Of a stretch of 64,000 bases of DNA, positions 1-64,000 are shown in pieces (within the stretch, counting starts at the first letter, position 1; every line of letters starts with the position of its first letter). The DNA comes from Frigoribacterium sp. PhB24 (GTDB lineage Bacteria; Actinomycetota; Actinomycetes; Actinomycetales; Microbacteriaceae). The stretch spans positions 496,001-560,000 of the forward strand of contig NZ_RKIC01000010.1 in NCBI RefSeq assembly GCF_003755185.1, given 5' to 3'. Both the position numbers and the translations under genes were made by a program. The notes under the pieces are model-generated. The model did no database searches, had not been told where the DNA came from, and worked only from the letters and a program-made list of their open reading frames with translations.

Positions 1-956
<956 letters not shown>

Positions 957-1802
957 TCAGAGCCGGTAGTCGACGACGACCGGAGCGTGGTCCGACCACC
1001 GCTGGTCGTAGGCGGCCGCTCGGTCGACCACGTAGTGCTCGACGGTGTCGGCCAACGCCGGGGTGGCCAACTGGTAGTCGATGCGCCAGCCGGTGTCGTT
1101 GTCGAAGGCCTGACCGCGCCAGGACCACCACGAGTAGGGCCCCTCGACCTCGCCAGCGAAGCGACGACCCACGTCGACCCAGCCGAGGCCTTCCCCGCCG
1201 GTGCCGTCGACCGTCGCGACCTGCTCGCCCGCCGGCCCGAGGAAGCGGTCGAAGTACGACCGCTCACGGGGGAGGAAGCCGGCGCGCTTGACGTTGCCTT
1301 TCCAGTTCTTGATGTCGAGCTCGCGGTGCCCCACGTTGAGGTCGCCCGTGACCACCGAGAGCTCGTTGTGGGCGGCGAGCTCGGGGAGCCGCGCCGACAT
1401 GGCGTCGAGGAACTTCCATTTCTCGTCCTGCTTGGGGGTGCCGACCTCGCCCGAGTGGACGTACGTGCTGACCACGGTCACGACGGTGCCGTCGATCTCG
1501 TAGTCCGCCTCGAGCCAGCGGCCGGCACTGTCGAAGTCGTCGGGCCCGAGCTCGACGCGGTGCACGTGGGCCTTGCCCCTGCTGGCGATGGCGACCCCGG
1601 CCCGGCCCTTCGCGGTCGCCGGGTCGTGGACGACGTTCCACTCGGGGCCGAGCAGCCCCTCGAGATCGTCGGTCGAGGCGCGCACCTCTTGCAGCGTGAG
1701 GACGTCGACGTCGCGCTCCGAGAGCCAGTCGCCCATGCCCTTGCGGAAGGCGGCGCGGACGCCGTTGACGTTGACGGTGGCGAGACGGAGGCGCGTGGAC
1801 AT
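957..1802 (-). CDS. xth: Exodeoxyribonuclease III / AP endonuclease
   Basis: A 281-residue endonuclease/exonuclease/phosphatase-fold protein, expected to cut DNA at abasic sites and remove 3' blocks in base excision repair. It begins MSTRLRLATVNVNGVRAAF, with the metal-binding LQEVR near residue 40, the VTGDLNVGH block in the middle, and the terminal SDHAPVVVDY block holding the catalytic histidine, all hallmarks of the XthA/ExoA family. I chose the ATG at 1802; the frame stays open further upstream, but that extension is low-complexity and runs into the start of the next gene. The distance to trpS downstream is short. Length and motifs are normal for the family. Confidence 0.93.
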   Translation of the reverse strand: MSTRLRLATVNVNGVRAAFRKGMGDWLSERDVDVLTLQEVRASTDDLEGLLGPEWNVVHDPATAKGRAGVAIASRGKAHVHRVELGPDDFDSAGRWLEADYEIDGTVVTVVSTYVHSGEVGTPKQDEKWKFLDAMSARLPELAAHNELSVVTGDLNVGHRELDIKNWKGNVKRAGFLPRERSYFDRFLGPAGEQVATVDGTGGEGLGWVDVGRRFAGEVEGPYSWWSWRGQAFDNDTGWRIDYQLATPALADTVEHYVVDRAAAYDQRWSDHAPVVVDYRL

Positions 1803-1812
1803 GGGCTCCAGA

Positions 1813-2973
1813 CTAGCGGCGGGCACCGTCACGGGTGCCGTCCGGGGGGCCCGTGGGCGGGACGTCGGACGGGCCGCCGCGGCGTACGCCACGCAGCGAC
1901 CGCGAGAGCAGGCCACGGGCGCCGTCGACGAGACGACCGCCGCGCGACCGGGCCCGCGCCTCCTGGGCTCGTCGTTCCTCCTCGAGGCGCCGCAGGCGGG
2001 CCGCCTCCTGATGCGGGTCGGCGAGGACGCCGAGGTCGTCCATGCCGACGGCGATCCAGCCGGCGCTGAGCAGCAGCACCTGGCAGAGCAGGTTGATCAC
2101 GATCAGCAGTCCGACGATCGCCGCGAACGAGGCGACCAGGGGGTTCGAGCCCGTGGCACGCAGCACGACGCCGCCGACGACCGTCAACGAGACGAACCCG
2201 GCCGCACCGATCATCGCCCCCGAGAGCAGGCGGCGGAAGGGGATGTGCAGGCCTGCCAACACGCGGAACAGGACGGCGAGCACCGCGGTCTCGAAGACGA
2301 ACACCAGGACGACGCCGACCACACGGAGGGTCGTCTCGCCGACGATCGACCGGGTCGAGACGCCGACGCCGGACAGCAGGCCCGACACCGCCGTGGTGCT
2401 GACCAGCGACAGCGTCGCCGAGACGACGACCGCGGCGCCGAACGCCAGTGCCAGGCCGAGGTCCCGCACGATCAGCCGGCCCAGGGGCGTGACGGCCTGT
2501 GGCGCCCGGAACACGATCCGCACGCAGTCGCGCATGCTGCCGAGCAGCGTGACGGACGACACGAGCAGACCGAGCAGGGCGACGGCCCCGGTCCACCCGA
2601 AGACCGACGCGTCGAGCAGCAGCTCGGGGTCGACGACGCCCGTGCCGTCGGCGTCCTGGATCAGCCCGGGCACGGCCGAGCGGATGAACACGATCAGTTC
2701 GTCCCGCAGCAGTCGGTCACCCGAGACGACGAAGCCCGCGACCGAGAAACCCACCCAGAGGGCCGCGAACAGGGCGAACAACGCCTGGTAGGTCAGTCCC
2801 GCCGCGAGCAACGGCCCCTTCGCGGTGACGTGCCGTGCCAGCACGCGGGTGGGGCGTGATCCCGCGACGAGCGAGCCGGCTCGCCGCGCCCGCGTGGACG
2901 GGCCGCCGACCGAGGAGGCGCGGGTCGCCTCGACCGGGTCGGGCGTCGGTTCTCGGGTCCACGGCGCACGCAT
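1813..2973 (-). CDS. YihY/BrkB-family inner-membrane protein
   Basis: A 386-residue polytopic membrane protein of the YihY/virulence factor BrkB family; members are widespread and their transport or envelope role is unsettled. A basic, proline-rich N-terminus (residues 1-50) is followed by about six hydrophobic segments, beginning around GLTYQALFALFAALW and ending near LLIVINLLCQVLLLSAGW. The KGPLLAAGLTYQALFALF segment is the typical family signature. The C-terminal tail of about 70 residues is charged (RRLEEERRAQEARARSR) and probably cytoplasmic. I chose the ATG at 2973 because the upstream extension lacks family character. It is divergent from ptsI and only 10 bases from the exonuclease gene downstream, so likely its operon partner. 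Confidence 0.85.
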   Translation of the reverse strand: MRAPWTREPTPDPVEATRASSVGGPSTRARRAGSLVAGSRPTRVLARHVTAKGPLLAAGLTYQALFALFAALWVGFSVAGFVVSGDRLLRDELIVFIRSAVPGLIQDADGTGVVDPELLLDASVFGWTGAVALLGLLVSSVTLLGSMRDCVRIVFRAPQAVTPLGRLIVRDLGLALAFGAAVVVSATLSLVSTTAVSGLLSGVGVSTRSIVGETTLRVVGVVLVFVFETAVLAVLFRVLAGLHIPFRRLLSGAMIGAAGFVSLTVVGGVVLRATGSNPLVASFAAIVGLLIVINLLCQVLLLSAGWIAVGMDDLGVLADPHQEAARLRRLEEERRAQEARARSRGGRLVDGARGLLSRSLRGVRRGGPSDVPPTGPPDGTRDGARR

Positions 2974-3064
2974 GCGTCCAGGGTAGGGGTGGTCGGGCGA
3001 GGCGGTCCGGGCCACCGGGATCGGCACCTGGATCGACGCTGGCCGGACGTCCGGGCGTTCCGTC

Positions 3065-3070
3065 TACGAT
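3065..3070 (+). promoter_or_regulatory. Putative -10 box of ptsI (TACGAT)
   Basis: TACGAT fits the actinobacterial TAnnnT -10 consensus. Transcription from about 7 bases downstream would give a leader of roughly 65 bases containing the ptsI ribosome site. No clear -35 box is seen. Confidence 0.45.
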
Positions 3071-3138
3071 GGACCGACCGTGGGCGTGCCCGGCATTCTG
3101 CCGCACGTCCCCACCATCGAGACTCGAAGAGGTTCACC

Positions 3139-4788
3139 GTGGCACTACAGGGCGTTGGCGTCGGACGTGGAGTGGCCGTCGGCCCCGTCAAGAAGATGCC
3201 CGATCCGCTGCCCGAGCCGGGCACCGACCCTCGCACGGCGGACGCGGCCATCGAGTACGACGCCGTGCTCACGGCCCTGTCCGCCGTCGCCGCCGACCTC
3301 ACGGCGCGGGGCGAGAAGGCCGGTGGGGAGGCGAAGGACGTCCTCGACGCCCAGTCGCTGATGGCGCAGGACCCGACCCTCACCGACGACGTGAAGGCGC
3401 GCATCGACGACGGTCGCACCGGCGAACGCGCCGTCCACGAGGCCTTCGCGGCCTTCCAAGAGCTGCTGGTCGGCATGGGCGGCTACATGGCCGAGCGCGC
3501 CACCGACCTCGGCGACGTCGCACAGCGCGTCATCGCCTCGCTGCGCGGGGTCCCCGCTCCGGGCGTGCCCGAGAGCGACACCCCCTTCGTGCTCGTCGCG
3601 CCCGACCTCGCCCCCGCCGACACCGCGCTGCTCGACCTCGACAAGGTGCTCGCGCTCGTCACCCGTGACGGCGGTCCCACGTCGCACACGGCCATCCTCG
3701 CGCGGTCGAAGTCGATCCCCGCCATCGTCGGGGTGACCGGCGCGCTCGACCTGGCCGACGGGACCGTCGTCGTGGCTGACGCCGCGACCGGCGTGGTGAC
3801 GGTCGACCCCTCCGCCGACGAGATCGCCGATGCCGAGAAGCGCATCGCCGACCGTGCCGCCGCAGCCGCCGCCCCTCTCACCGACGGTGCGCTGGCCGAC
3901 GGCCACGCCGTCCCGTTGCTCGCCAACCTCGGTGCGCCGGGTGAGGCGGCGGGCGCGATCGAGCTCGGTGCCGAGGGCGTGGGCCTGTTCCGCACCGAGT
4001 TCCTGTTCCTGGGCAACTCCTCCGCGCCCACCGTCGAGAGCCAGACCGCGAGCTACACCGCTCTGCTCGAGGCCTTCCCGGGCAAGAAGGTCGTGGTCCG
4101 TGCGCTCGACGCGGGCGCCGACAAGCCCCTCAGCTTCCTGAACGACGCCCACGAAGAGAACCCCGCGCTCGGTCTGCGCGGCCTCCGCGCGCTGCGGGTC
4201 AAAGAAGACATCCTGCGTGACCAGCTGACCGCGCTCGCCGAGGCGCAGGCCGCGACCACCGCCGACCTCTGGGTCATGGCGCCCATGGTCAGCGACGCGG
4301 AAGAGACCGAGTACTTCGTCACCCTGGGCCGCGAGCTCGGCCTGAAGACCGTCGGCGTGATGGCCGAGGTCCCCTCGCTCGCCGTGCTCGCCGACCAGAT
4401 CTTCGCCAGCGCCGACTTCGTCAGCGTGGGCACCAACGACCTGACGCAGTACACGATGGCGGCCGACCGTATGCTCGGCTCGGTGGCCGCCTACCAGGAC
4501 CCGTGGCACCCGGCCGTGCTGCGCCTGGTCAAGTCGCTCGGTGATGCCGGTGCGGCGGCGGGCAAACCGGTGGGCATCTGTGGCGAGGCCGCGGCCGACC
4601 CGCTCCTGGCCGTGGTGCTCGTCGGTCTCGGTGCCACCACGCTCTCGATGACGCCGGCCGCGCTGGCCGACGTGCGTCTCGAGCTCTCGCGGTACTCCCT
4701 CGAGCAGGCTCGTGCCCTCGCGGCCGCCGCCGTCGCCGCGACCACCGCAGCCGGCGCACGAGAGGCCGCCGAAGCCGTCACCGCCTGA
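3139..4788 (+). CDS. ptsI: PTS enzyme I (phosphoenolpyruvate-protein phosphotransferase)
   Basis: Takes phosphate from phosphoenolpyruvate and passes it to HPr, driving all PTS sugar uptake; cytoplasmic. The 549-residue length is normal for a compact enzyme I. Order seen: HPr-binding N-terminal part (about 1-145), the phospho-histidine swivel with GGPTSHTAILAR (active His183), and a C-terminal PEP-binding barrel with GLFRTEFLFL, a VVRALDAGADKP block, and the closing SVGTNDLTQY and CGEAAADP blocks. The start is a GTG behind AGAGG; the frame is open further upstream but lacks enzyme I sequence. No HPr gene lies beside it, which is unusual though known in actinobacteria. Its nearest PTS partners here are the IIA and IIB genes about 17 kb downstream. 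Confidence 0.95.
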   Translation: MALQGVGVGRGVAVGPVKKMPDPLPEPGTDPRTADAAIEYDAVLTALSAVAADLTARGEKAGGEAKDVLDAQSLMAQDPTLTDDVKARIDDGRTGERAVHEAFAAFQELLVGMGGYMAERATDLGDVAQRVIASLRGVPAPGVPESDTPFVLVAPDLAPADTALLDLDKVLALVTRDGGPTSHTAILARSKSIPAIVGVTGALDLADGTVVVADAATGVVTVDPSADEIADAEKRIADRAAAAAAPLTDGALADGHAVPLLANLGAPGEAAGAIELGAEGVGLFRTEFLFLGNSSAPTVESQTASYTALLEAFPGKKVVVRALDAGADKPLSFLNDAHEENPALGLRGLRALRVKEDILRDQLTALAEAQAATTADLWVMAPMVSDAEETEYFVTLGRELGLKTVGVMAEVPSLAVLADQIFASADFVSVGTNDLTQYTMAADRMLGSVAAYQDPWHPAVLRLVKSLGDAGAAAGKPVGICGEAAADPLLAVVLVGLGATTLSMTPAALADVRLELSRYSLEQARALAAAAVAATTAAGAREAAEAVTA

Positions 4789-4883
4789 CCCGTCACCGCC
4801 TGACCCGGCGGCGCGGTGCTCCGGCGGCGCCGTGAGCCGGTGTCGCGGCGCCGGGCCTGTGGCGCCCCGGTGTCACGTGGGCC

Positions 4884-5627
4884 TCAGCGCCCGCTGATCT
4901 CCGCGCGGCGGTCGTCGAGGTGGTCGGCGAGCTCGCCCCAGGCGACGACCACGTCGCGGAGGGCACCCGCGGTGCTCTCGTCGAGCACCGAGACGAGCCC
5001 TCGGGGGTCGTCGACGAGGACGAGCGCGCTCGAGCGTGACAACACGGCGTACGACGACGATCGGTCGCCTACAGGGGCGTTCGTGCCCCGCAACTCGAGG
5101 TGCAGCCGGCCCGACGACCGTGTCAGGCGAGCGCGGACCGGGTCGCCGTCCGAGGCGAAGAACTCGGCCAGCGCCTCCCGGTCGTCCGACAGGACGTCGC
5201 GCTCCCACCCGTTCTCGGCGAGGCGTGAATCGGCACCCGCCACCGATTGCCAGAGGACGACGGACCTCTCGGTGGGAGAGGCTCCGGGGCGGAGGCCGAA
5301 CCGCGCCTCCACGTTGTCCGCGACGGCGGCGGCCACCGCTGCGCGGTCCACCGACGGAGTCGGATCGAGGCGGTCCACCACGACCGAGACGACGGCGTCC
5401 AGTTCACGCGGCCAGACCGACACACGGGTCTCGTCCAGCAGGCGGTCGTGGTCGCCCGAGAGCAGGGCTCTCTCGACGAGCTCGTCGAGGCGGGCGAGGG
5501 CCCGGCCGAGCTCGCGGTCGGCGGTGGGTCGCAGGGGCGGTCTCGTCCTGACGGCTGCGGAGAAGGCGCGACGGCGTTCCCGCTGGTCGCCGGGGCGTTC
5601 GCCGTTGCGGTACGGGCGTCGCCTCAC
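4884..5627 (-). CDS. Hypothetical protein
   Basis: I do not recognise this 247-residue protein. It is soluble-looking: no signal peptide or membrane segment, a basic N-terminus (RRRPYRNGERPGDQRERRR), a helical acidic middle (about 45-130), and a C-terminal part with short beta-like stretches (RLHLELRG, ALVLVDDP). The start is a GTG whose first bases overlap the stop of a 20-codon open frame with a good ribosome site. It converges on ptsI and is divergent from the DUF6177-like gene, 189 bases away. The amino acid composition is coherent for coding sequence, and codon third positions are GC-rich, so I consider it a real gene of unknown role. Confidence 0.6.
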   Translation of the reverse strand: MRRRPYRNGERPGDQRERRRAFSAAVRTRPPLRPTADRELGRALARLDELVERALLSGDHDRLLDETRVSVWPRELDAVVSVVVDRLDPTPSVDRAAVAAAVADNVEARFGLRPGASPTERSVVLWQSVAGADSRLAENGWERDVLSDDREALAEFFASDGDPVRARLTRSSGRLHLELRGTNAPVGDRSSSYAVLSRSSALVLVDDPRGLVSVLDESTAGALRDVVVAWGELADHLDDRRAEISGR

Positions 5628-5686
5628 GCGATCGCTCGCGGGGACGACCGGCGGGGCCGGCGGTCGAGACGTCGGACGTCGTGCAT
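5624..5686 (-). CDS. Possible 20-residue leader peptide (uORF)
   Basis: A short frame encodes MHDVRRLDRRPRRSSPRAIA. It has an ATG, a GAGAGG ribosome site 7 bases upstream, and its TGA overlaps the GTG of the hypothetical gene by four bases (GTGA). The arrangement would allow translational coupling. It is arginine-rich and could also be chance; the alternative is that translation of the downstream gene starts independently. Confidence 0.2.
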   Translation of the reverse strand: MHDVRRLDRRPRRSSPRAIA

Positions 5687-5816
5687 GGCGTGCCTCTCGA
5701 GGGTCGGTGGCGATGACGGTGACCCAGCCTAGGCCGCGCAGGCCGTCCCGGGCCGCGCTGTTCCGAGTCCGCCGTGCATCCGGTCACGGCCGTCCCGCAC
5801 GGAGCAGACTCGACGA

Positions 5817-6932
5817 GTGGGCATCCCAATTCGACACCCGTTGGTCGACGCGATCACGTCGCGCGCCGTCCGGGTCGACAGCAGGGCCCGCGTCGTCCGA
5901 CTCAGTCGTCCGCTCGCGGACCTCCTCGGTCGACCCGCGACGAGTCGACGTGTCGTGCTCGTCACCAGCGAGCGGTCACGGCTGACGGTCGGACTCCGGG
6001 CCGCGCTCGTCGCCGCCGGGGGAGTCTGGGCGGTTCACGACGACCACGGCCGCCTGCGCGACGGCCTCGCAGGTGTGCCCTACGACGACGTCGACCACGC
6101 GGCGGCCGAACCGGACGCCGAGTCCGCCGCGGTCCCCGCCGCCGAGCGGCTGCCGGTCATCGCCGACGCCGTCGACACCACCTGCCAGCTCAGCGTCGAC
6201 CTGACGGTGCTGCACCGGGCGTCCCACGACACGAGCCTGGGAGGCGCGGTCGAGATCCTCGGAGCGGCCGCCTCGGGCTCCGTCCCGGCCCGATGGGGGA
6301 CGACCGAGCCCCTCGGGCACATCTGGGATCGCTGGGTTCTCACCCAGCACGCCCGTCACCAGGCTCCCGAGACCGTCCGGGTCGTCGTCGAGGGGCCGCA
6401 CCTCTCGGCGACGATCACCGCGCGGGTCACCGACCACGGCATCGAAGAGACCACGGCGTTGACGGTCGACGTGACCGACGGGTCGCTCGACGACGCGATC
6501 GAACGACTGACCGACGCCCTCGGCCACATCGCCGAATCGTCGCTGCCGACCTTCGCCCTGGTCATCGCCCGCGAGGGCGAGTCCGACCGGTGCGTCCGCG
6601 CGGTGACGTACCCGCCGCCGAACCCGGTCGCCCTCTTGATCGGGGCGCCGTCCGTCCGACGGCTGGGCCTCGAGCGCTCGGCGCTCGACGCCGAACGACC
6701 CGTCGTGGTCGTCGGCCGGCCTCGTCTGCCGGCCTACGTCGTCCCCCTGGGTGACGCGGCCACCTCGGGGTGGAACGCTCTGCACCGCACCCTCGAAGCC
6801 GTCGGCCCCGAGCGTCTCGCCCAACTCGTCGCCAGCCCGCTGCTGCAGGCCTGGGAGGAAGACCTGCACGAACTGGACCTGCTGCACGAGAGCTCGATCG
6901 AGGCCGAGCGCCCCGCCGAGGACGAGGCCTGA
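5817..6932 (+). CDS. DUF6177-like protein
   Basis: A 371-residue soluble protein resembling the actinobacterial DUF6177 group, of unknown function. It opens MGIPIRHPLVDAITSRAVRV, then RRVVLVTSERSRLTVGLRAAL, and ends in an acidic helix (QAWEEDLHELDLLHESSIEAE). Some relatives are, from memory, found near type VII secretion genes, but none is visible here, so I infer no role. No signal peptide, membrane segment or catalytic motif is apparent. The start is a GTG without a convincing ribosome site. Its stop overlaps the next gene's ATG by one base (TGATG), so the two are surely cotranscribed and probably work together. Confidence 0.55.
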   Translation: MGIPIRHPLVDAITSRAVRVDSRARVVRLSRPLADLLGRPATSRRVVLVTSERSRLTVGLRAALVAAGGVWAVHDDHGRLRDGLAGVPYDDVDHAAAEPDAESAAVPAAERLPVIADAVDTTCQLSVDLTVLHRASHDTSLGGAVEILGAAASGSVPARWGTTEPLGHIWDRWVLTQHARHQAPETVRVVVEGPHLSATITARVTDHGIEETTALTVDVTDGSLDDAIERLTDALGHIAESSLPTFALVIAREGESDRCVRAVTYPPPNPVALLIGAPSVRRLGLERSALDAERPVVVVGRPRLPAYVVPLGDAATSGWNALHRTLEAVGPERLAQLVASPLLQAWEEDLHELDLLHESSIEAERPAEDEA

Positions 6933-7279
6933 TGCCCCGCGACATCACCATCCTGAGTCCGCACGTGTACGACCAGCTCGATCTCGCCACCGCGGCCCAC
7001 GCGGTCGACGGTTCGCTCGGCGTGCGTGAGATCGACGGTGGAGACGCCCTCCAGGTGTTCGCGGCGGGTGGCGTGGCCCTTCTCACGGTGTACCAGGCGG
7101 CCGAGGTGACCGAGGTGGACGAGCTCGACCGACTGCTGCCCGATCCGCCTTCGGTGCGCCTCCCGGTCTTCTGGATCGACGCCGTCGCCCCGCTGGGCGA
7201 CGAGGGCGAGACCGGTGTCTCGGTCGCTCTCCGGCTGGCGCTCGGCCTGGAGGCCGCGTGCATCGTCGAGGACGACTGA
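6932..7279 (+). CDS. Small hypothetical protein coupled to the DUF6177-like gene
   Basis: A 115-residue acidic protein, not recognised. It begins MPRDITILSPHVYDQLDLATAA and ends in an acidic VEDD. The sequence alternates beta-like and helical stretches (ALQVFAAGGVALLTVYQA, SVRLPVFWIDAV) and lacks signal peptide or membrane segments. The ATG overlaps the stop of the preceding gene by one base. The tight coupling suggests a partner of the DUF6177-like protein. A strong hairpin follows 37 bases after its stop, so this is the last gene of the unit. Confidence 0.6.
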   Translation: MPRDITILSPHVYDQLDLATAAHAVDGSLGVREIDGGDALQVFAAGGVALLTVYQAAEVTEVDELDRLLPDPPSVRLPVFWIDAVAPLGDEGETGVSVALRLALGLEAACIVEDD

Positions 7280-7316
7280 CGCGGCGACGATCCAAAGCAG
7301 CGACCTGCGACACGGA

Positions 7317-7349
7317 TGAGGGCCCGACCACAAGGTGGTCGGGCCCTCA
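7317..7349. terminator. Bidirectional hairpin terminator between the small hypothetical gene and sdhB
   Basis: A perfect 14-base-pair GC-rich stem (TGAGGGCCCGACCA and its complement) with a 5-base loop sits between two convergent genes. There is no long U tract, as is usual in high-GC actinobacteria. Confidence 0.85.
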
Positions 7350-7369
7350 TTCGGGTCTGTGGCCGGGCC

Positions 7370-8125
7370 TCAGGCCCGGCCGCGCAGCACGGCCTGCTTC
7401 ACCTCGGCGATGGCCTGGGTGACCTGGATGCCGCGCGGGCACGCCTCGGTGCAGTTGAAGGTGGTGCGGCAACGCCACACGCCCTCTTTGTCGTTGAGGA
7501 TGTCGAGGCGGACCTGGGCACCCTCGTCCCGGGAGTCGAAGATGAAACGGTGCGCGTTCACGATCGCGGCCGGGCCGAAGTACTGGCCGTCGGTCCAGAA
7601 GACCGGGCAGCTCGACGTGCACGCGGCGCAGAGGATGCACTTGGTCGTGTCGTCGAAGCGCTCGCGCTGCGTGGCGCTCTGCAGGCGCTCCTTGTCGGGC
7701 TTCGACGACGCCATGAGGAACGGCTGGATCTCGCGGTACGACTGGAAGAAGGGCTCCATGTCGACGACGAGGTCCTTCTCGAGCGGGAGGCCCTTGATGG
7801 CCTCGACGTAGATCGGCTGCGAGATGTCGAGGTCCTTGATCAGGGTCTTGCAGGCCAGCCGGTTGCGACCGTTGATGCGCATCGCGTCCGACCCGCAGAC
7901 GCCGTGGGCGCACGAGCGACGGAACGTCAGCGAACCGTCCTGCTCCCATTTGATCTGGTGCAGGGCGTCGAGCACGCGGTCGGTCGGCAGCACCTGCACG
8001 TCGAAGTCCTGCCAGCGGGGCTCGTCGTCGACCTCGGGGTCGTACCGACGGATGATCAGCGTCGCCGTGAACGTGGGGACGGCGTCGGCGCCCTGGGGCT
8101 TGTTCTCGAGGACTGCGGTGCTCAT
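7370..8125 (-). CDS. sdhB: Succinate dehydrogenase iron-sulfur subunit
   Basis: Carries electrons from the flavoprotein to the membrane quinone site of complex II. The 251-residue protein holds an N-terminal 2Fe-2S ferredoxin domain with CAHGVCGSDAM and a further cysteine in RLACKTL, and a C-terminal domain with CILCAACTSSCP and C..ACPRGIQ, supplying ligands for the 4Fe-4S and 3Fe-4S clusters. It is the last gene of sdhCDAB, one base after sdhA, and is followed by the shared terminator hairpin. Length and cysteine pattern are normal. Succinate-quinone direction is inferred from the aerobic actinobacterial type. Confidence 0.96.
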   Translation of the reverse strand: MSTAVLENKPQGADAVPTFTATLIIRRYDPEVDDEPRWQDFDVQVLPTDRVLDALHQIKWEQDGSLTFRRSCAHGVCGSDAMRINGRNRLACKTLIKDLDISQPIYVEAIKGLPLEKDLVVDMEPFFQSYREIQPFLMASSKPDKERLQSATQRERFDDTTKCILCAACTSSCPVFWTDGQYFGPAAIVNAHRFIFDSRDEGAQVRLDILNDKEGVWRCRTTFNCTEACPRGIQVTQAIAEVKQAVLRGRA

Positions 8126-8126
8126 G

Positions 8127-9935
8127 TCAGTACTTCCGTTCCATCGGCTGGTAGTTCGTGATCACGACGGGCTTGGTGTCGAGGCGGATGTGGTCGCCCG
8201 CCAGCGACGAATGCGCGTCACCGGTGAGGTACGCCATCGTGTGGACGAGCCAATTCTCGTCGTCGCGCGTGGGGTAGTCCTCGCGGAAGTGACCACCGCG
8301 GCTCTCTTGACGCGAGCGCGCCGAGTACACGACGACCTCGGCGAGGTCGAGCAGGAATCCCAACTCGATCGCCTCGAGCAGGTCGGTGTTGAAGCGCTTG
8401 CCCTTGTCCTGCACCGAGATGTTCTTGAACCGCTCGCGCAGGTCGGCGATCACGTGCGTGACCTCGTCGAGCGTCTCTTCGGTACGGAACACCTGGGCGT
8501 TCCGGTCCATGCTGTCCTGCAGCTCTTTGCGCAGCGTCGCGATGCGCTCGGTGCCGGTCGCGTTGCGGACGTCCTCGACGAGACCACGGACGAAGGCGGC
8601 CGGGTCGGCCGGCAGCGGCACGAACGGGGCGTCCTTGACGAACTCGACCGCGTTGTTGCCGGCCCGCTTGCCGAACACGTTGATGTCGAGCAGCGAGTTC
8701 GTGCCCAGACGGTTCGAGCCGTGCACGCTGACGCAGGCGCACTCGCCGGCGGCGTAGAGGCCCGGAACGACCGTCGTGTTGTCGCGCAGCACCTCGGCCT
8801 TGACGTTGGTGGGGATGCCGCCCATGGCGTAGTGGGCCGTCGGCAGCACGGGCACGGGCTCGGTGTAGGGCTCGACACCCAGGTAGGTGCGGGCGAACTC
8901 GGTGATGTCGGGCAGCTTGGCGTCGATCACGGCCGGGTCGAGGTGCGTGATGTCGAGGTAGACGTAGTCCTTGTGCGGTCCGGCCCCTCGGCCCTCGCGG
9001 ATCTCGGTCGCCATGCAGCGCGCCACGATGTCGCGGGGCGCGAGGTCTTTGATGGTGGGGGCGTAGCGCTCCATGAAGCGCTCGCCTTCGCTGTTGCGCA
9101 GGATCGCGCCCTCGCCGCGGGCGGCCTCGCTCAGCAGGATGCCGAGACCGGCGAGGCCGGTCGGGTGGAACTGGAAGAACTCCATGTCCTCGAGCGGCAG
9201 GCCCTTGCGCCAGATGATGCCCACGCCGTCACCCGTGAGGGTGTGTGCGTTCGAGGTGGTCTTGTAGATCTTGCCGAAGCCACCGGTGGCGAAGATGACG
9301 GCCTTGCCCTGGAAGACGTGCAGGTCGCCGGTCGAGAGCTCGTACGCGATGACGCCCGCGGGGCGCTCTTCGCCGTCGATCTCTCCCATGATGAGGTCGA
9401 GCACGTAGAACTCGTTGAAGAAGTTGATGCCGTGCTTGACGCAGTTCTGGTACAGCGTCTGCAAGATCATGTGCCCGGTGCGGTCGGCGGCGTAGCAGGC
9501 GCGGCGGACGGGGTTCTTGCCGTGTTCGGCCGTGTGGCCGCCGAAGCGACGCTGGTCGATCTTGCCCTCGGGCGTGCGGTTGAACGGCAGGCCCATGTTC
9601 TCGAGGTCGAGGACCGCGTCGATGGCCTCTTTGGCCAGGATCTCGGCGGCGTCCTGGTCGACGAGATAGTCCCCGCCCTTGACGGTGTCGAAGGTGTGCC
9701 ACTCCCAGTTGTCGTCCTCGACGTTGGCGAGGGCGGCGGCCATGCCGCCCTGGGCGGCACCGGTGTGCGAACGGGTCGGGTAGAGCTTCGAGATCACCGC
9801 GGTGCTGGCGTTCGGGCCGGCCTCGATGGCCGCCCTCATGCCCGCACCCCCGGCCCCGACGATGACGATGTCGTGCTGGTGGTAGTGGACGCCGTCGACG
9901 ACGGTGCTGGTGGGTGCGGGGGAGGGTGTGGTCAC
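8127..9935 (-). CDS. sdhA: Succinate dehydrogenase flavoprotein subunit
   Basis: Oxidises succinate to fumarate with covalently bound FAD, on the cytoplasmic side of the membrane. The 602-residue protein has the dinucleotide-binding [10 protein letters not shown] near residues 27-36 and the FAD-linking histidine in [10 protein letters not shown] (His57). Further family blocks are QFHPTGL, the [10 protein letters not shown] substrate loop and [12 protein letters not shown]. The C-terminal helical domain ends in the typical MERKY. The start is a GTG ([10 protein letters not shown]); a short flexible N-terminus precedes the FAD domain. It lies between sdhD (58 bases upstream) and sdhB (one base downstream). 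Confidence 0.97.
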
Positions 9936-9993
9936 GGTTCTTTCCGGTGGTGGACGTGCGGCCGGGGGCCGGAGTGGACGGTGGGCCGGGTGC

Positions 9994-10443
9994 CTAGCCG
10001 GTGGTGCAGAACGACGGCAGCAGGTCGGCCGGGGCGTTCGCGGGGCACGGGTCGAACGTGTAGATCACGAGCGTGCCGAGGACGAGCAGGACCACCGTCG
10101 ACACGAGCAGCGTGACGAGCAGCACCTTGCGCACCATGGGCTTGGACACGTAGTCGTTCACGATCGTGCGCATACCGTTCGTGCCGTGGATCAACGCGAG
10201 CCAGAGCAGCAGGGTGTCGTAGACCTGCCAGAAGGGGCTCGCCCACTTGCCGGCCACGAAGGCGAAGTCGATGGCCTTGACGCCGCCCTCGCTCGCGAGC
10301 AGGTTGATGAAGAGGTGGCCGAACACGAGCACGACGAGCAGCAGGCCGCTGGCGCGCATGTAGATCCAGCCCCACTTCTCGTAGTTGGTGGAGCGCTGGG
10401 CCGCACGGGCCGAGCGCGGGGCTTCGACGGTCTGGGTGGTCAT
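9994..10443 (-). CDS. sdhD: Succinate dehydrogenase membrane anchor subunit
   Basis: A 149-residue hydrophobic anchor of complex II. Three membrane helices are visible: around residues 30-50 ([17 protein letters not shown]), 75-92 ([18 protein letters not shown]) and 108-130 ([20 protein letters not shown]). HLFINLL and the [14 protein letters not shown] segment contain the histidines expected near heme and quinone. It is placed between sdhC and sdhA with a 4-base gap to sdhC. The assignment as SdhD follows from gene order and size. Confidence 0.92.
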
Positions 10444-10447
10444 GGCT

Positions 10448-10900
10448 CTACTCCGAGAAGACGTTCATCAGGTGGCGCGGCGCGAAGCCGGCGAACAGGA
10501 CCACGGCGACGCCGATGACGATCCAGAACATGACTCGCTGGTACTTGGTGCCCGGGCCCCAGAAGTCGATCAGGATGATGCGCAGGCCGTTCAGGGCGTG
10601 GAACAGGATCGCCGCGACCAGACCGGTTTCACCGAGCCCCATGATCGGGTTCTTGTAGGTGCCGATCACCGCGTTGTAGGCCTCGGGACTGATCCGCACG
10701 AGGGCGGTGTCGAGGATGTGCACCAGGAGGAAGAAGTAGATGCTCACGCCGGTGATGCGGTGCAGCACCCACGACCACATGCCCTCACGGCCCCGGTACA
10801 GGGTGCCGGCGATCTTCCCGGGCGCCTTGGGCGCCCTGATCTTCGGCGCACCAGGTCTGCCTGACGGTGATGCGACCGTTCCCGTCGACTGCTCGGCCAT
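10448..10900 (-). CDS. sdhC: Succinate dehydrogenase cytochrome b556 subunit
   Basis: A 150-residue heme-carrying membrane subunit of complex II. It has the signature RGREGMWSWVLHRITGVSIYF split around the HR.TG motif, followed by a first membrane helix containing the HILDTALV histidine, a second around TGLVAAILFHALNGLRIIL, and a third near FWIVIGVAVVLFAGF. FHALNGLRI is the usual second-helix motif. The ATG chosen at 10900 has GAGGAGAAG about 6 bases upstream; a start two codons earlier is possible but less well placed. It is the first gene of the sdhCDAB operon. Confidence 0.93.
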   Translation of the reverse strand: MAEQSTGTVASPSGRPGAPKIRAPKAPGKIAGTLYRGREGMWSWVLHRITGVSIYFFLLVHILDTALVRISPEAYNAVIGTYKNPIMGLGETGLVAAILFHALNGLRIILIDFWGPGTKYQRVMFWIVIGVAVVLFAGFAPRHLMNVFSE

Positions 10901-10993
10901 GAGCACTTCTCCTCGCGGATGGGGCGGACGACGCTCTCACTCGGTCGGTGTGAGGACAGCCGTGTCCGCTGGTGATGTTCTCAGAACCCGTCC

Positions 10994-10999
10994 AGTCTA
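10994..10999 (-). promoter_or_regulatory. Putative -10 box of the sdhCDAB operon (TAGACT)
   Basis: Read leftwards, TAGACT matches TAnnnT and would start transcription about 85 bases before sdhC. It lies in the only gap upstream of the operon. No -35 box is obvious. Confidence 0.35.
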
Positions 11000-11084
11000 C
11001 GGTCCCGCCGAGCGGGGCCGTCGCCTCGCCCCACCGAAGTCGTTCGACGTCGAGACAAGACCGATCCGTCCGGTCGGGCCGCCA

Positions 11085-12227
11085 TCAGCGGACGGAGGCG
11101 CGCTCGGCCCCACCGCGGACGCTCGCCATCGCGCGTCGGTAGTGCTCGACGAGCTCGTCGCCGAGGGTCTCCCACGTCCGCGAGACGACCACGCGCCTCC
11201 CCGCTTCGCCGAACCGGGCCCGCAGCTCGTCCGAACCGACCAGGGTGCGCACGCTCCGGCGGAGCGAGTGGTCGTGGCGGGGATCGAAGAGGAACCCGTC
11301 GACGCCGTGCCGCACGAGGTCGAGCGGACCGCCGGCGGCCGGGGCGACGACCGGCAGCCCGCTCGCGTGGGCCTCCTGCACGGTCTGACCGAAGGTCTCG
11401 GTCGAGCCCGTGTGCACGAAGACGTCGAGGGCCGCGTAGGCGTCGGCGAGGTGCTCGCCGTGGAGGGGGCCGGTGAAGACCGGGTCGAGATGCCGCAGGC
11501 GACGCCGCAGGGCGGGCAGCGAGGGGCCGCCGCCGACGACGACGAGTCGCGCCTCGCGCAGGGGCCTCAGGGTCGCGAGGCGTTCGACCTGCTTCTCGGG
11601 GGCCAGACGGCCCACGTAGCCGACGAGCGTGCGCTCCGGGGCGCCCCACGACTCGCGCAGGGCACGCACCGCGTCGCCCGACTTCCGGTTCGGGTGGAAC
11701 AGGGTCGAGTCGACCCCGCGCCCCCAGGTCGCGAGCCGCCGGACGCCGGCCGTCTCGAGGTCCCTCACGGAGGCGCGCGAGGGGACCAGCGTCGTCGTGG
11801 CCTGGTCGTGGATGCGGCGCACGAGCCGCCAGGCGACGGCCGAGCCGAGCCCGAGCCCGTTCGTCCCCGCGTACCGGGCGACGTCGGTCTGGAAGACGGC
11901 GACCGAGGGCACGCCCAGGCGTGCCGCCGCGGCGATGGCCTGGGCGCCGAGCAGGAACGGCGAGGCGACGTGCACGACGTCGGGTCGGAAGCCGGCGATG
12001 GCGGCCGCGACCTGCGGGTTCGGCAGACCGACCGGGAACTGGCGGTAGGCCACCGACGGCACCCGGTGGACCGGGAAGCCGGCGTAGCTCGTGGTGCCGC
12101 GACCCGCCGGCGCGATGACCAGGGCCTCGTGCCCGCGTCGGGCCAGGTGGTCGAGCACGCGCAGCACGCTCGTGGTGACCCCGTTGACGGTGGGCAGGAA
12201 GCTCTCGGTCACGATCACGACTCGCAT
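11085..12227 (-). CDS. mgtA: GDP-mannose-dependent alpha-mannosyltransferase (MgtA-like, GT4)
   Basis: A 380-residue GT4 (GT-B fold) glycosyltransferase, close in its opening MRVVIVTESFLPTVNGVTTSV to mycobacterial MgtA, which adds mannose from GDP-mannose to a glycolipid acceptor at the membrane. The N-terminal acceptor domain includes HEALVIAPAG and VVHVASPF; the C-terminal donor domain has LVGYVGRLAPEKQ, VVGGGPSLP and the STETFGQTVQEAHASG block with the conserved E-x7-E arrangement. The ATG at 12227 follows GAGGAGG; the frame is open for almost 400 codons upstream, but that part is antisense to manC. It is divergent from manC, which makes its presumed donor. The exact acceptor is inferred. 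Confidence 0.8.
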   Translation of the reverse strand: MRVVIVTESFLPTVNGVTTSVLRVLDHLARRGHEALVIAPAGRGTTSYAGFPVHRVPSVAYRQFPVGLPNPQVAAAIAGFRPDVVHVASPFLLGAQAIAAAARLGVPSVAVFQTDVARYAGTNGLGLGSAVAWRLVRRIHDQATTTLVPSRASVRDLETAGVRRLATWGRGVDSTLFHPNRKSGDAVRALRESWGAPERTLVGYVGRLAPEKQVERLATLRPLREARLVVVGGGPSLPALRRRLRHLDPVFTGPLHGEHLADAYAALDVFVHTGSTETFGQTVQEAHASGLPVVAPAAGGPLDLVRHGVDGFLFDPRHDHSLRRSVRTLVGSDELRARFGEAGRRVVVSRTWETLGDELVEHYRRAMASVRGGAERASVR

Positions 12228-12311
12228 CGGTCCTCCTCGGACTGCTCGTGCCGCGAGCCTCACCGGTGACGGTGGCGGGAGGGGATCGGAGGCATGGAGG
12301 AGGAGCGTCGA

Positions 12312-12317
12312 TAAGGT
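12312..12317 (+). promoter_or_regulatory. Leaderless-type -10 box of manC (TAAGGT)
   Basis: TAAGGT is followed by exactly six bases and then the ATG of manC, the spacing expected for a transcript starting at the start codon. No ribosome site is seen upstream of this ATG. Confidence 0.55.
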
Positions 12318-12323
12318 GAACGC

Positions 12324-13442
12324 ATGACGATCCAGGAAAGCCTCGACCGGTTCTACAGCATCATCCCGGCGGGCGGCATCGGGTCCCGTCTCTGGCCGCT
12401 CAGTCGGGCCGACGCGCCCAAGTTCCTCCACGACCTCACCGGCAGCGGTACGACCCTGCTGCGCGGCACCTGGGACCGCCTCGCCCCGCTCAACGGCGAC
12501 CAACGCATCATGGTCGTCACCGGGCGGGCGCACCGTGCGGCGGTGGAGTCGCAGCTGCCCGGCCTCGCCGACCACAACGTCGTCCTCGAGAGCGAGCCGA
12601 AAGACAGCACCGCAGCCATCGGTCTCGCCGCCGCCGTGCTCCGTCGTCGCGAGCCGGACGTCATCATCGGCTCGTTCGCCGCCGACCACGTCATCGCCGA
12701 CACCCGCGGCTTCGGCCGCGCCGTCCGCGAGGCCATCGTCGCCGCCGACGAGGGCTACATCGCCACGATCGGCATCACCCCGACCGAGCCCGCGATCGGG
12801 TTCGGCTACATCCACGTCGGGGCGCCCCTCGACATCGAGGGCGCCCCGAGCGCCCGGACGGTCGAGTCGTTCGTCGAGAAACCCGACCTCGAGACGGCCG
12901 AACGATACGTCTCCGGCGGCGACTACCTCTGGAACGGCGGCATGTTCATCTCGCGCGCCGACCGGCTGCTCGAGCAGCTGGGCGAGACCCGTCCCGACCT
13001 GCTCGAGGGCATCGAAGAGCTCGCGGCCGCATGGGACACCCCGAGGCGCGGCGCCGTCGTCGACAAGGTGTGGCCCGGCCTCGAGAAGATCGCCATCGAC
13101 TACACCGTCGCCGAGCCCGCGGCCGCGGCGGGCCGCCTGGCCGTCGTGCCCGGCGACTTCGACTGGGACGACGTCGGCGACTTCGCGTCCATCGCCAAGC
13201 TGCACGCCGGCGGCCGCAAGAGCGACCTGGCCATCCTCGGCGAGAACGCCCGCGTGCTGGCCGACAGCTCGAGCGGCATCGTCGTCGGCAACAGCGGCCG
13301 ACTGATCTCGCTGATCGGCGTCAACGACATCATCGTGGTCGACACCCCCGACGCCCTGCTCGTCACGACGACCGCCAACGCGCAACGCGTCAAGAGCGTC
13401 GTGGACGCCCTCAAGCTGAGCGGGCGCAGCGACGTCCTCTGA
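12324..13442 (+). CDS. manC: Mannose-1-phosphate guanylyltransferase
   Basis: Makes GDP-mannose from mannose 1-phosphate and GTP in the cytoplasm. The 372-residue protein is the single-domain type without a fused isomerase. The nucleotide-binding signature GGIGSRLWPLSR spans residues 17-28, followed by the KFL lysine, the GSFAADHVI block and the FVEKPD sugar-binding motif; the C-terminal left-handed helix region ends the protein. The ATG lacks a ribosome site but has a -10 box six bases upstream, pointing to leaderless translation. It is divergent from the MgtA-like gene and supplies its donor sugar. The nearby phosphosugar mutase at 23 kb might supply mannose 1-phosphate. Confidence 0.93.
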   Translation: MTIQESLDRFYSIIPAGGIGSRLWPLSRADAPKFLHDLTGSGTTLLRGTWDRLAPLNGDQRIMVVTGRAHRAAVESQLPGLADHNVVLESEPKDSTAAIGLAAAVLRRREPDVIIGSFAADHVIADTRGFGRAVREAIVAADEGYIATIGITPTEPAIGFGYIHVGAPLDIEGAPSARTVESFVEKPDLETAERYVSGGDYLWNGGMFISRADRLLEQLGETRPDLLEGIEELAAAWDTPRRGAVVDKVWPGLEKIAIDYTVAEPAAAAGRLAVVPGDFDWDDVGDFASIAKLHAGGRKSDLAILGENARVLADSSSGIVVGNSGRLISLIGVNDIIVVDTPDALLVTTTANAQRVKSVVDALKLSGRSDVL

Positions 13443-13549
13443 CCCACTCGAGGGCCGTGCAGGTTTCGTGTTCGTTACGTCGTGGTCGCGACTGTGTAAC
13501 GCCTCGGCATCACTACCACCCGACGGTCGGCGGCGCTCGTCACAGTAGG

Positions 13550-13555
13550 TAACCT
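13550..13555 (+). promoter_or_regulatory. Possible -10 box of the nucleoside-uptake lipoprotein gene (TAACCT)
   Basis: TAACCT lies 54 bases before the TTG start in a 167-base gap. The same gap holds an imperfect inverted repeat with GTTAC and GTAAC arms (13474-13500) and a CCCGGC/GCCGGG hairpin (13570-13590) just upstream of the ribosome site. The assignment is weak. Confidence 0.25.
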
Positions 13556-13609
13556 GTCAGCCATACCCACCCGGCGCGCCTCGTGCCGGGCTGCACCCTG
13601 GAGGACAAC

Positions 13610-14695
13610 TTGACTACAACTGCGCGCAAGGCCGTGCTCAGCGGCCTCGCCCTGGCGAGCACCGCCGTCATCCTGGCCGGCTGTGCCTCGGCCCCCGAGA
13701 GCGGCTCTGGCTCGACCAACGGCGCCTCGAGCGACTTCGTCCCTTGCATGGTCTCCGACGCCGGCGGCTTCGACGACAAGTCGTTCAACCAGCTCGGCTA
13801 CGAGGGCCTCACCGAGGCCGCCGAGACCATCGGATCGACCCCGAAGACGGTCGAGTCGGCCGACGAGACGGTCTACGACGCCAACCTGTCGAACCTCGCC
13901 GACCAGGGCTGCAACCTGATCGTCACGGTCGGCTTCGCGCTCGCCGACGCCACCAAGGCGGCGGCCGAGGCGAACTCGAACATCAACTACGCCACCATCG
14001 ACGACGCCTCGATCACGGCCGACAACGTGCAGCCGATCACCTTCAACACCTCCGAGGCCGCTTTCCTCGCGGGGTACGCGGCAGCGAGCTACTCGAAGAC
14101 CGGCGTCGTCGGCACCTTCGGCGGCATGCAGTTCCCGACCGTCACGATCTTCATGGACGGCTTCGCCGACGGCGTGAAGTACTTCAACGAGCAGAAGAGC
14201 AAGGACGTCAAGGTCGTCGGCTGGGACGTCGACTCGCAGACCGGCAGCTTCACCGGTGGCTTCGAGGCCGGGACCACGGCCAAGCAGAGCGCTCAGACGC
14301 TGATCGACCAGAACGCCGACGTGATCCTGCCGGTCGGCGGCCCGATCTACCAGAGCGCCGCCGAGGCGATCCGCGACTCCGGCAAGGACGTCGTCCTGGT
14401 CGGTGCCGACAGCGACACCTACGAGACCGACAGCGCGAACAGCGACCTGTTCCTCACGTCGGTGCTCAAGGGCATCAAGCAGGCGACCGACGCGGTCGTG
14501 ACCCAGGCCAGCGAGGACAAGTTCTCGAGCACGCCCTACGTGGGCACGCTCGAGAACGACGGCGTCGGCATCGCGTCGTTCCACGACTACGCCGACAAGG
14601 TCGACTCCGGTCTGCAGGACGAGCTCGACACGATCAAGGCCGGCATCATCGACGGCTCGATCGAGGTCGAGTCGCCCTCGGCTCTCACCAGCTGA
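13610..14695 (+). CDS. BMP-family nucleoside-binding lipoprotein
   Basis: Extracellular substrate-binding lipoprotein of an ABC importer, of the BmpA/PnrA type that binds purine or other nucleosides. The 361-residue protein has a signal peptide with a lipobox LAGC (Cys25), then the family motifs DAGGFDDKSFNQ near the N-terminus, NLIVTVGFALADAT, and the AGYAAASYSKTGVVGTFGG hinge region. The start is TTG, chosen because GGAGG lies five bases upstream; the frame continues nine codons upstream to an ATG without a site. It heads a gene set with an ATPase, two permeases and salvage enzymes, separated from the ATPase by a strong hairpin, which suggests higher expression of the binding protein. Confidence 0.9.
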   Translation: MTTTARKAVLSGLALASTAVILAGCASAPESGSGSTNGASSDFVPCMVSDAGGFDDKSFNQLGYEGLTEAAETIGSTPKTVESADETVYDANLSNLADQGCNLIVTVGFALADATKAAAEANSNINYATIDDASITADNVQPITFNTSEAAFLAGYAAASYSKTGVVGTFGGMQFPTVTIFMDGFADGVKYFNEQKSKDVKVVGWDVDSQTGSFTGGFEAGTTAKQSAQTLIDQNADVILPVGGPIYQSAAEAIRDSGKDVVLVGADSDTYETDSANSDLFLTSVLKGIKQATDAVVTQASEDKFSSTPYVGTLENDGVGIASFHDYADKVDSGLQDELDTIKAGIIDGSIEVESPSALTS

Positions 14696-14734
14696 CGAAA
14701 GCACCTCCCGTCATCGATTAGCATCGACTGACCC

Positions 14735-14773
14735 AGGGCCGGGAGCGACGGTCACCCCGTCGCTCCCGGCCCT
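14735..14773 (+). terminator. Intra-operon hairpin after the binding-protein gene
   Basis: A perfect 17-base-pair stem with a 5-base loop (TCACC) begins 40 bases after the lipoprotein stop and lies 81 bases before the ATPase gene. It could be a partial terminator or a 3' end stabiliser that lets the binding protein be made in excess over the transporter. Confidence 0.75.
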
Positions 14774-14853
14774 CTCAACGCCCGTGGGCGGACCGCCGAC
14801 CCGGTGCCGTCCGTCACCCACCCGAATGCCTAGACCCGAGGTAGCCACCTGAG

Positions 14854-16374
14854 ATGAAGCTCGAACTGCGGGGCATCACCAAGCGATTCGGCGCTCTGAC
14901 CGCCAACGACCACATCAGCCTGACCGTCGAGCCCGGCGAGATCCACTGCCTGCTCGGCGAGAACGGCGCCGGCAAGTCCACGCTGATGAACGTCCTCTAC
15001 GGCCTGTACCAGGCCGACGAGGGCGAGATCCTGCTCGACGACGCCGTGCAGCACTTCTCGGGCCCGGGCGACGCCATGGGTGCCGGCATCGGCATGGTGC
15101 ACCAGCACTTCATGCTCGTCCCCGTCTTCACCGTCGCCGAGAACGTCATGCTCGGCCACGAAGAGACCAAGTCCGGCGGCCGTCTCGACCTGTCCGCGGC
15201 CCGAGCGAAGGTGCGCGAGATCAGCAGTCGGTTCGGTTTCGACATCGACCCCGACGCCCTGGTCGAAGAGCTGCCCGTCGGCGTGCAGCAGCGCGTCGAG
15301 ATCATCAAGGCCCTGTCCCGCGACGCGAAGGTGCTCGTGTTCGACGAGCCCACCGCCGTGCTGACGCCGCAAGAGACCGACGAACTCATGGTGATCATGC
15401 GTCAGCTCCGCGACGCCGGCACCGCCATCGTCTTCATCACCCACAAGCTGCGCGAGGTGCGCGAGGTCGCCACCCGCATCACCGTCATCCGCCTGGGCAA
15501 GGTCGTCGGCGAGGCCGAACCGACCGCCTCGAACGCCGAGCTCGCCTCGCTCATGGTCGGGCGCGCCGTCGAGCTCACCGTCCAGAAGGCCCCGGCCGAG
15601 GCCGGTGAGCCCGCCCTGGTGGTCGAGAACCTCCGGGTCGTCGACCCGATCGGGCAGGTCGTCGTGGACGACGTCTCGTTCGAGGTCCGTCGTGGCGAGA
15701 TCCTCGCCATCGCCGGCGTCCAGGGCAACGGCCAGACCGAGCTCACCGAGGCGATCCTCGGCCTGCAGCCCCGTGTCGAGGGTCGGGTCTCGCTCGACGG
15801 GCGCGACATCACGGGCCGCAGCGTGCGCCAGGTGCTCGACGCCGGTGTCGGTTTCGTCCCCGAGGACCGCAACCAGGACGGCCTCGTCGGTGAGTTCACC
15901 GTCGCCGAGAACCTCATGCTCGATCGCTCGCAGTCCGGCCCCTTCGTGAAGCGTGGCTCCCTGAAGCTCGCCGACCTCGCGGCCTTCGCCGTCGCCAAGG
16001 TGAAGGAGTTCGACATCCGCACCCAGGGCATCGCCACGCCCGCGGGCCGCCTCTCGGGCGGCAACCAGCAGAAAGTCGTGCTGGCGCGCGAGCTCAGCCG
16101 CGACCTGCGGCTCTTCGTCGCCGCTCAGCCCACCCGCGGCATCGACGTCGGCTCGATCGAGTTCGTGCACAAGCGCATCGTCGAGACCCGCGACCAGGGC
16201 GTGCCCGTCATCGTCGTCTCGACCGAGCTCGACGAGGTCGCCGCCCTGGCCGACCGCATCGCCGTGATGTACCGCGGCACCATCGTCGGCATCGTGCCGG
16301 CGGACACCCCTCGCGACGTGCTGGGGCTCATGATGGCCGGCGAGATGCCGCAGGGAACGGAGCAGGCAGCGTGA
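14854..16374 (+). CDS. Nucleoside ABC transporter ATP-binding protein (two-domain)
   Basis: Energises import of nucleosides; peripheral on the cytoplasmic face. The 506-residue protein has two ATPase domains like RbsA/NupO. The first has an intact Walker A GENGAGKST (residues 35-43), the LPVGVQQRVEI signature loop and VLVFDEPTAVL Walker B. The second has a degenerate Walker A (GVQGNGQTE) but a strong LSGGNQQKVVLAREL signature and AAQPTRGID. The ALDEV-type H-loop reads VSTELDEV. This asymmetry is normal in the family. The ATG lies in CTGAGATG; the next gene overlaps its stop by four bases (GTGA). Confidence 0.94.
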   Translation: MKLELRGITKRFGALTANDHISLTVEPGEIHCLLGENGAGKSTLMNVLYGLYQADEGEILLDDAVQHFSGPGDAMGAGIGMVHQHFMLVPVFTVAENVMLGHEETKSGGRLDLSAARAKVREISSRFGFDIDPDALVEELPVGVQQRVEIIKALSRDAKVLVFDEPTAVLTPQETDELMVIMRQLRDAGTAIVFITHKLREVREVATRITVIRLGKVVGEAEPTASNAELASLMVGRAVELTVQKAPAEAGEPALVVENLRVVDPIGQVVVDDVSFEVRRGEILAIAGVQGNGQTELTEAILGLQPRVEGRVSLDGRDITGRSVRQVLDAGVGFVPEDRNQDGLVGEFTVAENLMLDRSQSGPFVKRGSLKLADLAAFAVAKVKEFDIRTQGIATPAGRLSGGNQQKVVLARELSRDLRLFVAAQPTRGIDVGSIEFVHKRIVETRDQGVPVIVVSTELDEVAALADRIAVMYRGTIVGIVPADTPRDVLGLMMAGEMPQGTEQAA

Positions 16375-17645
16375 GCGACGCCACGACCACCACGCAGGGG
16401 CCGGGTACACCACCCGCCCCGTCGTCACCGGAGTCCACAGAGGGGCGCGGCTCGCGCCTCCTGCGAGAGATCACGACCGGCAACGCGCTCATCTCCGTGC
16501 TCGCCGTCGTGCTGGCACTCGTCGTCTCGGGCCTCCTGATCGGGTTCACCGACACCACCGTGCAGGGCACGCTGGGGTACTTCTTCTCCCGTCCGGCCGA
16601 CTTCTTCCAGGCGTTCTGGGCCGCGGTCGGCGGGTCGTACTCGTCGCTGTTCCAGGGCGCGATCTACAACTTCCGGGTCGACGGTTTCGCGGCGGGCATC
16701 CGTCCGCTGACCGAGACCTTGAACTACGCCGTGCCGCTCATCGCCGCGGGCCTCGGCGTCGCGGTGGCGTTCCGGGTGGGACTGTTCAACATCGGTGCCC
16801 GCGGGCAGATGCTGATGGCCTCGGCAGCCGCGGGCTGGGTGGGCTTCTCGTTCCACCTGCCGCTCGCCGTGCACCTTCCCCTCGCCCTCGCCGCCGGCAT
16901 CGCGGCGGGTGCGCTCTGGGGAGGCATCGTAGGTTTGCTGAAGGCCCGGACCGGCGCACACGAGGTGATCCTGACGATCATGCTCAACTACATCGCCTTC
17001 TACCTGCTGGCCTTCATGCTGCGCACGCAGGGGTTGCTCCAGGCTCCGGGCAGCGCGAACCCGAAGTCGCCCGCGACGCTCGACACGGCGATCCTGCCCG
17101 ACCTGTTCGGCGCCCGCTACAACCTCAACTGGGGCTTCGTGCTGGTCATCGTCATCACGGCGGTCGTCTGGTGGTTGATCAACCGGTCGACGCTCGGTTT
17201 CCGGTTCCGTGCCGTGGGCGAGAACCCGCACGCGGCCCGCACGGCCGGCATGAACGTCAAGAACATCTACCTCTACGCGATGCTCATCTCGGGCGCCCTC
17301 GCGGGCGTGGCCGGCTCGACGCAGGTGCTCGGCACGCTGACCAGCGGCTTCACCTCGGGCATCGACGCGGGCATCGGGTTCGACGCGATCACCGTCGCGC
17401 TGCTCGGTCGCTCGCGGCCGTGGGGCGTGTTCGGCGCCGGCGTCCTGTTCGGGGCGCTCAAGGCGGGCGGGTACTCCATGCAGGCCGCCAACGGCGTGCC
17501 GATCGACATCGTGCTCGTCGTGCAGTCCCTCATCGTGTTGTTCGTGGCCGCGCCCCCGCTGGTCCGAGCGATCTTCCGTCTGCCGGCCCCGGGCCTCCGC
17601 CCGGTGCGCAAGGCCTCGAACAAGGAGGCGGTGGTCACCAAGTGA
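16371..17645 (+). CDS. Nucleoside ABC transporter permease 1
   Basis: A 424-residue membrane permease of the branched-chain/simple-sugar type (BPD_transp_2), paired with the next gene. After a soluble N-terminus of about 40 residues there are about eight to ten hydrophobic segments. The cytoplasmic coupling region RAVGENPHAARTAGMNVK, which contacts the ATPase, is the family hallmark, followed by the GFDAITVALLGRSRPWGV block. The GTG start overlaps the ATPase stop by four bases, and its own stop overlaps the next start in the same way. It acts with the lipoprotein and ATPase; substrate specificity for nucleosides is inferred from the salvage genes downstream. Confidence 0.92.
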   Translation: MSDATTTTQGPGTPPAPSSPESTEGRGSRLLREITTGNALISVLAVVLALVVSGLLIGFTDTTVQGTLGYFFSRPADFFQAFWAAVGGSYSSLFQGAIYNFRVDGFAAGIRPLTETLNYAVPLIAAGLGVAVAFRVGLFNIGARGQMLMASAAAGWVGFSFHLPLAVHLPLALAAGIAAGALWGGIVGLLKARTGAHEVILTIMLNYIAFYLLAFMLRTQGLLQAPGSANPKSPATLDTAILPDLFGARYNLNWGFVLVIVITAVVWWLINRSTLGFRFRAVGENPHAARTAGMNVKNIYLYAMLISGALAGVAGSTQVLGTLTSGFTSGIDAGIGFDAITVALLGRSRPWGVFGAGVLFGALKAGGYSMQAANGVPIDIVLVVQSLIVLFVAAPPLVRAIFRLPAPGLRPVRKASNKEAVVTK

Positions 17646-18931
17646 GCACGCTCACCCCCGACACCGCGGTCCCCGCCGCCCCGTCGCCCGACCTGGCCCG
17701 GGCCACGACCCGCAGCCTCAAGGCTCCGATCGCCTTCGCGATCTTCACCGTCGTGGCCGCCGTGTTGTTCCTCGGCCTGGCCCGCGACGGCGAGAGCACG
17801 TTCCGCCTGTCGACCGCGACGGACTTCTTCGCCCTGCCCGACGCCGTCCTGCCGGCCGCCGGCACCGGCATCGTGCTCACGGTCCTGTTGGCCGTCGTCA
17901 CCGTGATCGCCGCGCTCCGCGCGATCCGCTTCGAGAAGGTGCCGATCTGGCTGGTCGCCGTGTTCGGCGTCCTGTTCCTGCTCGGCTTCCTCACCTGGGC
18001 GAGCGCCGGTCAGACCATCCCGGTGCCCGGTCTGCTGCTCGGCGCTCTCGCGCTCAGCACCCCGCTGATCTTCGGTGCCCTCGGGGGCGTCATCAGCGAG
18101 CGGGTCGGCGTCGTCAACGTCGCGATCGAGGGGCAGCTGCTCGCCGGCGCCTTCGTCTCCGCGATGGTCGCCTCGGCGACCGGTTCGGCCTACGTCGGCC
18201 TGATCGGGGCGATGATCGCGGGCGTGCTCGTGTCGATGGTGCTCGCGGTCTTCAGCATCCGCTACATCGTCGACCAGGTGATCGTCGGCGTCGTGCTCAA
18301 CGTGCTCGTCACGGGCCTCACCAGCTTCCTGTACTCGCAGGTGCTCTCGAAGTCCGAGTCGCTGAACCGCGGGGTGCGCTTTCCGCAGCTCGACATCCCG
18401 GTGCTCAGCCAGATCCCGATCGTCGGGCCGGTCTTCTTCCGCCAGACGATCATCGTCTACCTGATGTACATCGCGATCGCGGTCGTCTTCTACGGTTTGT
18501 TCCGCACCCGGTGGGGGCTGCGCCTCCGATCGGTGGGCGAGCACCCGCAGGCGGCCGACACCGTGGGCATCAAGGTCAACGCCACCCGTTTCTGGAACGT
18601 CTCCCTCGCGGGTGCCATCGCCGGTCTCGGCGGGGCCTACTTCACGCTCGGCTCACTGGGCAACTTCCAGAAAGAGATGACGGCGGGCGCGGGCTTCATC
18701 GCCCTGGCGGCGGTCATCTTCGGTCGCTGGGACCCGATCCGGGCCACGCTCGCGGCACTCCTCTTCGGTTTCGCGAGCAACCTGCAGAACGTGCTCGGTG
18801 CCATCGGCTCGCCGGTGCCCAGCGAGTTCATGCTCATGTTGCCGTACGTCGTGACGATCTTCGCGGTCGCCGGCCTGGTCGGGCAGTCCCGGGGCCCCGC
18901 GGCCTCGGGCAAGCCCTACATCAAGTCGTGA
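17642..18931 (+). CDS. Nucleoside ABC transporter permease 2
   Basis: A 429-residue partner permease forming a heterodimeric channel with the preceding one. A cytoplasmic N-terminus (about 30 residues) is followed by some ten hydrophobic stretches. The coupling motif RSVGEHPQAADTVGIKVN and the GFIALAAVIFGRWDP block match the second subunit of BMP-type transporters. The frame is open upstream, but the GTG at 17642, within the GTGA overlap with the first permease, is the best start. The stop overlaps the start of cytidine deaminase by four bases, so uptake and salvage are directly coupled. Confidence 0.92.
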   Translation: MSTLTPDTAVPAAPSPDLARATTRSLKAPIAFAIFTVVAAVLFLGLARDGESTFRLSTATDFFALPDAVLPAAGTGIVLTVLLAVVTVIAALRAIRFEKVPIWLVAVFGVLFLLGFLTWASAGQTIPVPGLLLGALALSTPLIFGALGGVISERVGVVNVAIEGQLLAGAFVSAMVASATGSAYVGLIGAMIAGVLVSMVLAVFSIRYIVDQVIVGVVLNVLVTGLTSFLYSQVLSKSESLNRGVRFPQLDIPVLSQIPIVGPVFFRQTIIVYLMYIAIAVVFYGLFRTRWGLRLRSVGEHPQAADTVGIKVNATRFWNVSLAGAIAGLGGAYFTLGSLGNFQKEMTAGAGFIALAAVIFGRWDPIRATLAALLFGFASNLQNVLGAIGSPVPSEFMLMLPYVVTIFAVAGLVGQSRGPAASGKPYIKS

Positions 18932-19365
18932 CGGCCCGCAGCAGCGAGTCGGTCGTCGCCGAGACCGACTGGGACGCGCTCCGTGAGGCCGCCCGCGACG
19001 CCATGCGCAAGGCGTACGTGCCGTACTCGAGGTTCCCGGTGGGGGCAGCCGCCCTCACCGACGACGGCCGGGTGGTCTCGGGGTGCAACGTCGAGAACGC
19101 CTCGTACGGCATCACCCTCTGCGCCGAGTGTTCGCTCGTGTCCGACCTCGTGATGACGGGCGGCGGACGGCTGGTCGCGTTCGCCTGCGTCGACGGCAAC
19201 GGCGGGGTCCTCATGCCGTGCGGTCGCTGCCGGCAGCTGCTCTACGAACACTCCGACGAGGCCATGGTGCTCGACACCGTCTCGGGCTTCAAGACCATCG
19301 ACGAGGTGATCCCCGACGCGTTCGGGCCGCGCCAACTCGAGCAGTACCGGGCCTCGCAGAGCTGA
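18928..19365 (+). CDS. cdd: Cytidine deaminase
   Basis: Deaminates cytidine and deoxycytidine to uridine and deoxyuridine in pyrimidine salvage. The 145-residue length is typical of the tetrameric bacterial form. The zinc site is visible: Cys65-Ala-Glu67 (the glutamate is the proton shuttle) and Cys98 and Cys101 in MPCGRCRQLL. The substrate-binding VPYSRFPVGAAAL and NVENASYG segments are intact. The GTG start overlaps the permease stop by four bases. An 80-base gap follows before deoA. Confidence 0.95.
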   Translation: MTARSSESVVAETDWDALREAARDAMRKAYVPYSRFPVGAAALTDDGRVVSGCNVENASYGITLCAECSLVSDLVMTGGGRLVAFACVDGNGGVLMPCGRCRQLLYEHSDEAMVLDTVSGFKTIDEVIPDAFGPRQLEQYRASQS

Positions 19366-19445
19366 CCCGCGCCTCCTCGTCCGTCCCGATCGCGACGTCC
19401 GCGTCGCCGCACCACACCCACCGCACCACCGCTAGGAGCCCCACC

Positions 19446-20741
19446 GTGACCCAGAACGCCGTCGAACCGTTCGACACCGTCGACCTCATCCGCGTCAAAC
19501 GGGGCGGCGACGCCCTCAGCACCGAGCAGATCGACTGGTTGATCGACGCGTACACGCGCGGCTACGTCGCGGACGAGCAGATGTCGGCGTTGACCATGGC
19601 CATCTTCCTCAACGGCATGGAGCGTCGCGAGATCCGTGACATGACCATGGCCATGATCCGGTCGGGCGAGACGATGGACTTCGCCGGACTCGGCAAGACG
19701 ACCGTCGACAAGCACTCCACCGGCGGTGTCGGCGACAAGATCACCCTGCCGCTGGCCCCTCTGGTCGCGTCGTTCGGCGTCGCGGTGCCCCAGCTCTCGG
19801 GTCGGGGCCTCGGCCACACCGGGGGCACGCTCGACAAGCTCGAGTCGATCCCGGGCTGGCAGGCGTCCATCTCGAACGAGCGCATGCGCGAGATCATGGC
19901 CGACAGCGGTGCCGTGGTCTGCGCCGCCGGTTCGGGCCTGGCCCCGGCTGACGGCAAGCTCTACGCGCTCCGCGACATCACGGGCACCGTCGAGGCCATC
20001 CCGTTGATCGCGTCGTCGATCATGAGCAAGAAGATCGCCGAGGGGACCGCGGCGTTGGTCCTCGACGTCAAGTTCGGTTCGGGCGCGTTCATCCAGGACA
20101 TCGAGAGGTCGCGCGAGCTGGCTCGCACCATGGTCGACCTCGGCACCGACGCCGGCGTCGCGACCACGGCTCTGCTCACCGACATGAACGTGCCGCTCGG
20201 CCTGACCATCGGCAACGCCCTCGAGGTGCGCGAGTCGGTCGAGACCCTCGCCGGAGGGGGGCCGGCCGACATCCGCGAGCTCACCGTCGCCCTCGCCCGC
20301 GAGATGCTGACCCTGGCGGGTCGGCCCGATGCCGACGTCGAGGCCGCCCTCGACGACGGCCGCGCGATGGACGCCTGGAAGCGCATGATCCGAGCCCAGG
20401 GCGGCGACCCCGACGCCGCGCTGCCGACCGCCCGCGAGACGCACGTCGTCACCGCCGGCGGCACGGGCTACCTGACCGAGCAGCACGCGCTGCCCTTCGG
20501 CATCGGCGCCTGGCGCCTCGGCGCCGGTCGCGCCCGCAAGCAGGACCCCGTCCAGGCCGCCGCCGGCATCGAGCTGCACGCGAAGCCGGGTGACCGGGTG
20601 ACCCAGGGGCAACCCCTGTTCACGCTGCACACCGACGAGCCCGGCCGGTTCGAGCGGGCGCTGGAGGCCGTCGAGGGCGCCTGGACGATCGGCGACGAGG
20701 CCCCGGCGGCACGCACCATCGTCGCGGAGCGGATCGGCTGA
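19446..20741 (+). CDS. deoA: Thymidine / pyrimidine-nucleoside phosphorylase
   Basis: Splits thymidine (and perhaps uridine) with phosphate into base and (deoxy)ribose 1-phosphate. The 431-residue protein has the phosphate-binding KHSTGGVGDKITLP signature, the SGRGLGHTGGTLDKLES block that holds substrate-contact residues, and the LVLDVKFGSGAF block. The C-terminal domain after about residue 345 carries the biotinyl-like fold ending in the PAARTIVAERIG tail. The GTG start follows AGGAG with six bases of spacing; the frame upstream is in another gene. The name depends on substrate range: it could be the pyrimidine-nucleoside phosphorylase Pdp. Confidence 0.92.
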   Translation: MTQNAVEPFDTVDLIRVKRGGDALSTEQIDWLIDAYTRGYVADEQMSALTMAIFLNGMERREIRDMTMAMIRSGETMDFAGLGKTTVDKHSTGGVGDKITLPLAPLVASFGVAVPQLSGRGLGHTGGTLDKLESIPGWQASISNERMREIMADSGAVVCAAGSGLAPADGKLYALRDITGTVEAIPLIASSIMSKKIAEGTAALVLDVKFGSGAFIQDIERSRELARTMVDLGTDAGVATTALLTDMNVPLGLTIGNALEVRESVETLAGGGPADIRELTVALAREMLTLAGRPDADVEAALDDGRAMDAWKRMIRAQGGDPDAALPTARETHVVTAGGTGYLTEQHALPFGIGAWRLGAGRARKQDPVQAAAGIELHAKPGDRVTQGQPLFTLHTDEPGRFERALEAVEGAWTIGDEAPAARTIVAERIG

Positions 20742-20767
20742 CCGGGTCCCGCCCGACGAACGTCCGT

Positions 20768-20804
20768 CCGGCGCCGCGCTTCCGTTCAGGAGGCGCGGTG
20801 CCGG
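20768..20804 (+). terminator. Hairpin terminator after deoA
   Basis: A 12-base-pair stem (CCGGCGCCGCGC against GCGCGGTGCCGG, one G-U pair) with a 13-base loop lies 26 bases after the deoA stop. It separates the transporter/cdd/deoA unit from the add unit, which has its own promoter. Confidence 0.6.
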
Positions 20805-20865
20805 TTCTCGTGACGGGCCCACCTCTCTCGTGGCGCGCGTCCAGAGTCGTCACCCGGACCGCTAG

Positions 20866-20871
20866 TAGATT
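20866..20871 (+). promoter_or_regulatory. Leaderless-type -10 box of add (TAGATT)
   Basis: TAGATT, then six bases, then the ATG of adenosine deaminase. Spacing matches transcription starting on the start codon. A GAGGG lies within those six bases, too close to serve as a ribosome site. Confidence 0.5.
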
Positions 20872-20877
20872 GAGGGC

Positions 20878-21999
20878 ATGAGCGCTCCCGACAAGGACTA
20901 CCGGCTGCCGAACGGGGGCCCGCGCTTCGCGGCGCTGCCGAAGGTCTCGCTGCACGACCACCTCGACGGTGGCCTGCGACCCGAGACCGTCGTCGAGTTG
21001 GCGATCGAGGCCGGGGTCGACCTCCCCGCCACCGAGCCCGAGGCGCTCCGTCGCTGGTTCGTCGAGAACGCCGACTCGGGCAACCTCGTCGACTACCTCG
21101 CGACCTTCGACCTGACGGTCGCGGTCATGCAGACCGCCGACCACTTGACCCGCGTCGCCCACGAGTTCGTCCTCGACCTGGCCGCCGACGGCGTCGTCCA
21201 TGCCGAGGTGCGCTGGGCACCCGAGCAGCACCAGCGACTCGGACTCACGTTGGACGAGGCGGTCGAGGCGGTGCAGTCCGGCTTCGCGTCGGCCGTTCGG
21301 TCGCTCGCCGCCGACGGGTACGAGATCTCGGTCGGGCAGATCCTCAGCGCGCTGCGCCAGGGCGAACGATCGCTCGAGATCGCGCAGCTCGCCGTCCGGC
21401 ACCGAGAGAACGGCGTGCTCGCGTTCGACATCGCCGGGCCCGAGGCGGGGTACCCGGCCGCCGATCACAGGGTCGCCTTCGACCTGTTGGCCCGCGAGTT
21501 CATGCCCGTCACGGTGCACGCGGGCGAGGCGGACGGCCTCGACAGCATCCGTGGTGCGTTGATCGACGGGCGGGCCCTCCGCCTCGGCCACGGCGTGCGC
21601 ATCGCAGAGGACATCCGCGTCGTCGCCAGCAAGGGCTCGACCTCCACGGTCGAGATCGGGCCGATCGCCTCATGGGTGCGTGACCGCGAGATCCCTCTCG
21701 AGTTGTCGCCGCAGTCGAACCTGCAGACCGGCGCCGTCGCCGCCTGGGGCCGAGACCTCGACGACCACCCCTTCGACCTCCTGTACCAACTCGGGTACAG
21801 CGTGACGGTCAACACCGACAACCGTCTGATGAGCGACACGAGCCTCTGCAAAGAGCTCGCCCTGCTCGGCCAGGCCTTCGACTACGACCTCGACGACCAC
21901 GAGACGTTCCAGCTCAACGCCGCCGCGTCGTGCTTCCTGCCGCTCGAGGATCGCGAGGCGTTGGCCGATCGCATCACCGCCGGCTTCGAGGGGGTCTGA
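20878..21999 (+). CDS. add: Adenosine deaminase
   Basis: Converts (deoxy)adenosine to (deoxy)inosine, feeding purine nucleoside phosphorylase. The 373-residue TIM-barrel protein has the zinc-binding His26-x-His28 in SLHDHLDGG, the HAGE block with the catalytic glutamate, LGHGVRI, LSPQSNLQT, and VNTDNRLMS, where the metal-binding aspartate lies. This last block reads TDN rather than TDD, which is common in actinobacterial members. No signal peptide is present. It is followed two bases later by the PTS IIA gene, so the three genes to 22750 form one unit. It starts 6 bases after a -10 box. Confidence 0.92.
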   Translation: MSAPDKDYRLPNGGPRFAALPKVSLHDHLDGGLRPETVVELAIEAGVDLPATEPEALRRWFVENADSGNLVDYLATFDLTVAVMQTADHLTRVAHEFVLDLAADGVVHAEVRWAPEQHQRLGLTLDEAVEAVQSGFASAVRSLAADGYEISVGQILSALRQGERSLEIAQLAVRHRENGVLAFDIAGPEAGYPAADHRVAFDLLAREFMPVTVHAGEADGLDSIRGALIDGRALRLGHGVRIAEDIRVVASKGSTSTVEIGPIASWVRDREIPLELSPQSNLQTGAVAAWGRDLDDHPFDLLYQLGYSVTVNTDNRLMSDTSLCKELALLGQAFDYDLDDHETFQLNAAASCFLPLEDREALADRITAGFEGV

Positions 22000-22001
22000 G
22001 C

Positions 22002-22448
22002 ATGGCGCTTCCCCCGCTGCCCGACGAGGCGGTCGTCATCGGAGCCCGGGTCGCCGACTGGCGCGAGGCCGTGCGACTCGCCGGTCACGCGCTGGTGGAC
22101 TCCGGTGTGGCCCGCGAGGGCTACGGCGACGAGATGGTGCGCATGATCGACGAGCACGGCCCCTACGTGGTCATCGCGCCCGGCCTCGTGCTCGCCCATG
22201 CCCGCCCGGGTGACGACGTCGTCCGCGACGGCCTGGCCGTGGTCACGTTGGCCGAGCCGGTGCCGTTCGGACACCCGCACAACGATCCCGTCAGCGTGGT
22301 CCTCGGTCTCGCCATCGTCACGGTCGGCGGCCACCTCGAGTCGATCGCCGACCTCGCCAACGTGTTCAACGAGGCCTCCGTCATCCCCGCCCTCGCGGCC
22401 GCCACCTCGGTCGACGAGGTGCGTCGGTTGATGGGCGTCTCCGCCTGA
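22002..22448 (+). CDS. PTS sugar transporter IIA component (ascorbate/fructose-mannitol type)
   Basis: A 148-residue IIA protein that takes phosphate from HPr. The active-site histidine is probably His66 in PGLVLAHARPG, and the upstream DEHGPYVVIAP and downstream FGHPHNDPVSVVLGLA segments resemble UlaC-like IIA proteins. It begins two bases after the add stop and precedes the IIB gene by 29 bases. No IIC membrane subunit is encoded in the window, so it either serves a distant IIC or has a regulatory role. The name of the substrate is therefore open. Confidence 0.85.
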   Translation: MALPPLPDEAVVIGARVADWREAVRLAGHALVDSGVAREGYGDEMVRMIDEHGPYVVIAPGLVLAHARPGDDVVRDGLAVVTLAEPVPFGHPHNDPVSVVLGLAIVTVGGHLESIADLANVFNEASVIPALAAATSVDEVRRLMGVSA

Positions 22449-22477
22449 CCATCCCTCGACAGATCGAGACAGCCCCC

Positions 22478-22750
22478 ATGAAGATCGTCACCATCTGCGG
22501 CGCCGGCATCGGCAGCAGCGGAATCCTCAAGGTCAACGCCGAGCGGGTGCTGGCCAGGCTCGACATCGAGGCCGACGTGGTCGCGGCCGACATCGGCTCG
22601 ATCGCCTCGGTCGGCGACGACGCGCAGGTCATCCTGACGTCGGCCGAGTTCGTCGAGGCGATCGGCTCGACGTTCGCCGACGTCATCGTCATCCAGAACC
22701 ACTTCGACCAGGCCGAGCTCACCGAGAAGCTGCAGAAGTCGCTCGGCTGA
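22478..22750 (+). CDS. PTS sugar transporter IIB component (ascorbate/lactose type)
   Basis: A 90-residue IIB protein with a phosphate-accepting Cys7 in the loop TICGAGIGSSG, typical of the UlaB/lactose-cellobiose IIB fold, followed by alternating beta and helix segments (VVAADIGSIAS, DVIVIQNHFD). Length matches the family. It receives phosphate from the IIA encoded just upstream and would normally pass it to a sugar held by IIC. That partner is absent; the gene is followed by a strong hairpin. The pairing with adenosine deaminase suggests a link to nucleoside or pentose use, but this is inference. Confidence 0.85.
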   Translation: MKIVTICGAGIGSSGILKVNAERVLARLDIEADVVAADIGSIASVGDDAQVILTSAEFVEAIGSTFADVIVIQNHFDQAELTEKLQKSLG

Positions 22751-22796
22751 GCGCGGGGCCTGCCCGCGAGGCGCAGGCGGTGCCCTCGGTACGCGA

Positions 22797-22833
22797 GAGG
22801 CCCCGGAGGAGCTGGTCGCGCCTCCGGGGCCTC
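22797..22833. terminator. Bidirectional hairpin terminator between PTS IIB and the phosphosugar mutase gene
   Basis: A perfect 13-base-pair stem (GAGGCCCCGGAGG and its complement) with an 11-base loop lies between the convergent genes, 46 bases from each. Confidence 0.8.
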
Positions 22834-22879
22834 CGTCGTCGTCGAGGCGGTCACCCGCCCGGCGCGGTCCGGCCGCTGC

Positions 22880-24595
22880 TCAGGCCAGCAGGGCGCGCAT
22901 GCCTGCGTCGAGGTCGGCCACGGCCGCCTCGGCAGCGGTCCGACGGGCGACGGCGTCGCCCTCGGTGCTGGACGCGTCGATGTAGACCTTGAGCTTCGGC
23001 TCGGTGCCGCTCGGGCGGACGATGACCCGAGAGCCGTCGGTCAGCCAGTAGCGCAGCACGTCTCCCGCCGGGAACGACCCGAACCCGTCCCGGAAATCGT
23101 CGATCCGGTCGACGCGGTGTGAGCCGATGGTCGAGGGCGGGCGCTGCCGAAGGCGGGTCGTGAGGGCCGTGATCGTGGCGAGGTCGTCGACCCTGATCGA
23201 GATCTGCGACGAGGCGTAGGCCCCGAACCGCTCGTCGAAGGCGACGAGGTGCTCGGCCAGGCTCGAGCCGGCGGTGTGCAGCTCGGTCGCGAGGGCGAGC
23301 AGGTCGACCGCGGCCGAGATGCCGTCCTTGTCACGCACGACGTCGGGGTCGACGAGGTAGCCGAGCGCCTCCTCGTAGCCGTAAAGCAGCCCACCGACGC
23401 GGGAGACCCACTTGAATCCGGTCAGGGTGTCGACGTAGTCCAACCCGTGCACCCGCGCGATCTCGCGCAGGGCGGGGGAGGAGACGATGCTCGCGGCGAG
23501 GGTGCCGTCTCGGTCGTCCCGACGCGCGCGCTCGGCGGCACGCCAGCCGAGCAGCGAGCCGACCTCGTTGCCGCTGAGGCGACGCCAGCCGCCGTCGACG
23601 GGGATCGCGACCGCGAGCCGGTCGGCGTCGGGGTCGTTGGCGATGACCAGGTCGGCCCCGACGCGGTCGGCCGTGGCGTACGAGAGGTCCATGGCGCCGG
23701 GCTCTTCGGGGTTGGGGAAGGCCACGGTCGGGAACGCCGGGTCGGGTGCGCTCTGCTCGCTGACCGGGATCGGTTCGGCGAAGCCCGCCGTGGCGAAGAC
23801 GCGGCGGGCGACCTCCCACCCGACGCCGTGCATGGCGGTGTAGACGACGCGGGGCTGGCGACCCGTGGCCGCCGTGCCGGCCACGGCGGCGGTGCGACGG
23901 ACGTACTCCAGGACGAGGTCGTCGCCGGCCTCGCGGTAGTCGTCGGAGCGCGGTAGATCGGTGACGGGGGACTGCGCCGCATTCTCGATCTCGGCCGCGA
24001 TCTCTCCGTCGACGGGTGACACGATCTGCGACCCGGCGTCGACGCCGCCGAGGTAGACCTTGTAGCCGTTGTCCTGCGGCGGGTTGTGGCTCGCGGTGAC
24101 CATGACGCCGGCGCTGACGTCGAGCTGACGCACGGCGAAGGCCAGCACCGGGGTCGGCAGGGCGCGGGGCAGGATCGTCGCGGCGACGCCGGCCGCCGCC
24201 ATGATCTCGGCGGTGTCACGTGCGAAGACGTCGGAGTTCTTGCGCCCGTCGTAGCCGATGACGATCGAGGGGTGGGCTTCGCGGCCCCGCAAGAACGCCG
24301 CGAAGCCGGCCGCGGCCTGCGCCACGAGCACGCGGTTCATGCGGTTCGACCCCGAGCCCAGGGCGCCGCGCAGGCCGGCGGTGCCGAACTGCAGGCGACC
24401 GGCGAACCGGTCGGTGAGTTCATCCAGGGCGTCGGAGTCGTCGGCCCCGGCCCGGGTCAGCAGGCGGTCGAGCTCGTCGCGCGTCTCGTCGTCGGGGTCC
24501 TGGTCGCGCCAGGCCGTGGCCGTCGCGAGGAGCCGTTCGAGGTCCGCCGGTGCCGAGGCGCCGGCGGTGCCGGCCCCCGTCACGTCGTCGCTCAC
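22880..24595 (-). CDS. Phospho-sugar mutase (phosphomannomutase/phosphopentomutase-like)
   Basis: A 571-residue alpha-D-phosphohexomutase family enzyme. The catalytic serine is Ser169 in VTASHNPPQDNGYKVY; the metal-binding loop is DPDADR; the sugar-specificity loop is near GYEEALGYL; and the phosphate-binding RPSGTEPKLKVY lies near the C-terminus. The GTG start overlaps the purine nucleoside phosphorylase stop by four bases. That coupling suggests it may convert the ribose 1-phosphate released by that enzyme to ribose 5-phosphate, as PMM/PGM-type phosphopentomutases do; it could instead supply mannose 1-phosphate to ManC. The family is firm, the substrate is not. Confidence 0.85.
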   Translation of the reverse strand: MSDDVTGAGTAGASAPADLERLLATATAWRDQDPDDETRDELDRLLTRAGADDSDALDELTDRFAGRLQFGTAGLRGALGSGSNRMNRVLVAQAAAGFAAFLRGREAHPSIVIGYDGRKNSDVFARDTAEIMAAAGVAATILPRALPTPVLAFAVRQLDVSAGVMVTASHNPPQDNGYKVYLGGVDAGSQIVSPVDGEIAAEIENAAQSPVTDLPRSDDYREAGDDLVLEYVRRTAAVAGTAATGRQPRVVYTAMHGVGWEVARRVFATAGFAEPIPVSEQSAPDPAFPTVAFPNPEEPGAMDLSYATADRVGADLVIANDPDADRLAVAIPVDGGWRRLSGNEVGSLLGWRAAERARRDDRDGTLAASIVSSPALREIARVHGLDYVDTLTGFKWVSRVGGLLYGYEEALGYLVDPDVVRDKDGISAAVDLLALATELHTAGSSLAEHLVAFDERFGAYASSQISIRVDDLATITALTTRLRQRPPSTIGSHRVDRIDDFRDGFGSFPAGDVLRYWLTDGSRVIVRPSGTEPKLKVYIDASSTEGDAVARRTAAEAAVADLDAGMRALLA

Positions 24596-25425
24596 AGCGC
24601 CGCCACGATGCGAGCGAGCAGGTCGCTGATCTTCGCCTCGGCGTCGCGCCCGGCCTCGAGCACCTCGGCGTGGCTGAGCGGGGTCTTCTGGATGCCCGCG
24701 GCGAGGTTCGTGATCAGGGACATGCCCAGCACCTCCATGCCGGACTGGCGGGCGGCGATGGCCTCGAGGGCCGTCGACATGCCGACGATGTGTCCGCCGA
24801 TCGCCTTGGCCATCTGCACCTCGGCGGGCGTCTCGTAGTGGGGCCCGCGGAACTGGGTGTACACGCCCTCGTCGAGGGACGGGTCGATGCCGCGCGCGAG
24901 GTCGCGCAGGCGAGCCGAGTAGAGGTCGGTCAGGTCGATGAACGTGGCGCCCTCGAGCGGCGAGTCCGCCGTGAGGTTGATGTGGTCGCTGATCAAGACG
25001 GGTGTGCCGGGTTTCCAGGTCTCCCTGATGCCGCCGGCACCGTTCGTCAGGATCATCGTGGTGGCACCCGTCGCGGCGGCCGTGCGGACGCCGTGCACGA
25101 CCCGGCGCACGCCGTGGCCCTCGTAGTAGTGCGTGCGGGCACCCATGACCAGGGCGTGCTTGCCCGAGGGCAGGGCGATGCTCCGGATCGAGCTCGTGTG
25201 GCCGACGACGGCCGACGCCGCGAAACCGGTGATCTCGGTCGCCGGGACCTCGGCGACGGTCTCGCCGATCAGGTCGGCGGCCTTGGCCCAGCCGCTGCCC
25301 AGGGTCAGGGCGATGTCGTGCCGGGCGACGCCGGTCTTCTCGGCGATCTCGGCGGCGGCGGTGCGGGCGACCTCGAAGGGGTCGGCCGCGCGGTCGTCGA
25401 GCGGGTGCGTGGTGGTCTCAGACAT
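24592..25425 (-). CDS. punA: Purine-nucleoside phosphorylase
   Basis: Phosphorolyses inosine and guanosine to free base and ribose 1-phosphate. The 277-residue protein is the trimeric class. It shows the phosphate-binding LTLGSGWAKAADLIG, GARTHYYEGHG, the ILTNGAGGI block and the base-binding QFRGPHYETPAEVQM; the asparagine expected for guanine/hypoxanthine recognition lies near SLITNLAAGI. I chose the ATG at 25425, which has a TAGAGT -10 box seven bases upstream; the frame is open for 46 codons more but that extension is low complexity. It is followed directly by the mutase gene. Confidence 0.92.
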   Translation of the reverse strand: MSETTTHPLDDRAADPFEVARTAAAEIAEKTGVARHDIALTLGSGWAKAADLIGETVAEVPATEITGFAASAVVGHTSSIRSIALPSGKHALVMGARTHYYEGHGVRRVVHGVRTAAATGATTMILTNGAGGIRETWKPGTPVLISDHINLTADSPLEGATFIDLTDLYSARLRDLARGIDPSLDEGVYTQFRGPHYETPAEVQMAKAIGGHIVGMSTALEAIAARQSGMEVLGMSLITNLAAGIQKTPLSHAEVLEAGRDAEAKISDLLARIVAAL

Positions 25426-25432
25426 GGCGTCC

Positions 25433-25438
25433 ACTCTA
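25433..25438 (-). promoter_or_regulatory. Leaderless-type -10 box of punA (TAGAGT)
   Basis: TAGAGT, seven bases, then the ATG. No ribosome site precedes the start, consistent with leaderless transcription. Confidence 0.5.
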
Positions 25439-25486
25439 TGGTCTGCCGACCCGCCACCCCGGTTGCGCCGGGGCCCGGCGCGCGGG

Positions 25487-27244
25487 TCAGCCGATGCTGA
25501 GCAGGACGTGACCCGACGACACGGTCTCGCCGACGACGGCCGCGATGCCCGAGACGATGCCGTCACGGTGGGCCGCGACGGGTTGTTCCATCTTCATGGC
25601 CTCGAGCACGAGCACCAGGTCGCCCTTGACGACCTGCTGGCCGGCCTCGACGGCGAGTTTGACGACGGTCGCCTGCATCGGCGCCTTGACCTCGGCGCCG
25701 GTCGCGGTCACGACCGACGACCGGGAGGCGCCGCGGCGCTTCGGGGCGATCGCAGGAGGCGCGGTGCGCGACCCGAGACCGGCCGGCAGCGAGACCTCGA
25801 GTCGCTTCCCTCCCACCTCGACCACGACGGTGTCGCGTTCGTCGGCCGGGCGGGGGGCCTCGGCCTCGCCGCTCCACGCGGGGATGGTGTTGTCGAACTC
25901 GGTCTCGATCCAGCGGGTGTAGATCGAGAACGGCTCGCCGCCGTCCGGTGCGAAAGCCGGGTCGTCGACGATAGCGCGGTGGAAGGGCAGCACGGTCGGC
26001 AGACCGGCGACCTCGAACTCGGCGAGGGCGCGGCGTGAGCGCTCGAGGGCGTCCTCGCGCGACGAGCCCGTCACGATCAGCTTGGCGAGCAGGGAGTCGA
26101 ACGACCCACTGATCTCGTCGCCGGCCTGGACGCCGCTGTCGACGCGGACACCGGGACCACCTGGGGCCTTGAAGACGTGGATCGGCCCGGGGGCGGGCAT
26201 GAAACCGCGACCGGCGTCCTCGCCGTTGATGCGGAACTCGAACGAGTGGCCGCGGGCCTCGGGGTCGTCGTACTCGAGCACGCCGCCCTCGGCGAGGCGG
26301 AACTGCTCGCGCACGAGGTCGATGCCGGTGACCTCCTCGGAGACGGGGTGCTCGACCTGGAGGCGGGTGTTGACCTCGAGGAACGACACCGTGCCGTCCT
26401 TGCCGATCAGGAACTCGCAGGTGCCCGCGCCGACGTAGCCGACCTCGCGGAGGATGGCCTTGGACGACTCGTAGAGCGCGGTGGTCTGCGCCTCCGTCAG
26501 GAACGGGGCGGGCGCCTCCTCGACGAGCTTCTGGTGACGGCGTTGCAGCGAGCAGTCGCGCGTCGACACGACGACGACGTTGCCGTGCGCGTCGGCGAGA
26601 CACTGCGTCTCGACGTGGCGGGGCTGGTCGAGGTACTTCTCGACGAAGCACTCGCCGCGGCCGAAGGCTGCGACGGCCTCGCGGACGGCCGAATCGAACA
26701 TCTCGGGCACCTCGTCGCGGGTGCGGGCGACCTTGAGGCCGCGTCCGCCGCCGCCGAAGGCCGCTTTGATGGCGACGGGCAGGCCGTGCTGGTCGACGAA
26801 GTCGAGCACCTCGTCGGCACCCGAGACGGGGTTGAGGGTGCCGGGTGCGAGCGGTGCGCCGACGCGCTCGGCGATGTGCCGGGCGCTGACCTTGTCGCCG
26901 AGCTGCTCGATCGCCTCGGGGGAGGGGCCGATCCAGACGAGCCCCGCGGCGGTCACGGCGCGGGCGAAATCGGCGTTCTCGGCGAGGAACCCGTAGCCGG
27001 GGTGCACGGCGTCGGCCCCCGAGCGGCGGGCGACCGAGAGGATCTTGTCGATGACGAGGTAGGTCTCGGCGCTCGTGGTCCCGCCCAGGGCGTAGGCCTC
27101 GTCGGCGAGGCGGGCGTGCTGGGCGTCGCGGTCCTGGTCGGCGTAGACCGCCACCGAGCCGATTCCGGCGTCACGCGCGGCCCGGATCACGCGGACGGCG
27201 ATCTCTCCACGGTTGGCGATGAGGACCTTGCTGATACGCGGCAT
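25487..27244 (-). CDS. accA3: Acyl-CoA carboxylase alpha subunit (biotin carboxylase + BCCP)
   Basis: Carboxylates biotin with bicarbonate and ATP, then carries it to the carboxyltransferase for malonyl- or methylmalonyl-CoA synthesis. The 585-residue protein has an N-terminal biotin carboxylase domain opening [14 protein letters not shown], an ATP-grasp part with GGGGRGLK, and [15 protein letters not shown]; a BCCP domain occupies roughly the last 75 residues with the biotinylated lysine near residue 551 in [10 protein letters not shown]. The ATG at 27244 lies 8 bases after a TAGGGT box; the frame is open for 127 codons upstream but is an overlap with maf. Its AccD, AccE and BirA partners are at 32.7-35.5 kb. 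Confidence 0.94.
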
Positions 27245-27252
27245 AGTTCCCC

Positions 27253-27258
27253 ACCCTA
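27253..27258 (-). promoter_or_regulatory. Putative -10 box of accA3 (TAGGGT)
   Basis: TAGGGT with eight bases to the ATG, giving a transcript with a leader of one or two bases at most. A GGGG run lies between but is too close for ribosome binding. Confidence 0.4.
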
Positions 27259-27323
27259 TTGCGCGCCTCGCCACTGCCTTTGGCTGACGTGCACAAAAAG
27301 GACCTGGAGGTGCGAGGCGGAAC

Positions 27324-28013
27324 CTACAAAGCCCTCGCGGTCGGTGAGGTCCACAGTTCGTGCCACGGCACACCGAAGCCCCGCACGAGCGACCGCAGCA
27401 CGGGTACCGAGAGCCCCACGACGGCGCTCGGAGTGCCCTCGATGTGGGTGATGAACGCGGATGCCCGGCCGTCGATCGTGAAGGCGCCGGCGACCTCGAG
27501 CGGCTCGCCCGTCTCGACGTAGGCCGTGAGCTCGCGCGGGTCGAGGTCGTCGGCGAAGGTGAGGGACGCGCTCGCGACCCGGCCGGCGCCTCCTGACGGG
27601 TTCTCGGTCGTGGCGCGCCGAGCACCGCCGCGGTGGTCCACCAGCCAATGGCCCGACCAGAGGGTGCCGTGACCGATCTCGGCCATCCGGCGCCACCGGT
27701 CCAGCGCCAGCGCGGGCTCGTGCGGTTTGCCGTGCACCTCGCCGTCGAACTCGAATGCGCTGTCGCCGCCGAGCACCAATCCGTCGAGGGGGTGGCCGTC
27801 GACCAGGGTGTCGAGCACGGCCTCGGCCTTGAGGCGGGCGAGGTGCTGCACCGTCTCGGCCGCCGTGAGGTCGCGGCCGAGACGGTCCTCCTCGACCCGG
27901 ACCGCGGCCTCCTCGTCGACGCCGGGACTGATCAGCACCGGCTCGATGCCGGCGGCGCGCAGCAGGGCGAGTCGGGCGGGGGAGGTGCTGGCCAGGTAGA
28001 GCGGGACGGTCAT
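27324..28013 (-). CDS. maf: Maf-family nucleotide pyrophosphatase
   Basis: House-cleaning enzyme that hydrolyses non-canonical or excess nucleoside triphosphates to monophosphates. The 229-residue protein opens with the [21 protein letters not shown] Walker-like motif (split here as LASTSPAR), and contains [14 protein letters not shown] with the catalytic aspartate region and GKPHEPALA with the KP/R pair. The C-terminal [21 protein letters not shown] and VVGLSVPVL complete the fold. I chose the ATG at 28013. It is divergent from the methyltransferase gene with 26 bases between the starts, and is followed 79 bases later by accA3. Function in the cell is presumably nucleotide pool sanitation. 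Confidence 0.9.
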
Positions 28014-28020
28014 GCCGCCC

Positions 28021-28033
28021 AGCCTGTCAGACT
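28021..28033. promoter_or_regulatory. Back-to-back -10-like boxes between maf and the methyltransferase gene
   Basis: Each start codon is preceded by a CAnnnT element: CAGGCT (28026-28021, leftwards, seven bases from the maf ATG) and CAGACT (28028-28033, rightwards, six bases from the other ATG). They are a near fit to TAnnnT, so the assignment is tentative. Confidence 0.3.
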
Positions 28034-28039
28034 CGACGC

Positions 28040-29281
28040 ATGGGAGACATGCTGGGCCGCGAGGTCGAACTGGACGTGACGGGCATCGCACACGGGGGCA
28101 TCTCGGTGGCCCGGCTCGACGGGAGGGTGGTGTTCGTCACCGACACCCTGCCCGGCGAGAAGGTCGTGGCGCGCATCGCCGAGGACCGCAAGAAGTCGTT
28201 CTGGCGGGCCGACACGGTGAGCGTCCTCGAGGCGAGCGAGCACCGGCGACCGCACGTGTGGGGCGCGGCCGCCCTCGAGTTCGATCCGGCCGACCGTGCC
28301 GGCGGGGCCGAGTTCGGGCACGTCGAGCTCGCCCACCAGCGCGAACTGAAGCGCCGCGTGGTGGTCGACGCGCTCACTCGGATGGGCGGTGTCACCGACG
28401 CCGAGGGCAGGGTCACGGTCGAGGCCCTCCCCGGCGACGACGAGCGCGGCGGCATCGGGTGGCGGACGCGCCTGCGCCTCCACCTCGACGCCGAGGGGCG
28501 TCCCGGGCAGTACGCGGCCCGGTCGCACCGGGTCGTGCACGTGCCCGACCTGCCGCTCGCGTCCCCCGAGGTCGCCGAGGTGGCCCCGCTGGGCGACGCC
28601 TTCCCGGGCGAGGAACACGTCGACGTCGTCGCCCCGAGCGTGGGGGGCGCCCGTCTGATCATCGGGCGACAGGCCCGATCGACCATCACCGAGGTCGTCG
28701 GCGACCGCGAGTTCCGCCTCGACGACGGCGGGTTCTGGCAGGTGCACCGCGAGGCCGCCGCCACGCTCACCACGGCCGTGCAGACCATGATCGACCCGGA
28801 TCGGTTCGACCCCAAGGCCGCCAACCTCGACCTCTACGGCGGGGTCGGTCTGCTCGCCGCCGCCGTGGGGGACCGGTTCGGCGCCGGGACGCGCATCACG
28901 AGCGTCGAGAGCGACGAGCGGGCCACGGAGCACGCCTCCGAGAACCTGGCGGAGTGGATCGGCGCGTCGGCCGTGACCGGACGCGTCGAGCGGTGGCTGA
29001 GGCAGACCTCGTCACAGGCGAGCGACTCCGAGCGCGAGCGGCTCGCCGCCGCGACGATCGTGCTCGATCCGCCCCGCTCGGGAGCCGGTCGTGACGTGGT
29101 GACCGAGATCGCGGCGCTCCGCCCCGCCCAGGTCGTCTACGTCGCGTGCGACCCGGTCGCCCTGGCCCGCGACATCGCTCTCTTCGCCGAACGCGGGTAC
29201 GCGCTCGACGCCCTGCAGGCGTACGATCTCTTCCCCCACACGCACCACGTCGAGACGGTCGTGCGCCTGCTGCCTGCCTGA
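28040..29281 (+). CDS. TRAM-domain class I SAM-dependent RNA methyltransferase (TrmA/RumA-like)
   Basis: Probably makes 5-methyluridine in tRNA or rRNA. The 413-residue protein has an N-terminal TRAM RNA-binding domain (about 1-62, with VTGIAHGGISVARLDG and the LPGEKV tail), a central part, and a C-terminal Rossmann domain with the SAM motif NLDLYGGVGLLAAAVG, the ILVLDPPRSGAG-type block here VLDPPRSGAGR, and the catalytic cysteine Cys370 in VYVACDPVALARD. No N-terminal iron-sulfur cysteines were noticed. Two in-frame ATG codons are three codons apart; the first is used. It is divergent from maf. Whether it modifies tRNA or rRNA cannot be told. Confidence 0.85.
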   Translation: MGDMLGREVELDVTGIAHGGISVARLDGRVVFVTDTLPGEKVVARIAEDRKKSFWRADTVSVLEASEHRRPHVWGAAALEFDPADRAGGAEFGHVELAHQRELKRRVVVDALTRMGGVTDAEGRVTVEALPGDDERGGIGWRTRLRLHLDAEGRPGQYAARSHRVVHVPDLPLASPEVAEVAPLGDAFPGEEHVDVVAPSVGGARLIIGRQARSTITEVVGDREFRLDDGGFWQVHREAAATLTTAVQTMIDPDRFDPKAANLDLYGGVGLLAAAVGDRFGAGTRITSVESDERATEHASENLAEWIGASAVTGRVERWLRQTSSQASDSERERLAAATIVLDPPRSGAGRDVVTEIAALRPAQVVYVACDPVALARDIALFAERGYALDALQAYDLFPHTHHVETVVRLLPA

Positions 29282-29294
29282 GCCGCAGGCCGGT

Positions 29295-29300
29295 TACGAT
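29295..29300 (+). promoter_or_regulatory. Putative -10 box of the signalling operon (TACGAT)
   Basis: TACGAT lies 58 bases upstream of the response regulator GTG, giving a leader of about 52 bases that includes its GAAGGA ribosome site. Confidence 0.45.
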
Positions 29301-29358
29301 GTACCCCGTGCACGCCCGGGGTTCAGGGACCAGGGCACACGCCGACCGAAGGATCACC

Positions 29359-30063
29359 GTGTCAGACCTCACGACCGAGACCCCCACTCCCGCCCGCCCG
29401 ACCGCGCCCGTGCGGGTCGCCGTCGTCGACGACCACGAGTCGGTGCGGCTCGGCATCCAGGCCGCCTGCCAGAACGAGGGCTTCGAGGTGATCCTCACCG
29501 CGGCCGGCGTGCAGGAGTTCGTCGAGAACCTCGCCGGCCGCGAGGTCGACGTCGTCGTGCTCGACCTGTCGCTCGGCGACGGATCGACCGTCACCGAGAA
29601 CGTCAAGCGCGTCCAGGCGACGGGGTCGGCGGTCCTCGTCCACAGCATCGCCGACCGGGTGGCGTCGGTGCGCGAGGCGCTCGCCGCGGGGGCGGCCGGG
29701 GTCATCCCGAAATCCTCCGCCACCAAGACCGTCATGGCCGCCGTCGCCACGGTCGCGCGGGGGGACGTGCTCAACAACCTCGAATGGGCGAGCGCGATCG
29801 ACGCCGACCGCGACTTCGCCAAGGCCCAACTCGGCCGACGTGAACGCGAGATCCTGCACCTCTACGCCTCCGGCCTGCCGTTGAAGCTCGCGGCCCAGCA
29901 GCTCGGCATCGGTTACTCGACGGCTCGCGAGTATCTCGACCGGATCCGTGTCAAGTACGTCGAGGTCGGCCGTCCGGCACCCACCAAGGTCGACCTGCTG
30001 CGTCGTGCCGTCGAGGACGGCATCCTCCCGGGTCTCGACGCGGACGGCGGCGATGGCCGGTGA
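29359..30063 (+). CDS. NarL/LuxR-type response regulator
   Basis: A 234-residue transcription factor: an N-terminal receiver domain with acidic pair Asp24-Asp25 and phosphoacceptor Asp69 in VVVLDLSLGDG, the KSSATK lysine near residue 115-120, and a C-terminal helix-turn-helix region (LGRREREILHLYASGLPLKLAAQQLG) ending in VDLLRRAVED. The GTG start sits behind GAAGGA and matches the beginning of sequence similarity; an in-frame region upstream belongs to the leader. Its last 11 bases overlap the kinase gene, so the two are cotranscribed. The regulon is unknown. Confidence 0.92.
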   Translation: MSDLTTETPTPARPTAPVRVAVVDDHESVRLGIQAACQNEGFEVILTAAGVQEFVENLAGREVDVVVLDLSLGDGSTVTENVKRVQATGSAVLVHSIADRVASVREALAAGAAGVIPKSSATKTVMAAVATVARGDVLNNLEWASAIDADRDFAKAQLGRREREILHLYASGLPLKLAAQQLGIGYSTAREYLDRIRVKYVEVGRPAPTKVDLLRRAVEDGILPGLDADGGDGR

Positions 30064-31360
30064 GGGTCGGCTGAGCCCCCCGAACCCCCTCGCGGCGCTC
30101 CGGCCCCCGCGCAACCCGATCAGCCGCGCCCTGCTCGACAAGGTGCTGGGGCGCATCATCGCGGCGGCCGGGCTGGTCTTCGGCCTGCAAGCGCTCCCGG
30201 GCATGATCGGCCAGGTCGGCAGCATGCAGCTCGCCTGGGCCTGGGTCATCGGCGTGGCGATGTTCGGCGGGTTCTTCGCGCTCGCCGTGGCGAGCCTCGT
30301 GCAGCGAGGCGTGACGACGGTCGAGTCGTTCGTCGCGATCGCGTACCTGATCGCCCTGGTCACCTGGCCTCTCGCCGTCGACGACCCGAGCCAGGTCCAG
30401 TCGAGCGTTCCGTGGCTGTGGTACCTGTGCACGGTCGCCACGGCGTCCGCGGCCTCGGCGTTCTCCACCTGGATCGCCACCGGGTACCTCTTCGTCGCGC
30501 CCGCCGTCTACGGCTTCATCCGTCTGACACCGTCGGGCGGCGCGGTCTCGCCGCAGCGCGCGACCCTCGACTCGGTGTACGCGATCCTGCTCGGCGGCGC
30601 CGTGTTGATCCTCGTGGTGATCCTGCGCCAGGCGGCCGCGAACGTCGATCAGGCCCAGGCGACCGCCGTCGCACGGTACTCCGAGGCCATCCGCGAGCAC
30701 GCCACCGAGCTCGAGCGGGTCGAGGTCGACGCCATCGTCCACGACAGCGTCCTCACGACCTTCATCCAGGCGGCCCGGGCGTGGTCGCCCGACGAACGCG
30801 AGCTCTCGACCAACATGGCCCGGAACGCGATGTCCCACCTCTCGGCCGCGGCGAGCACCACGCCGTTCGACGAGTCGGACACCACGCTCGTGAGCGTGGT
30901 GGACCGCATCGAGGCCGCCGTGGCCGACCTGGGGGTCGTGGTGGCGGTGCGGCGGGGACCGATCGAGGGCGAGGGCATCCCGTCCAACGCCGCCGAGGCG
31001 CTCTACTCGGCGACGGTGCAGGCTCTCGTCAACAGTTCACAGCACGCGGGCGACGGGCCCGGTGTCGAGCGGTGGGTCGCCATCGTCCGTGACGCCGGGG
31101 GCATGACGACCGTCGAGGTCGGTGACACGGGCAGGGGGTTCGAGCCGGCGTCCGTACCGACGGAGCGCCTCGGGGTCCGCGTGTCGATCCACGAGAGACT
31201 CAACAACGCCGGGGGGTTGGCGACCATCGACTCGGCTCCGGGGAGCGGCACCGTGGTGCGCCTGCGGTGGCCCGTCGACGTTCTCCCGGATGCAGACCCG
31301 AGGGCCGACCTCTCGCCCGGCCCCGCCGGCGAGACGGGTGCTCCGGAGGGCTCCGCATGA
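30053..31360 (+). CDS. Two-component sensor histidine kinase
   Basis: A 435-residue membrane kinase that presumably phosphorylates the adjacent regulator. About six hydrophobic segments fill residues 25-205. A cytoplasmic helical part follows, with probable phosphoacceptor His230 in VDAIVHDSVLTTF, and a C-terminal HATPase domain with the N-box VNSSQHAG, the G1 box VGDTGRGFEP and the G2-like SAPGSGTVVRLRW. All ATP-binding motifs are therefore present. The ATG overlaps the regulator by 11 bases, and the stop overlaps the next gene by four (ATGA). No large extracellular sensor domain is visible, so the stimulus is probably sensed in the membrane. Confidence 0.88.
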   Translation: MAGEGRLSPPNPLAALRPPRNPISRALLDKVLGRIIAAAGLVFGLQALPGMIGQVGSMQLAWAWVIGVAMFGGFFALAVASLVQRGVTTVESFVAIAYLIALVTWPLAVDDPSQVQSSVPWLWYLCTVATASAASAFSTWIATGYLFVAPAVYGFIRLTPSGGAVSPQRATLDSVYAILLGGAVLILVVILRQAAANVDQAQATAVARYSEAIREHATELERVEVDAIVHDSVLTTFIQAARAWSPDERELSTNMARNAMSHLSAAASTTPFDESDTTLVSVVDRIEAAVADLGVVVAVRRGPIEGEGIPSNAAEALYSATVQALVNSSQHAGDGPGVERWVAIVRDAGGMTTVEVGDTGRGFEPASVPTERLGVRVSIHERLNNAGGLATIDSAPGSGTVVRLRWPVDVLPDADPRADLSPGPAGETGAPEGSA

Positions 31361-32403
31361 GGGTCTCCGTGCCTCGATGGCTGATCGTCTCGCTGGCCGC
31401 GGTCTTCTCGGCCTACCACCTGGTCCTGGCGGCCGCGTCCCTTGACCGCTTCGCCGACCCGATGCCCGTCGTCGCCTGCATGGTGCTCTACTCGGCCGCC
31501 ACCGTCACGGTGCTGTGGCCCGGTGGCCACGTCATCATGCCCGTCTGGATGGCCTCGTTCGCGTTGGCGGTCAGCATCGTCATCCCTCTCGTCGTCACCT
31601 CGCAGCTCGATCCCTCGGTCAAGAACGGCTACGCGACCTGGTACGTCGCGGCGGTGGGCACGCTGATGGTCATCGTGTCGACGCGTCGGCGACAGGGGTT
31701 CGCCTGGCTCGGTGTCGGATTCATGGCGGTGCACGGCCTCGTGTGGGCCGGCCCCGCCGAGATCGCCGACCTCGGCATCGTCGGGAGCGTGGTCTGGGTG
31801 GCCTTCAGCCACGCCATGTCGAGCACCCTCACCCGCGCCGGGCGCGAGACGCGTGAGTTCATCCTCGCCGAGCACGAGGCGGCGGACTGGCAGGCCGCCC
31901 AGGAAGCCCACGTGAACGAGCGTCAGTACCGCCTGCTGCAGACGGGTCGGACGGCGCGCCCGATGTTGCAGACCATCGTCCGGCGGCACGGCGACCTGAC
32001 CTCGGCCGAACGACAAGAGTGCCTGAACCTCGAGGGTGCGATCCGAGACGAGATCCGGGGGCGCCGCCTCCTCGACGACGACGTGCGTCACGAGGTCATG
32101 GCCGCGCGCCGGCGCGGAGCCGTGGTCAGCCTGCTCGACGAGGGAGGCATCGACGACCTCGGGCCGGCGGACCTGCGCCGGGTCCACGCCGTGCTGGCGG
32201 CAGCCCTGCGTGGCTCGGTAGCCGACCGCATCGTCATCCGCACGGTCCAGGGCGGCGGTGACGACGCGGTCACGGTCGTCGGGCTCGGCTCGGCCGACCT
32301 GTCGTCGAGTGCACTCGGCCGAGGTGTCTCGGCCGACGCGGACGAGGACGAGGACGACGACGAAGTCCAGCTCTGGTTGCAGATCCCGCGCTCGGCGCCC
32401 TGA
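31357..32403 (+). CDS. Membrane protein related to sensor kinases, lacking the ATPase domain
   Basis: A 348-residue protein, third gene of the signalling unit. Four to six hydrophobic segments (about residues 10-170, for example WLIVSLAAVFSAYHLVLAAA and WVAFSHAMSST) are followed by a helical cytoplasmic part (175-255, ILAEHEAADWQAAQEAHVNE) and a short compact end. The stretch around LLDDDVRHEVMAARRRGAVVSLLDEGG resembles the region between kinase helices in actinobacterial sensors, but no N-box, G1 or G2 box can be found. A run of acidic residues lies near the end (DADEDEDDDEVQL). It may be a modulator or docking partner; the frame is intact, not decayed. I am unsure of its fold. Confidence 0.7.
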   Translation: MRVSVPRWLIVSLAAVFSAYHLVLAAASLDRFADPMPVVACMVLYSAATVTVLWPGGHVIMPVWMASFALAVSIVIPLVVTSQLDPSVKNGYATWYVAAVGTLMVIVSTRRRQGFAWLGVGFMAVHGLVWAGPAEIADLGIVGSVVWVAFSHAMSSTLTRAGRETREFILAEHEAADWQAAQEAHVNERQYRLLQTGRTARPMLQTIVRRHGDLTSAERQECLNLEGAIRDEIRGRRLLDDDVRHEVMAARRRGAVVSLLDEGGIDDLGPADLRRVHAVLAAALRGSVADRIVIRTVQGGGDDAVTVVGLGSADLSSSALGRGVSADADEDEDDDEVQLWLQIPRSAP

Positions 32404-32447
32404 GGGCTCGTAGGAGCGTCGGAGCCGACGAGCCCGGCAGGAACGGA

Positions 32448-32477
32448 GAAAGGGCCGGACGATCGTCCGGCCCTTTC
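32448..32477. terminator. Hairpin terminator after the signalling operon
   Basis: A 13-base-pair stem (GAAAGGGCCGGAC and its complement) closes over GATC, itself self-complementary, followed by CAGACCC. The CTTTC end favours rightward termination. Confidence 0.75.
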
Positions 32478-32485
32478 CAGACCCT

Positions 32486-32520
32486 GAGTCAGGGCGGCAA
32501 CCCGAATGTCGCCCTGACTC
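32486..32520. terminator. Second hairpin 8 bases further
   Basis: An 11-base-pair stem (GAGTCAGGGCG and its complement) with a 13-base loop directly follows the first hairpin, before the accE stop on the other strand. It may back up termination from either side. Confidence 0.6.
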
Positions 32521-32685
32521 CCCCCGGCAAGAGCCCGCTTACCCTAGTCGGCTCCTGCGCGGTGGTGTGACTCTGAGAGAGACACCTAGCATCAGCAACT
32601 ATGACTCGTCGACGACGTGCGTGCAGTCGTCATTTAGGGGGACAGGCGGGGGAGGATCACCTCGTCTACCCCTGTTCGAGGCGCG

Positions 32686-32964
32686 TCAGCCTGCGAAACC
32701 GCGCCACTGGCCGTCTCCCGCGACGACCATCGGACGAGGTGCTCGGGCCGAACGGGTCCAGGCCGACGAGGTGGGGCGGGACGTCGTCCCTGCCGACTCG
32801 GCACGGCCCGCCTCGACCGCGGCGAGCAGCGCCGTCACCGCCGCCAGCTCGTCGGAGGTCGGGGCTCCCGCGACGACCCGCAACAAGGGAGCGGCCGTCG
32901 GTTCGACCATGTCGTGGGGAGCGTCCGTCGCGTCGGATGACGCGGCTGCGTGGCGCCCGCTCAC
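32686..32964 (-). CDS. accE: Acyl-CoA carboxylase epsilon subunit
   Basis: A 92-residue actinobacterial AccE/PccE-type subunit that stabilises the carboxyltransferase complex. After a disordered N-terminus, the conserved segment [28 protein letters not shown] (read here as [20 protein letters not shown]) is the family hallmark, followed by an arginine/proline-rich stretch ending in WRGFAG. The GTG start overlaps the accD stop by four bases (GTGA), the standard gene order. Small size means the sequence alone gives moderate certainty, but the context is decisive. Confidence 0.85.
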
Positions 32965-34574
32965 AGGGGGATGTTCCCGTGCTTCTTCGGCGGCAACGTC
33001 GCCCGTTTCGTCTTCAGGGCGCGGAGTGCCTTGATCACGGCGACCCGGGTCGCCGCGGGTTCGATGACACCGTCGAGTTCACCGCGTTCGGCGGCGAGGA
33101 AGGGGCTCGCGACGTTGTACGTGTACTCGTTCGCGAGTCGCGTGCGAACGGCTGCGACGTCCTCGCCGGCCTCCGCAGCCGCCTTGATCTCGTTGCGGTA
33201 GAGGATGTTGACGGCGCCCTGACCGCCCATGACGGCGATCTCGGCCGTCGGCCAGGCGAGGTTGATGTCGGCACCCAGCTGCTTGGACCCCATGACGATG
33301 TAGGCGCCGCCGTAGGCCTTGCGCGTGATGACCGTCACGAGCGGGACGGTTGCCTCGGCGTAGGCGTACAGCAGCTTGGCGCCGCGACGGATGACGCCCG
33401 TCCACTCCTGGTCGGTACCGGGCAGGTAGCCGGGCACGTCGACGAGCGTGAGGATCGGGATGTTGAACGCGTCGCAGAAACGCACGAAACGGCTGGCCTT
33501 CTCGCCGGCCTCGATGTTCAGCGTGCCGGCCATGGCCGACGGTTGGTTGGCGATGACGCCGACCGGCCGACCCTCGACCCGGCCGAAGCCCACGACGATG
33601 TTGGGCGCGAAGAGCGGCTGGACCTCGAGGAAGTCTCCGTCGTCGACGACGTGCTCGATGACCGTCATCACGTCGTAGGGCTGATTCGGGCTGTCGGGGA
33701 TCAGGGTGTTCAGCTGGCGGTCGTGGTCGGTGGTCTCGAGTTCGACCGGGACGTCGAAGACGTGCGGGTCGGCGAGGTTGTTGTCGGGCAGGTACGACAG
33801 CAGCGTGCGGGCGTAGTCGAGGGCGTCGTCCTCGTCGCTCGCCAGGTAGTGCGAGACGCCCGAGACCTTGTTGTGGGTCAGGGCCCCGCCGAGTTCCTCG
33901 AAGCCGACGTCCTCGCCCGTGACGGTCTTGATGACGTCCGGTCCGGTGACGAACATGTGGCTCGTCTTGTCGACCATGATCACGAAGTCGGTCAGCGCGG
34001 GGGAGTACACCGCGCCTCCGGCCGCCGGTCCCATGATCAGTGAGATCTGGGGGATGACACCCGAGGCGGCCGTGTTCAGCCGGAAGATCTCGCCGTACTT
34101 GCCGAGGGCGACGACGCCTTCCTGGATGCGGGCACCACCCGAGTCGAGGATGCCGATGATGGGCACCCCGGTCCTCAGTGCGAGCTCCATGACCTTGATG
34201 ATCTTCTCGCCGGCGACCTCGCCGAGCGAGCCCCCGAAGATCGTGAAGTCCTGCGAGTAGACGGCCACCTGACGGCCGTGGATCGTGCCCGTGCCGGTGA
34301 CGACCGCGTCACCGTAGGGACGTTTGGCCTCCATGCCGAAGGCGTGCGTGCGGTGGCGCACGAACTCGTCGAGCTCGACGAACGAGCCCGGGTCGAGGAG
34401 CTCGTCGATGCGCTCGCGGGCCGTCTTCTTGCCCTTGGCGTGCTGCTTGGCGATCGCGGCCTCGCCGCTGGCCGTGACGGCCTCGTGATAGCGGGCCTTG
34501 AGGTCGGCGAGCTTGCCCGCGGTGGTGTGCAGGTCGGGCGCGGCGTCGGTGAGGGGCGCGGAGTCAGGAGTCAC
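32961..34574 (-). CDS. accD: Acyl-CoA carboxylase beta subunit (carboxyltransferase)
   Basis: Transfers the carboxyl group from biotin to acetyl- or propionyl-CoA. The 537-residue carboxyltransferase has the N-terminal half with [15 protein letters not shown] and the oxyanion-forming [11 protein letters not shown] and [13 protein letters not shown] region, and a C-terminal half with [29 protein letters not shown] and [18 protein letters not shown]. It matches AccD5/PccB-like subunits, which use acetyl- or propionyl-CoA. I chose the GTG at 34574 because a TAGAGT -10 box lies exactly seven bases before it; the next GTG upstream (34583) would add three codons. It pairs with accE and accA3. Confidence 0.92.
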
Positions 34575-34581
34575 GCGCTTC

Positions 34582-34587
34582 ACTCTA
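34582..34587 (-). promoter_or_regulatory. Leaderless-type -10 box of accDE (TAGAGT)
   Basis: TAGAGT followed by seven bases (GAAGCGC) and a GTG. The same hexamer and spacing as punA. Confidence 0.5.
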
Positions 34588-34667
34588 CTGACCGGCCCGC
34601 GGCCCGCCGTTGGAGGTTTCCACGCGTGGACGACCTCGGACGTCGTAGGACTCGTCAACTCGGCCCC

Positions 34668-34673
34668 TAGGCT
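34668..34673 (+). promoter_or_regulatory. Leaderless-type -10 box of birA (TAGGCT)
   Basis: TAGGCT, then six bases, then the birA ATG. It faces away from the accDE box 80 bases to the left, forming a divergent regulatory region for carboxylase and biotin ligase. Confidence 0.5.
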
Positions 34674-34679
34674 GGGCCG

Positions 34680-35459
34680 ATGGACTTCCCCTTGACCTCG
34701 GCCGTCAGCCCCCGTGTCGCGGTGCTCGAGTCCACGGGGTCGACCAACGCCGACCTGCTGGCCGCCGTCGACGAGCCGCACCTGGCCACCTGGCTCACGC
34801 TCGACCAGTCCGCCGGTCGGGGACGACTCGACAGACGGTGGGTGACCGCGCCCGGTCGGTCCCTCGCGGTGAGCGTTCTCCTGCACCGCGGCGACCTGCC
34901 GGTCGACTCCCTGGGCTGGGTACCGCTCCTCGCCGGGGTCGCGATGCGCGCCTCCGTCCGGGGCGTGGTCGAGAGCGGTGACGTCACGCTGAAGTGGCCC
35001 AACGACGTCCAGGTCGACGGCGACAAGGTCTGCGGCCTGCTCGCCGAGCTGCGGTCCGACGCGAGTGCCGTGGTCGTCGGCGCCGGGGTCAACCTGACGG
35101 TGCCCGTCGACGACCTGCCCACCTCGACCTCGACGTCGCTCGGCCTGCACGGCGCGCGAGGTACGGCGCTCGAGCTCGCCGACTCCGTGTCGTCGTCCTG
35201 GGTCTCGGGCCTGGCCCGGCTCGTCCGGGACCTCACCGGCGCCGGGGGCGACGCGGCGGCGAGTGGTGCCCTGGCCCTGGTCCGGGCGGACTGCGCGACC
35301 CTCGGCCGCGACGTCCGCGTCGAACTCCCCGGAGGCGCGGCCCTGGTCGGCGAGGCGGTGGACGTCGACGAGGCGGGTCGGCTGGTGGTCCGTTCGGCGT
35401 CGACGGGCGGGCTGACAGCCGTGGCTTCGGGTGACGTCACGCATCTGCGGTATGAATGA
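34680..35459 (+). CDS. birA: Biotin--[biotin carboxyl carrier protein] ligase
   Basis: Attaches biotin to the carrier lysine of AccA3. The 259-residue protein is the short class I form with no DNA-binding domain, so no repressor function is expected. GRGRLDRRW (GRGR at 46-49) forms the biotinyl-AMP loop and KWPNDV (105-110) the central site; a further lysine in GDKVCGLL contributes. The C-terminal SH3-like domain carries [18 protein letters not shown]. It is divergent from accDE and close to accA3, which makes functional sense. The start codon is 6 bases after a -10 box. Confidence 0.93.
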
Positions 35460-36012
35460 GCCTGTGAGCACCGATGGACCGCAGCCGACCGAGTACGTCG
35501 TCGCGCGCTTGCGTCCTCACGCCCGCGTCCTGTTCTGGCCGTCCCTCGCCCTCGTCGGCATCTGCGCGGCGACCGGGTACTTCGGTGGTCGCTTCGACGT
35601 GGACTGGCAGAACTACGTCGTGCTGGGGGCGGCCGTGGCCCTGATCGTGCTGCTCTGGCTGATCCCCGTCCTGTCCTGGCTCGGCAAGCGCTACGTCGTC
35701 ACCTCGCGGCGCCTCGTCGTCCGCAGGGGGCTGTTCGTCCGCACCCGCCAAGAACTGCTGCACAGCCGCGGCTACGACCTGACGGTGCGCAAGAACTCGA
35801 TCCAGAGCGCGTTCCGCAGCGGCGACGTCCTCATCAACACCGGTCTCGACCGCCCACTCGTCCTCTGGGACGTCCCGACGGCCGATCTCGTCCAATCGAC
35901 CCTGCACGATCTGATGGAGTCGAATCTCAACAGCGTGGCGCAGCGTCGCCAGCACGAGCAGTCCGTCGGACACGCCGACACCACCTCATGGGGCGACGAC
36001 CGGGTCGTCTGA
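35452..36012 (+). CDS. PH-domain membrane protein
   Basis: A 186-residue protein of the bacterial PH (YdbS/YdbT-like) group. Two hydrophobic helices (about residues 30-50 and 60-85, ending [10 protein letters not shown]) are followed by the PH-type region [19 protein letters not shown], the [11 protein letters not shown] segment and GDVLINTGL. Such proteins are small, common neighbours of birA and purK in actinobacteria, with no proven role here. The start is uncertain: ATG at 35452 overlaps the birA stop by eight bases, and a GTG at 35464 (MSTDGP) is equally plausible. The C-terminal tail is polar. It follows birA closely, so probably the same transcript. Confidence 0.8.
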
Positions 36013-36028
36013 CCCGGCGCGCGTGATA

Positions 36029-36034
36029 TAGGAT
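36029..36034 (+). promoter_or_regulatory. Leaderless-type -10 box of ugd (TAGGAT)
   Basis: An AT-rich stretch (GATATAGGATATTACA) precedes the ATG; TAGGAT with six bases of spacing fits the window's common pattern. Alternative boxes overlap it. Confidence 0.5.
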
Positions 36035-36040
36035 ATTACA

Positions 36041-37345
36041 ATGCGAATCTCTGTCATCGGTTGCGGTTACCTCGGAGCCGTGCACGCCGCGTGCATGGCC
36101 GACCTCGGGCACGAGGTGGTCGGCATCGACGTCGATCCGCGCAAGATCGCGATGCTCTCGTCGGGTCACGCGCCGTTCTTCGAACCCGGTCTGCCCGAGG
36201 CGCTCCGTCGGGCCCTCGACTCGGGGCGACTGCGGTTCTCGACCGATCCGGCCGACGCCGCGGGGTCGCAGGTGCACTTCGTCGCCGTGGGCACCCCCCA
36301 GACCGCGGGCAGCGACGCGGCCGACCTGACCTACGTCGACGCGGCGGTCCAGGGTCTGCTGCCCCACCTCGCCGACGGCGACCTCGTGGTGGGCAAGTCC
36401 ACCGTGCCGGTCGGCACCGCGGGTCGACTCGCCGACCTGGTCCGCGCCTCCTCCGGGGCCGACCTCGCCTGGAACCCCGAGTTCCTGCGCGAGGGATTCG
36501 CCGTGGCCGACACCGTCGCGCCCGACCGTTTCGTCTACGGCGTGCCGTCCGGCGACGCCGGCGACAAGGCGACGGCCGTCCTCGACGAGGTCTACGCGAC
36601 CGCGCTCGCCACGGGTACGCCCCGCCTCGTGACCGGCTACGCGACGGCCGAACTGGTGAAGGTCTCGGCCAACGCGTTCCTCGCCACGAAGATCTCGTTC
36701 ATCAACGCGATGGCCGAGATCGCCGAGGCGACCGGCGCCGACGTGACGCAGCTCGCCGACGCCATCGGGCACGACGCCCGCATCGGTCGGCGGTTCCTCA
36801 ACGCCGGCCTGGGCTTCGGCGGCGGCTGCCTGCCGAAAGACATCAGGGCCTTCCGGGCTCGCTCGCGCGAGTTGGGCCTCGAATCCCTCGACTTCCTCGC
36901 CGACGTCGACGCCGTCAACCTGCGCCGCCGTGATCGTGTCGTCGACCTCGCGGGCGAGATGCTCGGCGAGGTGCGCGGGGCGCGTGTCGCCGTGCTGGGT
37001 GTGGCGTTCAAGCCCGACAGCGACGACGTCCGTGACTCGCCCGCACTGGACGTCGCGCGCCGACTGCGCGCCGCCGGAGCCGACGTGGTGGTGCACGACC
37101 CCGAGGCCAACGAGACCGCCTCTCGACTGGCGCCCGACCTCACCTACGTCGACGACGTCCCGACGGCCCTCCGTGACGCCGACCTCGTGCTCGTCCTCAC
37201 CGAGTGGAAGCAGTTCAAGGCGCTCCGTCCGGCCGACGTCGCCGAGCTGGTCTCCGAGCGGCGGATCATCGACGCCCGCAACGTGTTCGACCCCGCCGAG
37301 TGGCGCGAGGCGGGCTTCGAGTTCCGGGCGCTGGGGCGGCCGTAG
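36041..37345 (+). CDS. ugd: UDP-glucose/GDP-mannose dehydrogenase family protein
   Basis: Oxidises a UDP-sugar (UDP-glucose or UDP-N-acetyl sugar) twice with NAD+ to the uronic acid. The 434-residue protein has the N-terminal NAD-binding MRISVIGCGYLGAVHAACMA, STVPVGTAGRL, the NPEFLREGFAV loop, and the catalytic Cys263 in GFGGGCLPKDIRA; the C-terminal domain includes VLGVAFKPDSDDVRDSPAL. The PSGDAGDKATAVLDEVY segment agrees with UDP-glucose dehydrogenases. It could feed the polysaccharide locus downstream. It follows the PH-domain gene by 28 bases but has its own -10 box. The exact substrate cannot be told from sequence. Confidence 0.9.
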   Translation: MRISVIGCGYLGAVHAACMADLGHEVVGIDVDPRKIAMLSSGHAPFFEPGLPEALRRALDSGRLRFSTDPADAAGSQVHFVAVGTPQTAGSDAADLTYVDAAVQGLLPHLADGDLVVGKSTVPVGTAGRLADLVRASSGADLAWNPEFLREGFAVADTVAPDRFVYGVPSGDAGDKATAVLDEVYATALATGTPRLVTGYATAELVKVSANAFLATKISFINAMAEIAEATGADVTQLADAIGHDARIGRRFLNAGLGFGGGCLPKDIRAFRARSRELGLESLDFLADVDAVNLRRRDRVVDLAGEMLGEVRGARVAVLGVAFKPDSDDVRDSPALDVARRLRAAGADVVVHDPEANETASRLAPDLTYVDDVPTALRDADLVLVLTEWKQFKALRPADVAELVSERRIIDARNVFDPAEWREAGFEFRALGRP

Positions 37346-37429
37346 GCGGACGACCCGCCGACGCGGACGCCGGGTGGCCGGGGCGCGCCTCCTTCGGCAC
37401 GTCCGGGTCGATCGAGCGAGCGTCACCGA

Positions 37430-37435
37430 TACGAT
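37430..37435 (+). promoter_or_regulatory. Leaderless-type -10 box (TACGAT)
   Basis: TACGAT, then six bases, then the ATG of the small lipoprotein gene. Confidence 0.5.
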
Positions 37436-37441
37436 GACCGC

Positions 37442-37936
37442 ATGACGAACCGGGCTCTCATCACCGTGCTCACCGCCGGGGTCCTCGCCCTCACCCTCTC
37501 CGCGTGCACGAGCGGCGACGACGATCCGTCGCCGACGGTGTCGAGCTTCAGCCCGACGTCGACCGCGTCGCCCCCGGCGCCCGACACGGGGGCCGGGGCG
37601 ACCGCCCCCACCACCCCCATGGCCCCCACCGAGTCGGCCGACGACCCTGTCGGCACCGTCGAGACCCCGGTCCCCGTCCCGGCCGACCAAGCCGACGGCT
37701 GGACCGACACCCGTGCCTACGACGCCTGCCGGAACGAGGCCGCGAGGTCGCAGGGTGCGGATTACACCTGGAACGACCGCTCGTCGCAGATCCTCGTCCA
37801 GGGCTCCGGGGGGCGCACGATCGACGTCGCCGGGCTCTACACCGGCGGCGACGTCGGTGTCGCCAACGTCACCTACCGGTGCGCAGTCGGTGGTACTCCC
37901 GACTCGCCGCAGCTGAGCGGGACGGTCGTCCGATGA
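37442..37936 (+). CDS. Small secreted lipoprotein of unknown function
   Basis: A 164-residue lipoprotein with signal peptide and lipobox LSAC (Cys22). A 45-residue low-complexity linker rich in Thr/Pro/Ser/Ala follows, then a compact C-terminal domain of about 90 residues with two cysteines (YDACRNEAARSQGADY and VTYRCAVGG), probably forming a disulfide. I do not recognise the domain. Its stop overlaps the purK start by four bases (ATGA), which is odd for a secreted protein but suggests joint transcription. It starts six bases after a -10 box. Confidence 0.7.
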   Translation: MTNRALITVLTAGVLALTLSACTSGDDDPSPTVSSFSPTSTASPPAPDTGAGATAPTTPMAPTESADDPVGTVETPVPVPADQADGWTDTRAYDACRNEAARSQGADYTWNDRSSQILVQGSGGRTIDVAGLYTGGDVGVANVTYRCAVGGTPDSPQLSGTVVR

Positions 37937-39072
37937 CGGCTCTTCGCGTCGGCGTGGTCGGTGGTGGCCAGCTCGCCCGCATGATGATCCCGCCCGCCGT
38001 CCACCTCGGCATCGAGATCAGCGTCCTCGCCGAGGCCGAGGGCAGTTCGGCCCGGTTGGCCGCGACCCGGGTGGGCGACTACCACGACGTCGACGTCGTC
38101 CTCGACTTCGCCCGCACGGTCGACGTGGTCACCTTCGACCACGAGCACGTTCCCCAGCACGTCCTCGCCGCCCTCGTCGACGCAGGCGTGCGCGTGCACC
38201 CCGGGCCGTCCGCGCTGGCCGTCGCGCAGGACAAGATCGTGATGCGTCAGAAGCTCTCCGAGCTCGGTCTGCCCGTTCCCGACTGGGCCGCCGTCCGTGA
38301 CACCGCCGAGCTCGAGGCCTTCCTGGCCGATCACGGTGGTCGCGCGGTCGTCAAGACGGCGCGTGGGGGCTACGACGGCAAGGGCGTGCGGGTGGTCTCG
38401 GCGGCCCACGACGCCGACGACTGGTTCGGTGCCCTGGCCGAGGACGGCAACGGAGGCGCGCTCCTCGTCGAAGAGCTCGTCTCGTTCCGGCGCGAACTGT
38501 CGCAGCTCGTGGCCCGGCGGCCGAGCGGCGACATCGTCCCCTGGCCCCTCGTCGAGACCGTCCAACGGGACGGGGTGTGCTCCGAGGTCTTCGCCCCGGC
38601 GCCGTCGAGCGCCGGTCGTCTGGCGGACGCGGCCGACGAGATCGCCCGGACGGTCGCCGAACGCCTCGGCGTCACCGGTGTCCTCGCCGTCGAGCTCTTC
38701 GAGACGACCGACGAGCGCCTGCTGATCAACGAACTCGCGATGCGGCCCCACAACACCGGGCACTGGACGATCGACGGCTCCACGACGAGCCAGTTCGAGC
38801 AGCACCTCCGGGCCGTGCTCGACCTGCCCCTCGGCGACACGGACTGCCACCGTCCCTGGAGCGTCATGCTGAACGTGCTCGGCGGGCCGGCGACGGGGTC
38901 GATGGCCGACCGCCTCCCCGCTCTCATGGCCGACCAGCCGGCGGTCAAGGTGCACGACTACGGCAAGGACCCCCGGCCGGGTCGCAAGGTCGGGCACGTC
39001 ACGGTGGTCGGTGACGACCTCGACGAGGCCGTCTTCCGGGCGCGCGCCGCTGTCGAGTTCTTCAGCGACTGA
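37933..39072 (+). CDS. purK: 5-(carboxyamino)imidazole ribonucleotide synthase
   Basis: ATP-grasp enzyme that carboxylates AIR to N5-CAIR in purine synthesis, handing its product to PurE. The 379-residue protein has the N-terminal VGVVGGGQLARMMIPPAV, DHEHVPQHVL, the ATP-binding KTARGGYDGKGV, and the C-terminal LAVELFETTDERLLINELAMRPHNTGHW. The ATG overlaps the lipoprotein stop by four bases. purE follows after 17 bases but with its own -10 box. Length and motifs are normal. Confidence 0.95.
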   Translation: MTALRVGVVGGGQLARMMIPPAVHLGIEISVLAEAEGSSARLAATRVGDYHDVDVVLDFARTVDVVTFDHEHVPQHVLAALVDAGVRVHPGPSALAVAQDKIVMRQKLSELGLPVPDWAAVRDTAELEAFLADHGGRAVVKTARGGYDGKGVRVVSAAHDADDWFGALAEDGNGGALLVEELVSFRRELSQLVARRPSGDIVPWPLVETVQRDGVCSEVFAPAPSSAGRLADAADEIARTVAERLGVTGVLAVELFETTDERLLINELAMRPHNTGHWTIDGSTTSQFEQHLRAVLDLPLGDTDCHRPWSVMLNVLGGPATGSMADRLPALMADQPAVKVHDYGKDPRPGRKVGHVTVVGDDLDEAVFRARAAVEFFSD

Positions 39073-39076
39073 CAGC

Positions 39077-39082
39077 TATCCT
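39077..39082 (+). promoter_or_regulatory. Putative -10 box of purE (TATCCT)
   Basis: TATCCT, then seven bases, then the purE GTG, just after the purK stop. It could start a purE-LCP transcript. Confidence 0.35.
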
Positions 39083-39089
39083 CTAGTCC

Positions 39090-39626
39090 GTGTCCGACCC
39101 GAAGAGCACCGACGTGCGCCCGAACGACCCCGCCGTACCCGCGAAGGTCGCCATCGTCATGGGCTCCGACAGCGACTGGCCCACCATGCAGGGTGCGTCG
39201 ACCATCCTGTCCGAGCTGGGCATCCCGCACGAGGTCGAGGTCGTCTCGGCCCACCGGACGCCCGACAAGATGATCGCCTTCGGTCGCGAGGCCGCCGGTC
39301 GCGGGCTGTCGGTCGTCATCGCCGGGGCCGGGGGAGCGGCGCATCTGCCCGGCATGATCGCGTCGGTCACGACCCTCCCCGTGGTCGGTGTGCCGGTCGC
39401 CCTGGCGAAGCTCGACGGCCTGGACTCGTTGCTCTCGATCGTGCAGATGCCGGCCGGCATCCCCGTCGCCACGGTCTCGATCGGCGGCGCCGTCAACGCC
39501 GGTCTGCTCGCGGCCCGCATCATCGGAGCGCACGACCCGGTGATCGCCGAGCGGTTGGCCCGCCACGCCGAGTCCCTCGCCGAGCTGGTCGAACAGAAGA
39601 ACGCCGACCTGCGTCGATCGCTGTGA
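39090..39626 (+). CDS. purE: N5-carboxyaminoimidazole ribonucleotide mutase
   Basis: Converts N5-CAIR to CAIR in purine synthesis. The 178-residue protein has [14 protein letters not shown], the [10 protein letters not shown] substrate loop with its histidine, [17 protein letters not shown] and the PVVGVPV strand, all characteristic of class I PurE. The GTG start is 17 bases after purK. A short 17-residue N-terminal extension precedes the catalytic fold. The stop overlaps the next gene by four bases (GTGA). Confidence 0.95.
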
Positions 39627-40966
39627 GCACCTCGCTGCCCGTCCGTCACCCGGACGTCACCTCCGAGCCCTTCATGACGAAGCGTGCCTGGGTGCTCGTC
39701 CTGCTCAACGTGATCGTGCCGGGGTCGGCCCAGGTGCTCGCCGGTAGCCGGCGACTCGGCCGGTGGGGCCTCGCCTCCACCCTCGTCTTCTGGGCGGTCG
39801 CGGTCGTCGTCATCGTCCTGGCGTTCACCTTCCGCTCGCCACTGATCGAGATCGCGACCAACGTCGTCGCCCTGACCGTGGTCCAGATCTTCCTCGCCTA
39901 CTACGCGGTGCTGTGGGTGGTGTTGACGGTCGACACGCTGCGGCTGGCCCGGATCGTCCGGGCGGCCCCCTCGGCCCGGGGTCTCCTCGCCGGAGCCCTG
40001 GTGCTTCTGATGGTGGTGACCGTCGGGCCCGCCGCCTACGGGGCCTACCTCGCCGGCGTGCAGCACGGTCTGCTCAACAGTCTGTTCACCTCGCGTGCCG
40101 ACGCCGCGCCTCCTGTCGACGGTCGCTACAACATCATGTTGCTCGGCGGCGACGCCGGTGCCGACCGCACGGGGCTGCGCCCCGACAGCATCTCGGTGGC
40201 GAGCATCGACGCCGAGACCGGCGCGACCACGATCGTGGGCATCCCGCGCAACCTCTACGACGCTCCCTTCGTCGTGGGATCACCCCTGTACGGCGACTAT
40301 CCCGACGGCTACGACTGCGGCGACGACTGTCTCGTGAGCTTCCTGTACACCTACGGCGAAGAGCACCCCGACCTCTACCCGGACGCCGAGTCGAAGGGCA
40401 GCAACCCCGGGGTCGAGGCCATGCGTGACGCCGTCGAGGGCATCACGGGCCTGACGGTGCAGTACTACGCCCTGATCGACATGCAGGGATTCGTCGACCT
40501 CATCGACGCCCTCGGTGGCATCCAGGCGGACGTGCAGCAGCGCATCCCGATCAACGGGGGGGTCGACCGTAACGGGCAACCGATCAACGTCGACGGCTGG
40601 ATCGAGCCCGGCGAGCAGAAGCTCGACGGCTACCACGCCCTCTGGTACGCGAGGGCCCGGCACGGCACCAGCGACTACGACCGCATGGCTCGCCAACGCG
40701 AGGTGCAGCAGGCGTTGCTCTCGCAGTTCCAGCCGGCGACGGTGTTGTCGAAGTTCCAGGCCGTCGCGGCGGCCGGCGTGCAGACCGTCGACACCGACAT
40801 CCCGCAGGGGGCCCTGGCCGCCTTCGTCGATCTGGCCGCGAAGGCCAAGTCGCAGCAGATCACGAGCCTCGAGCTCGTTCCGCCGACCTACGACAACGTC
40901 TACCCCGACTACGACGCGATGCGGGCCGCCGTGGCCCAGGCCACGACGTCGGCCACCGCGCCCTGA
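39623..40966 (+). CDS. LCP-family (LytR-CpsA-Psr) cell-wall polymer ligase
   Basis: A 447-residue membrane enzyme that links polymers from lipid carriers to peptidoglycan on the outer face of the membrane. The N-terminus holds about four hydrophobic segments (residues 22-42, 50-70, 78-103 and 120-140), more than in a classic single-span LCP protein. The LCP domain then follows with [30 protein letters not shown], and the [21 protein letters not shown] block with the conserved arginines. It precedes the polysaccharide locus, a natural context. The GTG start overlaps the purE stop by four bases. Confidence 0.88.
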
Positions 40967-41082
40967 CGACCGGCCACGGGCTCCGTGGCGCGGTCCGCCG
41001 ACGGCGGTGTCCGCCGGCAGGACGAGGGGGCACGGCTCGGTTCTCCGGCGACGTCACGTCGCCGAAGGGTGCGACCGGTGAC

Positions 41083-42222
41083 TCAGAGGTCGGCGTGCAG
41101 CTGCCAGACCTTGTCGGCCGAATCCCGCCAGCTGAAGGCCCGCGCACGGTCGATGCCGGCGATGCCGAGCCGTGTCGACAGCTCGACGTCGGTGACGACC
41201 TGGAACATGGCCTGGGCAAGGCGTTCGGGATAGCCGGCGGCGTCGTCACGAGCGACGCTGACGGCCGCGTCGGCAGCGACCTCGAGGAGGGCCGGGGCGT
41301 CCGACACGATGGTCGGCGTGCCCAGGCTGAAGGCCTCGACGACGGGAAGGCCGAAGCCCTCGGCGAGACTGGGGAACACGAAGACCGACGCCCGCTGCAG
41401 CAGCACCGCCAGCTGTTCGTCCGACACGAAGCCCATGGTGCGGACCTTGTCGGCGGGCAGGCCGGCGGCGGCCACCAGATCGGACACCTTGATGTCTCCC
41501 CACCCCTCGGGCCCGACGATCAGCAAGGGCAGGTCGGGGGCGTCCGGGTGTGCGAGAGCCCGGATGAGCGGCTCGAGTCCCTTGCGCGGCTCGAGCGTGC
41601 CGACGCTGAGCGCGTACCGCTCGGGCAGGTCGAGGGAGTCGGCGACCTCGTCGGCGTCCGCGGGCACGGCGAGCTTCGGGCTCACGGCCCCGCCGATGAC
41701 GCGGAGGCGGTCACCGAAGGGGAAGAGGTCGGCGAGTTCGCGGGCCACGCTGTGGGTCGGCACCACCACGCCGTCGGCGTGCCTGAAGGCGCGCTTGGTC
41801 ATGGCCTTGTGCCAGCGGACACCGCGAGGGGTGAGGGTCTCGGGGTGGGTCCACGGGACGGTGTCATGGATGGTGACCACGGTCTGCGTACCCGGGTCGA
41901 GTGCTCGGTCGTGGCGGTAGAGCGGGGCGAAGAGGCTGGTCGCGTGGACCATGCCACGGCCGGGCAGTCCGAGGACGCCGCCTTGCCACGCCAGGGCGAG
42001 CTCGCGACGACCGAGGGGCGACTTGGCGACACGTGACAGGCCCGGCAGCGCGTCCGTCAGGCGGTCGTAGTCGGACTGCGGGTGCGCCGCCACGACCCCC
42101 TCGACCTCGCACCCCCGCGGAGCGGTCTCGACGAGGGCGCGGGTCAGTTCTTCGGTGTACCGCCCGATGCCCCCGGGGATGGGAGCGAGGATCTGGTCAA
42201 CGACTACTCGCAGCGTGGTCAT
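41083..42222 (-). CDS. Glycosyltransferase family 4
   Basis: A 379-residue GT-B type glycosyltransferase, cytoplasmic or membrane-associated. It opens MTTLRVVVDQILAPIPGGIGRYTEEL, has TVVTIHDTVPWTHPETL in the N-terminal half, and a donor half with YALSVGTLEPRKGLEPLIRA, LIVGPEGWG and FPSLAEGFGLPVVEAFSLGTP, the E-x7-E motif. It is read leftwards as the last gene of the rmlB-rmlD unit, with 26 bases of overlap on rmlD. The start at 42222 matches family length; the frame is open further upstream inside rmlD. A rhamnose- or mannose-type donor is likely, judging by the neighbours. Confidence 0.85.
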   Translation of the reverse strand: MTTLRVVVDQILAPIPGGIGRYTEELTRALVETAPRGCEVEGVVAAHPQSDYDRLTDALPGLSRVAKSPLGRRELALAWQGGVLGLPGRGMVHATSLFAPLYRHDRALDPGTQTVVTIHDTVPWTHPETLTPRGVRWHKAMTKRAFRHADGVVVPTHSVARELADLFPFGDRLRVIGGAVSPKLAVPADADEVADSLDLPERYALSVGTLEPRKGLEPLIRALAHPDAPDLPLLIVGPEGWGDIKVSDLVAAAGLPADKVRTMGFVSDEQLAVLLQRASVFVFPSLAEGFGLPVVEAFSLGTPTIVSDAPALLEVAADAAVSVARDDAAGYPERLAQAMFQVVTDVELSTRLGIAGIDRARAFSWRDSADKVWQLHADL

Positions 42223-43087
42223 CGCTCTGCAACACTCCCCTGCTCGCGGCCTCGGCCAGCGCTTCTCTCCACGGACGCATGGGCACCAATCCGGCTCGCC
42301 CCCACGCGTCGTGGCCGAGGACGCTGTAGCTCGGTCGAGGCGCAGGGCGCACGAACGACGAGCTGTCGGTCGGCTCGACCCTAGCAGCGTCGAGTCCGGC
42401 CTCCTCGAAGACGGCCTGGGCGAACTCGAACCAGCTCGCGCTGCCCGAGTTCGTGCCGTGGTACACACCCGCCGGGGCGTCGGAGTCGAGGAGCGCGACG
42501 ATCTGCGTCGCGAGGTCGGCCGTCCAGGTCGGCTGGCCGAGTTGGTCGTCGACCACCTTCACCGTGTCGTGCGAGGCGGCGAGCTTGACCATGGTCTTCG
42601 CGAAATTGCCCCCGTGCGCTCCGTAGAGCCAGGCCGTGCGCACGACGTAGGTGCCCGCCGGGTTCGCCGCCAGGGCCAGCCGCTCGCCTTCAGCCTTGGT
42701 GCGGCCGTAGGCGCTCACCGGGGCGATGGGGGCGTCCTCGGGGTAGGGCTCGGTGGCGTCGCCGTCGAAGACGTAGTCGGTCGATACCTGGACGAGCTTC
42801 GCCCCGACGGAGGCGGTGGCTTCGGCCAGCAGACCGGCTGCGGTCCCGTTCACGGCCAGTGCGGCCTCTTCGTCGGACTCGGCCGCGTCGACGGCGGTGT
42901 ACGCGGCCGCGTTGATGACGACGTCGTGTCCCTGGACGGCGGCGAGAACGGCGTCCCGGTCGGTCACGTCGAGGTCGGCACGGCCGAGCACCGTGACGTC
43001 ACGCCCGAAGAGCGCTTCGAGCAGGTCGGTCCCGAGCATGCCCCGGGCCCCGGTGACCAGGTACTTGGTGTTCTGGGGGGTGGTCAT
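42197..43087 (-). CDS. rmlD: dTDP-4-dehydrorhamnose reductase
   Basis: Last step of dTDP-L-rhamnose synthesis. The 296-residue protein is a short-chain dehydrogenase/reductase with NAD(P) site VTGARGMLGTDLL, NAAAYTAVDAAE, the STDYVFDG block, and catalytic Tyr127-x3-Lys131 in SAYGRTKAEGE. It starts at the TGATG overlap with rmlB by one base. The following glycosyltransferase overlaps its 3' end. This ATG was chosen over a longer frame as it matches the family's beginning. Confidence 0.94.
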   Translation of the reverse strand: MTTPQNTKYLVTGARGMLGTDLLEALFGRDVTVLGRADLDVTDRDAVLAAVQGHDVVINAAAYTAVDAAESDEEAALAVNGTAAGLLAEATASVGAKLVQVSTDYVFDGDATEPYPEDAPIAPVSAYGRTKAEGERLALAANPAGTYVVRTAWLYGAHGGNFAKTMVKLAASHDTVKVVDDQLGQPTWTADLATQIVALLDSDAPAGVYHGTNSGSASWFEFAQAVFEEAGLDAARVEPTDSSSFVRPAPRPSYSVLGHDAWGRAGLVPMRPWREALAEAASRGVLQSDDHAASSR

Positions 43088-44070
43088 CAGAGGGCGGCGC
43101 GCTCTTTGAGGGGCTGCCACCATTCGCGGTTGTCGCGGTACCACTGCACCACGTCGGCGAGGCCCTCCTCGAAGGGGACCTGGGGCTCGTAGCCGAGTTC
43201 GTCACGGATCTTCGAGATGTCGACGGAGTACCGCAGGTCGTGGCCGAGGCGGTCCTGGACGCGGTCGACGTACGACCAGTCCTTGCCGGTGGCCTCGAGG
43301 AGCATCTCGGTGAGCTCTTTGTTGGTGAGTTCGGTGCCGCCGCCGATGTTGTAGATCTCGCCCGCCCGCCCGTCGACGAGGACCATGGCGATGCCGCGGG
43401 TGTGGTCGTCGACGTGCAGCCAGTCACGGATGTTGTCACCCTCGCCGTAGAGGGGGACGTGCACGTCGTCGATCAGGTTGGTGACGAAGAGCGGGATGAC
43501 CTTCTCGGGGAAATGGTACGGGCCGTAGTTGTTGCTGCAGCGGGTGATCGACACGTTCAGGCCGTGGGTGCGGTGGTAGCTGCGGGCGAGCAGGTCGCTG
43601 CCGGCCTTGGAGGCCGAGTAGGGCGAGTTCGGCTCGAGCGGGCGGTCCTCGGCCCACGAGCCCTCGGCGATCGAGCCGTAGACCTCGTCGGTCGAGACGT
43701 GCACGAAACGCTTCAGGTCGTTGCGGAGGGCGGCGTCGAGCAGCTGCTGGGTGCCGAGCACGTTGGTCTCGACGAAGATCGACGCGTCGCGGACCGAGCG
43801 GTCGACGTGCGACTCCGCAGCGAAGTGGACGACGGCGTCGACCTCGGGGAAGAGCGTGTCGAGCAGGGCGCCGTCACGGATGTCGCCCTTGACGAACGTG
43901 TAACGGGGGGAGCCGGCGACGCTCGCCAGGTTGGCCTCGTTGCCCGAGTAGGTCAGCGCGTCGAGGACGACGACCTCGGCCCCTTCGAGGCCCGGGTAGG
44001 CGTCTTCGAGCGTGCGGCGGACGAAGTTGGAGCCGATGAAGCCGGCTCCGCCGGTGACGAGGATTTTCAC
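43087..44070 (-). CDS. rmlB: dTDP-glucose 4,6-dehydratase
   Basis: Second step of dTDP-rhamnose synthesis. The 327-residue protein has the NAD site VTGGAGFIGSNFV, the AAESHVDRSV block, the catalytic STDE (126-129) and the SPYSASKAG motif with Tyr151 and Lys155, plus NNYGPYHFPEKVIP and GEGDNIRDWLHVDD. The start is a GTG with AAGGGA upstream. It is transcribed leftwards with rmlD and a GT4 gene, divergent from rmlC and rmlA, with 132 bases between starts. Confidence 0.96.
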   Translation of the reverse strand: MKILVTGGAGFIGSNFVRRTLEDAYPGLEGAEVVVLDALTYSGNEANLASVAGSPRYTFVKGDIRDGALLDTLFPEVDAVVHFAAESHVDRSVRDASIFVETNVLGTQQLLDAALRNDLKRFVHVSTDEVYGSIAEGSWAEDRPLEPNSPYSASKAGSDLLARSYHRTHGLNVSITRCSNNYGPYHFPEKVIPLFVTNLIDDVHVPLYGEGDNIRDWLHVDDHTRGIAMVLVDGRAGEIYNIGGGTELTNKELTEMLLEATGKDWSYVDRVQDRLGHDLRYSVDISKIRDELGYEPQVPFEEGLADVVQWYRDNREWWQPLKERAAL

Positions 44071-44106
44071 AGTGTTCCCTTGGGGTCGATCGCAGGCGGT
44101 CGGTCA

Positions 44107-44112
44107 ATCGTA
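44107..44112 (-). promoter_or_regulatory. Putative -10 box of the rmlB operon (TACGAT)
   Basis: TACGAT (leftwards) lies 36 bases before the rmlB GTG, leaving a leader of about 30 bases with the ribosome site. Confidence 0.4.
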
Positions 44113-44190
44113 GCGGAGGGCACCTCCGGCCTCCGCTGGCCCGAGACGTGCCCGTGTCCGCTCGGAGACGTGCGGAACCGGGTGGGCCGG

Positions 44191-44196
44191 TAGGAT
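44191..44196 (+). promoter_or_regulatory. Leaderless-type -10 box of rmlCA (TAGGAT)
   Basis: TAGGAT, then six bases (GCCCGG), then the GTG of rmlC. It faces away from the rmlB box. Confidence 0.5.
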
Positions 44197-44202
44197 GCCC
44201 GG

Positions 44203-44814
44203 GTGCAGATCCGCGAACTGAAGATCCCAGACAGCTACGAGATCACGCCGAAGCAGTTCGGTGACGACCGGGGGGTGTTCCTCGAGTGGTACCGCTTCGA
44301 CAAGCTCGCCGAGGTCGTGGGGCATTCCATCGACCTGCGACAGGCGAACACGTCGGTCTCCAAGCGGGGCGTCGTCCGCGGCATCCACTTCGCCGACGTG
44401 CCTCTCGGCCAGGCCAAGTACGTCACGGCGACGCACGGGGCCGTGCTCGACTACGTGATCGACATCCGTGTGGGGTCGCCGACCTACGGCCAGTGGGACA
44501 CCGTCCTCCTCGACGACACCGACCGTCGTGCCATCTACATCGCCGAGGGGCTGGGGCACGCGTTCGTCGCCCTCACGGACGACGCGACCGTGAGTTATCT
44601 CGTCACCGACACCTTCAACGCCGAGCGTGAGCACGGCATCGACCCCCTGGACGGCGAGATCGGTCTCGTCTTCCCGGCCGAGGCGGGCGAGCCGCTCCTC
44701 TCGCCGAAGGACACCGAGGCCCCCTCGCTCGCCGAGGCGGCGTCGGCAGGGCTCCTCCCCACGTGGGACGACATGCGGACGTACTACGCGTCCCTCGACG
44801 GAAAGGCGGTCTGA
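44203..44814 (+). CDS. rmlC: dTDP-4-dehydrorhamnose 3,5-epimerase
   Basis: Third step of dTDP-rhamnose synthesis. The 203-residue cupin has the family motifs [33 protein letters not shown] (catalytic histidine), [25 protein letters not shown] and the [21 protein letters not shown] block, and ends in a C-terminal helix. The GTG start is supported by its -10 box six bases upstream and by homology beginning there. It is followed one base later by rmlA. Confidence 0.94.
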
Positions 44815-44815
44815 C

Positions 44816-45679
44816 GTGAAGGGCATCATCCTCGCCGGGGGTTCGGGCACGCGCCTGTGGCCCATCACCAAGGGCATCTCGAAGCAGCTCATGCCGATCT
44901 ACGACAAGCCGATGGTCTACTACCCCTTGTCGACGTTGATGATGGCGGGCATCCGCGAGGTCCTGGTCATCACGACCCCCGAGTACAACGACCAGTTCCG
45001 CGCCCTGCTCGGCGACGGCTCACAACTCGGCATGAGCATCGCGTACGCCGTCCAGCCGTCACCGGACGGTCTCGCCCAGGCTTTCATCATCGGTGAGGAC
45101 TTCATCGGCGACGACTCGGTCGCGCTCGTCCTCGGAGACAACATCTTCCACGGCGTGGGGCTCGGGTCGAACCTCAAGAAGAACGCCGACGTCGAGGGCG
45201 CGACCATCTTCGCGTACCACGTCTCGGACCCCAAGGCCTACGGCGTGGTCGAGTTCGACGAAGCCTTCAGGGCGGTCTCCATCGAAGAGAAGCCCGCGGT
45301 GCCCAAGAGCAACTACGCCGTCCCGGGGCTCTACTTCTATGACAACCGCATCGTCGAGATCGCCAAGACCATCGAGCCCAGCCCTCGCGGCGAGCTCGAG
45401 ATCTCGACCGTCAACGAGCGCTACCTCGAAGCCGGCGACCTGCAGGTCCAGGTGCTCGATCGTGGCACCGCCTGGCTCGACACCGGCACGTTCGAGTCGA
45501 TGATGCAGGCGTCCGAGTACGTCCGTGTCATCGAGGACCGCCAAGGGCACAAGATCGGCTGCATCGAAGAGATCGCCTGGCGCAACGGCTGGATCGACGA
45601 CGAGCACCTGGCCGCCTTGGCGGCACCGCTCGCCAAGAGTGGCTACGGCGTCTACCTCAAGGCGTTGCTCCAGGCCTGA
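44816..45679 (+). CDS. rmlA: Glucose-1-phosphate thymidylyltransferase
   Basis: First step of dTDP-rhamnose synthesis, joining glucose 1-phosphate and dTTP. The 287-residue protein has the nucleotide-binding [25 protein letters not shown] motif (split here as GGSGTRLWP and [11 protein letters not shown]), [21 protein letters not shown] and the closing [15 protein letters not shown]. The GTG start lies one base after the rmlC stop. Convergent with a glycosyltransferase gene 37 bases away. Together with rmlB, C and D here it gives a full dTDP-L-rhamnose pathway. Confidence 0.96.
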
Positions 45680-45716
45680 GTCCGTTCCCCCCTGACGTCG
45701 GCACCGCTGCGGTGCG

Positions 45717-46673
45717 TCAGATGTCGCGGATGCGACCACGTCTCCAGCTCGCCCGGACACGGGGTGGGCCCCAGAGGGATGCACGTCCCTGCCGTCGTTG
45801 CTCGTGGAAGAACTCGTCCTTGAGGGGCTTCAAGCCGTGGTATTGGTTGAGCTCTTCGGACACGAGTTCGATGTGTGTCGAGGCCTTGACGACCCGCCAG
45901 GACTTCTGGTGTGCCACGAACGACATCCATTGGTCCTCGAGGAACGCGAAGCGTCGCGGTAGCCGGGCGAAGAACCGGTCGTCCGTCACGAGCTCGGAGT
46001 CATAGACCGTTCCGCCTGTTCCCGCGTGATCGGCGGCTGTGCCGGGTTCGATCTCGGCTCGACGCCAGTACGAACCGTGCTGGCTGAAGGCCCACCACGC
46101 CACGATCGATCGGGGCCCGTAATCGGCCAGGAGCTCGTCGATGAAGTCGACCGACACGTCCTGGTCGTCGTCCAACATGACGATCGGACCCCGATAGCCG
46201 CCGTTCACGGCCAGGCGTGCGGCCACGAATCGCGCGAGCCCACCGATGTTGACCGGGCTGTCGTACAGATCGATGCTCGCGAGGCTGTCACCCGCACCGT
46301 CTCGCGCCACGGCACGGTACGTGTCGGCGTCCTCCGGGTTGTTGTTCCAGAACAGGAGGCGGATCGGACGGGTCGTCGCCTGCGCACGAAGCATCCGAGC
46401 CACCTCGGCGGCGCGGTCCGGCCTGTTCCAGAGGCAGACCACGACAGGAATCGCATCGTCGTCGGGCCTGGCCCACTCGGCCGTGCCGACGACCCCGATG
46501 CCCTCGGTGAGGAATCGACCGACGACGCGCTGCCACGCACGTTCTCGAGGGATGGCCTTGACCCGGCGGGCGCCGGCGAGTGAACGGTCGTACACCCCCT
46601 CGAGCCGCAGGCCCCGGACGATCCGACGCACGGAGGCCCGGGCCGGTCCGAACGCGGGGGAACGGCTGGTCAC
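45717..46673 (-). CDS. GT-A-fold glycosyltransferase-like protein
   Basis: A 318-residue protein, probably a GT-A glycosyltransferase. A basic N-terminus (residues 1-60) is followed by a nucleotide-sugar-like domain: IPVVVCLWNRPDRAAEVARML, RLLFWNNNPEDAD, and a metal-binding IVMLDDDQDVS (DDD-type motif), then the conserved AWWAFSQHGSYWRR. I recognise the fold but not a named family. The GTG start overlaps the preceding gene's stop by four bases. It is the last gene of a leftward unit with two other GT genes and an LpxA-like gene. The donor is unknown. Confidence 0.65.
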   Translation of the reverse strand: MTSRSPAFGPARASVRRIVRGLRLEGVYDRSLAGARRVKAIPRERAWQRVVGRFLTEGIGVVGTAEWARPDDDAIPVVVCLWNRPDRAAEVARMLRAQATTRPIRLLFWNNNPEDADTYRAVARDGAGDSLASIDLYDSPVNIGGLARFVAARLAVNGGYRGPIVMLDDDQDVSVDFIDELLADYGPRSIVAWWAFSQHGSYWRRAEIEPGTAADHAGTGGTVYDSELVTDDRFFARLPRRFAFLEDQWMSFVAHQKSWRVVKASTHIELVSEELNQYHGLKPLKDEFFHEQRRQGRASLWGPPRVRASWRRGRIRDI

Positions 46674-47788
46674 GCTCGCGGCCGCAGTCGACTCGCGACG
46701 GCATCGGTGAGACGGACGACCTTCCGGGCCTTCGTGGCGTCCAGGGTGGACTGCAGACGACGTATCTCGGCCGTGAGGTCTGTCTGATGGGCGAGGAGGG
46801 CCGCCTCCCGTGCCTCGGCCTCGGTCGTGACCCGGTCGATCTCGGCGCGCATCCTGTCGAGTTCGGCCGTGTTCTCCGCCTGCTGGCGTCCGAACGACGC
46901 GAGTTCACGGGCACGCTCGACGCCGAACTCGACGTCGGGCTCGCCGATTGAGATCCCGTGGGTCGCGAAGAACTGGGGCAGGGTCCGGTCGAGCGTGAAC
47001 GGGCCGTCGTCGAGTTCGTCCCGAACGGGGTGACGAGCCGCGTAGAACGGCAGCAGCACACCCTTCTTGAGCCGCGCGTAGTCACGCATGCCGTGGTGGT
47101 TGGGACTCGGACGGAGGTGCGGGCTGGCCTCGTAGCCGGCGCCGGCCATCTCGACCTTGTGCTCGAACTGCCGCCAGGACCGCCACGGGAGGTGCAGGAC
47201 CTCGAGGGCCAGCTCCGGCGGCGGCGCACCGTGGCTGGCGATGCTCACGAGGTGGTTGCCCTGGACGACCGTGACGTCCGGGGCCCCGACGTGCACGGCA
47301 TTCGTCGTCGGTTGCGCCAGCACCCCCACCGTGCGGAGTTCGTCGTTCGTCCGTTCGTCGCGCCAGACGAGTCGTTCGAAACCGGCACCCGACTCGGCCA
47401 CGGGGCCGATGAGGTTGACGACGCGCACGCCGAACGACCCGAGTCCGGGGTCGATGAGCGAGAAGACGTCCTTCAGCGACCGGGAACGATCGACGGGCAC
47501 GACGAATTCGTCGGCGTCGGCGTTCACGACCCAGTCGGCCCCGTGTTCGGCGGCTGCCTCACGAGCCATCCGCGTGACGACCTCGCCCTGTTGCTTCTCG
47601 TGCCGGGGGTCGTGATGCAGCACGACCGAGCCGGCGGCCTCGTACGCCTCGAGGATCTCCGTCGTCCCGTCCGTCGAGGCGTTGTCGGTCACGATGATGA
47701 CGTCCACGCCCTGGGCCAGGTGGTACTCGACCCATTGGGTGATGACGTCCGCCTCGTCGCGGACCATGGCGGTCACGGCCAGTTTCAT
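46670..47788 (-). CDS. Glycosyltransferase family 2-like protein with C-terminal coiled coil
   Basis: A 372-residue protein. The N-terminal part (1-230) resembles GT2-type enzymes acting on unknown acceptors: MKLAVTAMVRDEADVITQWVEYHL, VIIVTDNASTDGTTEIL and the metal-site region VVNADADEFVVP. A long alpha-helical tail (about 300-372), rich in Glu/Arg/Ala with leucines at heptad spacing (TAELDRMRAEIDRV), suggests a coiled coil for oligomerisation. The ATG follows GAGGAGA. It sits between the WbbL-like gene and the GT-A gene. Donor and acceptor are unknown. Confidence 0.78.
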   Translation of the reverse strand: MKLAVTAMVRDEADVITQWVEYHLAQGVDVIIVTDNASTDGTTEILEAYEAAGSVVLHHDPRHEKQQGEVVTRMAREAAAEHGADWVVNADADEFVVPVDRSRSLKDVFSLIDPGLGSFGVRVVNLIGPVAESGAGFERLVWRDERTNDELRTVGVLAQPTTNAVHVGAPDVTVVQGNHLVSIASHGAPPPELALEVLHLPWRSWRQFEHKVEMAGAGYEASPHLRPSPNHHGMRDYARLKKGVLLPFYAARHPVRDELDDGPFTLDRTLPQFFATHGISIGEPDVEFGVERARELASFGRQQAENTAELDRMRAEIDRVTTEAEAREAALLAHQTDLTAEIRRLQSTLDATKARKVVRLTDAVASRLRPRA

Positions 47789-47828
47789 GCTGTCTCCTCG
47801 GGCGTGGGACGGTTCGGGTCGTCCGACA

Positions 47829-48698
47829 TCATCTCTGAACAAGGGCGCGGAGGCTCAACCCGACGCGAAGGGCGAGCCGCAGTGGCCAGAGCCACCAGGC
47901 CGAGTACTTCCGCGAGAGGAACCGATAAGCGCTGCGGTGGTGCTCACGGCGCATCGCGACCGACTCGTTCCGCGTGGAGTGGGCGCCGACGTGCGTGACG
48001 TCGGCTCGCGGCTGGTACACGTTGCGGAGCCCGGCCCTGCCGAGTCGCCAGCCGAGGTCGACGTCCTCGAAGTACATGAAGAACGAGGTGTCGAAACCCC
48101 CGAGTCGGTCGAAGGCGTCGCGTCGGACGAGTAGACACGCGCCCGAGAGCCACCCGACGGTCTGGTCGCCCTGGTCGGGGCCCGGACCGTGGTACCGACG
48201 GGTCCAGGGATTGCCGGGCCAGACGTCCGCGAAGACGGCATGGCCGAGACCGGTGCGGAGGGAGGGCAGGGAGCGGGCCGAGGGATAGGACTCGCCGGTG
48301 GGCTCCCAGATCGCGGGTCCGACCGCGCCGATTCGCGGGTCGGCCTCTGCCGTCGCCACGAGGACGTCGAGGGCCCCCGGGGTCAACACCACGTCGGGGT
48401 TGGAGACGAGCACGTACCGGACGCTGGGCGGCAGACCGTCCACGGCGACGTTCACCGCGCCTCCGTAACCTGCGTTTCGTCCGACCTCGACGAAGCGCGC
48501 ACCGGCGCGTTCGGTGGTGAGCCGAGCCGCGTCGGGATCGGCGGATGCGTTGTCGGCGACGACCGTCAGGACGACGTCCGGGTGCGCGGTCGCCGCGGGC
48601 ACGGAGGCGAGGAACTCGCCGAGGAACCGACCCGAGTTGTAGCTGACCGTGACGACCGCGACGGTCGGCGCTGAAGGGAGGCTGGGGTCGTTAGGCAT
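47829..48698 (-). CDS. wbbL: WbbL-like rhamnosyltransferase (GT2)
   Basis: A 289-residue GT2 enzyme resembling mycobacterial WbbL, which adds rhamnose from dTDP-rhamnose to the lipid-linked GlcNAc start of cell-wall glycan. Motifs: PTVAVVTVSYNSGRFLGEF, VADNASADPDAAR, NAGYGGAVNVAVDG, YVLVSNPDVVLTPG (metal site), WLSGACLLVRRDAFDRLGG, and FFMYFEDVDLGWRLGRAGL with the catalytic ED. The ATG chosen at 48698 leaves a natural N-terminus. The dTDP-rhamnose genes 3-6 kb away support rhamnose as donor. The exact acceptor is inferred. Confidence 0.8.
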   Translation of the reverse strand: MPNDPSLPSAPTVAVVTVSYNSGRFLGEFLASVPAATAHPDVVLTVVADNASADPDAARLTTERAGARFVEVGRNAGYGGAVNVAVDGLPPSVRYVLVSNPDVVLTPGALDVLVATAEADPRIGAVGPAIWEPTGESYPSARSLPSLRTGLGHAVFADVWPGNPWTRRYHGPGPDQGDQTVGWLSGACLLVRRDAFDRLGGFDTSFFMYFEDVDLGWRLGRAGLRNVYQPRADVTHVGAHSTRNESVAMRREHHRSAYRFLSRKYSAWWLWPLRLALRVGLSLRALVQR

Positions 48699-48800
48699 GG
48701 TTTCTCTGAGGGTCGATGGCGTCTCGTGTCCGCCGGGACGACGCCTGGCCGGAGTGACGACTCGGGGCACCAGTCTGGCACGCGGACGCGAGCCGACCGA

Positions 48801-49481
48801 CTACGACGACCAGGACCGGAACGCGTCGGTCAGGCGGTCGTCGCGGACGAGCTCGTCGAGCAGGGGACGGGGAGACGCGTAGGCCCGCGTGACGAGTTCG
48901 ACTGCGTCGGGGTCGTAGCCCTGTCGCTGCATGCCCACGACGTTGGCGCCGTGCAGGCTCGCCGGGGACCCGTACGCCTTCGCGAACGGTGGCACGTCGC
49001 GGGTCACGACGGAGGACATCCCCACCATCGCGCCCCGGCCGATGCGACGCCCCTGGTGGACGGTGGTGGCCATGCCGAGGTTCGCGTCGGGCTCGACCTG
49101 GACGTGGCCGGCGAGCAGCACGCTGGAGGCCAGCGTCGCTCGCGACCCCACGTGACAGTCGTGGGCCACGTACGACTGGTTCATGATGAAGGCGTCGTCG
49201 TCCACCTGCGTCACGGATTTCCAGCCGTGATGCACCTGGGCCCCCTCCCGCAGGACGACCCGATCGCCGATGACGACGCCTCCGCCCGCGGGGTCGTCGT
49301 CCGTCCGCGGGTGCGTCCAGGAGCGCACCTCGGGAGGAGCGCCGATCACGACCCCGGCACCGAGCCAGCTGTCGTCACCGATCCGGACGGGGCCCGTGAG
49401 GACCACGAAGGGACCGATCGTCGTCCGCGAGCCGATCGTCACGTCGCCGCGGATCACGGCGGTGGGGTGTATGTCGCTCAC
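48801..49481 (-). CDS. LpxA-like acyltransferase (left-handed beta-helix)
   Basis: A 226-residue hexapeptide-repeat acyltransferase resembling UDP-GlcNAc O-acyltransferase LpxA. Repeats are seen as IHPTAVIRGDVTIGSRTTIGPF and GDDSWLGAGVVIG; the LREGAQVHHG block (motif with catalytic-type histidine), YVAHDCHVG and LGMATTVHQGRRIG follow, and the C-terminal helical part includes SPASLHGANVVGMQRQGYD, as in LpxA. Gram-positive actinobacteria lack lipid A, so the substrate must be another sugar nucleotide, plausibly the amino sugar made by the divergent aminotransferase and oxidoreductase. Start is GTG with AGGA upstream. Confidence 0.82.
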   Translation of the reverse strand: MSDIHPTAVIRGDVTIGSRTTIGPFVVLTGPVRIGDDSWLGAGVVIGAPPEVRSWTHPRTDDDPAGGGVVIGDRVVLREGAQVHHGWKSVTQVDDDAFIMNQSYVAHDCHVGSRATLASSVLLAGHVQVEPDANLGMATTVHQGRRIGRGAMVGMSSVVTRDVPPFAKAYGSPASLHGANVVGMQRQGYDPDAVELVTRAYASPRPLLDELVRDDRLTDAFRSWSS

Positions 49482-49541
49482 GGAGTCCTGTCGGTTTCAC
49501 GGTCGGAGACGGAATCGAGGGGCGGCTCGTCGTCTGCGAAC

Positions 49542-49547
49542 AGACTA
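49542..49547 (-). promoter_or_regulatory. Putative -10 box of the LpxA-like/WbbL unit (TAGTCT)
   Basis: TAGTCT read leftwards lies 60 bases before the GTG; it overlaps closely with the rightward box at 49557. Confidence 0.35.
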
Positions 49548-49556
49548 AGTCCAAGC

Positions 49557-49562
49557 TATGTT
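49557..49562 (+). promoter_or_regulatory. Putative -10 box of the aminotransferase operon (TATGTT)
   Basis: TATGTT lies 56 bases before the ATG, giving a leader of about 50 bases with an AGAGGA ribosome site. Confidence 0.4.
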
Positions 49563-49618
49563 GGACGGCGGTGTGCACGCACGACCACCCTTACACGTCT
49601 CAGAGGAAGCCCCATCCC

Positions 49619-50734
49619 ATGATCCCCATCACGAGCGTCGACTTCGGAACCGAGATCGAGGAGTCCGTCCTCGCCGTGCTCCGGTCGGGAATGATCGCGC
49701 AGGGGCCGAAGGTGGCCGAGTTCGAGGCCGCCTTCGCGGAGCGGTTCGGAGCTCGGCACGCCGTGGCCGTGAACAACGGGACGACCGCTCTCGTCGCGGC
49801 CCTCGAGGTCCTCGACCTCGGCCCCGGCGACGAGGTCATCACGACGCCCTTCACGTTCGTCGCCACCCTCAACGCGATCCTCGCGACCGGGGCGACGGCG
49901 CGTTTCGCCGACATCCGCGAGGACGACTTCAACCTCGACCCGTCGTCCGTCGAGGCGCTCGTCACCGACCGGACCCGCGCCATCATGCCGGTCCACCTCT
50001 ACGGGCAGATGGCCGACATGGTCGCGATCTCCGACATCGCCACACGTCACGGGTTGGCCCTCGTCGAGGACTCGGCCCAGTCGCACGGGGCGAAGGTGGG
50101 TGATTCCTTCGCGGGGACCTTCGGCATCGGCACGTTCTCGTTCTACGCGACCAAGAACATCGCCACGGGTGAGGGCGGCATGATCACGACGTCCGACGAC
50201 CGCGTGGCCGATCGTCTCCGTGTCCTGCGCAACCAGGGCATGCGTGCTCGATATCAGTACGAGTTCCCCGGCAACAACTACCGCCTCACCGATCTGCAGG
50301 CGGCCGTGGGGCTGCCGCAGCTCCTCCGCTACGACGAGGTCGTCCGTGCCCGGCAGGCCAACGCCGCCCTGCTGTCGGAGCGTCTCGAGAACGTCCCCGG
50401 CGTCGTCGTCCCTCGTGAGCTGGCCGGGCGTCGTCACGTGTGGCACCAGTACACCGTCCGTGTGACTCCCGAGGCAGGCGTCTCGCGTGACGAGATGGCC
50501 GCCGGCCTGACCGACGCCGGGGTGGGTTCCGGGGTGTACTACCCCGCTCTCCTCGGGGACTACGACGCCTACCGAGACCACCCGAGGGTCGCGCAGCACG
50601 ACGAGACGCCGGTCGCCGCCCGCATCGTGGGCGAGGTCCTGTCGCTGCCGGTCCACCCCAACGTCGGAACAGAGGGCATCGACACGATCGCCGCCGCCGT
50701 GTCCGCCGTCGTCTCGAGCGGTGCCCGCCGATGA
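49619..50734 (+). CDS. DegT/DnrJ/EryC1-family sugar aminotransferase
   Basis: A 371-residue PLP enzyme that aminates a keto-sugar nucleotide. The PLP lysine is Lys179 in SFYATKNIATGEGGM; other blocks are NNGTTALVAALEV, TTPFTFVATLNAIL, MPVHLYGQMADM and VEDSAQSHGA. It is close to GnnB/WbpE-type enzymes that add an amino group at C3 of UDP-GlcNAc derivatives. The next gene is an NAD-dependent oxidoreductase with four bases of overlap and the divergent gene is an LpxA-like acyltransferase, matching that pathway logic. The ATG has AGAGGA about ten bases upstream. Substrate is inferred. Confidence 0.88.
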   Translation: MIPITSVDFGTEIEESVLAVLRSGMIAQGPKVAEFEAAFAERFGARHAVAVNNGTTALVAALEVLDLGPGDEVITTPFTFVATLNAILATGATARFADIREDDFNLDPSSVEALVTDRTRAIMPVHLYGQMADMVAISDIATRHGLALVEDSAQSHGAKVGDSFAGTFGIGTFSFYATKNIATGEGGMITTSDDRVADRLRVLRNQGMRARYQYEFPGNNYRLTDLQAAVGLPQLLRYDEVVRARQANAALLSERLENVPGVVVPRELAGRRHVWHQYTVRVTPEAGVSRDEMAAGLTDAGVGSGVYYPALLGDYDAYRDHPRVAQHDETPVAARIVGEVLSLPVHPNVGTEGIDTIAAAVSAVVSSGARR

Positions 50735-51690
50735 CCCGTCAACGCATCGCCCTCGTCGGCGCCGGGGTCATGGGCAGCCACCACGCCCGGGTCATCTCGC
50801 AGTCACCGTCGGCCGACCTCGTGGCCCTCGTCGATCCTTCGCCCGACACGGGACGGCTCGTGGCCGAGCGGTACGGCGCACGATGGACTCCGGAGCTCCC
50901 CGACCTCGACGACGTCGACGGGGTCGTCGTCGCCGCCCCGACCGAATACCACCGGCGGATCGCCCTCGACGTCCTCGAATCCGGCACGCCGTTGCTCATC
51001 GAGAAGCCCGTCGCCGCCGACCTCGGCGTCACCCGCGAGATCCTCGCGGTCGCCGACGGTCGCGACATCCCGCTGATGTGCGGGTTCCTCGAGAGGTTCA
51101 ACCCCGCGGTGTTGACGGCGGCCTCCATCGTCGAGGCGCCCGTCCACCTCACGGCCGTGAGGCACTCGCCTTACGCTCCCCGCATCCGGACGGGGGTCGG
51201 CTGGGACCTCCTCGTCCACGACGTCGACCTCGCCCTCCGGTTCCTCGGTGACGAACCCACGCGCGTCCGATCGTCGCTCGGGCACTTCCACCCGACCTCC
51301 GGGCCCGACTCCGAGGACGTCGCCGAGGCGGTCCTCGGTTACGAGAACGGGGGAGTGGCCCACGTCTCGGCGAGCCGGGTCGGTCAGCGGAAGATCCGGC
51401 AGTTGTCCATCTACGAGCTGGATCGACTCGTCGAGGTCGACCTCCTCCGCCGCGACGTCACCGTGTATCGTCACGTGTCCGAGAACTCCGCGGACGGCGA
51501 GGGGCGTGGTTACCGGCAACAGACGGTCATCGAGATCCCCGAGATGTTGACCTCACAAGAGCCGCTCACGGCTCAGTTCGAGAAGTTCCTGTCCCTCGTG
51601 GCCGGCCAGGGGGATGCAGCCGCGGAGCGCGCCTCCGTCCTGCCGGCGCACGTCGTCGTCGACCAGGTCATCTCCGGCGGGCTCGGGTGA
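50731..51690 (+). CDS. Gfo/Idh/MocA-family oxidoreductase
   Basis: A 319-residue NAD(P)-dependent oxidoreductase. The N-terminal Rossmann domain reads IALVGAGVMGSHHARVI; the active-site lysine-proline is in LLIEKPVAADLG; GFLERFNPAV follows, and a C-terminal alpha/beta domain includes WDLLVHDVDLALRFLG. It resembles GnnA/WbpB, which oxidise the C3 hydroxyl of UDP-GlcNAc (or its uronate) before amination. It overlaps both neighbours by four bases (ATGA upstream, GTGA downstream). Coupling with the aminotransferase is firm; substrate is inferred. Confidence 0.87.
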   Translation: MTRQRIALVGAGVMGSHHARVISQSPSADLVALVDPSPDTGRLVAERYGARWTPELPDLDDVDGVVVAAPTEYHRRIALDVLESGTPLLIEKPVAADLGVTREILAVADGRDIPLMCGFLERFNPAVLTAASIVEAPVHLTAVRHSPYAPRIRTGVGWDLLVHDVDLALRFLGDEPTRVRSSLGHFHPTSGPDSEDVAEAVLGYENGGVAHVSASRVGQRKIRQLSIYELDRLVEVDLLRRDVTVYRHVSENSADGEGRGYRQQTVIEIPEMLTSQEPLTAQFEKFLSLVAGQGDAAAERASVLPAHVVVDQVISGGLG

Positions 51691-52169
51691 CGGTGGCGTC
51701 GGACGCCGAGCTCGGGACCGACAGCGCGCCCGATCCCTCGCCGGGGATCTGGGACCGAGTCCGGTCGTCACCGGTCGTACGGTACCTCGCCGTCGGGGGG
51801 TCCGCGTTCCTCGTCGATCTGGGGCTGCTGGCGCTCTTCCACGAAGCGCTCGGATGGACTCTCTGGATCGCGACCGGTTCGGCCTTCCTGCTGAGCTTCG
51901 TCTACACCTACACGCTGCAACGACTGGCCTTCGGCTCGAAACTCCCGCACGGGAGCGCCCTCCTGCGGTACACCCTGCTCGTCGGGGCGAACACCGTCGT
52001 GACGGCAGCCCTGGTCTCGGTGGCGTCGCCGGCCGTCGGCTGGGTCGCGGCGAAGGTCCTGACGACCGCGGTCACGACGGTGTGGAACTTCTTCGCCTAC
52101 AAGCACTGGGTCTTCGCGACCCCGACCAACGGGCACCGAGCCCTCGACGGCCATGAGGAGGCCCACTGA
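51687..52169 (+). CDS. GtrA-family membrane protein
   Basis: A 160-residue membrane protein of the GtrA/DPMS family, thought to flip or handle polyprenyl-linked sugars. Four hydrophobic helices are visible: about residues 31-50 (VVRYLAVGGSAFLVDLGLLA), 57-77, 91-112 and 120-138, the last with the TTVWNFFAYKHWVF motif that marks the family. It overlaps the oxidoreductase stop by four bases and the GT2 gene by one. It would pass a polyprenyl-phosphate sugar made by the following enzyme across the membrane. Confidence 0.88.
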   Translation: MTVASDAELGTDSAPDPSPGIWDRVRSSPVVRYLAVGGSAFLVDLGLLALFHEALGWTLWIATGSAFLLSFVYTYTLQRLAFGSKLPHGSALLRYTLLVGANTVVTAALVSVASPAVGWVAAKVLTTAVTTVWNFFAYKHWVFATPTNGHRALDGHEEAH

Positions 52170-53143
52170 TGTTCCGAGGTGCCGTGGTGGCCGCTGTCGT
52201 CCCCGCCTACAAAGAAGAAGCGATGATCGAACGGGTCATCGAGACCATGCCCGACTACGTCGACCACATCGTGATCGTCGACGATTGCAGTCCCGACCGC
52301 ACGAGTGAGGTCGTCCGCGCCTCGTCCGATCCTCGGGTCGACCTGATCCGTCACGAGATCAACCAGGGGGTGGGCGGAGCCATCATCACCGGTCACACCC
52401 GGGCCATGGACCTCGGCGCCGACGTCAACGTCATCATGGCCGGAGACGCCCAGATGGACCCGGCGTTCTTGCCGGACCTCCTCGACAAGGTCACGGACGG
52501 TGGCTACGGGTTCGCGAAGGCCAACCGATTCTTCTCACCCGAGTCCTTCGAGGGCATGCCGCGCTATCGCGTCCTCGGCAACATCGGGTTGTCCTTCATG
52601 ACCAAGCTCGCGTCGGGGTACTGGCACCTGTTCGATCCTCAGAACGGCTACACCGCCATCCGGACGAGCGTCCTGAGGCGACTGCCGCTGCAGAACGTCG
52701 CCAGACGCTATTCGTTCGAGAACGATCTGCTGATCCATCTCAACATCCTCCAGGTCCCGGCCGTCGACGTCCCGATCCCCGCCGTCTACGGCGACGAGGT
52801 GTCCAGCATCAAGCTGAGCAAGGTCGTCCCCGAGCTCGTCAACCTCCTGGGCAAGGGTTTCCTGCGCCGGATCTGGTATCGCTACGTGTTGTGGTCGTTC
52901 AGCCCGATCGCCCTGCTCCTCGTCCTCGGCGTCGTCCTCCTCGGCTTCGGCGTCGCCATCAGCATCTGGATCGTGTTCCTGTCGGTCACGTCGGTGATCG
53001 CGACGGCGGCGACCGTGATGCTCGCGGCGTTGCCTCTCATGATCGGCACGCAGCTGTTGATCAGCGCGTTGCAACTCGACATCCAGGCGAGTCCTGACAC
53101 CCCGGACGCGCACCCGTTCGGCCCGCACGAGGACGTCGCGTGA
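52169..53143 (+). CDS. Polyprenyl-phosphate glycosyltransferase (GT2, DPM1/ArnC-like)
   Basis: A 324-residue GT2 enzyme: a soluble GT-A domain (about 1-225) and two C-terminal membrane helices (about 245-270 and 275-300). Motifs are VAAVVPAYKEEAMIERVIE, IVIVDDCSPDRT, NQGVGGAIITGHTRA, VIMAGDAQMDPAFLPDLL and FDPQNGYTAIR. It should transfer a sugar from a nucleotide donor to polyprenyl phosphate. The TGATG overlap with gtrA is one base and the next gene overlaps by four. Together these make a typical glycosyl-modification module. Confidence 0.86.
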   Translation: MFRGAVVAAVVPAYKEEAMIERVIETMPDYVDHIVIVDDCSPDRTSEVVRASSDPRVDLIRHEINQGVGGAIITGHTRAMDLGADVNVIMAGDAQMDPAFLPDLLDKVTDGGYGFAKANRFFSPESFEGMPRYRVLGNIGLSFMTKLASGYWHLFDPQNGYTAIRTSVLRRLPLQNVARRYSFENDLLIHLNILQVPAVDVPIPAVYGDEVSSIKLSKVVPELVNLLGKGFLRRIWYRYVLWSFSPIALLLVLGVVLLGFGVAISIWIVFLSVTSVIATAATVMLAALPLMIGTQLLISALQLDIQASPDTPDAHPFGPHEDVA

Positions 53144-54720
53144 GAGCAGCGGCCGGGCGCCGAGGAGGTCGCGCCACCGGGGTGGCCCTCGCGATCGTCG
53201 CCCCGCTCCTCGCCTTCGTCGCTCTGATGTCGTGGGGGCTCTCGAGCCCCGTCGCATCGAGTCCCGACGACGACTTCCACCTCGCCAGCATCTGGTGCGC
53301 CGCCGGCGACGAGGTCCGGACGTGCGAGCCGTCCCCGACGGCGGAGAACCGGGAGATCTCCGAGAAGCTGCTCAGATCGCACGTCTGCTTCGCCTTCTAC
53401 CCGGATGCCAGCGCCGCCTGCCAACCCGGAGACCTGAGCGACGTCCAAGCCCCGCTCATCGATTCCGAGCGCGGCAACTTCGCGGGGCTCTACCCGCCGG
53501 TCTTCTACGGCACGATGTCGCTGTTCGCGGGCGACAACCTCGAGACGTCGGTCCTCGTGATCAGAGCGGTCAACTCGTTGCTGATGGTCGGGCTGATGAC
53601 GGCCGTGGTCGTCGTGGCGCCGCGACGGCTCCGGATGCCCGCGGTCCTGGGAGTCGTGGGCACAGCGGTTCCTCTGGCCGTCTTCATCATCCCGTCCACC
53701 AATCCCAGCAGTTGGGCTGTCATCTCGGCGGCCACGCTCTGGCCGGCCCTCATGACCTGGTACGCGTCCACCGGTCGGAGACGTGTCGTGTCGGGGATAC
53801 TCGCCACCCTCGCGGTGGTCATGGGCGGAGGCGCTCGCTCGGACGCCGCGCTCTTCGCGGTCCTGGCCATGGTGGCGGTCGTCATCCTCTCCGCCGAGCG
53901 GTCCAAGAGGTTCCTGATCTCGACCATCCTGCCGGTCGCCCTGACCGTCGTCGCCGGGTTGTTCTTCCTCTCGGGGCGTCAGGGGTCACAGGTGGGCAGC
54001 GGCCTGCCCAACGCGGATGGCGACCAGCGCGGTCTGCGGTTCTTGATCGGTGAGAACCTCCAACAGGTGCCGTCCTTGTTCGCCGGCATCTTCGGCAACG
54101 GTGCGAACCTCGGATGGCTCGACACCCCGGTGCCCGCCGCGACGTGGGTCCTCGGTCTCAGCATCTTCTTCGCCCTCGGTTTCGTCGGCGTCGGCGTCCT
54201 CGACCGACGGAAGACCGTCGTCGTCGTCGCCGCCTTCGCGGCGCTCTGGCTGGTCCCCACGGTGCTGCTCGTACAGACCAGGGCACTCGCGGGATCACAG
54301 GTACAGCCCCGCTACGTGCTCCCGATCGCCGTGATCCTGCTGGGACTCACCCTGGTCGCGACCCGGACCGGACGGCCGCGGCTCCGTCGGGGGCAGATGG
54401 TCTTCGTGATCGCGGGACTGAGCCTGGCCAACGCGCTCGCCTTGCACGGCAACATGCGACGGTACGTCACCGGGCTCGACGTCGACGGATGGAACCTCGA
54501 CTCCGGCCTGGAATGGTGGTGGCCTGCGGCCCCGTCGCCTTCGCTCGTGTGGGTGGCCGGATCAGCGGCGTTCACGCTGTGTCTCGTCGCTCTCGCCGCA
54601 GTGCTCGAACGGGCCACCGAGCGAGACGTGCCGAGGCCTGGAGACGAGCGGGGCCATGGCAGGGACGATGCGTCCGATCAGGACGACGAATGGACGCGGC
54701 CGGCGGTCAACGCCGGCTGA
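53140..54720 (+). CDS. Multi-pass membrane protein, DUF2142-like
   Basis: A 526-residue membrane protein with about ten helices. The N-terminal helix is followed by an extracellular loop with SPDDDFHLASIWC, typical of DUF2142-like proteins and reminiscent of GT-C acceptor sites, and several cysteines (WCAAGDEVRTC, SHVCFAF). The context after GtrA and a polyprenyl-phosphate GT2 gene suggests a GT-C type transferase that uses the flipped polyprenyl sugar outside the membrane, but this is inference. The GTG overlaps the GT2 stop by four bases. Its stop region overlaps the convergent gene by 14 bases. Confidence 0.7.
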   Translation: MRAAAGRRGGRATGVALAIVAPLLAFVALMSWGLSSPVASSPDDDFHLASIWCAAGDEVRTCEPSPTAENREISEKLLRSHVCFAFYPDASAACQPGDLSDVQAPLIDSERGNFAGLYPPVFYGTMSLFAGDNLETSVLVIRAVNSLLMVGLMTAVVVVAPRRLRMPAVLGVVGTAVPLAVFIIPSTNPSSWAVISAATLWPALMTWYASTGRRRVVSGILATLAVVMGGGARSDAALFAVLAMVAVVILSAERSKRFLISTILPVALTVVAGLFFLSGRQGSQVGSGLPNADGDQRGLRFLIGENLQQVPSLFAGIFGNGANLGWLDTPVPAATWVLGLSIFFALGFVGVGVLDRRKTVVVVAAFAALWLVPTVLLVQTRALAGSQVQPRYVLPIAVILLGLTLVATRTGRPRLRRGQMVFVIAGLSLANALALHGNMRRYVTGLDVDGWNLDSGLEWWWPAAPSPSLVWVAGSAAFTLCLVALAAVLERATERDVPRPGDERGHGRDDASDQDDEWTRPAVNAG

Positions 54721-55861
54721 CTCCCGAGACGTCCGCGTAAGCGCTCAGATGGGTCTCCGCGCAGTGGCCCCACGTGAACTCGCGTGCCCGTCGTTCGGCC
54801 GCCAGCGCGAGGGCAGCACGCTCGTCAGGATCGTCGAGCAGTCGACCCAGGACGTCGGCGATGCTGTCGACCTCGGGTTCGCAGTAGCCCACGGCGTCAC
54901 CGCCGACCTCGGGCAGGGCGAGCCGCCGTGTCGTGAGGACGGTCGCCCTGCACGACATGGCCTCGAGGACGGGTAGACCGAATCCCTCGCCGGTGCTGGG
55001 GTACACCACCAGTGTGGAACCCCCCAGAAATGCCGACAGGTGGTCCAGGGGAAGGTAGCCGAGGTGCCGAAGAGGCGCGCCCGCGACGTCGCCGGCGGCC
55101 TCCAGCTGCCCTCGAGCCTCGGCGTCCCATCCGAGACCTCCTGCGATGAGGAGCGGAGGGACGTCCGGGGAATCCGCCCTGAGTCGCTGGTGGGCCTCGA
55201 TGAGCGCGGGGATGCTCTTGCGGGGCTCGACCGTGCCGAGGAACGCTATCCAGCCGAGCTCGGGGTCGAGTCCGTGGTCGCGGGCGAAGGCTGCCGTCGC
55301 CTCGTCGGTGGGCGGGGCGAAGACGGTCGGATCGACGCCGTGCAGGGCGATGGTCACGGGGCCGGACGCCGACCCGCTGAAGCGGGCGATCTCCGAGGCG
55401 GTGGCCCTGCTGGGGGCCACGGTGCCGGCGGCCAGGCGCCGCCCCAACCGGATCCAGGTCGTGAAGAAGGTCCGCTTCAGCAGCGAGTGCTCGTGGGGCG
55501 AACTGAAGAAGGTGGCGTCGTGCACCGTCACGAGGCTGCGTCCCGCTGCGAGTACGGAGAACGTGTAGTGGGGCGAGTGGATCACCTGCACCCGCCGACG
55601 TCGCGCGACGAGAGGGAGGCCGATCTGCTCCCAGAGGAGGCGCAGGGGACGAACGTCGACCAGTCGCGGTGCCGCCACGTAGTGATGGTGAGGCGCCTGA
55701 GCGGACAACCACGGGAGGTCCGAGGCCTTGACGACGACGTCGATGCTGGTCCCCTGGTCCGTGAGGCCGCGGAGCAATCCGGCGATGTACCGCGCGACCC
55801 CTCCTTTGTTGGGGGGGAGCGATGTGGCGTCCAGCAGGACGGGCGCGCGCGTCGGCACCAT
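54707..55861 (-). CDS. Glycosyltransferase family 4
   Basis: A 384-residue GT-B enzyme, cytoplasmic face. N-terminal half: PVLLDATSLPPNKGGVARYIAG, IHSPHYTF and SLVTVHDATFFSSP; C-terminal half: IAFLGTVEPRKSIPALIEAH, LLIAGGLGWDAEA, VVYPSTGEGFGLPVLEAMSCRA (E-x7-E). It resembles mannosyl- or rhamnosyltransferases of surface glycan loci. It starts one base into the stop of the ABC ATPase gene (TGATG) and thus is cotranscribed with it. Its 3' end overlaps the DUF2142-like gene by 14 bases on the opposite strand. The donor sugar is unknown. Confidence 0.85.
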   Translation of the reverse strand: MVPTRAPVLLDATSLPPNKGGVARYIAGLLRGLTDQGTSIDVVVKASDLPWLSAQAPHHHYVAAPRLVDVRPLRLLWEQIGLPLVARRRRVQVIHSPHYTFSVLAAGRSLVTVHDATFFSSPHEHSLLKRTFFTTWIRLGRRLAAGTVAPSRATASEIARFSGSASGPVTIALHGVDPTVFAPPTDEATAAFARDHGLDPELGWIAFLGTVEPRKSIPALIEAHQRLRADSPDVPPLLIAGGLGWDAEARGQLEAAGDVAGAPLRHLGYLPLDHLSAFLGGSTLVVYPSTGEGFGLPVLEAMSCRATVLTTRRLALPEVGGDAVGYCEPEVDSIADVLGRLLDDPDERAALALAAERRAREFTWGHCAETHLSAYADVSGVSRR

Positions 55862-57102
55862 CAGGCGGGAAGGGATCGCGCCGCCGCCTTGATGCGGATG
55901 ACACCGCTTGCCTCGTCGTCGTCGGCGACGACGAATCGCGCCGCTTGTCGCTGGATCGCGATGTGCGATCCGTTGGACTGAGCGAGGAAGCTGTGGACGA
56001 AGTACGGCCCCCCGCCGAGCTGGACGTCGGTCAGACGATACTCGACGGACGCCGTTCCCCGGAGGGGCTCGTGGACGAGCCCGAGCATCCTGCTGTCGGT
56101 GCCGTAGACCTGGGTTCCGAGGTTCGTCTCGATCTTGAAACCGCTGTGCCACCGGTCGAGAGAAGTGGTGTGGCTGAACTCGATGCGGACGAGGAGCGTG
56201 TCGCCGGGCTGGACCTCGGCCCCGGGCTCACGCCCCTCGACGATCACCTCGGTCTTGGTCACGGCGCCGGGATTCGCGTCCTCTTCCGGCTCGGCGGCTT
56301 CGGCTTCGGCGATGCGCCGCCCCTCGAGGATGTCGCGGAAGTTCTTGACGGCGTCGGCGGCGGACCCCTGGAACTTCACTTCGCCACGGGACAACACCAC
56401 GGCCTGATCGCACAGCTCTTGCACCTGTCCGAGGGAGTGGCTCACGAGGATGATGGTGCGGCCCTGTTGCTGGAACTCTCGGATCTTGTCGAGGCACTTG
56501 CGTTGGAAGGCCTCGTCGCCGACCGCGAGCACCTCGTCGACGAGCAGGACGTCGGGATCGGTGTGGATGGCGACGGCGAAGGCGAGACGGACGTACATGC
56601 CCGACGAATAGAACTTGACCTGGGTGTCGATGAAGTCGCCGATTCCCGAGAACGTCAGGATGTCGTCGAACTTGTCCTCGGTCTCCGCCTGTGACAGGCC
56701 GAGGATCGAGGCGTTCAGGAAGACGTTCTCCCGTCCGGTGAGGTCGGGGTGGAAGCCCGCGCCCAGCTCGAGCAGGGCCGCCAGCCGGCCCCTTCGGGTG
56801 ATGGTGCCCTTCGTGGGCTCGATGATCCCGCCGATGGCTTTCAGCAACGTGCTCTTGCCGGAGCCGTTGGGGCCGAGGAGACCGATCGTGGAACCGGCAG
56901 GGATGTCGAGCGAGACGTCTTTGAGGGCCCAGAACTCTTCGCTGTGTCGACGTCCGGCTCGACCGAGTGTCACCAGACGCTCCTTGAGCGAGTTGTCCTT
57001 CCTGATGACGAACTTCTTGGACACGTTCGAGATCGACACGACGGTCGGTCGGGTGTCCGTGCCGTCGAGTCGGCCCGGGGCGTTGTCTTGCGTGATGCTC
57101 AT
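55861..57102 (-). CDS. wzt: Polysaccharide ABC exporter ATP-binding protein (Wzt/TagH-like)
   Basis: A 413-residue ATPase for export of a finished glycan. The ATPase domain (about 20-265) has Walker A GPNGSGKST, the family's LGAGFHPDLTGRENVFLNASILG, the YSSGMYVRLAFAVAI signature, LLVDEVLAVGD and the H-loop VSHSL. A C-terminal extension (about 285-413) with beta-type segments (TLLVRIEF, SGFKIETNLGTQVYG, GGPYFVHSFL) resembles the carbohydrate-binding domain of Wzt, which recognises the glycan end before export. It is 19 bases downstream of the permease gene. Length agrees with Wzt rather than plain TagH. Confidence 0.92.
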   Translation of the reverse strand: MSITQDNAPGRLDGTDTRPTVVSISNVSKKFVIRKDNSLKERLVTLGRAGRRHSEEFWALKDVSLDIPAGSTIGLLGPNGSGKSTLLKAIGGIIEPTKGTITRRGRLAALLELGAGFHPDLTGRENVFLNASILGLSQAETEDKFDDILTFSGIGDFIDTQVKFYSSGMYVRLAFAVAIHTDPDVLLVDEVLAVGDEAFQRKCLDKIREFQQQGRTIILVSHSLGQVQELCDQAVVLSRGEVKFQGSAADAVKNFRDILEGRRIAEAEAAEPEEDANPGAVTKTEVIVEGREPGAEVQPGDTLLVRIEFSHTTSLDRWHSGFKIETNLGTQVYGTDSRMLGLVHEPLRGTASVEYRLTDVQLGGGPYFVHSFLAQSNGSHIAIQRQAARFVVADDDEASGVIRIKAAARSLPA

Positions 57103-57121
57103 GGTGTGGCGTCCTGTGTCT

Positions 57122-58048
57122 CTAGAGTTCCTGGGCGAAGTTGCCCTGCAACCTCGCGAAGACGCGGTGGAAGGCGTAGACGAGCACGAGTCCGATGAGC
57201 ATCGCGACGCCCATGCGGAGCAGGAGCTCGTCGGGGTACGGGGTGTCGGCGCCGCCGATCCAGAAGGCGCGGTGGAAGCCGAGGACGGCGAGCGTGATCG
57301 GGTTGTCGGTGTAGAGCTGAAGCAACCAGCCGTGGCTGGCGGCCAGGCGGTCGGACACCATGCTCCAGGAGTAGACGATGGGGGACGCCCACATGGCCAG
57401 CATCAGCAGGACTTCGACGAGGTACTGCATGTCTCGCAGGTACACGTTGAGCGCGGCGAGCAAGAGGCCGAAGGCCATGCCGTAGATCAGGACGAGCACG
57501 ACGGACGGGAAGAAGTAGAGGATGTCCCAGTGCCAAGGGATGGCCCCGGTCACGATGGTCGCACCGACCAGGACGACGAGCTGGATGCCGAAGTTGAACA
57601 GTGCCGAGCCGATGCTCGCGAGCGGGTAGATCTCGCGTGGCGTGTAGACCTTCTTGATCAGGCCGCCGTTGCTGACGATGGACGACGTCGACCCCGCGAT
57701 CATCTCGCTGAACAGACCGTAGATCGTGAGGCCCGAGAAGATGTAGACCGCGAACTCGGGGATGCTCCGCGCGGCACCGAGGATCTGCCCCATCACGAAG
57801 TAGTAGATGATCAGCTGGGTGATCGGACGGATGAGCGTCCAGACGAAGCCGAGCGCACTGTCTTTGTACCGTGACTTCAGGTCGCGGCGGATCAGGAGAT
57901 CGAGCAGCTGGCGATGGGCGAAGATCTCACGGACGATGCCGAAGGTGCCGCCGAAGACCTTGGAAGGCTGCCCGGCCACCACCATGGGTTCACGGTCGAG
58001 TCGAGCGAACCTCTCGCCGGGGGTCGTGCTGGGTGTGGTCGTTGCCAT
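57122..58048 (-). CDS. wzm: Polysaccharide ABC exporter permease (Wzm/TagG-like)
   Basis: A 308-residue ABC-2 type permease that forms the channel with the Wzt-like ATPase. A cytoplasmic amphipathic N-terminus (about 1-60, IFAHRQLLDLLIRRDLKSRYKDS) is followed by six hydrophobic segments from LGFVWTLIRPITQLIIYYF onward. LKSRYKDSALGFVWTLIRP is the recognised family motif. It has its own -10 box and ribosome site. It probably exports a rhamnose- or mannose-containing glycan made by the flanking glycosyltransferases. Confidence 0.92.
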   Translation of the reverse strand: MATTTPSTTPGERFARLDREPMVVAGQPSKVFGGTFGIVREIFAHRQLLDLLIRRDLKSRYKDSALGFVWTLIRPITQLIIYYFVMGQILGAARSIPEFAVYIFSGLTIYGLFSEMIAGSTSSIVSNGGLIKKVYTPREIYPLASIGSALFNFGIQLVVLVGATIVTGAIPWHWDILYFFPSVVLVLIYGMAFGLLLAALNVYLRDMQYLVEVLLMLAMWASPIVYSWSMVSDRLAASHGWLLQLYTDNPITLAVLGFHRAFWIGGADTPYPDELLLRMGVAMLIGLVLVYAFHRVFARLQGNFAQEL

Positions 58049-58081
58049 GGGTCGAGACCCCTTCTACGTCAGAACTGAAGC

Positions 58082-58087
58082 ACTCTA
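58082..58087 (-). promoter_or_regulatory. Putative -10 box of the wzm-wzt operon (TAGAGT)
   Basis: TAGAGT read leftwards lies 33 bases before the wzm ATG, leaving a leader of about 27 bases with AAGGGG as ribosome site. Confidence 0.4.
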
Positions 58088-58126
58088 CCCCGCCGCGTGT
58101 GGACACCCGGCGGGGCACGGAACGGA

Positions 58127-60682
58127 TCACAGGCCGTTTTTGCTCGCCCGTACGGTCGCCAGACGGTTGCGCACCTTGCTGCGGAGCACCTCGATGCCTC
58201 CACCGTCCGTGACGTAGTGCTTCGCGAGCGCGAGATCCCGACCGAGGCCGTGCCGTCGGTTGGCGATCTCGTGGAACTTCTCCTCGCTGCTCTTGGCGAC
58301 CTTGCCCTTCATGGTCTTGATGCGGGTGACGGGGGTGCTGTCGAGCGCCCGGTCGGGGGCGACGTGCGGGTCGCGGCAGAACTCGACCAGGGGAGCGAGA
58401 GCCTTCTCCCAGGTGAAGTCCTCACGCACCCGGGCCACCGACGCGCGAGCCGCGGCGGCGGCCTCGTCGTCGTAGAGGACGAGCTCGAGCGCGTCGGCGA
58501 GGGCCTCGACGTCGCGCTCGGGGACGGCGACGCCCATGCCCTCGGCCCCCACGAGGTCACCGAAGCTGTCGCCGCGGGTCGTGACGATCGGCAGGTTGGC
58601 CCACATGTAGTCGAGGATGCGCGTGCGGAACGAGAAAGTCGTCTCGATGTGGTCGTAGTGGGTGCTGACGCCGGCGTCCGCCTCGAGGAGATAGTTCGCC
58701 CGGTCGTCGAGGGCGACCCACTGCTCGTTGAAGAAGACGTTCTTGCCGGCCACGCCGAGCTCTGCGGCCAGCTGCCGGGTCTTCGCGACGATGGCCATCT
58801 CGGGCACGTCGGGGTTGGGGTGGGCCACGCCGAGGAAGAACAGCCTCACGTCGGGTCGGGTCTCGGCGAGACGGGCGACGGCACGGATGAGGGTCATCGT
58901 GTCGAACCAGTTATAGATGCCACCGCCCCAGATGACCACCTTGTCGTCGTCCGAGATACCCGGGACGACCCCGCGGATGGCCTTGCGGACGTGCTGGGGT
59001 GGCGCGCTGTCCATGCCGAAGGGGGCGATCGCGATGAGCTTCTCGAGGTTCTCGTCGGCGGCGTAGTTCTCGGGGTTGATCCGACCGAGGCCGGCGAGCT
59101 GCCCGAGCCAGAACAGCCGTTGGCGCTCGGAGGCGCAGAGGAAGAAGTCGGCTCGGAGCAACTGCTCGTTGAGGACGTCCGTCGCGGAGGCGACCTGGTT
59201 CTTCCACTGGGCGAGGCCCCACTCGCGACCCTGCTCGAGTTGCTCGAGGTGCATGGGGTCGTACAGGTCGGCGACCATGATCTTCTGCGACTTCTTCAAG
59301 GTCGTGAAGTGGTGCAGGGCGTGACCCTGGAACACGATGACGTCGGCCCACTCTTCGTGCTGCTTCATCTCGTGTTCGTTCTGCAGCCGGACCCGCGTCA
59401 CCTCGAAGGCGTCGGAGCGGCGATTGGCCACGTTCCAGGTGATGAGACGGACGTCGCTGTGCTCCGAGAGCGCCTCGCTGATCTTCCAGGCCCGCATCGC
59501 GGGGCCGGCCATCTTGTCGCCGATGGCGTCACCCGTGATGACGAGCACCTTCGAACGCTCGGTGTGCTCGCGGATGTCGAAGGCGTCGACGATCGACCGG
59601 AAGCCCTCGAGGTAGTAGGGGTCACCGAACAGGGGCTTGAAGATGTCGCCGAAGAGGCGGAAGACGTCCGCGTCGGTCTTCGTGCGTCGGGCCTGCAGGT
59701 CGTCCCTGGTCGTCTGGAGGTCGGGCAGCTCTTTGACGAACTGGTCGAGCGCGAAGAGGCCGGCCACGGTGTCTTTCGAGACCGGGGTCTCGGGGTCGAA
59801 TTCGTCGTCGGCCCCGACGAAGCGACGGATGTCGAACATCTCGGAGTCGAGCCCGCTCTTGGCCACGGCCCGGCGGGCCAACAGCGCGAGCGCGCCGGGC
59901 AGGAACTTCGAGAGGCTCTCGTCGGAGAGGTTCTTGAAGAGCAGCATCAGGGCGTTGCGCTCGAGGAGGTACATCTCGCGGTACTCGCCGAAGCTCTTCA
60001 TCGAGCCGTGGTGCTTGTGGTAGACGATCGACTCGGGCGCGAACCGCACGCGGTAGCCGAGGATGTTGAGGCGCCAGCCGAGGTCGACGTCGTCGTAGAA
60101 CATGAAGAGGCGCTCGTCGAAGCCGCCGACCTCGTCGAAGACCGACTTCCGGACGAACAACGCCGATCCCGTGCCGAAGAGGAGGTCCTTCGGCGTTCCG
60201 AAGGACCCGTCGTCGATCTCGGTGACGCGGTCCTTGTAGCCCATGCCGAACCAGGTGAGGCTGCCCTGGACGAAGTCGATGGCCCGTCCGTCCCAGTCGA
60301 GGACCTTGCTGCCGACGGCAGCCACCCGCGGGCTCACGTTGAACTGTTCGAGCGCCTTCGAGATCCACTGCGGTCCGGGCTTGGCGTCGTTGTTCAGGAA
60401 CGCGACGTACTCGCCCTTGGCGCGGGACGCGCCGAGGTTGCTGCCGCCGGTGAACCCGAGGTTCTCCTTGGACAGGACGATCGTCACGTTCGATTGTCCG
60501 CCCAGCGCGGCCTTGAGGCGCTCGGGGCTGTCGTCACCCGAGCCGTTCTCGACGACGATGATCTCGAGCTGGGCGCTCGGCCACTCGACGTCGTTGAGGC
60601 GGGCCACGCACTCGAGCGTGTCGTCGGTTCCTCTGAAGTTGACGATGACGACCGAGACGACACTGGACGAAGAAACTGGCAA
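58127..60682 (-). CDS. Fused glycosyltransferase (GT2 plus GT4)
   Basis: An 851-residue two-domain protein. The N-terminal GT2 domain (about 5-250) has VVSVVIVNFRGTDDTLECV, VVENGSGDDSPERL, NLGFTGGSNLGAS, AFLNNDAKPGPQW and FMFYDDVDLGWRLNILGY. A linker (250-385) leads to a C-terminal GT4-like domain (about 385-780) with VLVITGDAIGDKMAGPAMRAW, VVIWGGGIYNW and a weak donor loop near FRTRILDYMWANLPIVTTRG. It ends in a basic tail. The start is TTG, with GGAG upstream. Such fusions extend or polymerise a glycan with two linkages; the adjacent Wzm/Wzt pair supports export. Confidence 0.82.
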   Translation of the reverse strand: MPVSSSSVVSVVIVNFRGTDDTLECVARLNDVEWPSAQLEIIVVENGSGDDSPERLKAALGGQSNVTIVLSKENLGFTGGSNLGASRAKGEYVAFLNNDAKPGPQWISKALEQFNVSPRVAAVGSKVLDWDGRAIDFVQGSLTWFGMGYKDRVTEIDDGSFGTPKDLLFGTGSALFVRKSVFDEVGGFDERLFMFYDDVDLGWRLNILGYRVRFAPESIVYHKHHGSMKSFGEYREMYLLERNALMLLFKNLSDESLSKFLPGALALLARRAVAKSGLDSEMFDIRRFVGADDEFDPETPVSKDTVAGLFALDQFVKELPDLQTTRDDLQARRTKTDADVFRLFGDIFKPLFGDPYYLEGFRSIVDAFDIREHTERSKVLVITGDAIGDKMAGPAMRAWKISEALSEHSDVRLITWNVANRRSDAFEVTRVRLQNEHEMKQHEEWADVIVFQGHALHHFTTLKKSQKIMVADLYDPMHLEQLEQGREWGLAQWKNQVASATDVLNEQLLRADFFLCASERQRLFWLGQLAGLGRINPENYAADENLEKLIAIAPFGMDSAPPQHVRKAIRGVVPGISDDDKVVIWGGGIYNWFDTMTLIRAVARLAETRPDVRLFFLGVAHPNPDVPEMAIVAKTRQLAAELGVAGKNVFFNEQWVALDDRANYLLEADAGVSTHYDHIETTFSFRTRILDYMWANLPIVTTRGDSFGDLVGAEGMGVAVPERDVEALADALELVLYDDEAAAAARASVARVREDFTWEKALAPLVEFCRDPHVAPDRALDSTPVTRIKTMKGKVAKSSEEKFHEIANRRHGLGRDLALAKHYVTDGGGIEVLRSKVRNRLATVRASKNGL

Positions 60683-60737
60683 GACACGGACTCCAAGACG
60701 TCGGAAACACGGGGGCGAGCCCTCTCCGGGCGATCCA

Positions 60738-60743
60738 ACTATA
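60738..60743 (-). promoter_or_regulatory. Putative -10 box of the fused glycosyltransferase gene (TATAGT)
   Basis: TATAGT read leftwards is close to the TATAAT consensus and lies 55 bases before the TTG start, giving a leader of about 48 bases. Confidence 0.5.
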
Positions 60744-60789
60744 GCCGCGGCGTTCCGGGGCAGGATCGTGAGACTGCTTAGATGGCGTG

Positions 60790-61818
60790 ATGGATGCCTC
60801 CGTCGTCGTCGTCAACTGGCGACGTCCCGACCTGACCGCCGCGTGCCTCCGGAGCCTGCTCGCTCAGCGGACCACGAGGTCGTACGAGATCGTCCTCGTC
60901 GAGAACGAGGCGGACCAGGGCGCGGGTCGGCGCTGGCACGAGGAGTTCCCCTCGGTGGCCGTCGTCGAGGTCGCTCACAACGCGGGCTTCGCCGGAGGGG
61001 TCAACCGGGGGCTGCGGGCCGCCGACGGTGAGGTCGTCGTCCTCGTCAACAACGACGCGACGGTGGACGAGGACTTCCTCGAGACCGGACTGGCCTGTCT
61101 CGAACGAGGAGGCGCGGGTCTGGCCGGCGTCGCCGCCCGCGTCCAGCTCGAAGGCCGGTTCGTCCGGGCCACGGGCGCCCCGTCGGAGGACGACGCCGTC
61201 GCCGTCGACGGCACCCGCTGGCGTCGGGCCCCCGGCGGCGGCGTCGAACTCGTGAACGGCACGGGGACCCTCCTGACGAGGGATGGGAACGGCCAGGACC
61301 GCGACTGGCTCCGTCCGGTGGCCGAACTCGAGGAGCACGCCGACGACCCGTTCGGATTCTCGGGCGGGGCCGCATTCGTCCGGAGGGATCGCCTCGAGGC
61401 CGTCGGTGGGTTCGACGAGACGATCTTCATGTACTACGAGGACCTCGACCTCTGCTGGCGTCTGCGCCTGGCGGGGGACCGTATCGGTTACGCCGGAGGG
61501 GCCCGCGTGACCCACCGGCACGGTGGCAGCTCGTCCAGTTCGAGCGTGCTGGTGCGCGAACAGAGCATGCGCAACAGGCTCGTGGTCGTGGCGGCCAACG
61601 GCAGCAGGCGCATGCTCGTCCGGGTCGTGGGACGGACGGCAGGGCGGTTCGTCCGTGACGCCGTCCGACCGGCTCGGGCGCACCTCCCGCTCTCGGCGTG
61701 GCGGCGCATCGCTCGGTGGCTGCCCCGTGCGCTGTGGGCGTCCGCCCGTCGACGCAGGGCGAGTGGTGTGTCCGAGCGGGAGCGCAGGACGCTCGAAGCG
61801 GCTTTCCTCTCTCGGTAG
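60790..61818 (+). CDS. Glycosyltransferase family 2
   Basis: A 342-residue GT2 enzyme. N-terminal GT-A domain: DASVVVVNWRRPDLTAACL, IVLVENEADQGAG, NAGFAGGVNRGL, VVLVNNDATVDEDF (metal site), GFSGGAAFVRRDRLEAVGG and FMYYEDLDLCWRLRLAG with the catalytic aspartate. It resembles rhamnosyl/galactosyltransferases of surface glycans. A basic amphipathic C-terminal tail follows (ARRRRASGVSERER). The ATG at 60790 has a TTAGAT-like element six bases upstream; a GTG one codon earlier is possible. It is divergent from the fused glycosyltransferase, so the donor is probably rhamnose or a hexose. Confidence 0.85.
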   Translation: MDASVVVVNWRRPDLTAACLRSLLAQRTTRSYEIVLVENEADQGAGRRWHEEFPSVAVVEVAHNAGFAGGVNRGLRAADGEVVVLVNNDATVDEDFLETGLACLERGGAGLAGVAARVQLEGRFVRATGAPSEDDAVAVDGTRWRRAPGGGVELVNGTGTLLTRDGNGQDRDWLRPVAELEEHADDPFGFSGGAAFVRRDRLEAVGGFDETIFMYYEDLDLCWRLRLAGDRIGYAGGARVTHRHGGSSSSSSVLVREQSMRNRLVVVAANGSRRMLVRVVGRTAGRFVRDAVRPARAHLPLSAWRRIARWLPRALWASARRRRASGVSERERRTLEAAFLSR

Positions 61819-61905
61819 CCTCGACCCGACCCGCGAGTGGCGTCAGGTCCGAGCGCGGCCCGACCGGGGGGTGCCGGGATGCCTCGTGCCGGTCCTGCAC
61901 CGCGT

Positions 61906-61911
61906 TAGTCT
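61906..61911 (+). promoter_or_regulatory. Putative -10 box of the repeat-protein gene (TAGTCT)
   Basis: TAGTCT lies 79 bases before the GTG start, giving a leader of about 70 bases that ends in a strong GGAGG site. Confidence 0.35.
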
Positions 61912-61989
61912 GTCCCGACGCGGGTGCGGCCCTTCGACGGGCAAGGCTGTCGACCCACCACGTCCTCGCACCCGGCTCCAGGAGGCCCC

Positions 61990-64000
61990 GTGACCCGCTC
62001 ACCGTTCTCGACCGCGGCCGTACTCGCCGTGGTGACGACCCTCCTCGTCGGGTTGGTCTCATTCTTCCCCGGCACACCGGCCGTGGCCGTCTCCGGGGCC
62101 GACTTCGACGCCGGCAACATCATCAGCGACGAGGTCTACTACAACGCCTCGGCCATGACGGAGAACCAGGTCCAGACGTTCCTCGACCAGAAGGTCGGCG
62201 CCTGCTCGAACGGCGCCTGTCTCAACGTCAAGAAGGTAGACACCGCCTCCCGCCCCGCCGACGCGGTGTGCCGGTCGTACCAGGGAGCCGGGCAGGAGCC
62301 CGTGTCCCGCGTCATCGTCAAGGTCTCCCAGGCGTGTGGGATCAATCCTCAGGTGCTGCTCGTGACCCTGCAGAAAGAGCAGAGCCTCGTCGAGGGGACG
62401 ACGGCGCGGGCACCGTCCGCCGCCCGCTTGGACCGTGCCACGGGCTACGCGTGTCCCGACACCGCGCAGGGCGGCTGCGACCCGTCCTTCGCCGGCGTCT
62501 ACAACCAGCTCTACAAGTCGGCTTGGCAGTTCAAGCGGTACTCGAACCCGGCCGGGACGTCGGCCTACTTCACCTGGTTCGCGCCGGGCAAGACCGTGGA
62601 CATCCAGTACAACCCCAACGTCAGCTGCGGGACCAAGCGCGTGACGATCGCCAACCAGGCCACCGCAGCCCTCTACTACTACACGCCCTACACCCCGAAC
62701 GCCGCCGCACTGTCCACGCTGAACGGTGCCGGGGATTCGTGCTCCGCCTACGGCAACCGCAACTTCTGGGTCTACTTCACGACCTGGTTCGGGTCGACGA
62801 AGCCCGTCGGCCAGACGGTCGGGAACGTGGACGTGGCGACGGGTGGCTTCGGCTCCGTCACGGTCTCCGGATGGGCCCTCGACAAGACCACCAGCACCTC
62901 GATCCCCGTCCACGTCTACGTCGGCGACAAGGGGAGCGCCGTCACCGCGTCGTCGTCGCGTCCGGACGTCGCGAGGCACTATCCCGCGGCCGGGCCGCTG
63001 CACGGGTTCTCGACGACCGTCTCGGCCGCCCCAGGGTCGCACGACGTCTGCGTGTACGCCATCGGCGTGCGATCGAGTGACCTCGTGTCGTGCTCCACGG
63101 TCACCGTCCTCGATCCTTCACCCGTCGGCTCGCTCGACGTCGTCCGTTCCGGGCCGGGCGGCGTGCAGGTGGCGGGCTGGGCCCTCGACCCCGAGACGGC
63201 CGATCCCATCTCGGTGCACGTCTACGTCGGCGGTGTCGGACGTGCCGTGCGGGCCGAGGCGAGCCGACCCGACATCGCACGGGCCTACCCGGCCTCGGGC
63301 GCGGCACACGGGTTCTCGACGACCGTCTCGGCGTCGCCGGGACCGCAGCAGGTCTGCGCCTACGCCATCAACGTCGGGGCCGGCGCCACCAGGGCGCTCG
63401 GCTGTCGGACCGTCCAGGCCCTGGGGTCGGACCCCGTGGGCAGTCTCGATTCGGTGAGCGGAGGCAGCCGGTCGCTCACCGTGTCGGGTTGGACCCTCGA
63501 CCCCGACTCCGCGGGGGCGATCCCCGTGCACGTCTACGTCGACGGGGTCGGACGCGCGGTGACGGCCGACCGTGCTCGTGGCGACATCGCTCGAGCGTTC
63601 CCGGCCTTCGGGTCGGGCCACGGGTTCTCGGTCCAGTTGGACGCGGCCCCCGGTGATCACCAGGTGTGTGTCTACGCGATCAACGTCGGGCCAGGGGCCA
63701 CGTCGCCCCTGGGGTGCCGCACCGTGTCCGTGACGGCCACGACGCCCGTCGGGTCGAGTGACGTCGTCCGAGGCACGGCCGGCGGAGTGCAACTCGGCGG
63801 CTGGGCGCTCCACCCCCAGGCGCCGACGGAAGTCGTCCCCGTCCACGTGTACGTCGACGGCGTCGGTACGGCGTTGCGGACCGGTCGACCACGTCCTGAC
63901 GTGGCACGGGCATGGCCCGGCGCCGGCAACGACCAGGGATACGAGGCGGTCGTGGCCGCGCAGCCGGGCTCGCACGACGTCTGCGTCTACGCCATCGACA
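61990..64000 (+). CDS. Secreted protein with about 104-residue repeats (continues beyond window)
   Basis: A secreted protein with at least 670 residues in view. The GTG start has GGAGG six bases upstream. An N-terminal signal peptide with a hydrophobic core (VLAVVTTLLVGLVSFF) is followed by a domain of about 240 residues (30-270) that I recognise only as a common actinobacterial extracellular module, with paired cysteines (CSNGAC, CPDTAQGGCDPSF, CGTKR) and the GINPQVLLVTLQKEQSL segment, resembling lysozyme-like or muralytic folds. Four repeats with GWALDP, HVYVDGVG, RPDIARAYP, HGFSTTVSA and CVYAINVG blocks follow (last one cut by the window). Probably a wall-associated surface protein; the catalytic role is inferred only. 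Confidence 0.8.
   Translation, partial: MTRSPFSTAAVLAVVTTLLVGLVSFFPGTPAVAVSGADFDAGNIISDEVYYNASAMTENQVQTFLDQKVGACSNGACLNVKKVDTASRPADAVCRSYQGAGQEPVSRVIVKVSQACGINPQVLLVTLQKEQSLVEGTTARAPSAARLDRATGYACPDTAQGGCDPSFAGVYNQLYKSAWQFKRYSNPAGTSAYFTWFAPGKTVDIQYNPNVSCGTKRVTIANQATAALYYYTPYTPNAAALSTLNGAGDSCSAYGNRNFWVYFTTWFGSTKPVGQTVGNVDVATGGFGSVTVSGWALDKTTSTSIPVHVYVGDKGSAVTASSSRPDVARHYPAAGPLHGFSTTVSAAPGSHDVCVYAIGVRSSDLVSCSTVTVLDPSPVGSLDVVRSGPGGVQVAGWALDPETADPISVHVYVGGVGRAVRAEASRPDIARAYPASGAAHGFSTTVSASPGPQQVCAYAINVGAGATRALGCRTVQALGSDPVGSLDSVSGGSRSLTVSGWTLDPDSAGAIPVHVYVDGVGRAVTADRARGDIARAFPAFGSGHGFSVQLDAAPGDHQVCVYAINVGPGATSPLGCRTVSVTATTPVGSSDVVRGTAGGVQLGGWALHPQAPTEVVPVHVYVDGVGTALRTGRPRPDVARAWPGAGNDQGYEAVVAAQPGSHDVCVYAID
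62803..64000 (+). repeat. Tandem protein-coding repeats of about 104 codons
   Basis: Repeats begin at 62803, 63121, 63433 and 63745, that is with spacings of 106, 104 and 104 codons. Each starts PVG or similar, has GWALDP (or GWTLDP, GWALHP), HVYV, RP-type and CVYAI blocks. The DNA sequences are diverged, so they are ancient protein repeats rather than recent duplications. The last copy continues past the window edge. Confidence 0.85.

Follow-up and report, generated by a model that had tools for sequence, protein, structure and literature searches.

Genes of the Locus

The window analyzed here is a stretch of 64,000 nucleotides from the genome of Frigoribacterium sp. PhB24 (contig NZ_RKIC01000010.1, positions 496,001 to 560,000 of the forward strand). 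On its plus strand, genes for nucleoside uptake and salvage are followed by two PTS genes, in the order nucleoside ABC importer, cdd, deoA, add, PTS IIA, and PTS IIB. The importer includes a PnrA/BMP-type receptor lipoprotein (13583..14695; PF02608, E 1.6e-46), an ATPase (14854..16374; PF00005), and two permeases (16371..17645 and 17642..18931; both PF02653). Downstream are the genes for cytidine deaminase (cdd, 18928..19365; NF004064), thymidine phosphorylase (deoA, 19446..20741; NF004490), and adenosine deaminase (add, 20878..21999, 373 aa; PF00962, E 1.3e-81). The product of the add gene scored 507.1 bits in the equivalog-level test for adenosine deaminase (NF006847, cut-off 412). The last two genes encode a PTS EIIA of the fructose/mannitol/ascorbate superfamily (22002..22448, 148 aa; PF00359) and a PTS EIIB (22478..22750, 90 aa; PF02302). 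The nearest named relatives by IIA identity (95-98%) belong to Frigoribacterium.

The close spacing of add, IIA, and IIB described in the original prediction was confirmed. The add stop codon ends at 21999 and the IIA ATG starts at 22002, leaving 2 nt between them; the IIA stop codon ends at 22448 and the IIB ATG starts at 22478, leaving 29 nt. The cluster also contains no IIC gene, as had been stated. From this spacing, together with the conservation reported below, we infer that the three genes are cotranscribed.

Two genes are located convergently to this cluster on the minus strand: a phosphomutase of the PGM/PMM family (22880..24595; PF02878-PF02880, PF00408) and a purine nucleoside phosphorylase (24592..25422; above the cut-offs of both NF006054 and TIGR01698). 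A perfect 13-bp hairpin with an 11-nt loop was found between the IIB and phosphomutase genes (22797..22833), and the 133 nt around it have a folding z of -2.36. The strong terminator previously placed after IIB is thus represented by this hairpin, but a U-tract is absent and a terminator scan found none; the hairpin is a possible bidirectional terminator. The window additionally contains, about 17 kb upstream of add, the ptsI gene for Enzyme I (3112..4788, plus strand; TIGR01417 above cut-off, and domains PF05524, PF00391, and PF02896). Its start codon is uncertain, the reading frame being open from 2989, and its product carries the His motif GGPTSHTAILAR.

The IIA and IIB Proteins

Both PTS proteins are members of their families, with 75.8 bits for IIA against PF00359 (cut-off 27) and 43 bits for IIB against PF02302 (cut-off 23.6). 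The closest solved chains are 3oxp_A for IIA (E 3.5e-23) and 3czc_A for IIB (E 9.2e-7). Among known systems, the pair resembles the ascorbate-family UlaABC: IIA is closest to UlaC (PRK10372, 89.8 bits) and IIB to UlaB/UlaBC. Both scores fall well short of the equivalog level of UlaABC, however: IIA reached 89.8 bits against a cut-off of 187, and IIB 31.6 bits against a cut-off of 138.

The predicted phosphoryl-acceptor residues are invariant. His66 of IIA is a His in all 65 aligned rows, including 54 of the 54 add-linked ones, and is retained in the aligned rows even where IIB is lost. Cys7 of IIB is a Cys in all 54 aligned rows, 44 of the 44 add-linked ones included. In comparison with 12 Frigoribacterium loci, dN/dS was 0.04-0.22 for IIA, 0.03-0.30 for IIB, and 0.07-0.32 for add. 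Both IIA and IIB are under purifying selection.

Residues specific to the add-linked group were counted with small-genome rows and duplicate loci left out. In the add-linked IIB (37 rows), 14 near-invariant positions have residues seldom seen among the 28 IIC-linked rows; the add-linked IIA (47 rows) has 3 group-specific positions. These residues may reflect a new contact surface or shared descent alone.

IIC Genes in the Genome of Frigoribacterium sp. PhB24

In total, four PF00359 IIAs and four PF02302 IIBs were found in this genome. One pair is that of the window, beside add. A second lies on contig C5 in an UlaA operon, a third on C1 (337 kb) beside a PF02378 IIC, and the fourth on C2 (76 kb) with both domains in one 699-aa frame, presumably a fused fructose-type permease. 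Permeases of both the PF03611 and PF02378 families are present in the genome. The only PF03611 (UlaA/GatC) IIC (C5:71523) is located on another contig than the add-linked pair and is directly preceded by its own IIA (C5:70751) and IIB (C5:71200). An UlaA-type IIC devoid of its own IIA and IIB, to which the pair might belong, was thus sought and not found, and an UlaA-type partner, near or distant, was rejected for this genome.

Conservation of the add-IIA-IIB Order

Forty loci, one per genus, were picked among the stronger IIA matches. The add gene is located upstream of IIA in all 40, IIB comes next in 35, and no IIC was found beside the pair at any of them. The named loci are the best 80 of 422 relatives; in every one of them, IIA lies between add on the upstream side and IIB on the downstream side. 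Of 24 weaker IIA matches, 13 are linked to add and 7 to IIC, one is an IIA-IIB pair with neither, and three belong to another IIA type.

The 40 one-per-genus, 13 weaker, and 80 named loci make up 133 add-linked loci. In all of these, add and IIA have the same orientation, with a median gap of 3 nt and a gap of at most 120 nt in 130 loci. Where IIB is present (123 loci), its gene overlaps that of IIA by 4 nt in 89 cases. In the other 10 IIB is absent, for which at least four changes are needed on the IIA tree; in these, IIA may be the last step of the relay. The order add-IIA is conserved. Long open frames suggested add-IIA fusion proteins; a frame check found none in the 133 loci. Three streamlined genomes (1.1-1.5 Mb) carry the genes from the ABC ATPase to IIA, including cdd, deoA, and add, as one nearly gapless run.

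No importer permease gene was found within the limited stretch inspected in four of the 40 loci (L050, L051, L056, and L064), all of which have add. The constancy of add where no permease was found leans toward add as the partner of the PTS pair. Correlations of tree distances were modest and did not single out add as the partner of IIA: the raw and partial values were 0.33 and 0.20 for add-IIA, compared with 0.48 and 0.40 for the IIA-IIB pair and 0.27 on both measures for permease 1-IIA. Some loci have further genes near add, named from sequence: a nucleoside-hydrolase-like gene in L056, L060, and L064, joined in L056 and L064 by an S-adenosylhomocysteinase-like one.

IIC Genes in Microbacteriaceae

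The family sample comprised 249 genomes, in which the presence of IIA was called at E ≤ 1e-10. IIA was found in 181 of them; in at least five (G003, G024, G062, G185, and G211), the best match is not linked to add. When the 68 IIA-negative genomes were searched with profile A1, 26 showed weak matches (E 2.6e-18 to 2.4e-7), some of them adjoining PF02378 IICs (e.g., G159, G097, and G016).

An UlaA/GatC-type (PF03611) IIC was found in only 32 of the 249 genomes, and a glucose/fructose/mannitol-type (PF02378) IIC in 178. Among the 181 IIA-bearing genomes, 149 have no PF03611 IIC, and an UlaA-type partner was rejected for most genomes carrying IIA. In 28 of the 181, herein referred to as IIC-less, neither PF03611 nor PF02378, the two IIC families covered by the search, was found. 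At least 90% completeness was found for 23 of the 28. The locus was inspected in 17 IIC-less genomes: add and IIA are present in all 17 and IIB in 15 (absent in G009 and G136).

In the family, 31 UlaA-type IIC loci were inspected. IIB is located beside IIC or fused to it in all 31. IIA was found within the stretch in 24 of these loci, and one locus is cut by the contig edge. In the remaining six (L300, L318, L319, L320, L321, and L324), where IIB follows IIC or is fused to it, no IIA was detected within about 9 kb. A IIC-IIB fusion was seen in five of the six (L300, L318, L319, L320, and L324).

The proposal that the pair serves a IIC encoded elsewhere is thus weakened, since the UlaA-type IIC of Frigoribacterium sp. 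PhB24 is equipped with its own IIA and IIB, and most IIA-bearing genomes lack PF03611, some of them PF02378 as well. There is good support for the view that, in most genomes carrying it, the pair functions without a cognate UlaA-type IIC.

Origin of the add-Linked Pair

At a threshold of E ≤ 1e-20, the IIA profile matched 35 of the 297 genomes of the order, 24 of these belonging to other families. One locus was inspected in 20 of the 24 genomes: IIA and IIB are followed by an UlaA-type IIC in all 20, and add is absent from each of the 20 stretches. Complete IIA-IIB-IIC operons were also found within Microbacteriaceae (G020, G024, G062, G100, and G211, among others). In one such IIC-linked operon (L085, G020:C23:159786-160214), one TAA was observed inside the IIA match range. 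The existence of intact operons in both the order and the family agrees with derivation of the add-linked pair from an UlaA-type IIA-IIB-IIC operon, which probably lost its IIC.

On the IIA tree, 47 of the 54 add-linked rows form one starred clade, and the remaining 7, all from small genomes, are placed elsewhere on long branches. A single clade for all 54 rows was not rejected (p-AU 0.454), a result that allows one origin of the add-linked IIAs without demonstrating it. The row adjoining the add-linked clade is the IIA of locus L109 (G062). There, at about 7.0-11.4 kb, an IIA-IIB-HPr cluster is located by genes for a ROK-like regulator and Enzyme I (names assigned from sequence); no IIC was found in the 13-kb stretch that contains this cluster.

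Candidate Phosphoryl Donors: Enzyme I, HPr, and DhaM

Enzyme I was found in all 181 IIA-bearing genomes of the family, and the 24 genomes that lack Enzyme I all lack IIA as well (Fisher p 9e-16, a figure weakened by uncorrected kinship and by the proximity of the two loci on the chromosome). Since Enzyme I was found without IIA in 44 genomes, there are further reasons for its retention. Both genes are absent from G161, G177, and G183, belonging to genera g21, g53, and g66, whose other members have both. Co-loss of Enzyme I and IIA is possible in these three genomes, of which G177 is 88% and G183 is 87% complete.

An HPr domain was found in 26 of the 28 IIC-less genomes; in the other two, both incomplete, it was not found. 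DhaM, recognized by PF03610 and HPr in one frame, is present in 19 of the 28. In 15 (e.g., G028, G060, and G063), the sole detected HPr domain is the one inside DhaM. The other 11 have an HPr match outside DhaM: it is a canonical small HPr in G006, G009, G044, and G127, is degenerate in G136, and lies at the head of a long frame in G235. With HPr found only inside DhaM in 15 genomes and not at all in two, the standard HPr step is not assured there. In the DhaM-only genomes, either the HPr domain of DhaM feeds IIA, or an HPr was missed, or IIA works unphosphorylated. Enzyme I may thus work with the HPr of DhaM alone in 15 of the 28 IIC-less genomes.

Possible Role of the IIA-IIB Pair

The original prediction offered two readings of the pair: service to a IIC elsewhere, or a phosphorylation relay modifying salvage. 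With the former weakened, no IIC found beside the pair in relatives, and the gene order largely kept, the relay, with its proposed phosphorylation, signal, and target, is favoured. On the evidence of the gene neighborhood, we give somewhat better than even chances to IIA and IIB being a transporter-less regulatory PTS phosphorelay that acts on nucleoside salvage. Retention of the pair without a transporter suggests that it signals energy state to nucleoside recycling and does not serve sugar transport.

We infer the following phosphoryl flow, signal, and target. In Microbacteriaceae, IIA and IIB would be a signaling arm within the operon for nucleoside uptake and salvage. The relay would start with phosphorylation of Enzyme I by PEP and continue to HPr, either free or perhaps as the HPr domain of DhaM; the phosphoryl group would pass on from HPr to His66 of IIA and from there to Cys7 of IIB. 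The phosphorylation state would track PEP/pyruvate and, through contact with one of the salvage proteins, determine whether nucleoside catabolism is permitted or restrained. The candidate targets are adenosine deaminase, as the nearest and most constant neighbor, and then the nucleoside ABC importer.

It seems unlikely that IIA and IIB are the soluble components of a conventional transporter whose IIC, of the UlaA type, an IIC-IIB fusion without IIA, or a member of an unrecognized family, is encoded elsewhere. IIA and IIB are indeed of the UlaC/UlaB kind, a partner might come from another IIC family (PF13303, PF03609, PF03608, or PF07663), and the six UlaA-type IIC loci without IIA could borrow the add-linked IIA. 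However, sharing of IIA leaves the retention of the add-linked IIB unexplained, IIB being already beside or fused to IIC at every UlaA-type locus inspected, and the 149 genomes without PF03611, of which 28 also have no PF02378, argue against a transporter of this kind.

A PEP-driven soluble kinase module, in which IIB (or IIA) phosphorylates a soluble substrate or enzyme of nucleoside or pentose metabolism, is still less probable. PTS proteins are known to feed a soluble kinase: in DhaKLM, DhaM passes the phosphoryl group to DhaL-bound ADP. Given this precedent, the DhaM-type proteins of 19 IIC-less genomes and the nucleoside and pentose enzymes encoded next to the pair agree with such a module, but the gene runs inspected show no constant extra kinase-like acceptor gene, and IIB is dispensable in the 10 add-linked loci without it. 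Alternatively, the genes could be decaying leftovers of a lost transporter that have no function today, which would account for the missing IIC and for the further loss of IIB in some genera; the low dN/dS, the invariant active residues, the constant spacing with add, and the retention of the pair in streamlined genomes make this very improbable.

Comparison with Known Systems

The regulatory phosphorelay proposed here can be compared with several known systems. The pair has the same IIA-IIB order as the complete UlaABC-like operons of the order; unlike them, it has no cognate IIC and sits in a nucleoside operon. In DhaKLM, the PTS output likewise goes to a soluble process, and DhaM is a possible phosphoryl donor in part of the genomes analyzed here. 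In contrast to DhaKLM, whose EIIA belongs to the Man family, the present proteins belong to PF00359 and PF02302, and the cluster contains no Dha genes. The proposed logic, in which the phosphorylation state of an EIIA restrains the uptake or use of another carbon source, is that of inducer exclusion by EIIA-Glc, which acts on ABC and other importers; the EIIA family is different, however, and the target in Microbacteriaceae is only a candidate.

The genes of PTS-Ntr (EI-Ntr, NPr, and EIIA-Ntr/PtsN) are linked to rpoN. The Enzyme I of the window has only the three domains listed above, without the N-terminal GAF domain of EI-Ntr. As in PTS-Ntr, the PTS of Brucella melitensis is a relay maintained in the absence of a permease, with a proposed role in regulating metabolism (PMC2937029). 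In contrast to both, the pair described here is found in another phylum, includes an EIIB in the branch, and is located beside add instead of rpoN. Retention of the PTS phosphoryl chain without transporters in some bacteria, and the fusion of EIIA-Man to HPr in Leifsonia xyli, encoded in one operon with the genes for dihydroxyacetone kinase, are described in sections of Comas et al. (2008; PMC2405797), which do not mention an add-linked IIA/IIB pair. No description of add-linked EIIA/EIIB was found in the open-licence literature searched at the level of titles and starts of abstracts.

In many members of Microbacteriaceae, a large actinobacterial family of soil, plants, and fresh water, EIIA and EIIB are retained apparently without a transporter, under selection and tied to nucleoside salvage. 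Genes for PTS EIIA and EIIB are usually annotated as parts of sugar transporters. Tentatively, at slightly less than even chances, these proteins form a family-wide signaling branch with a Cys-phosphorylated EIIB, no EIIC, and a connection to salvage, in which DhaM-only members without a known transporter would inform the salvage of purines and pyrimidines about PEP/pyruvate (or about dihydroxyacetone flux). The regulatory reading is directly testable because the candidate partners share one operon. If it is true, nucleoside use in Actinobacteria would be under PEP-driven control, an EIIB could persist without a membrane partner, and many transporter annotations, including those in streamlined genomes, would need correcting.
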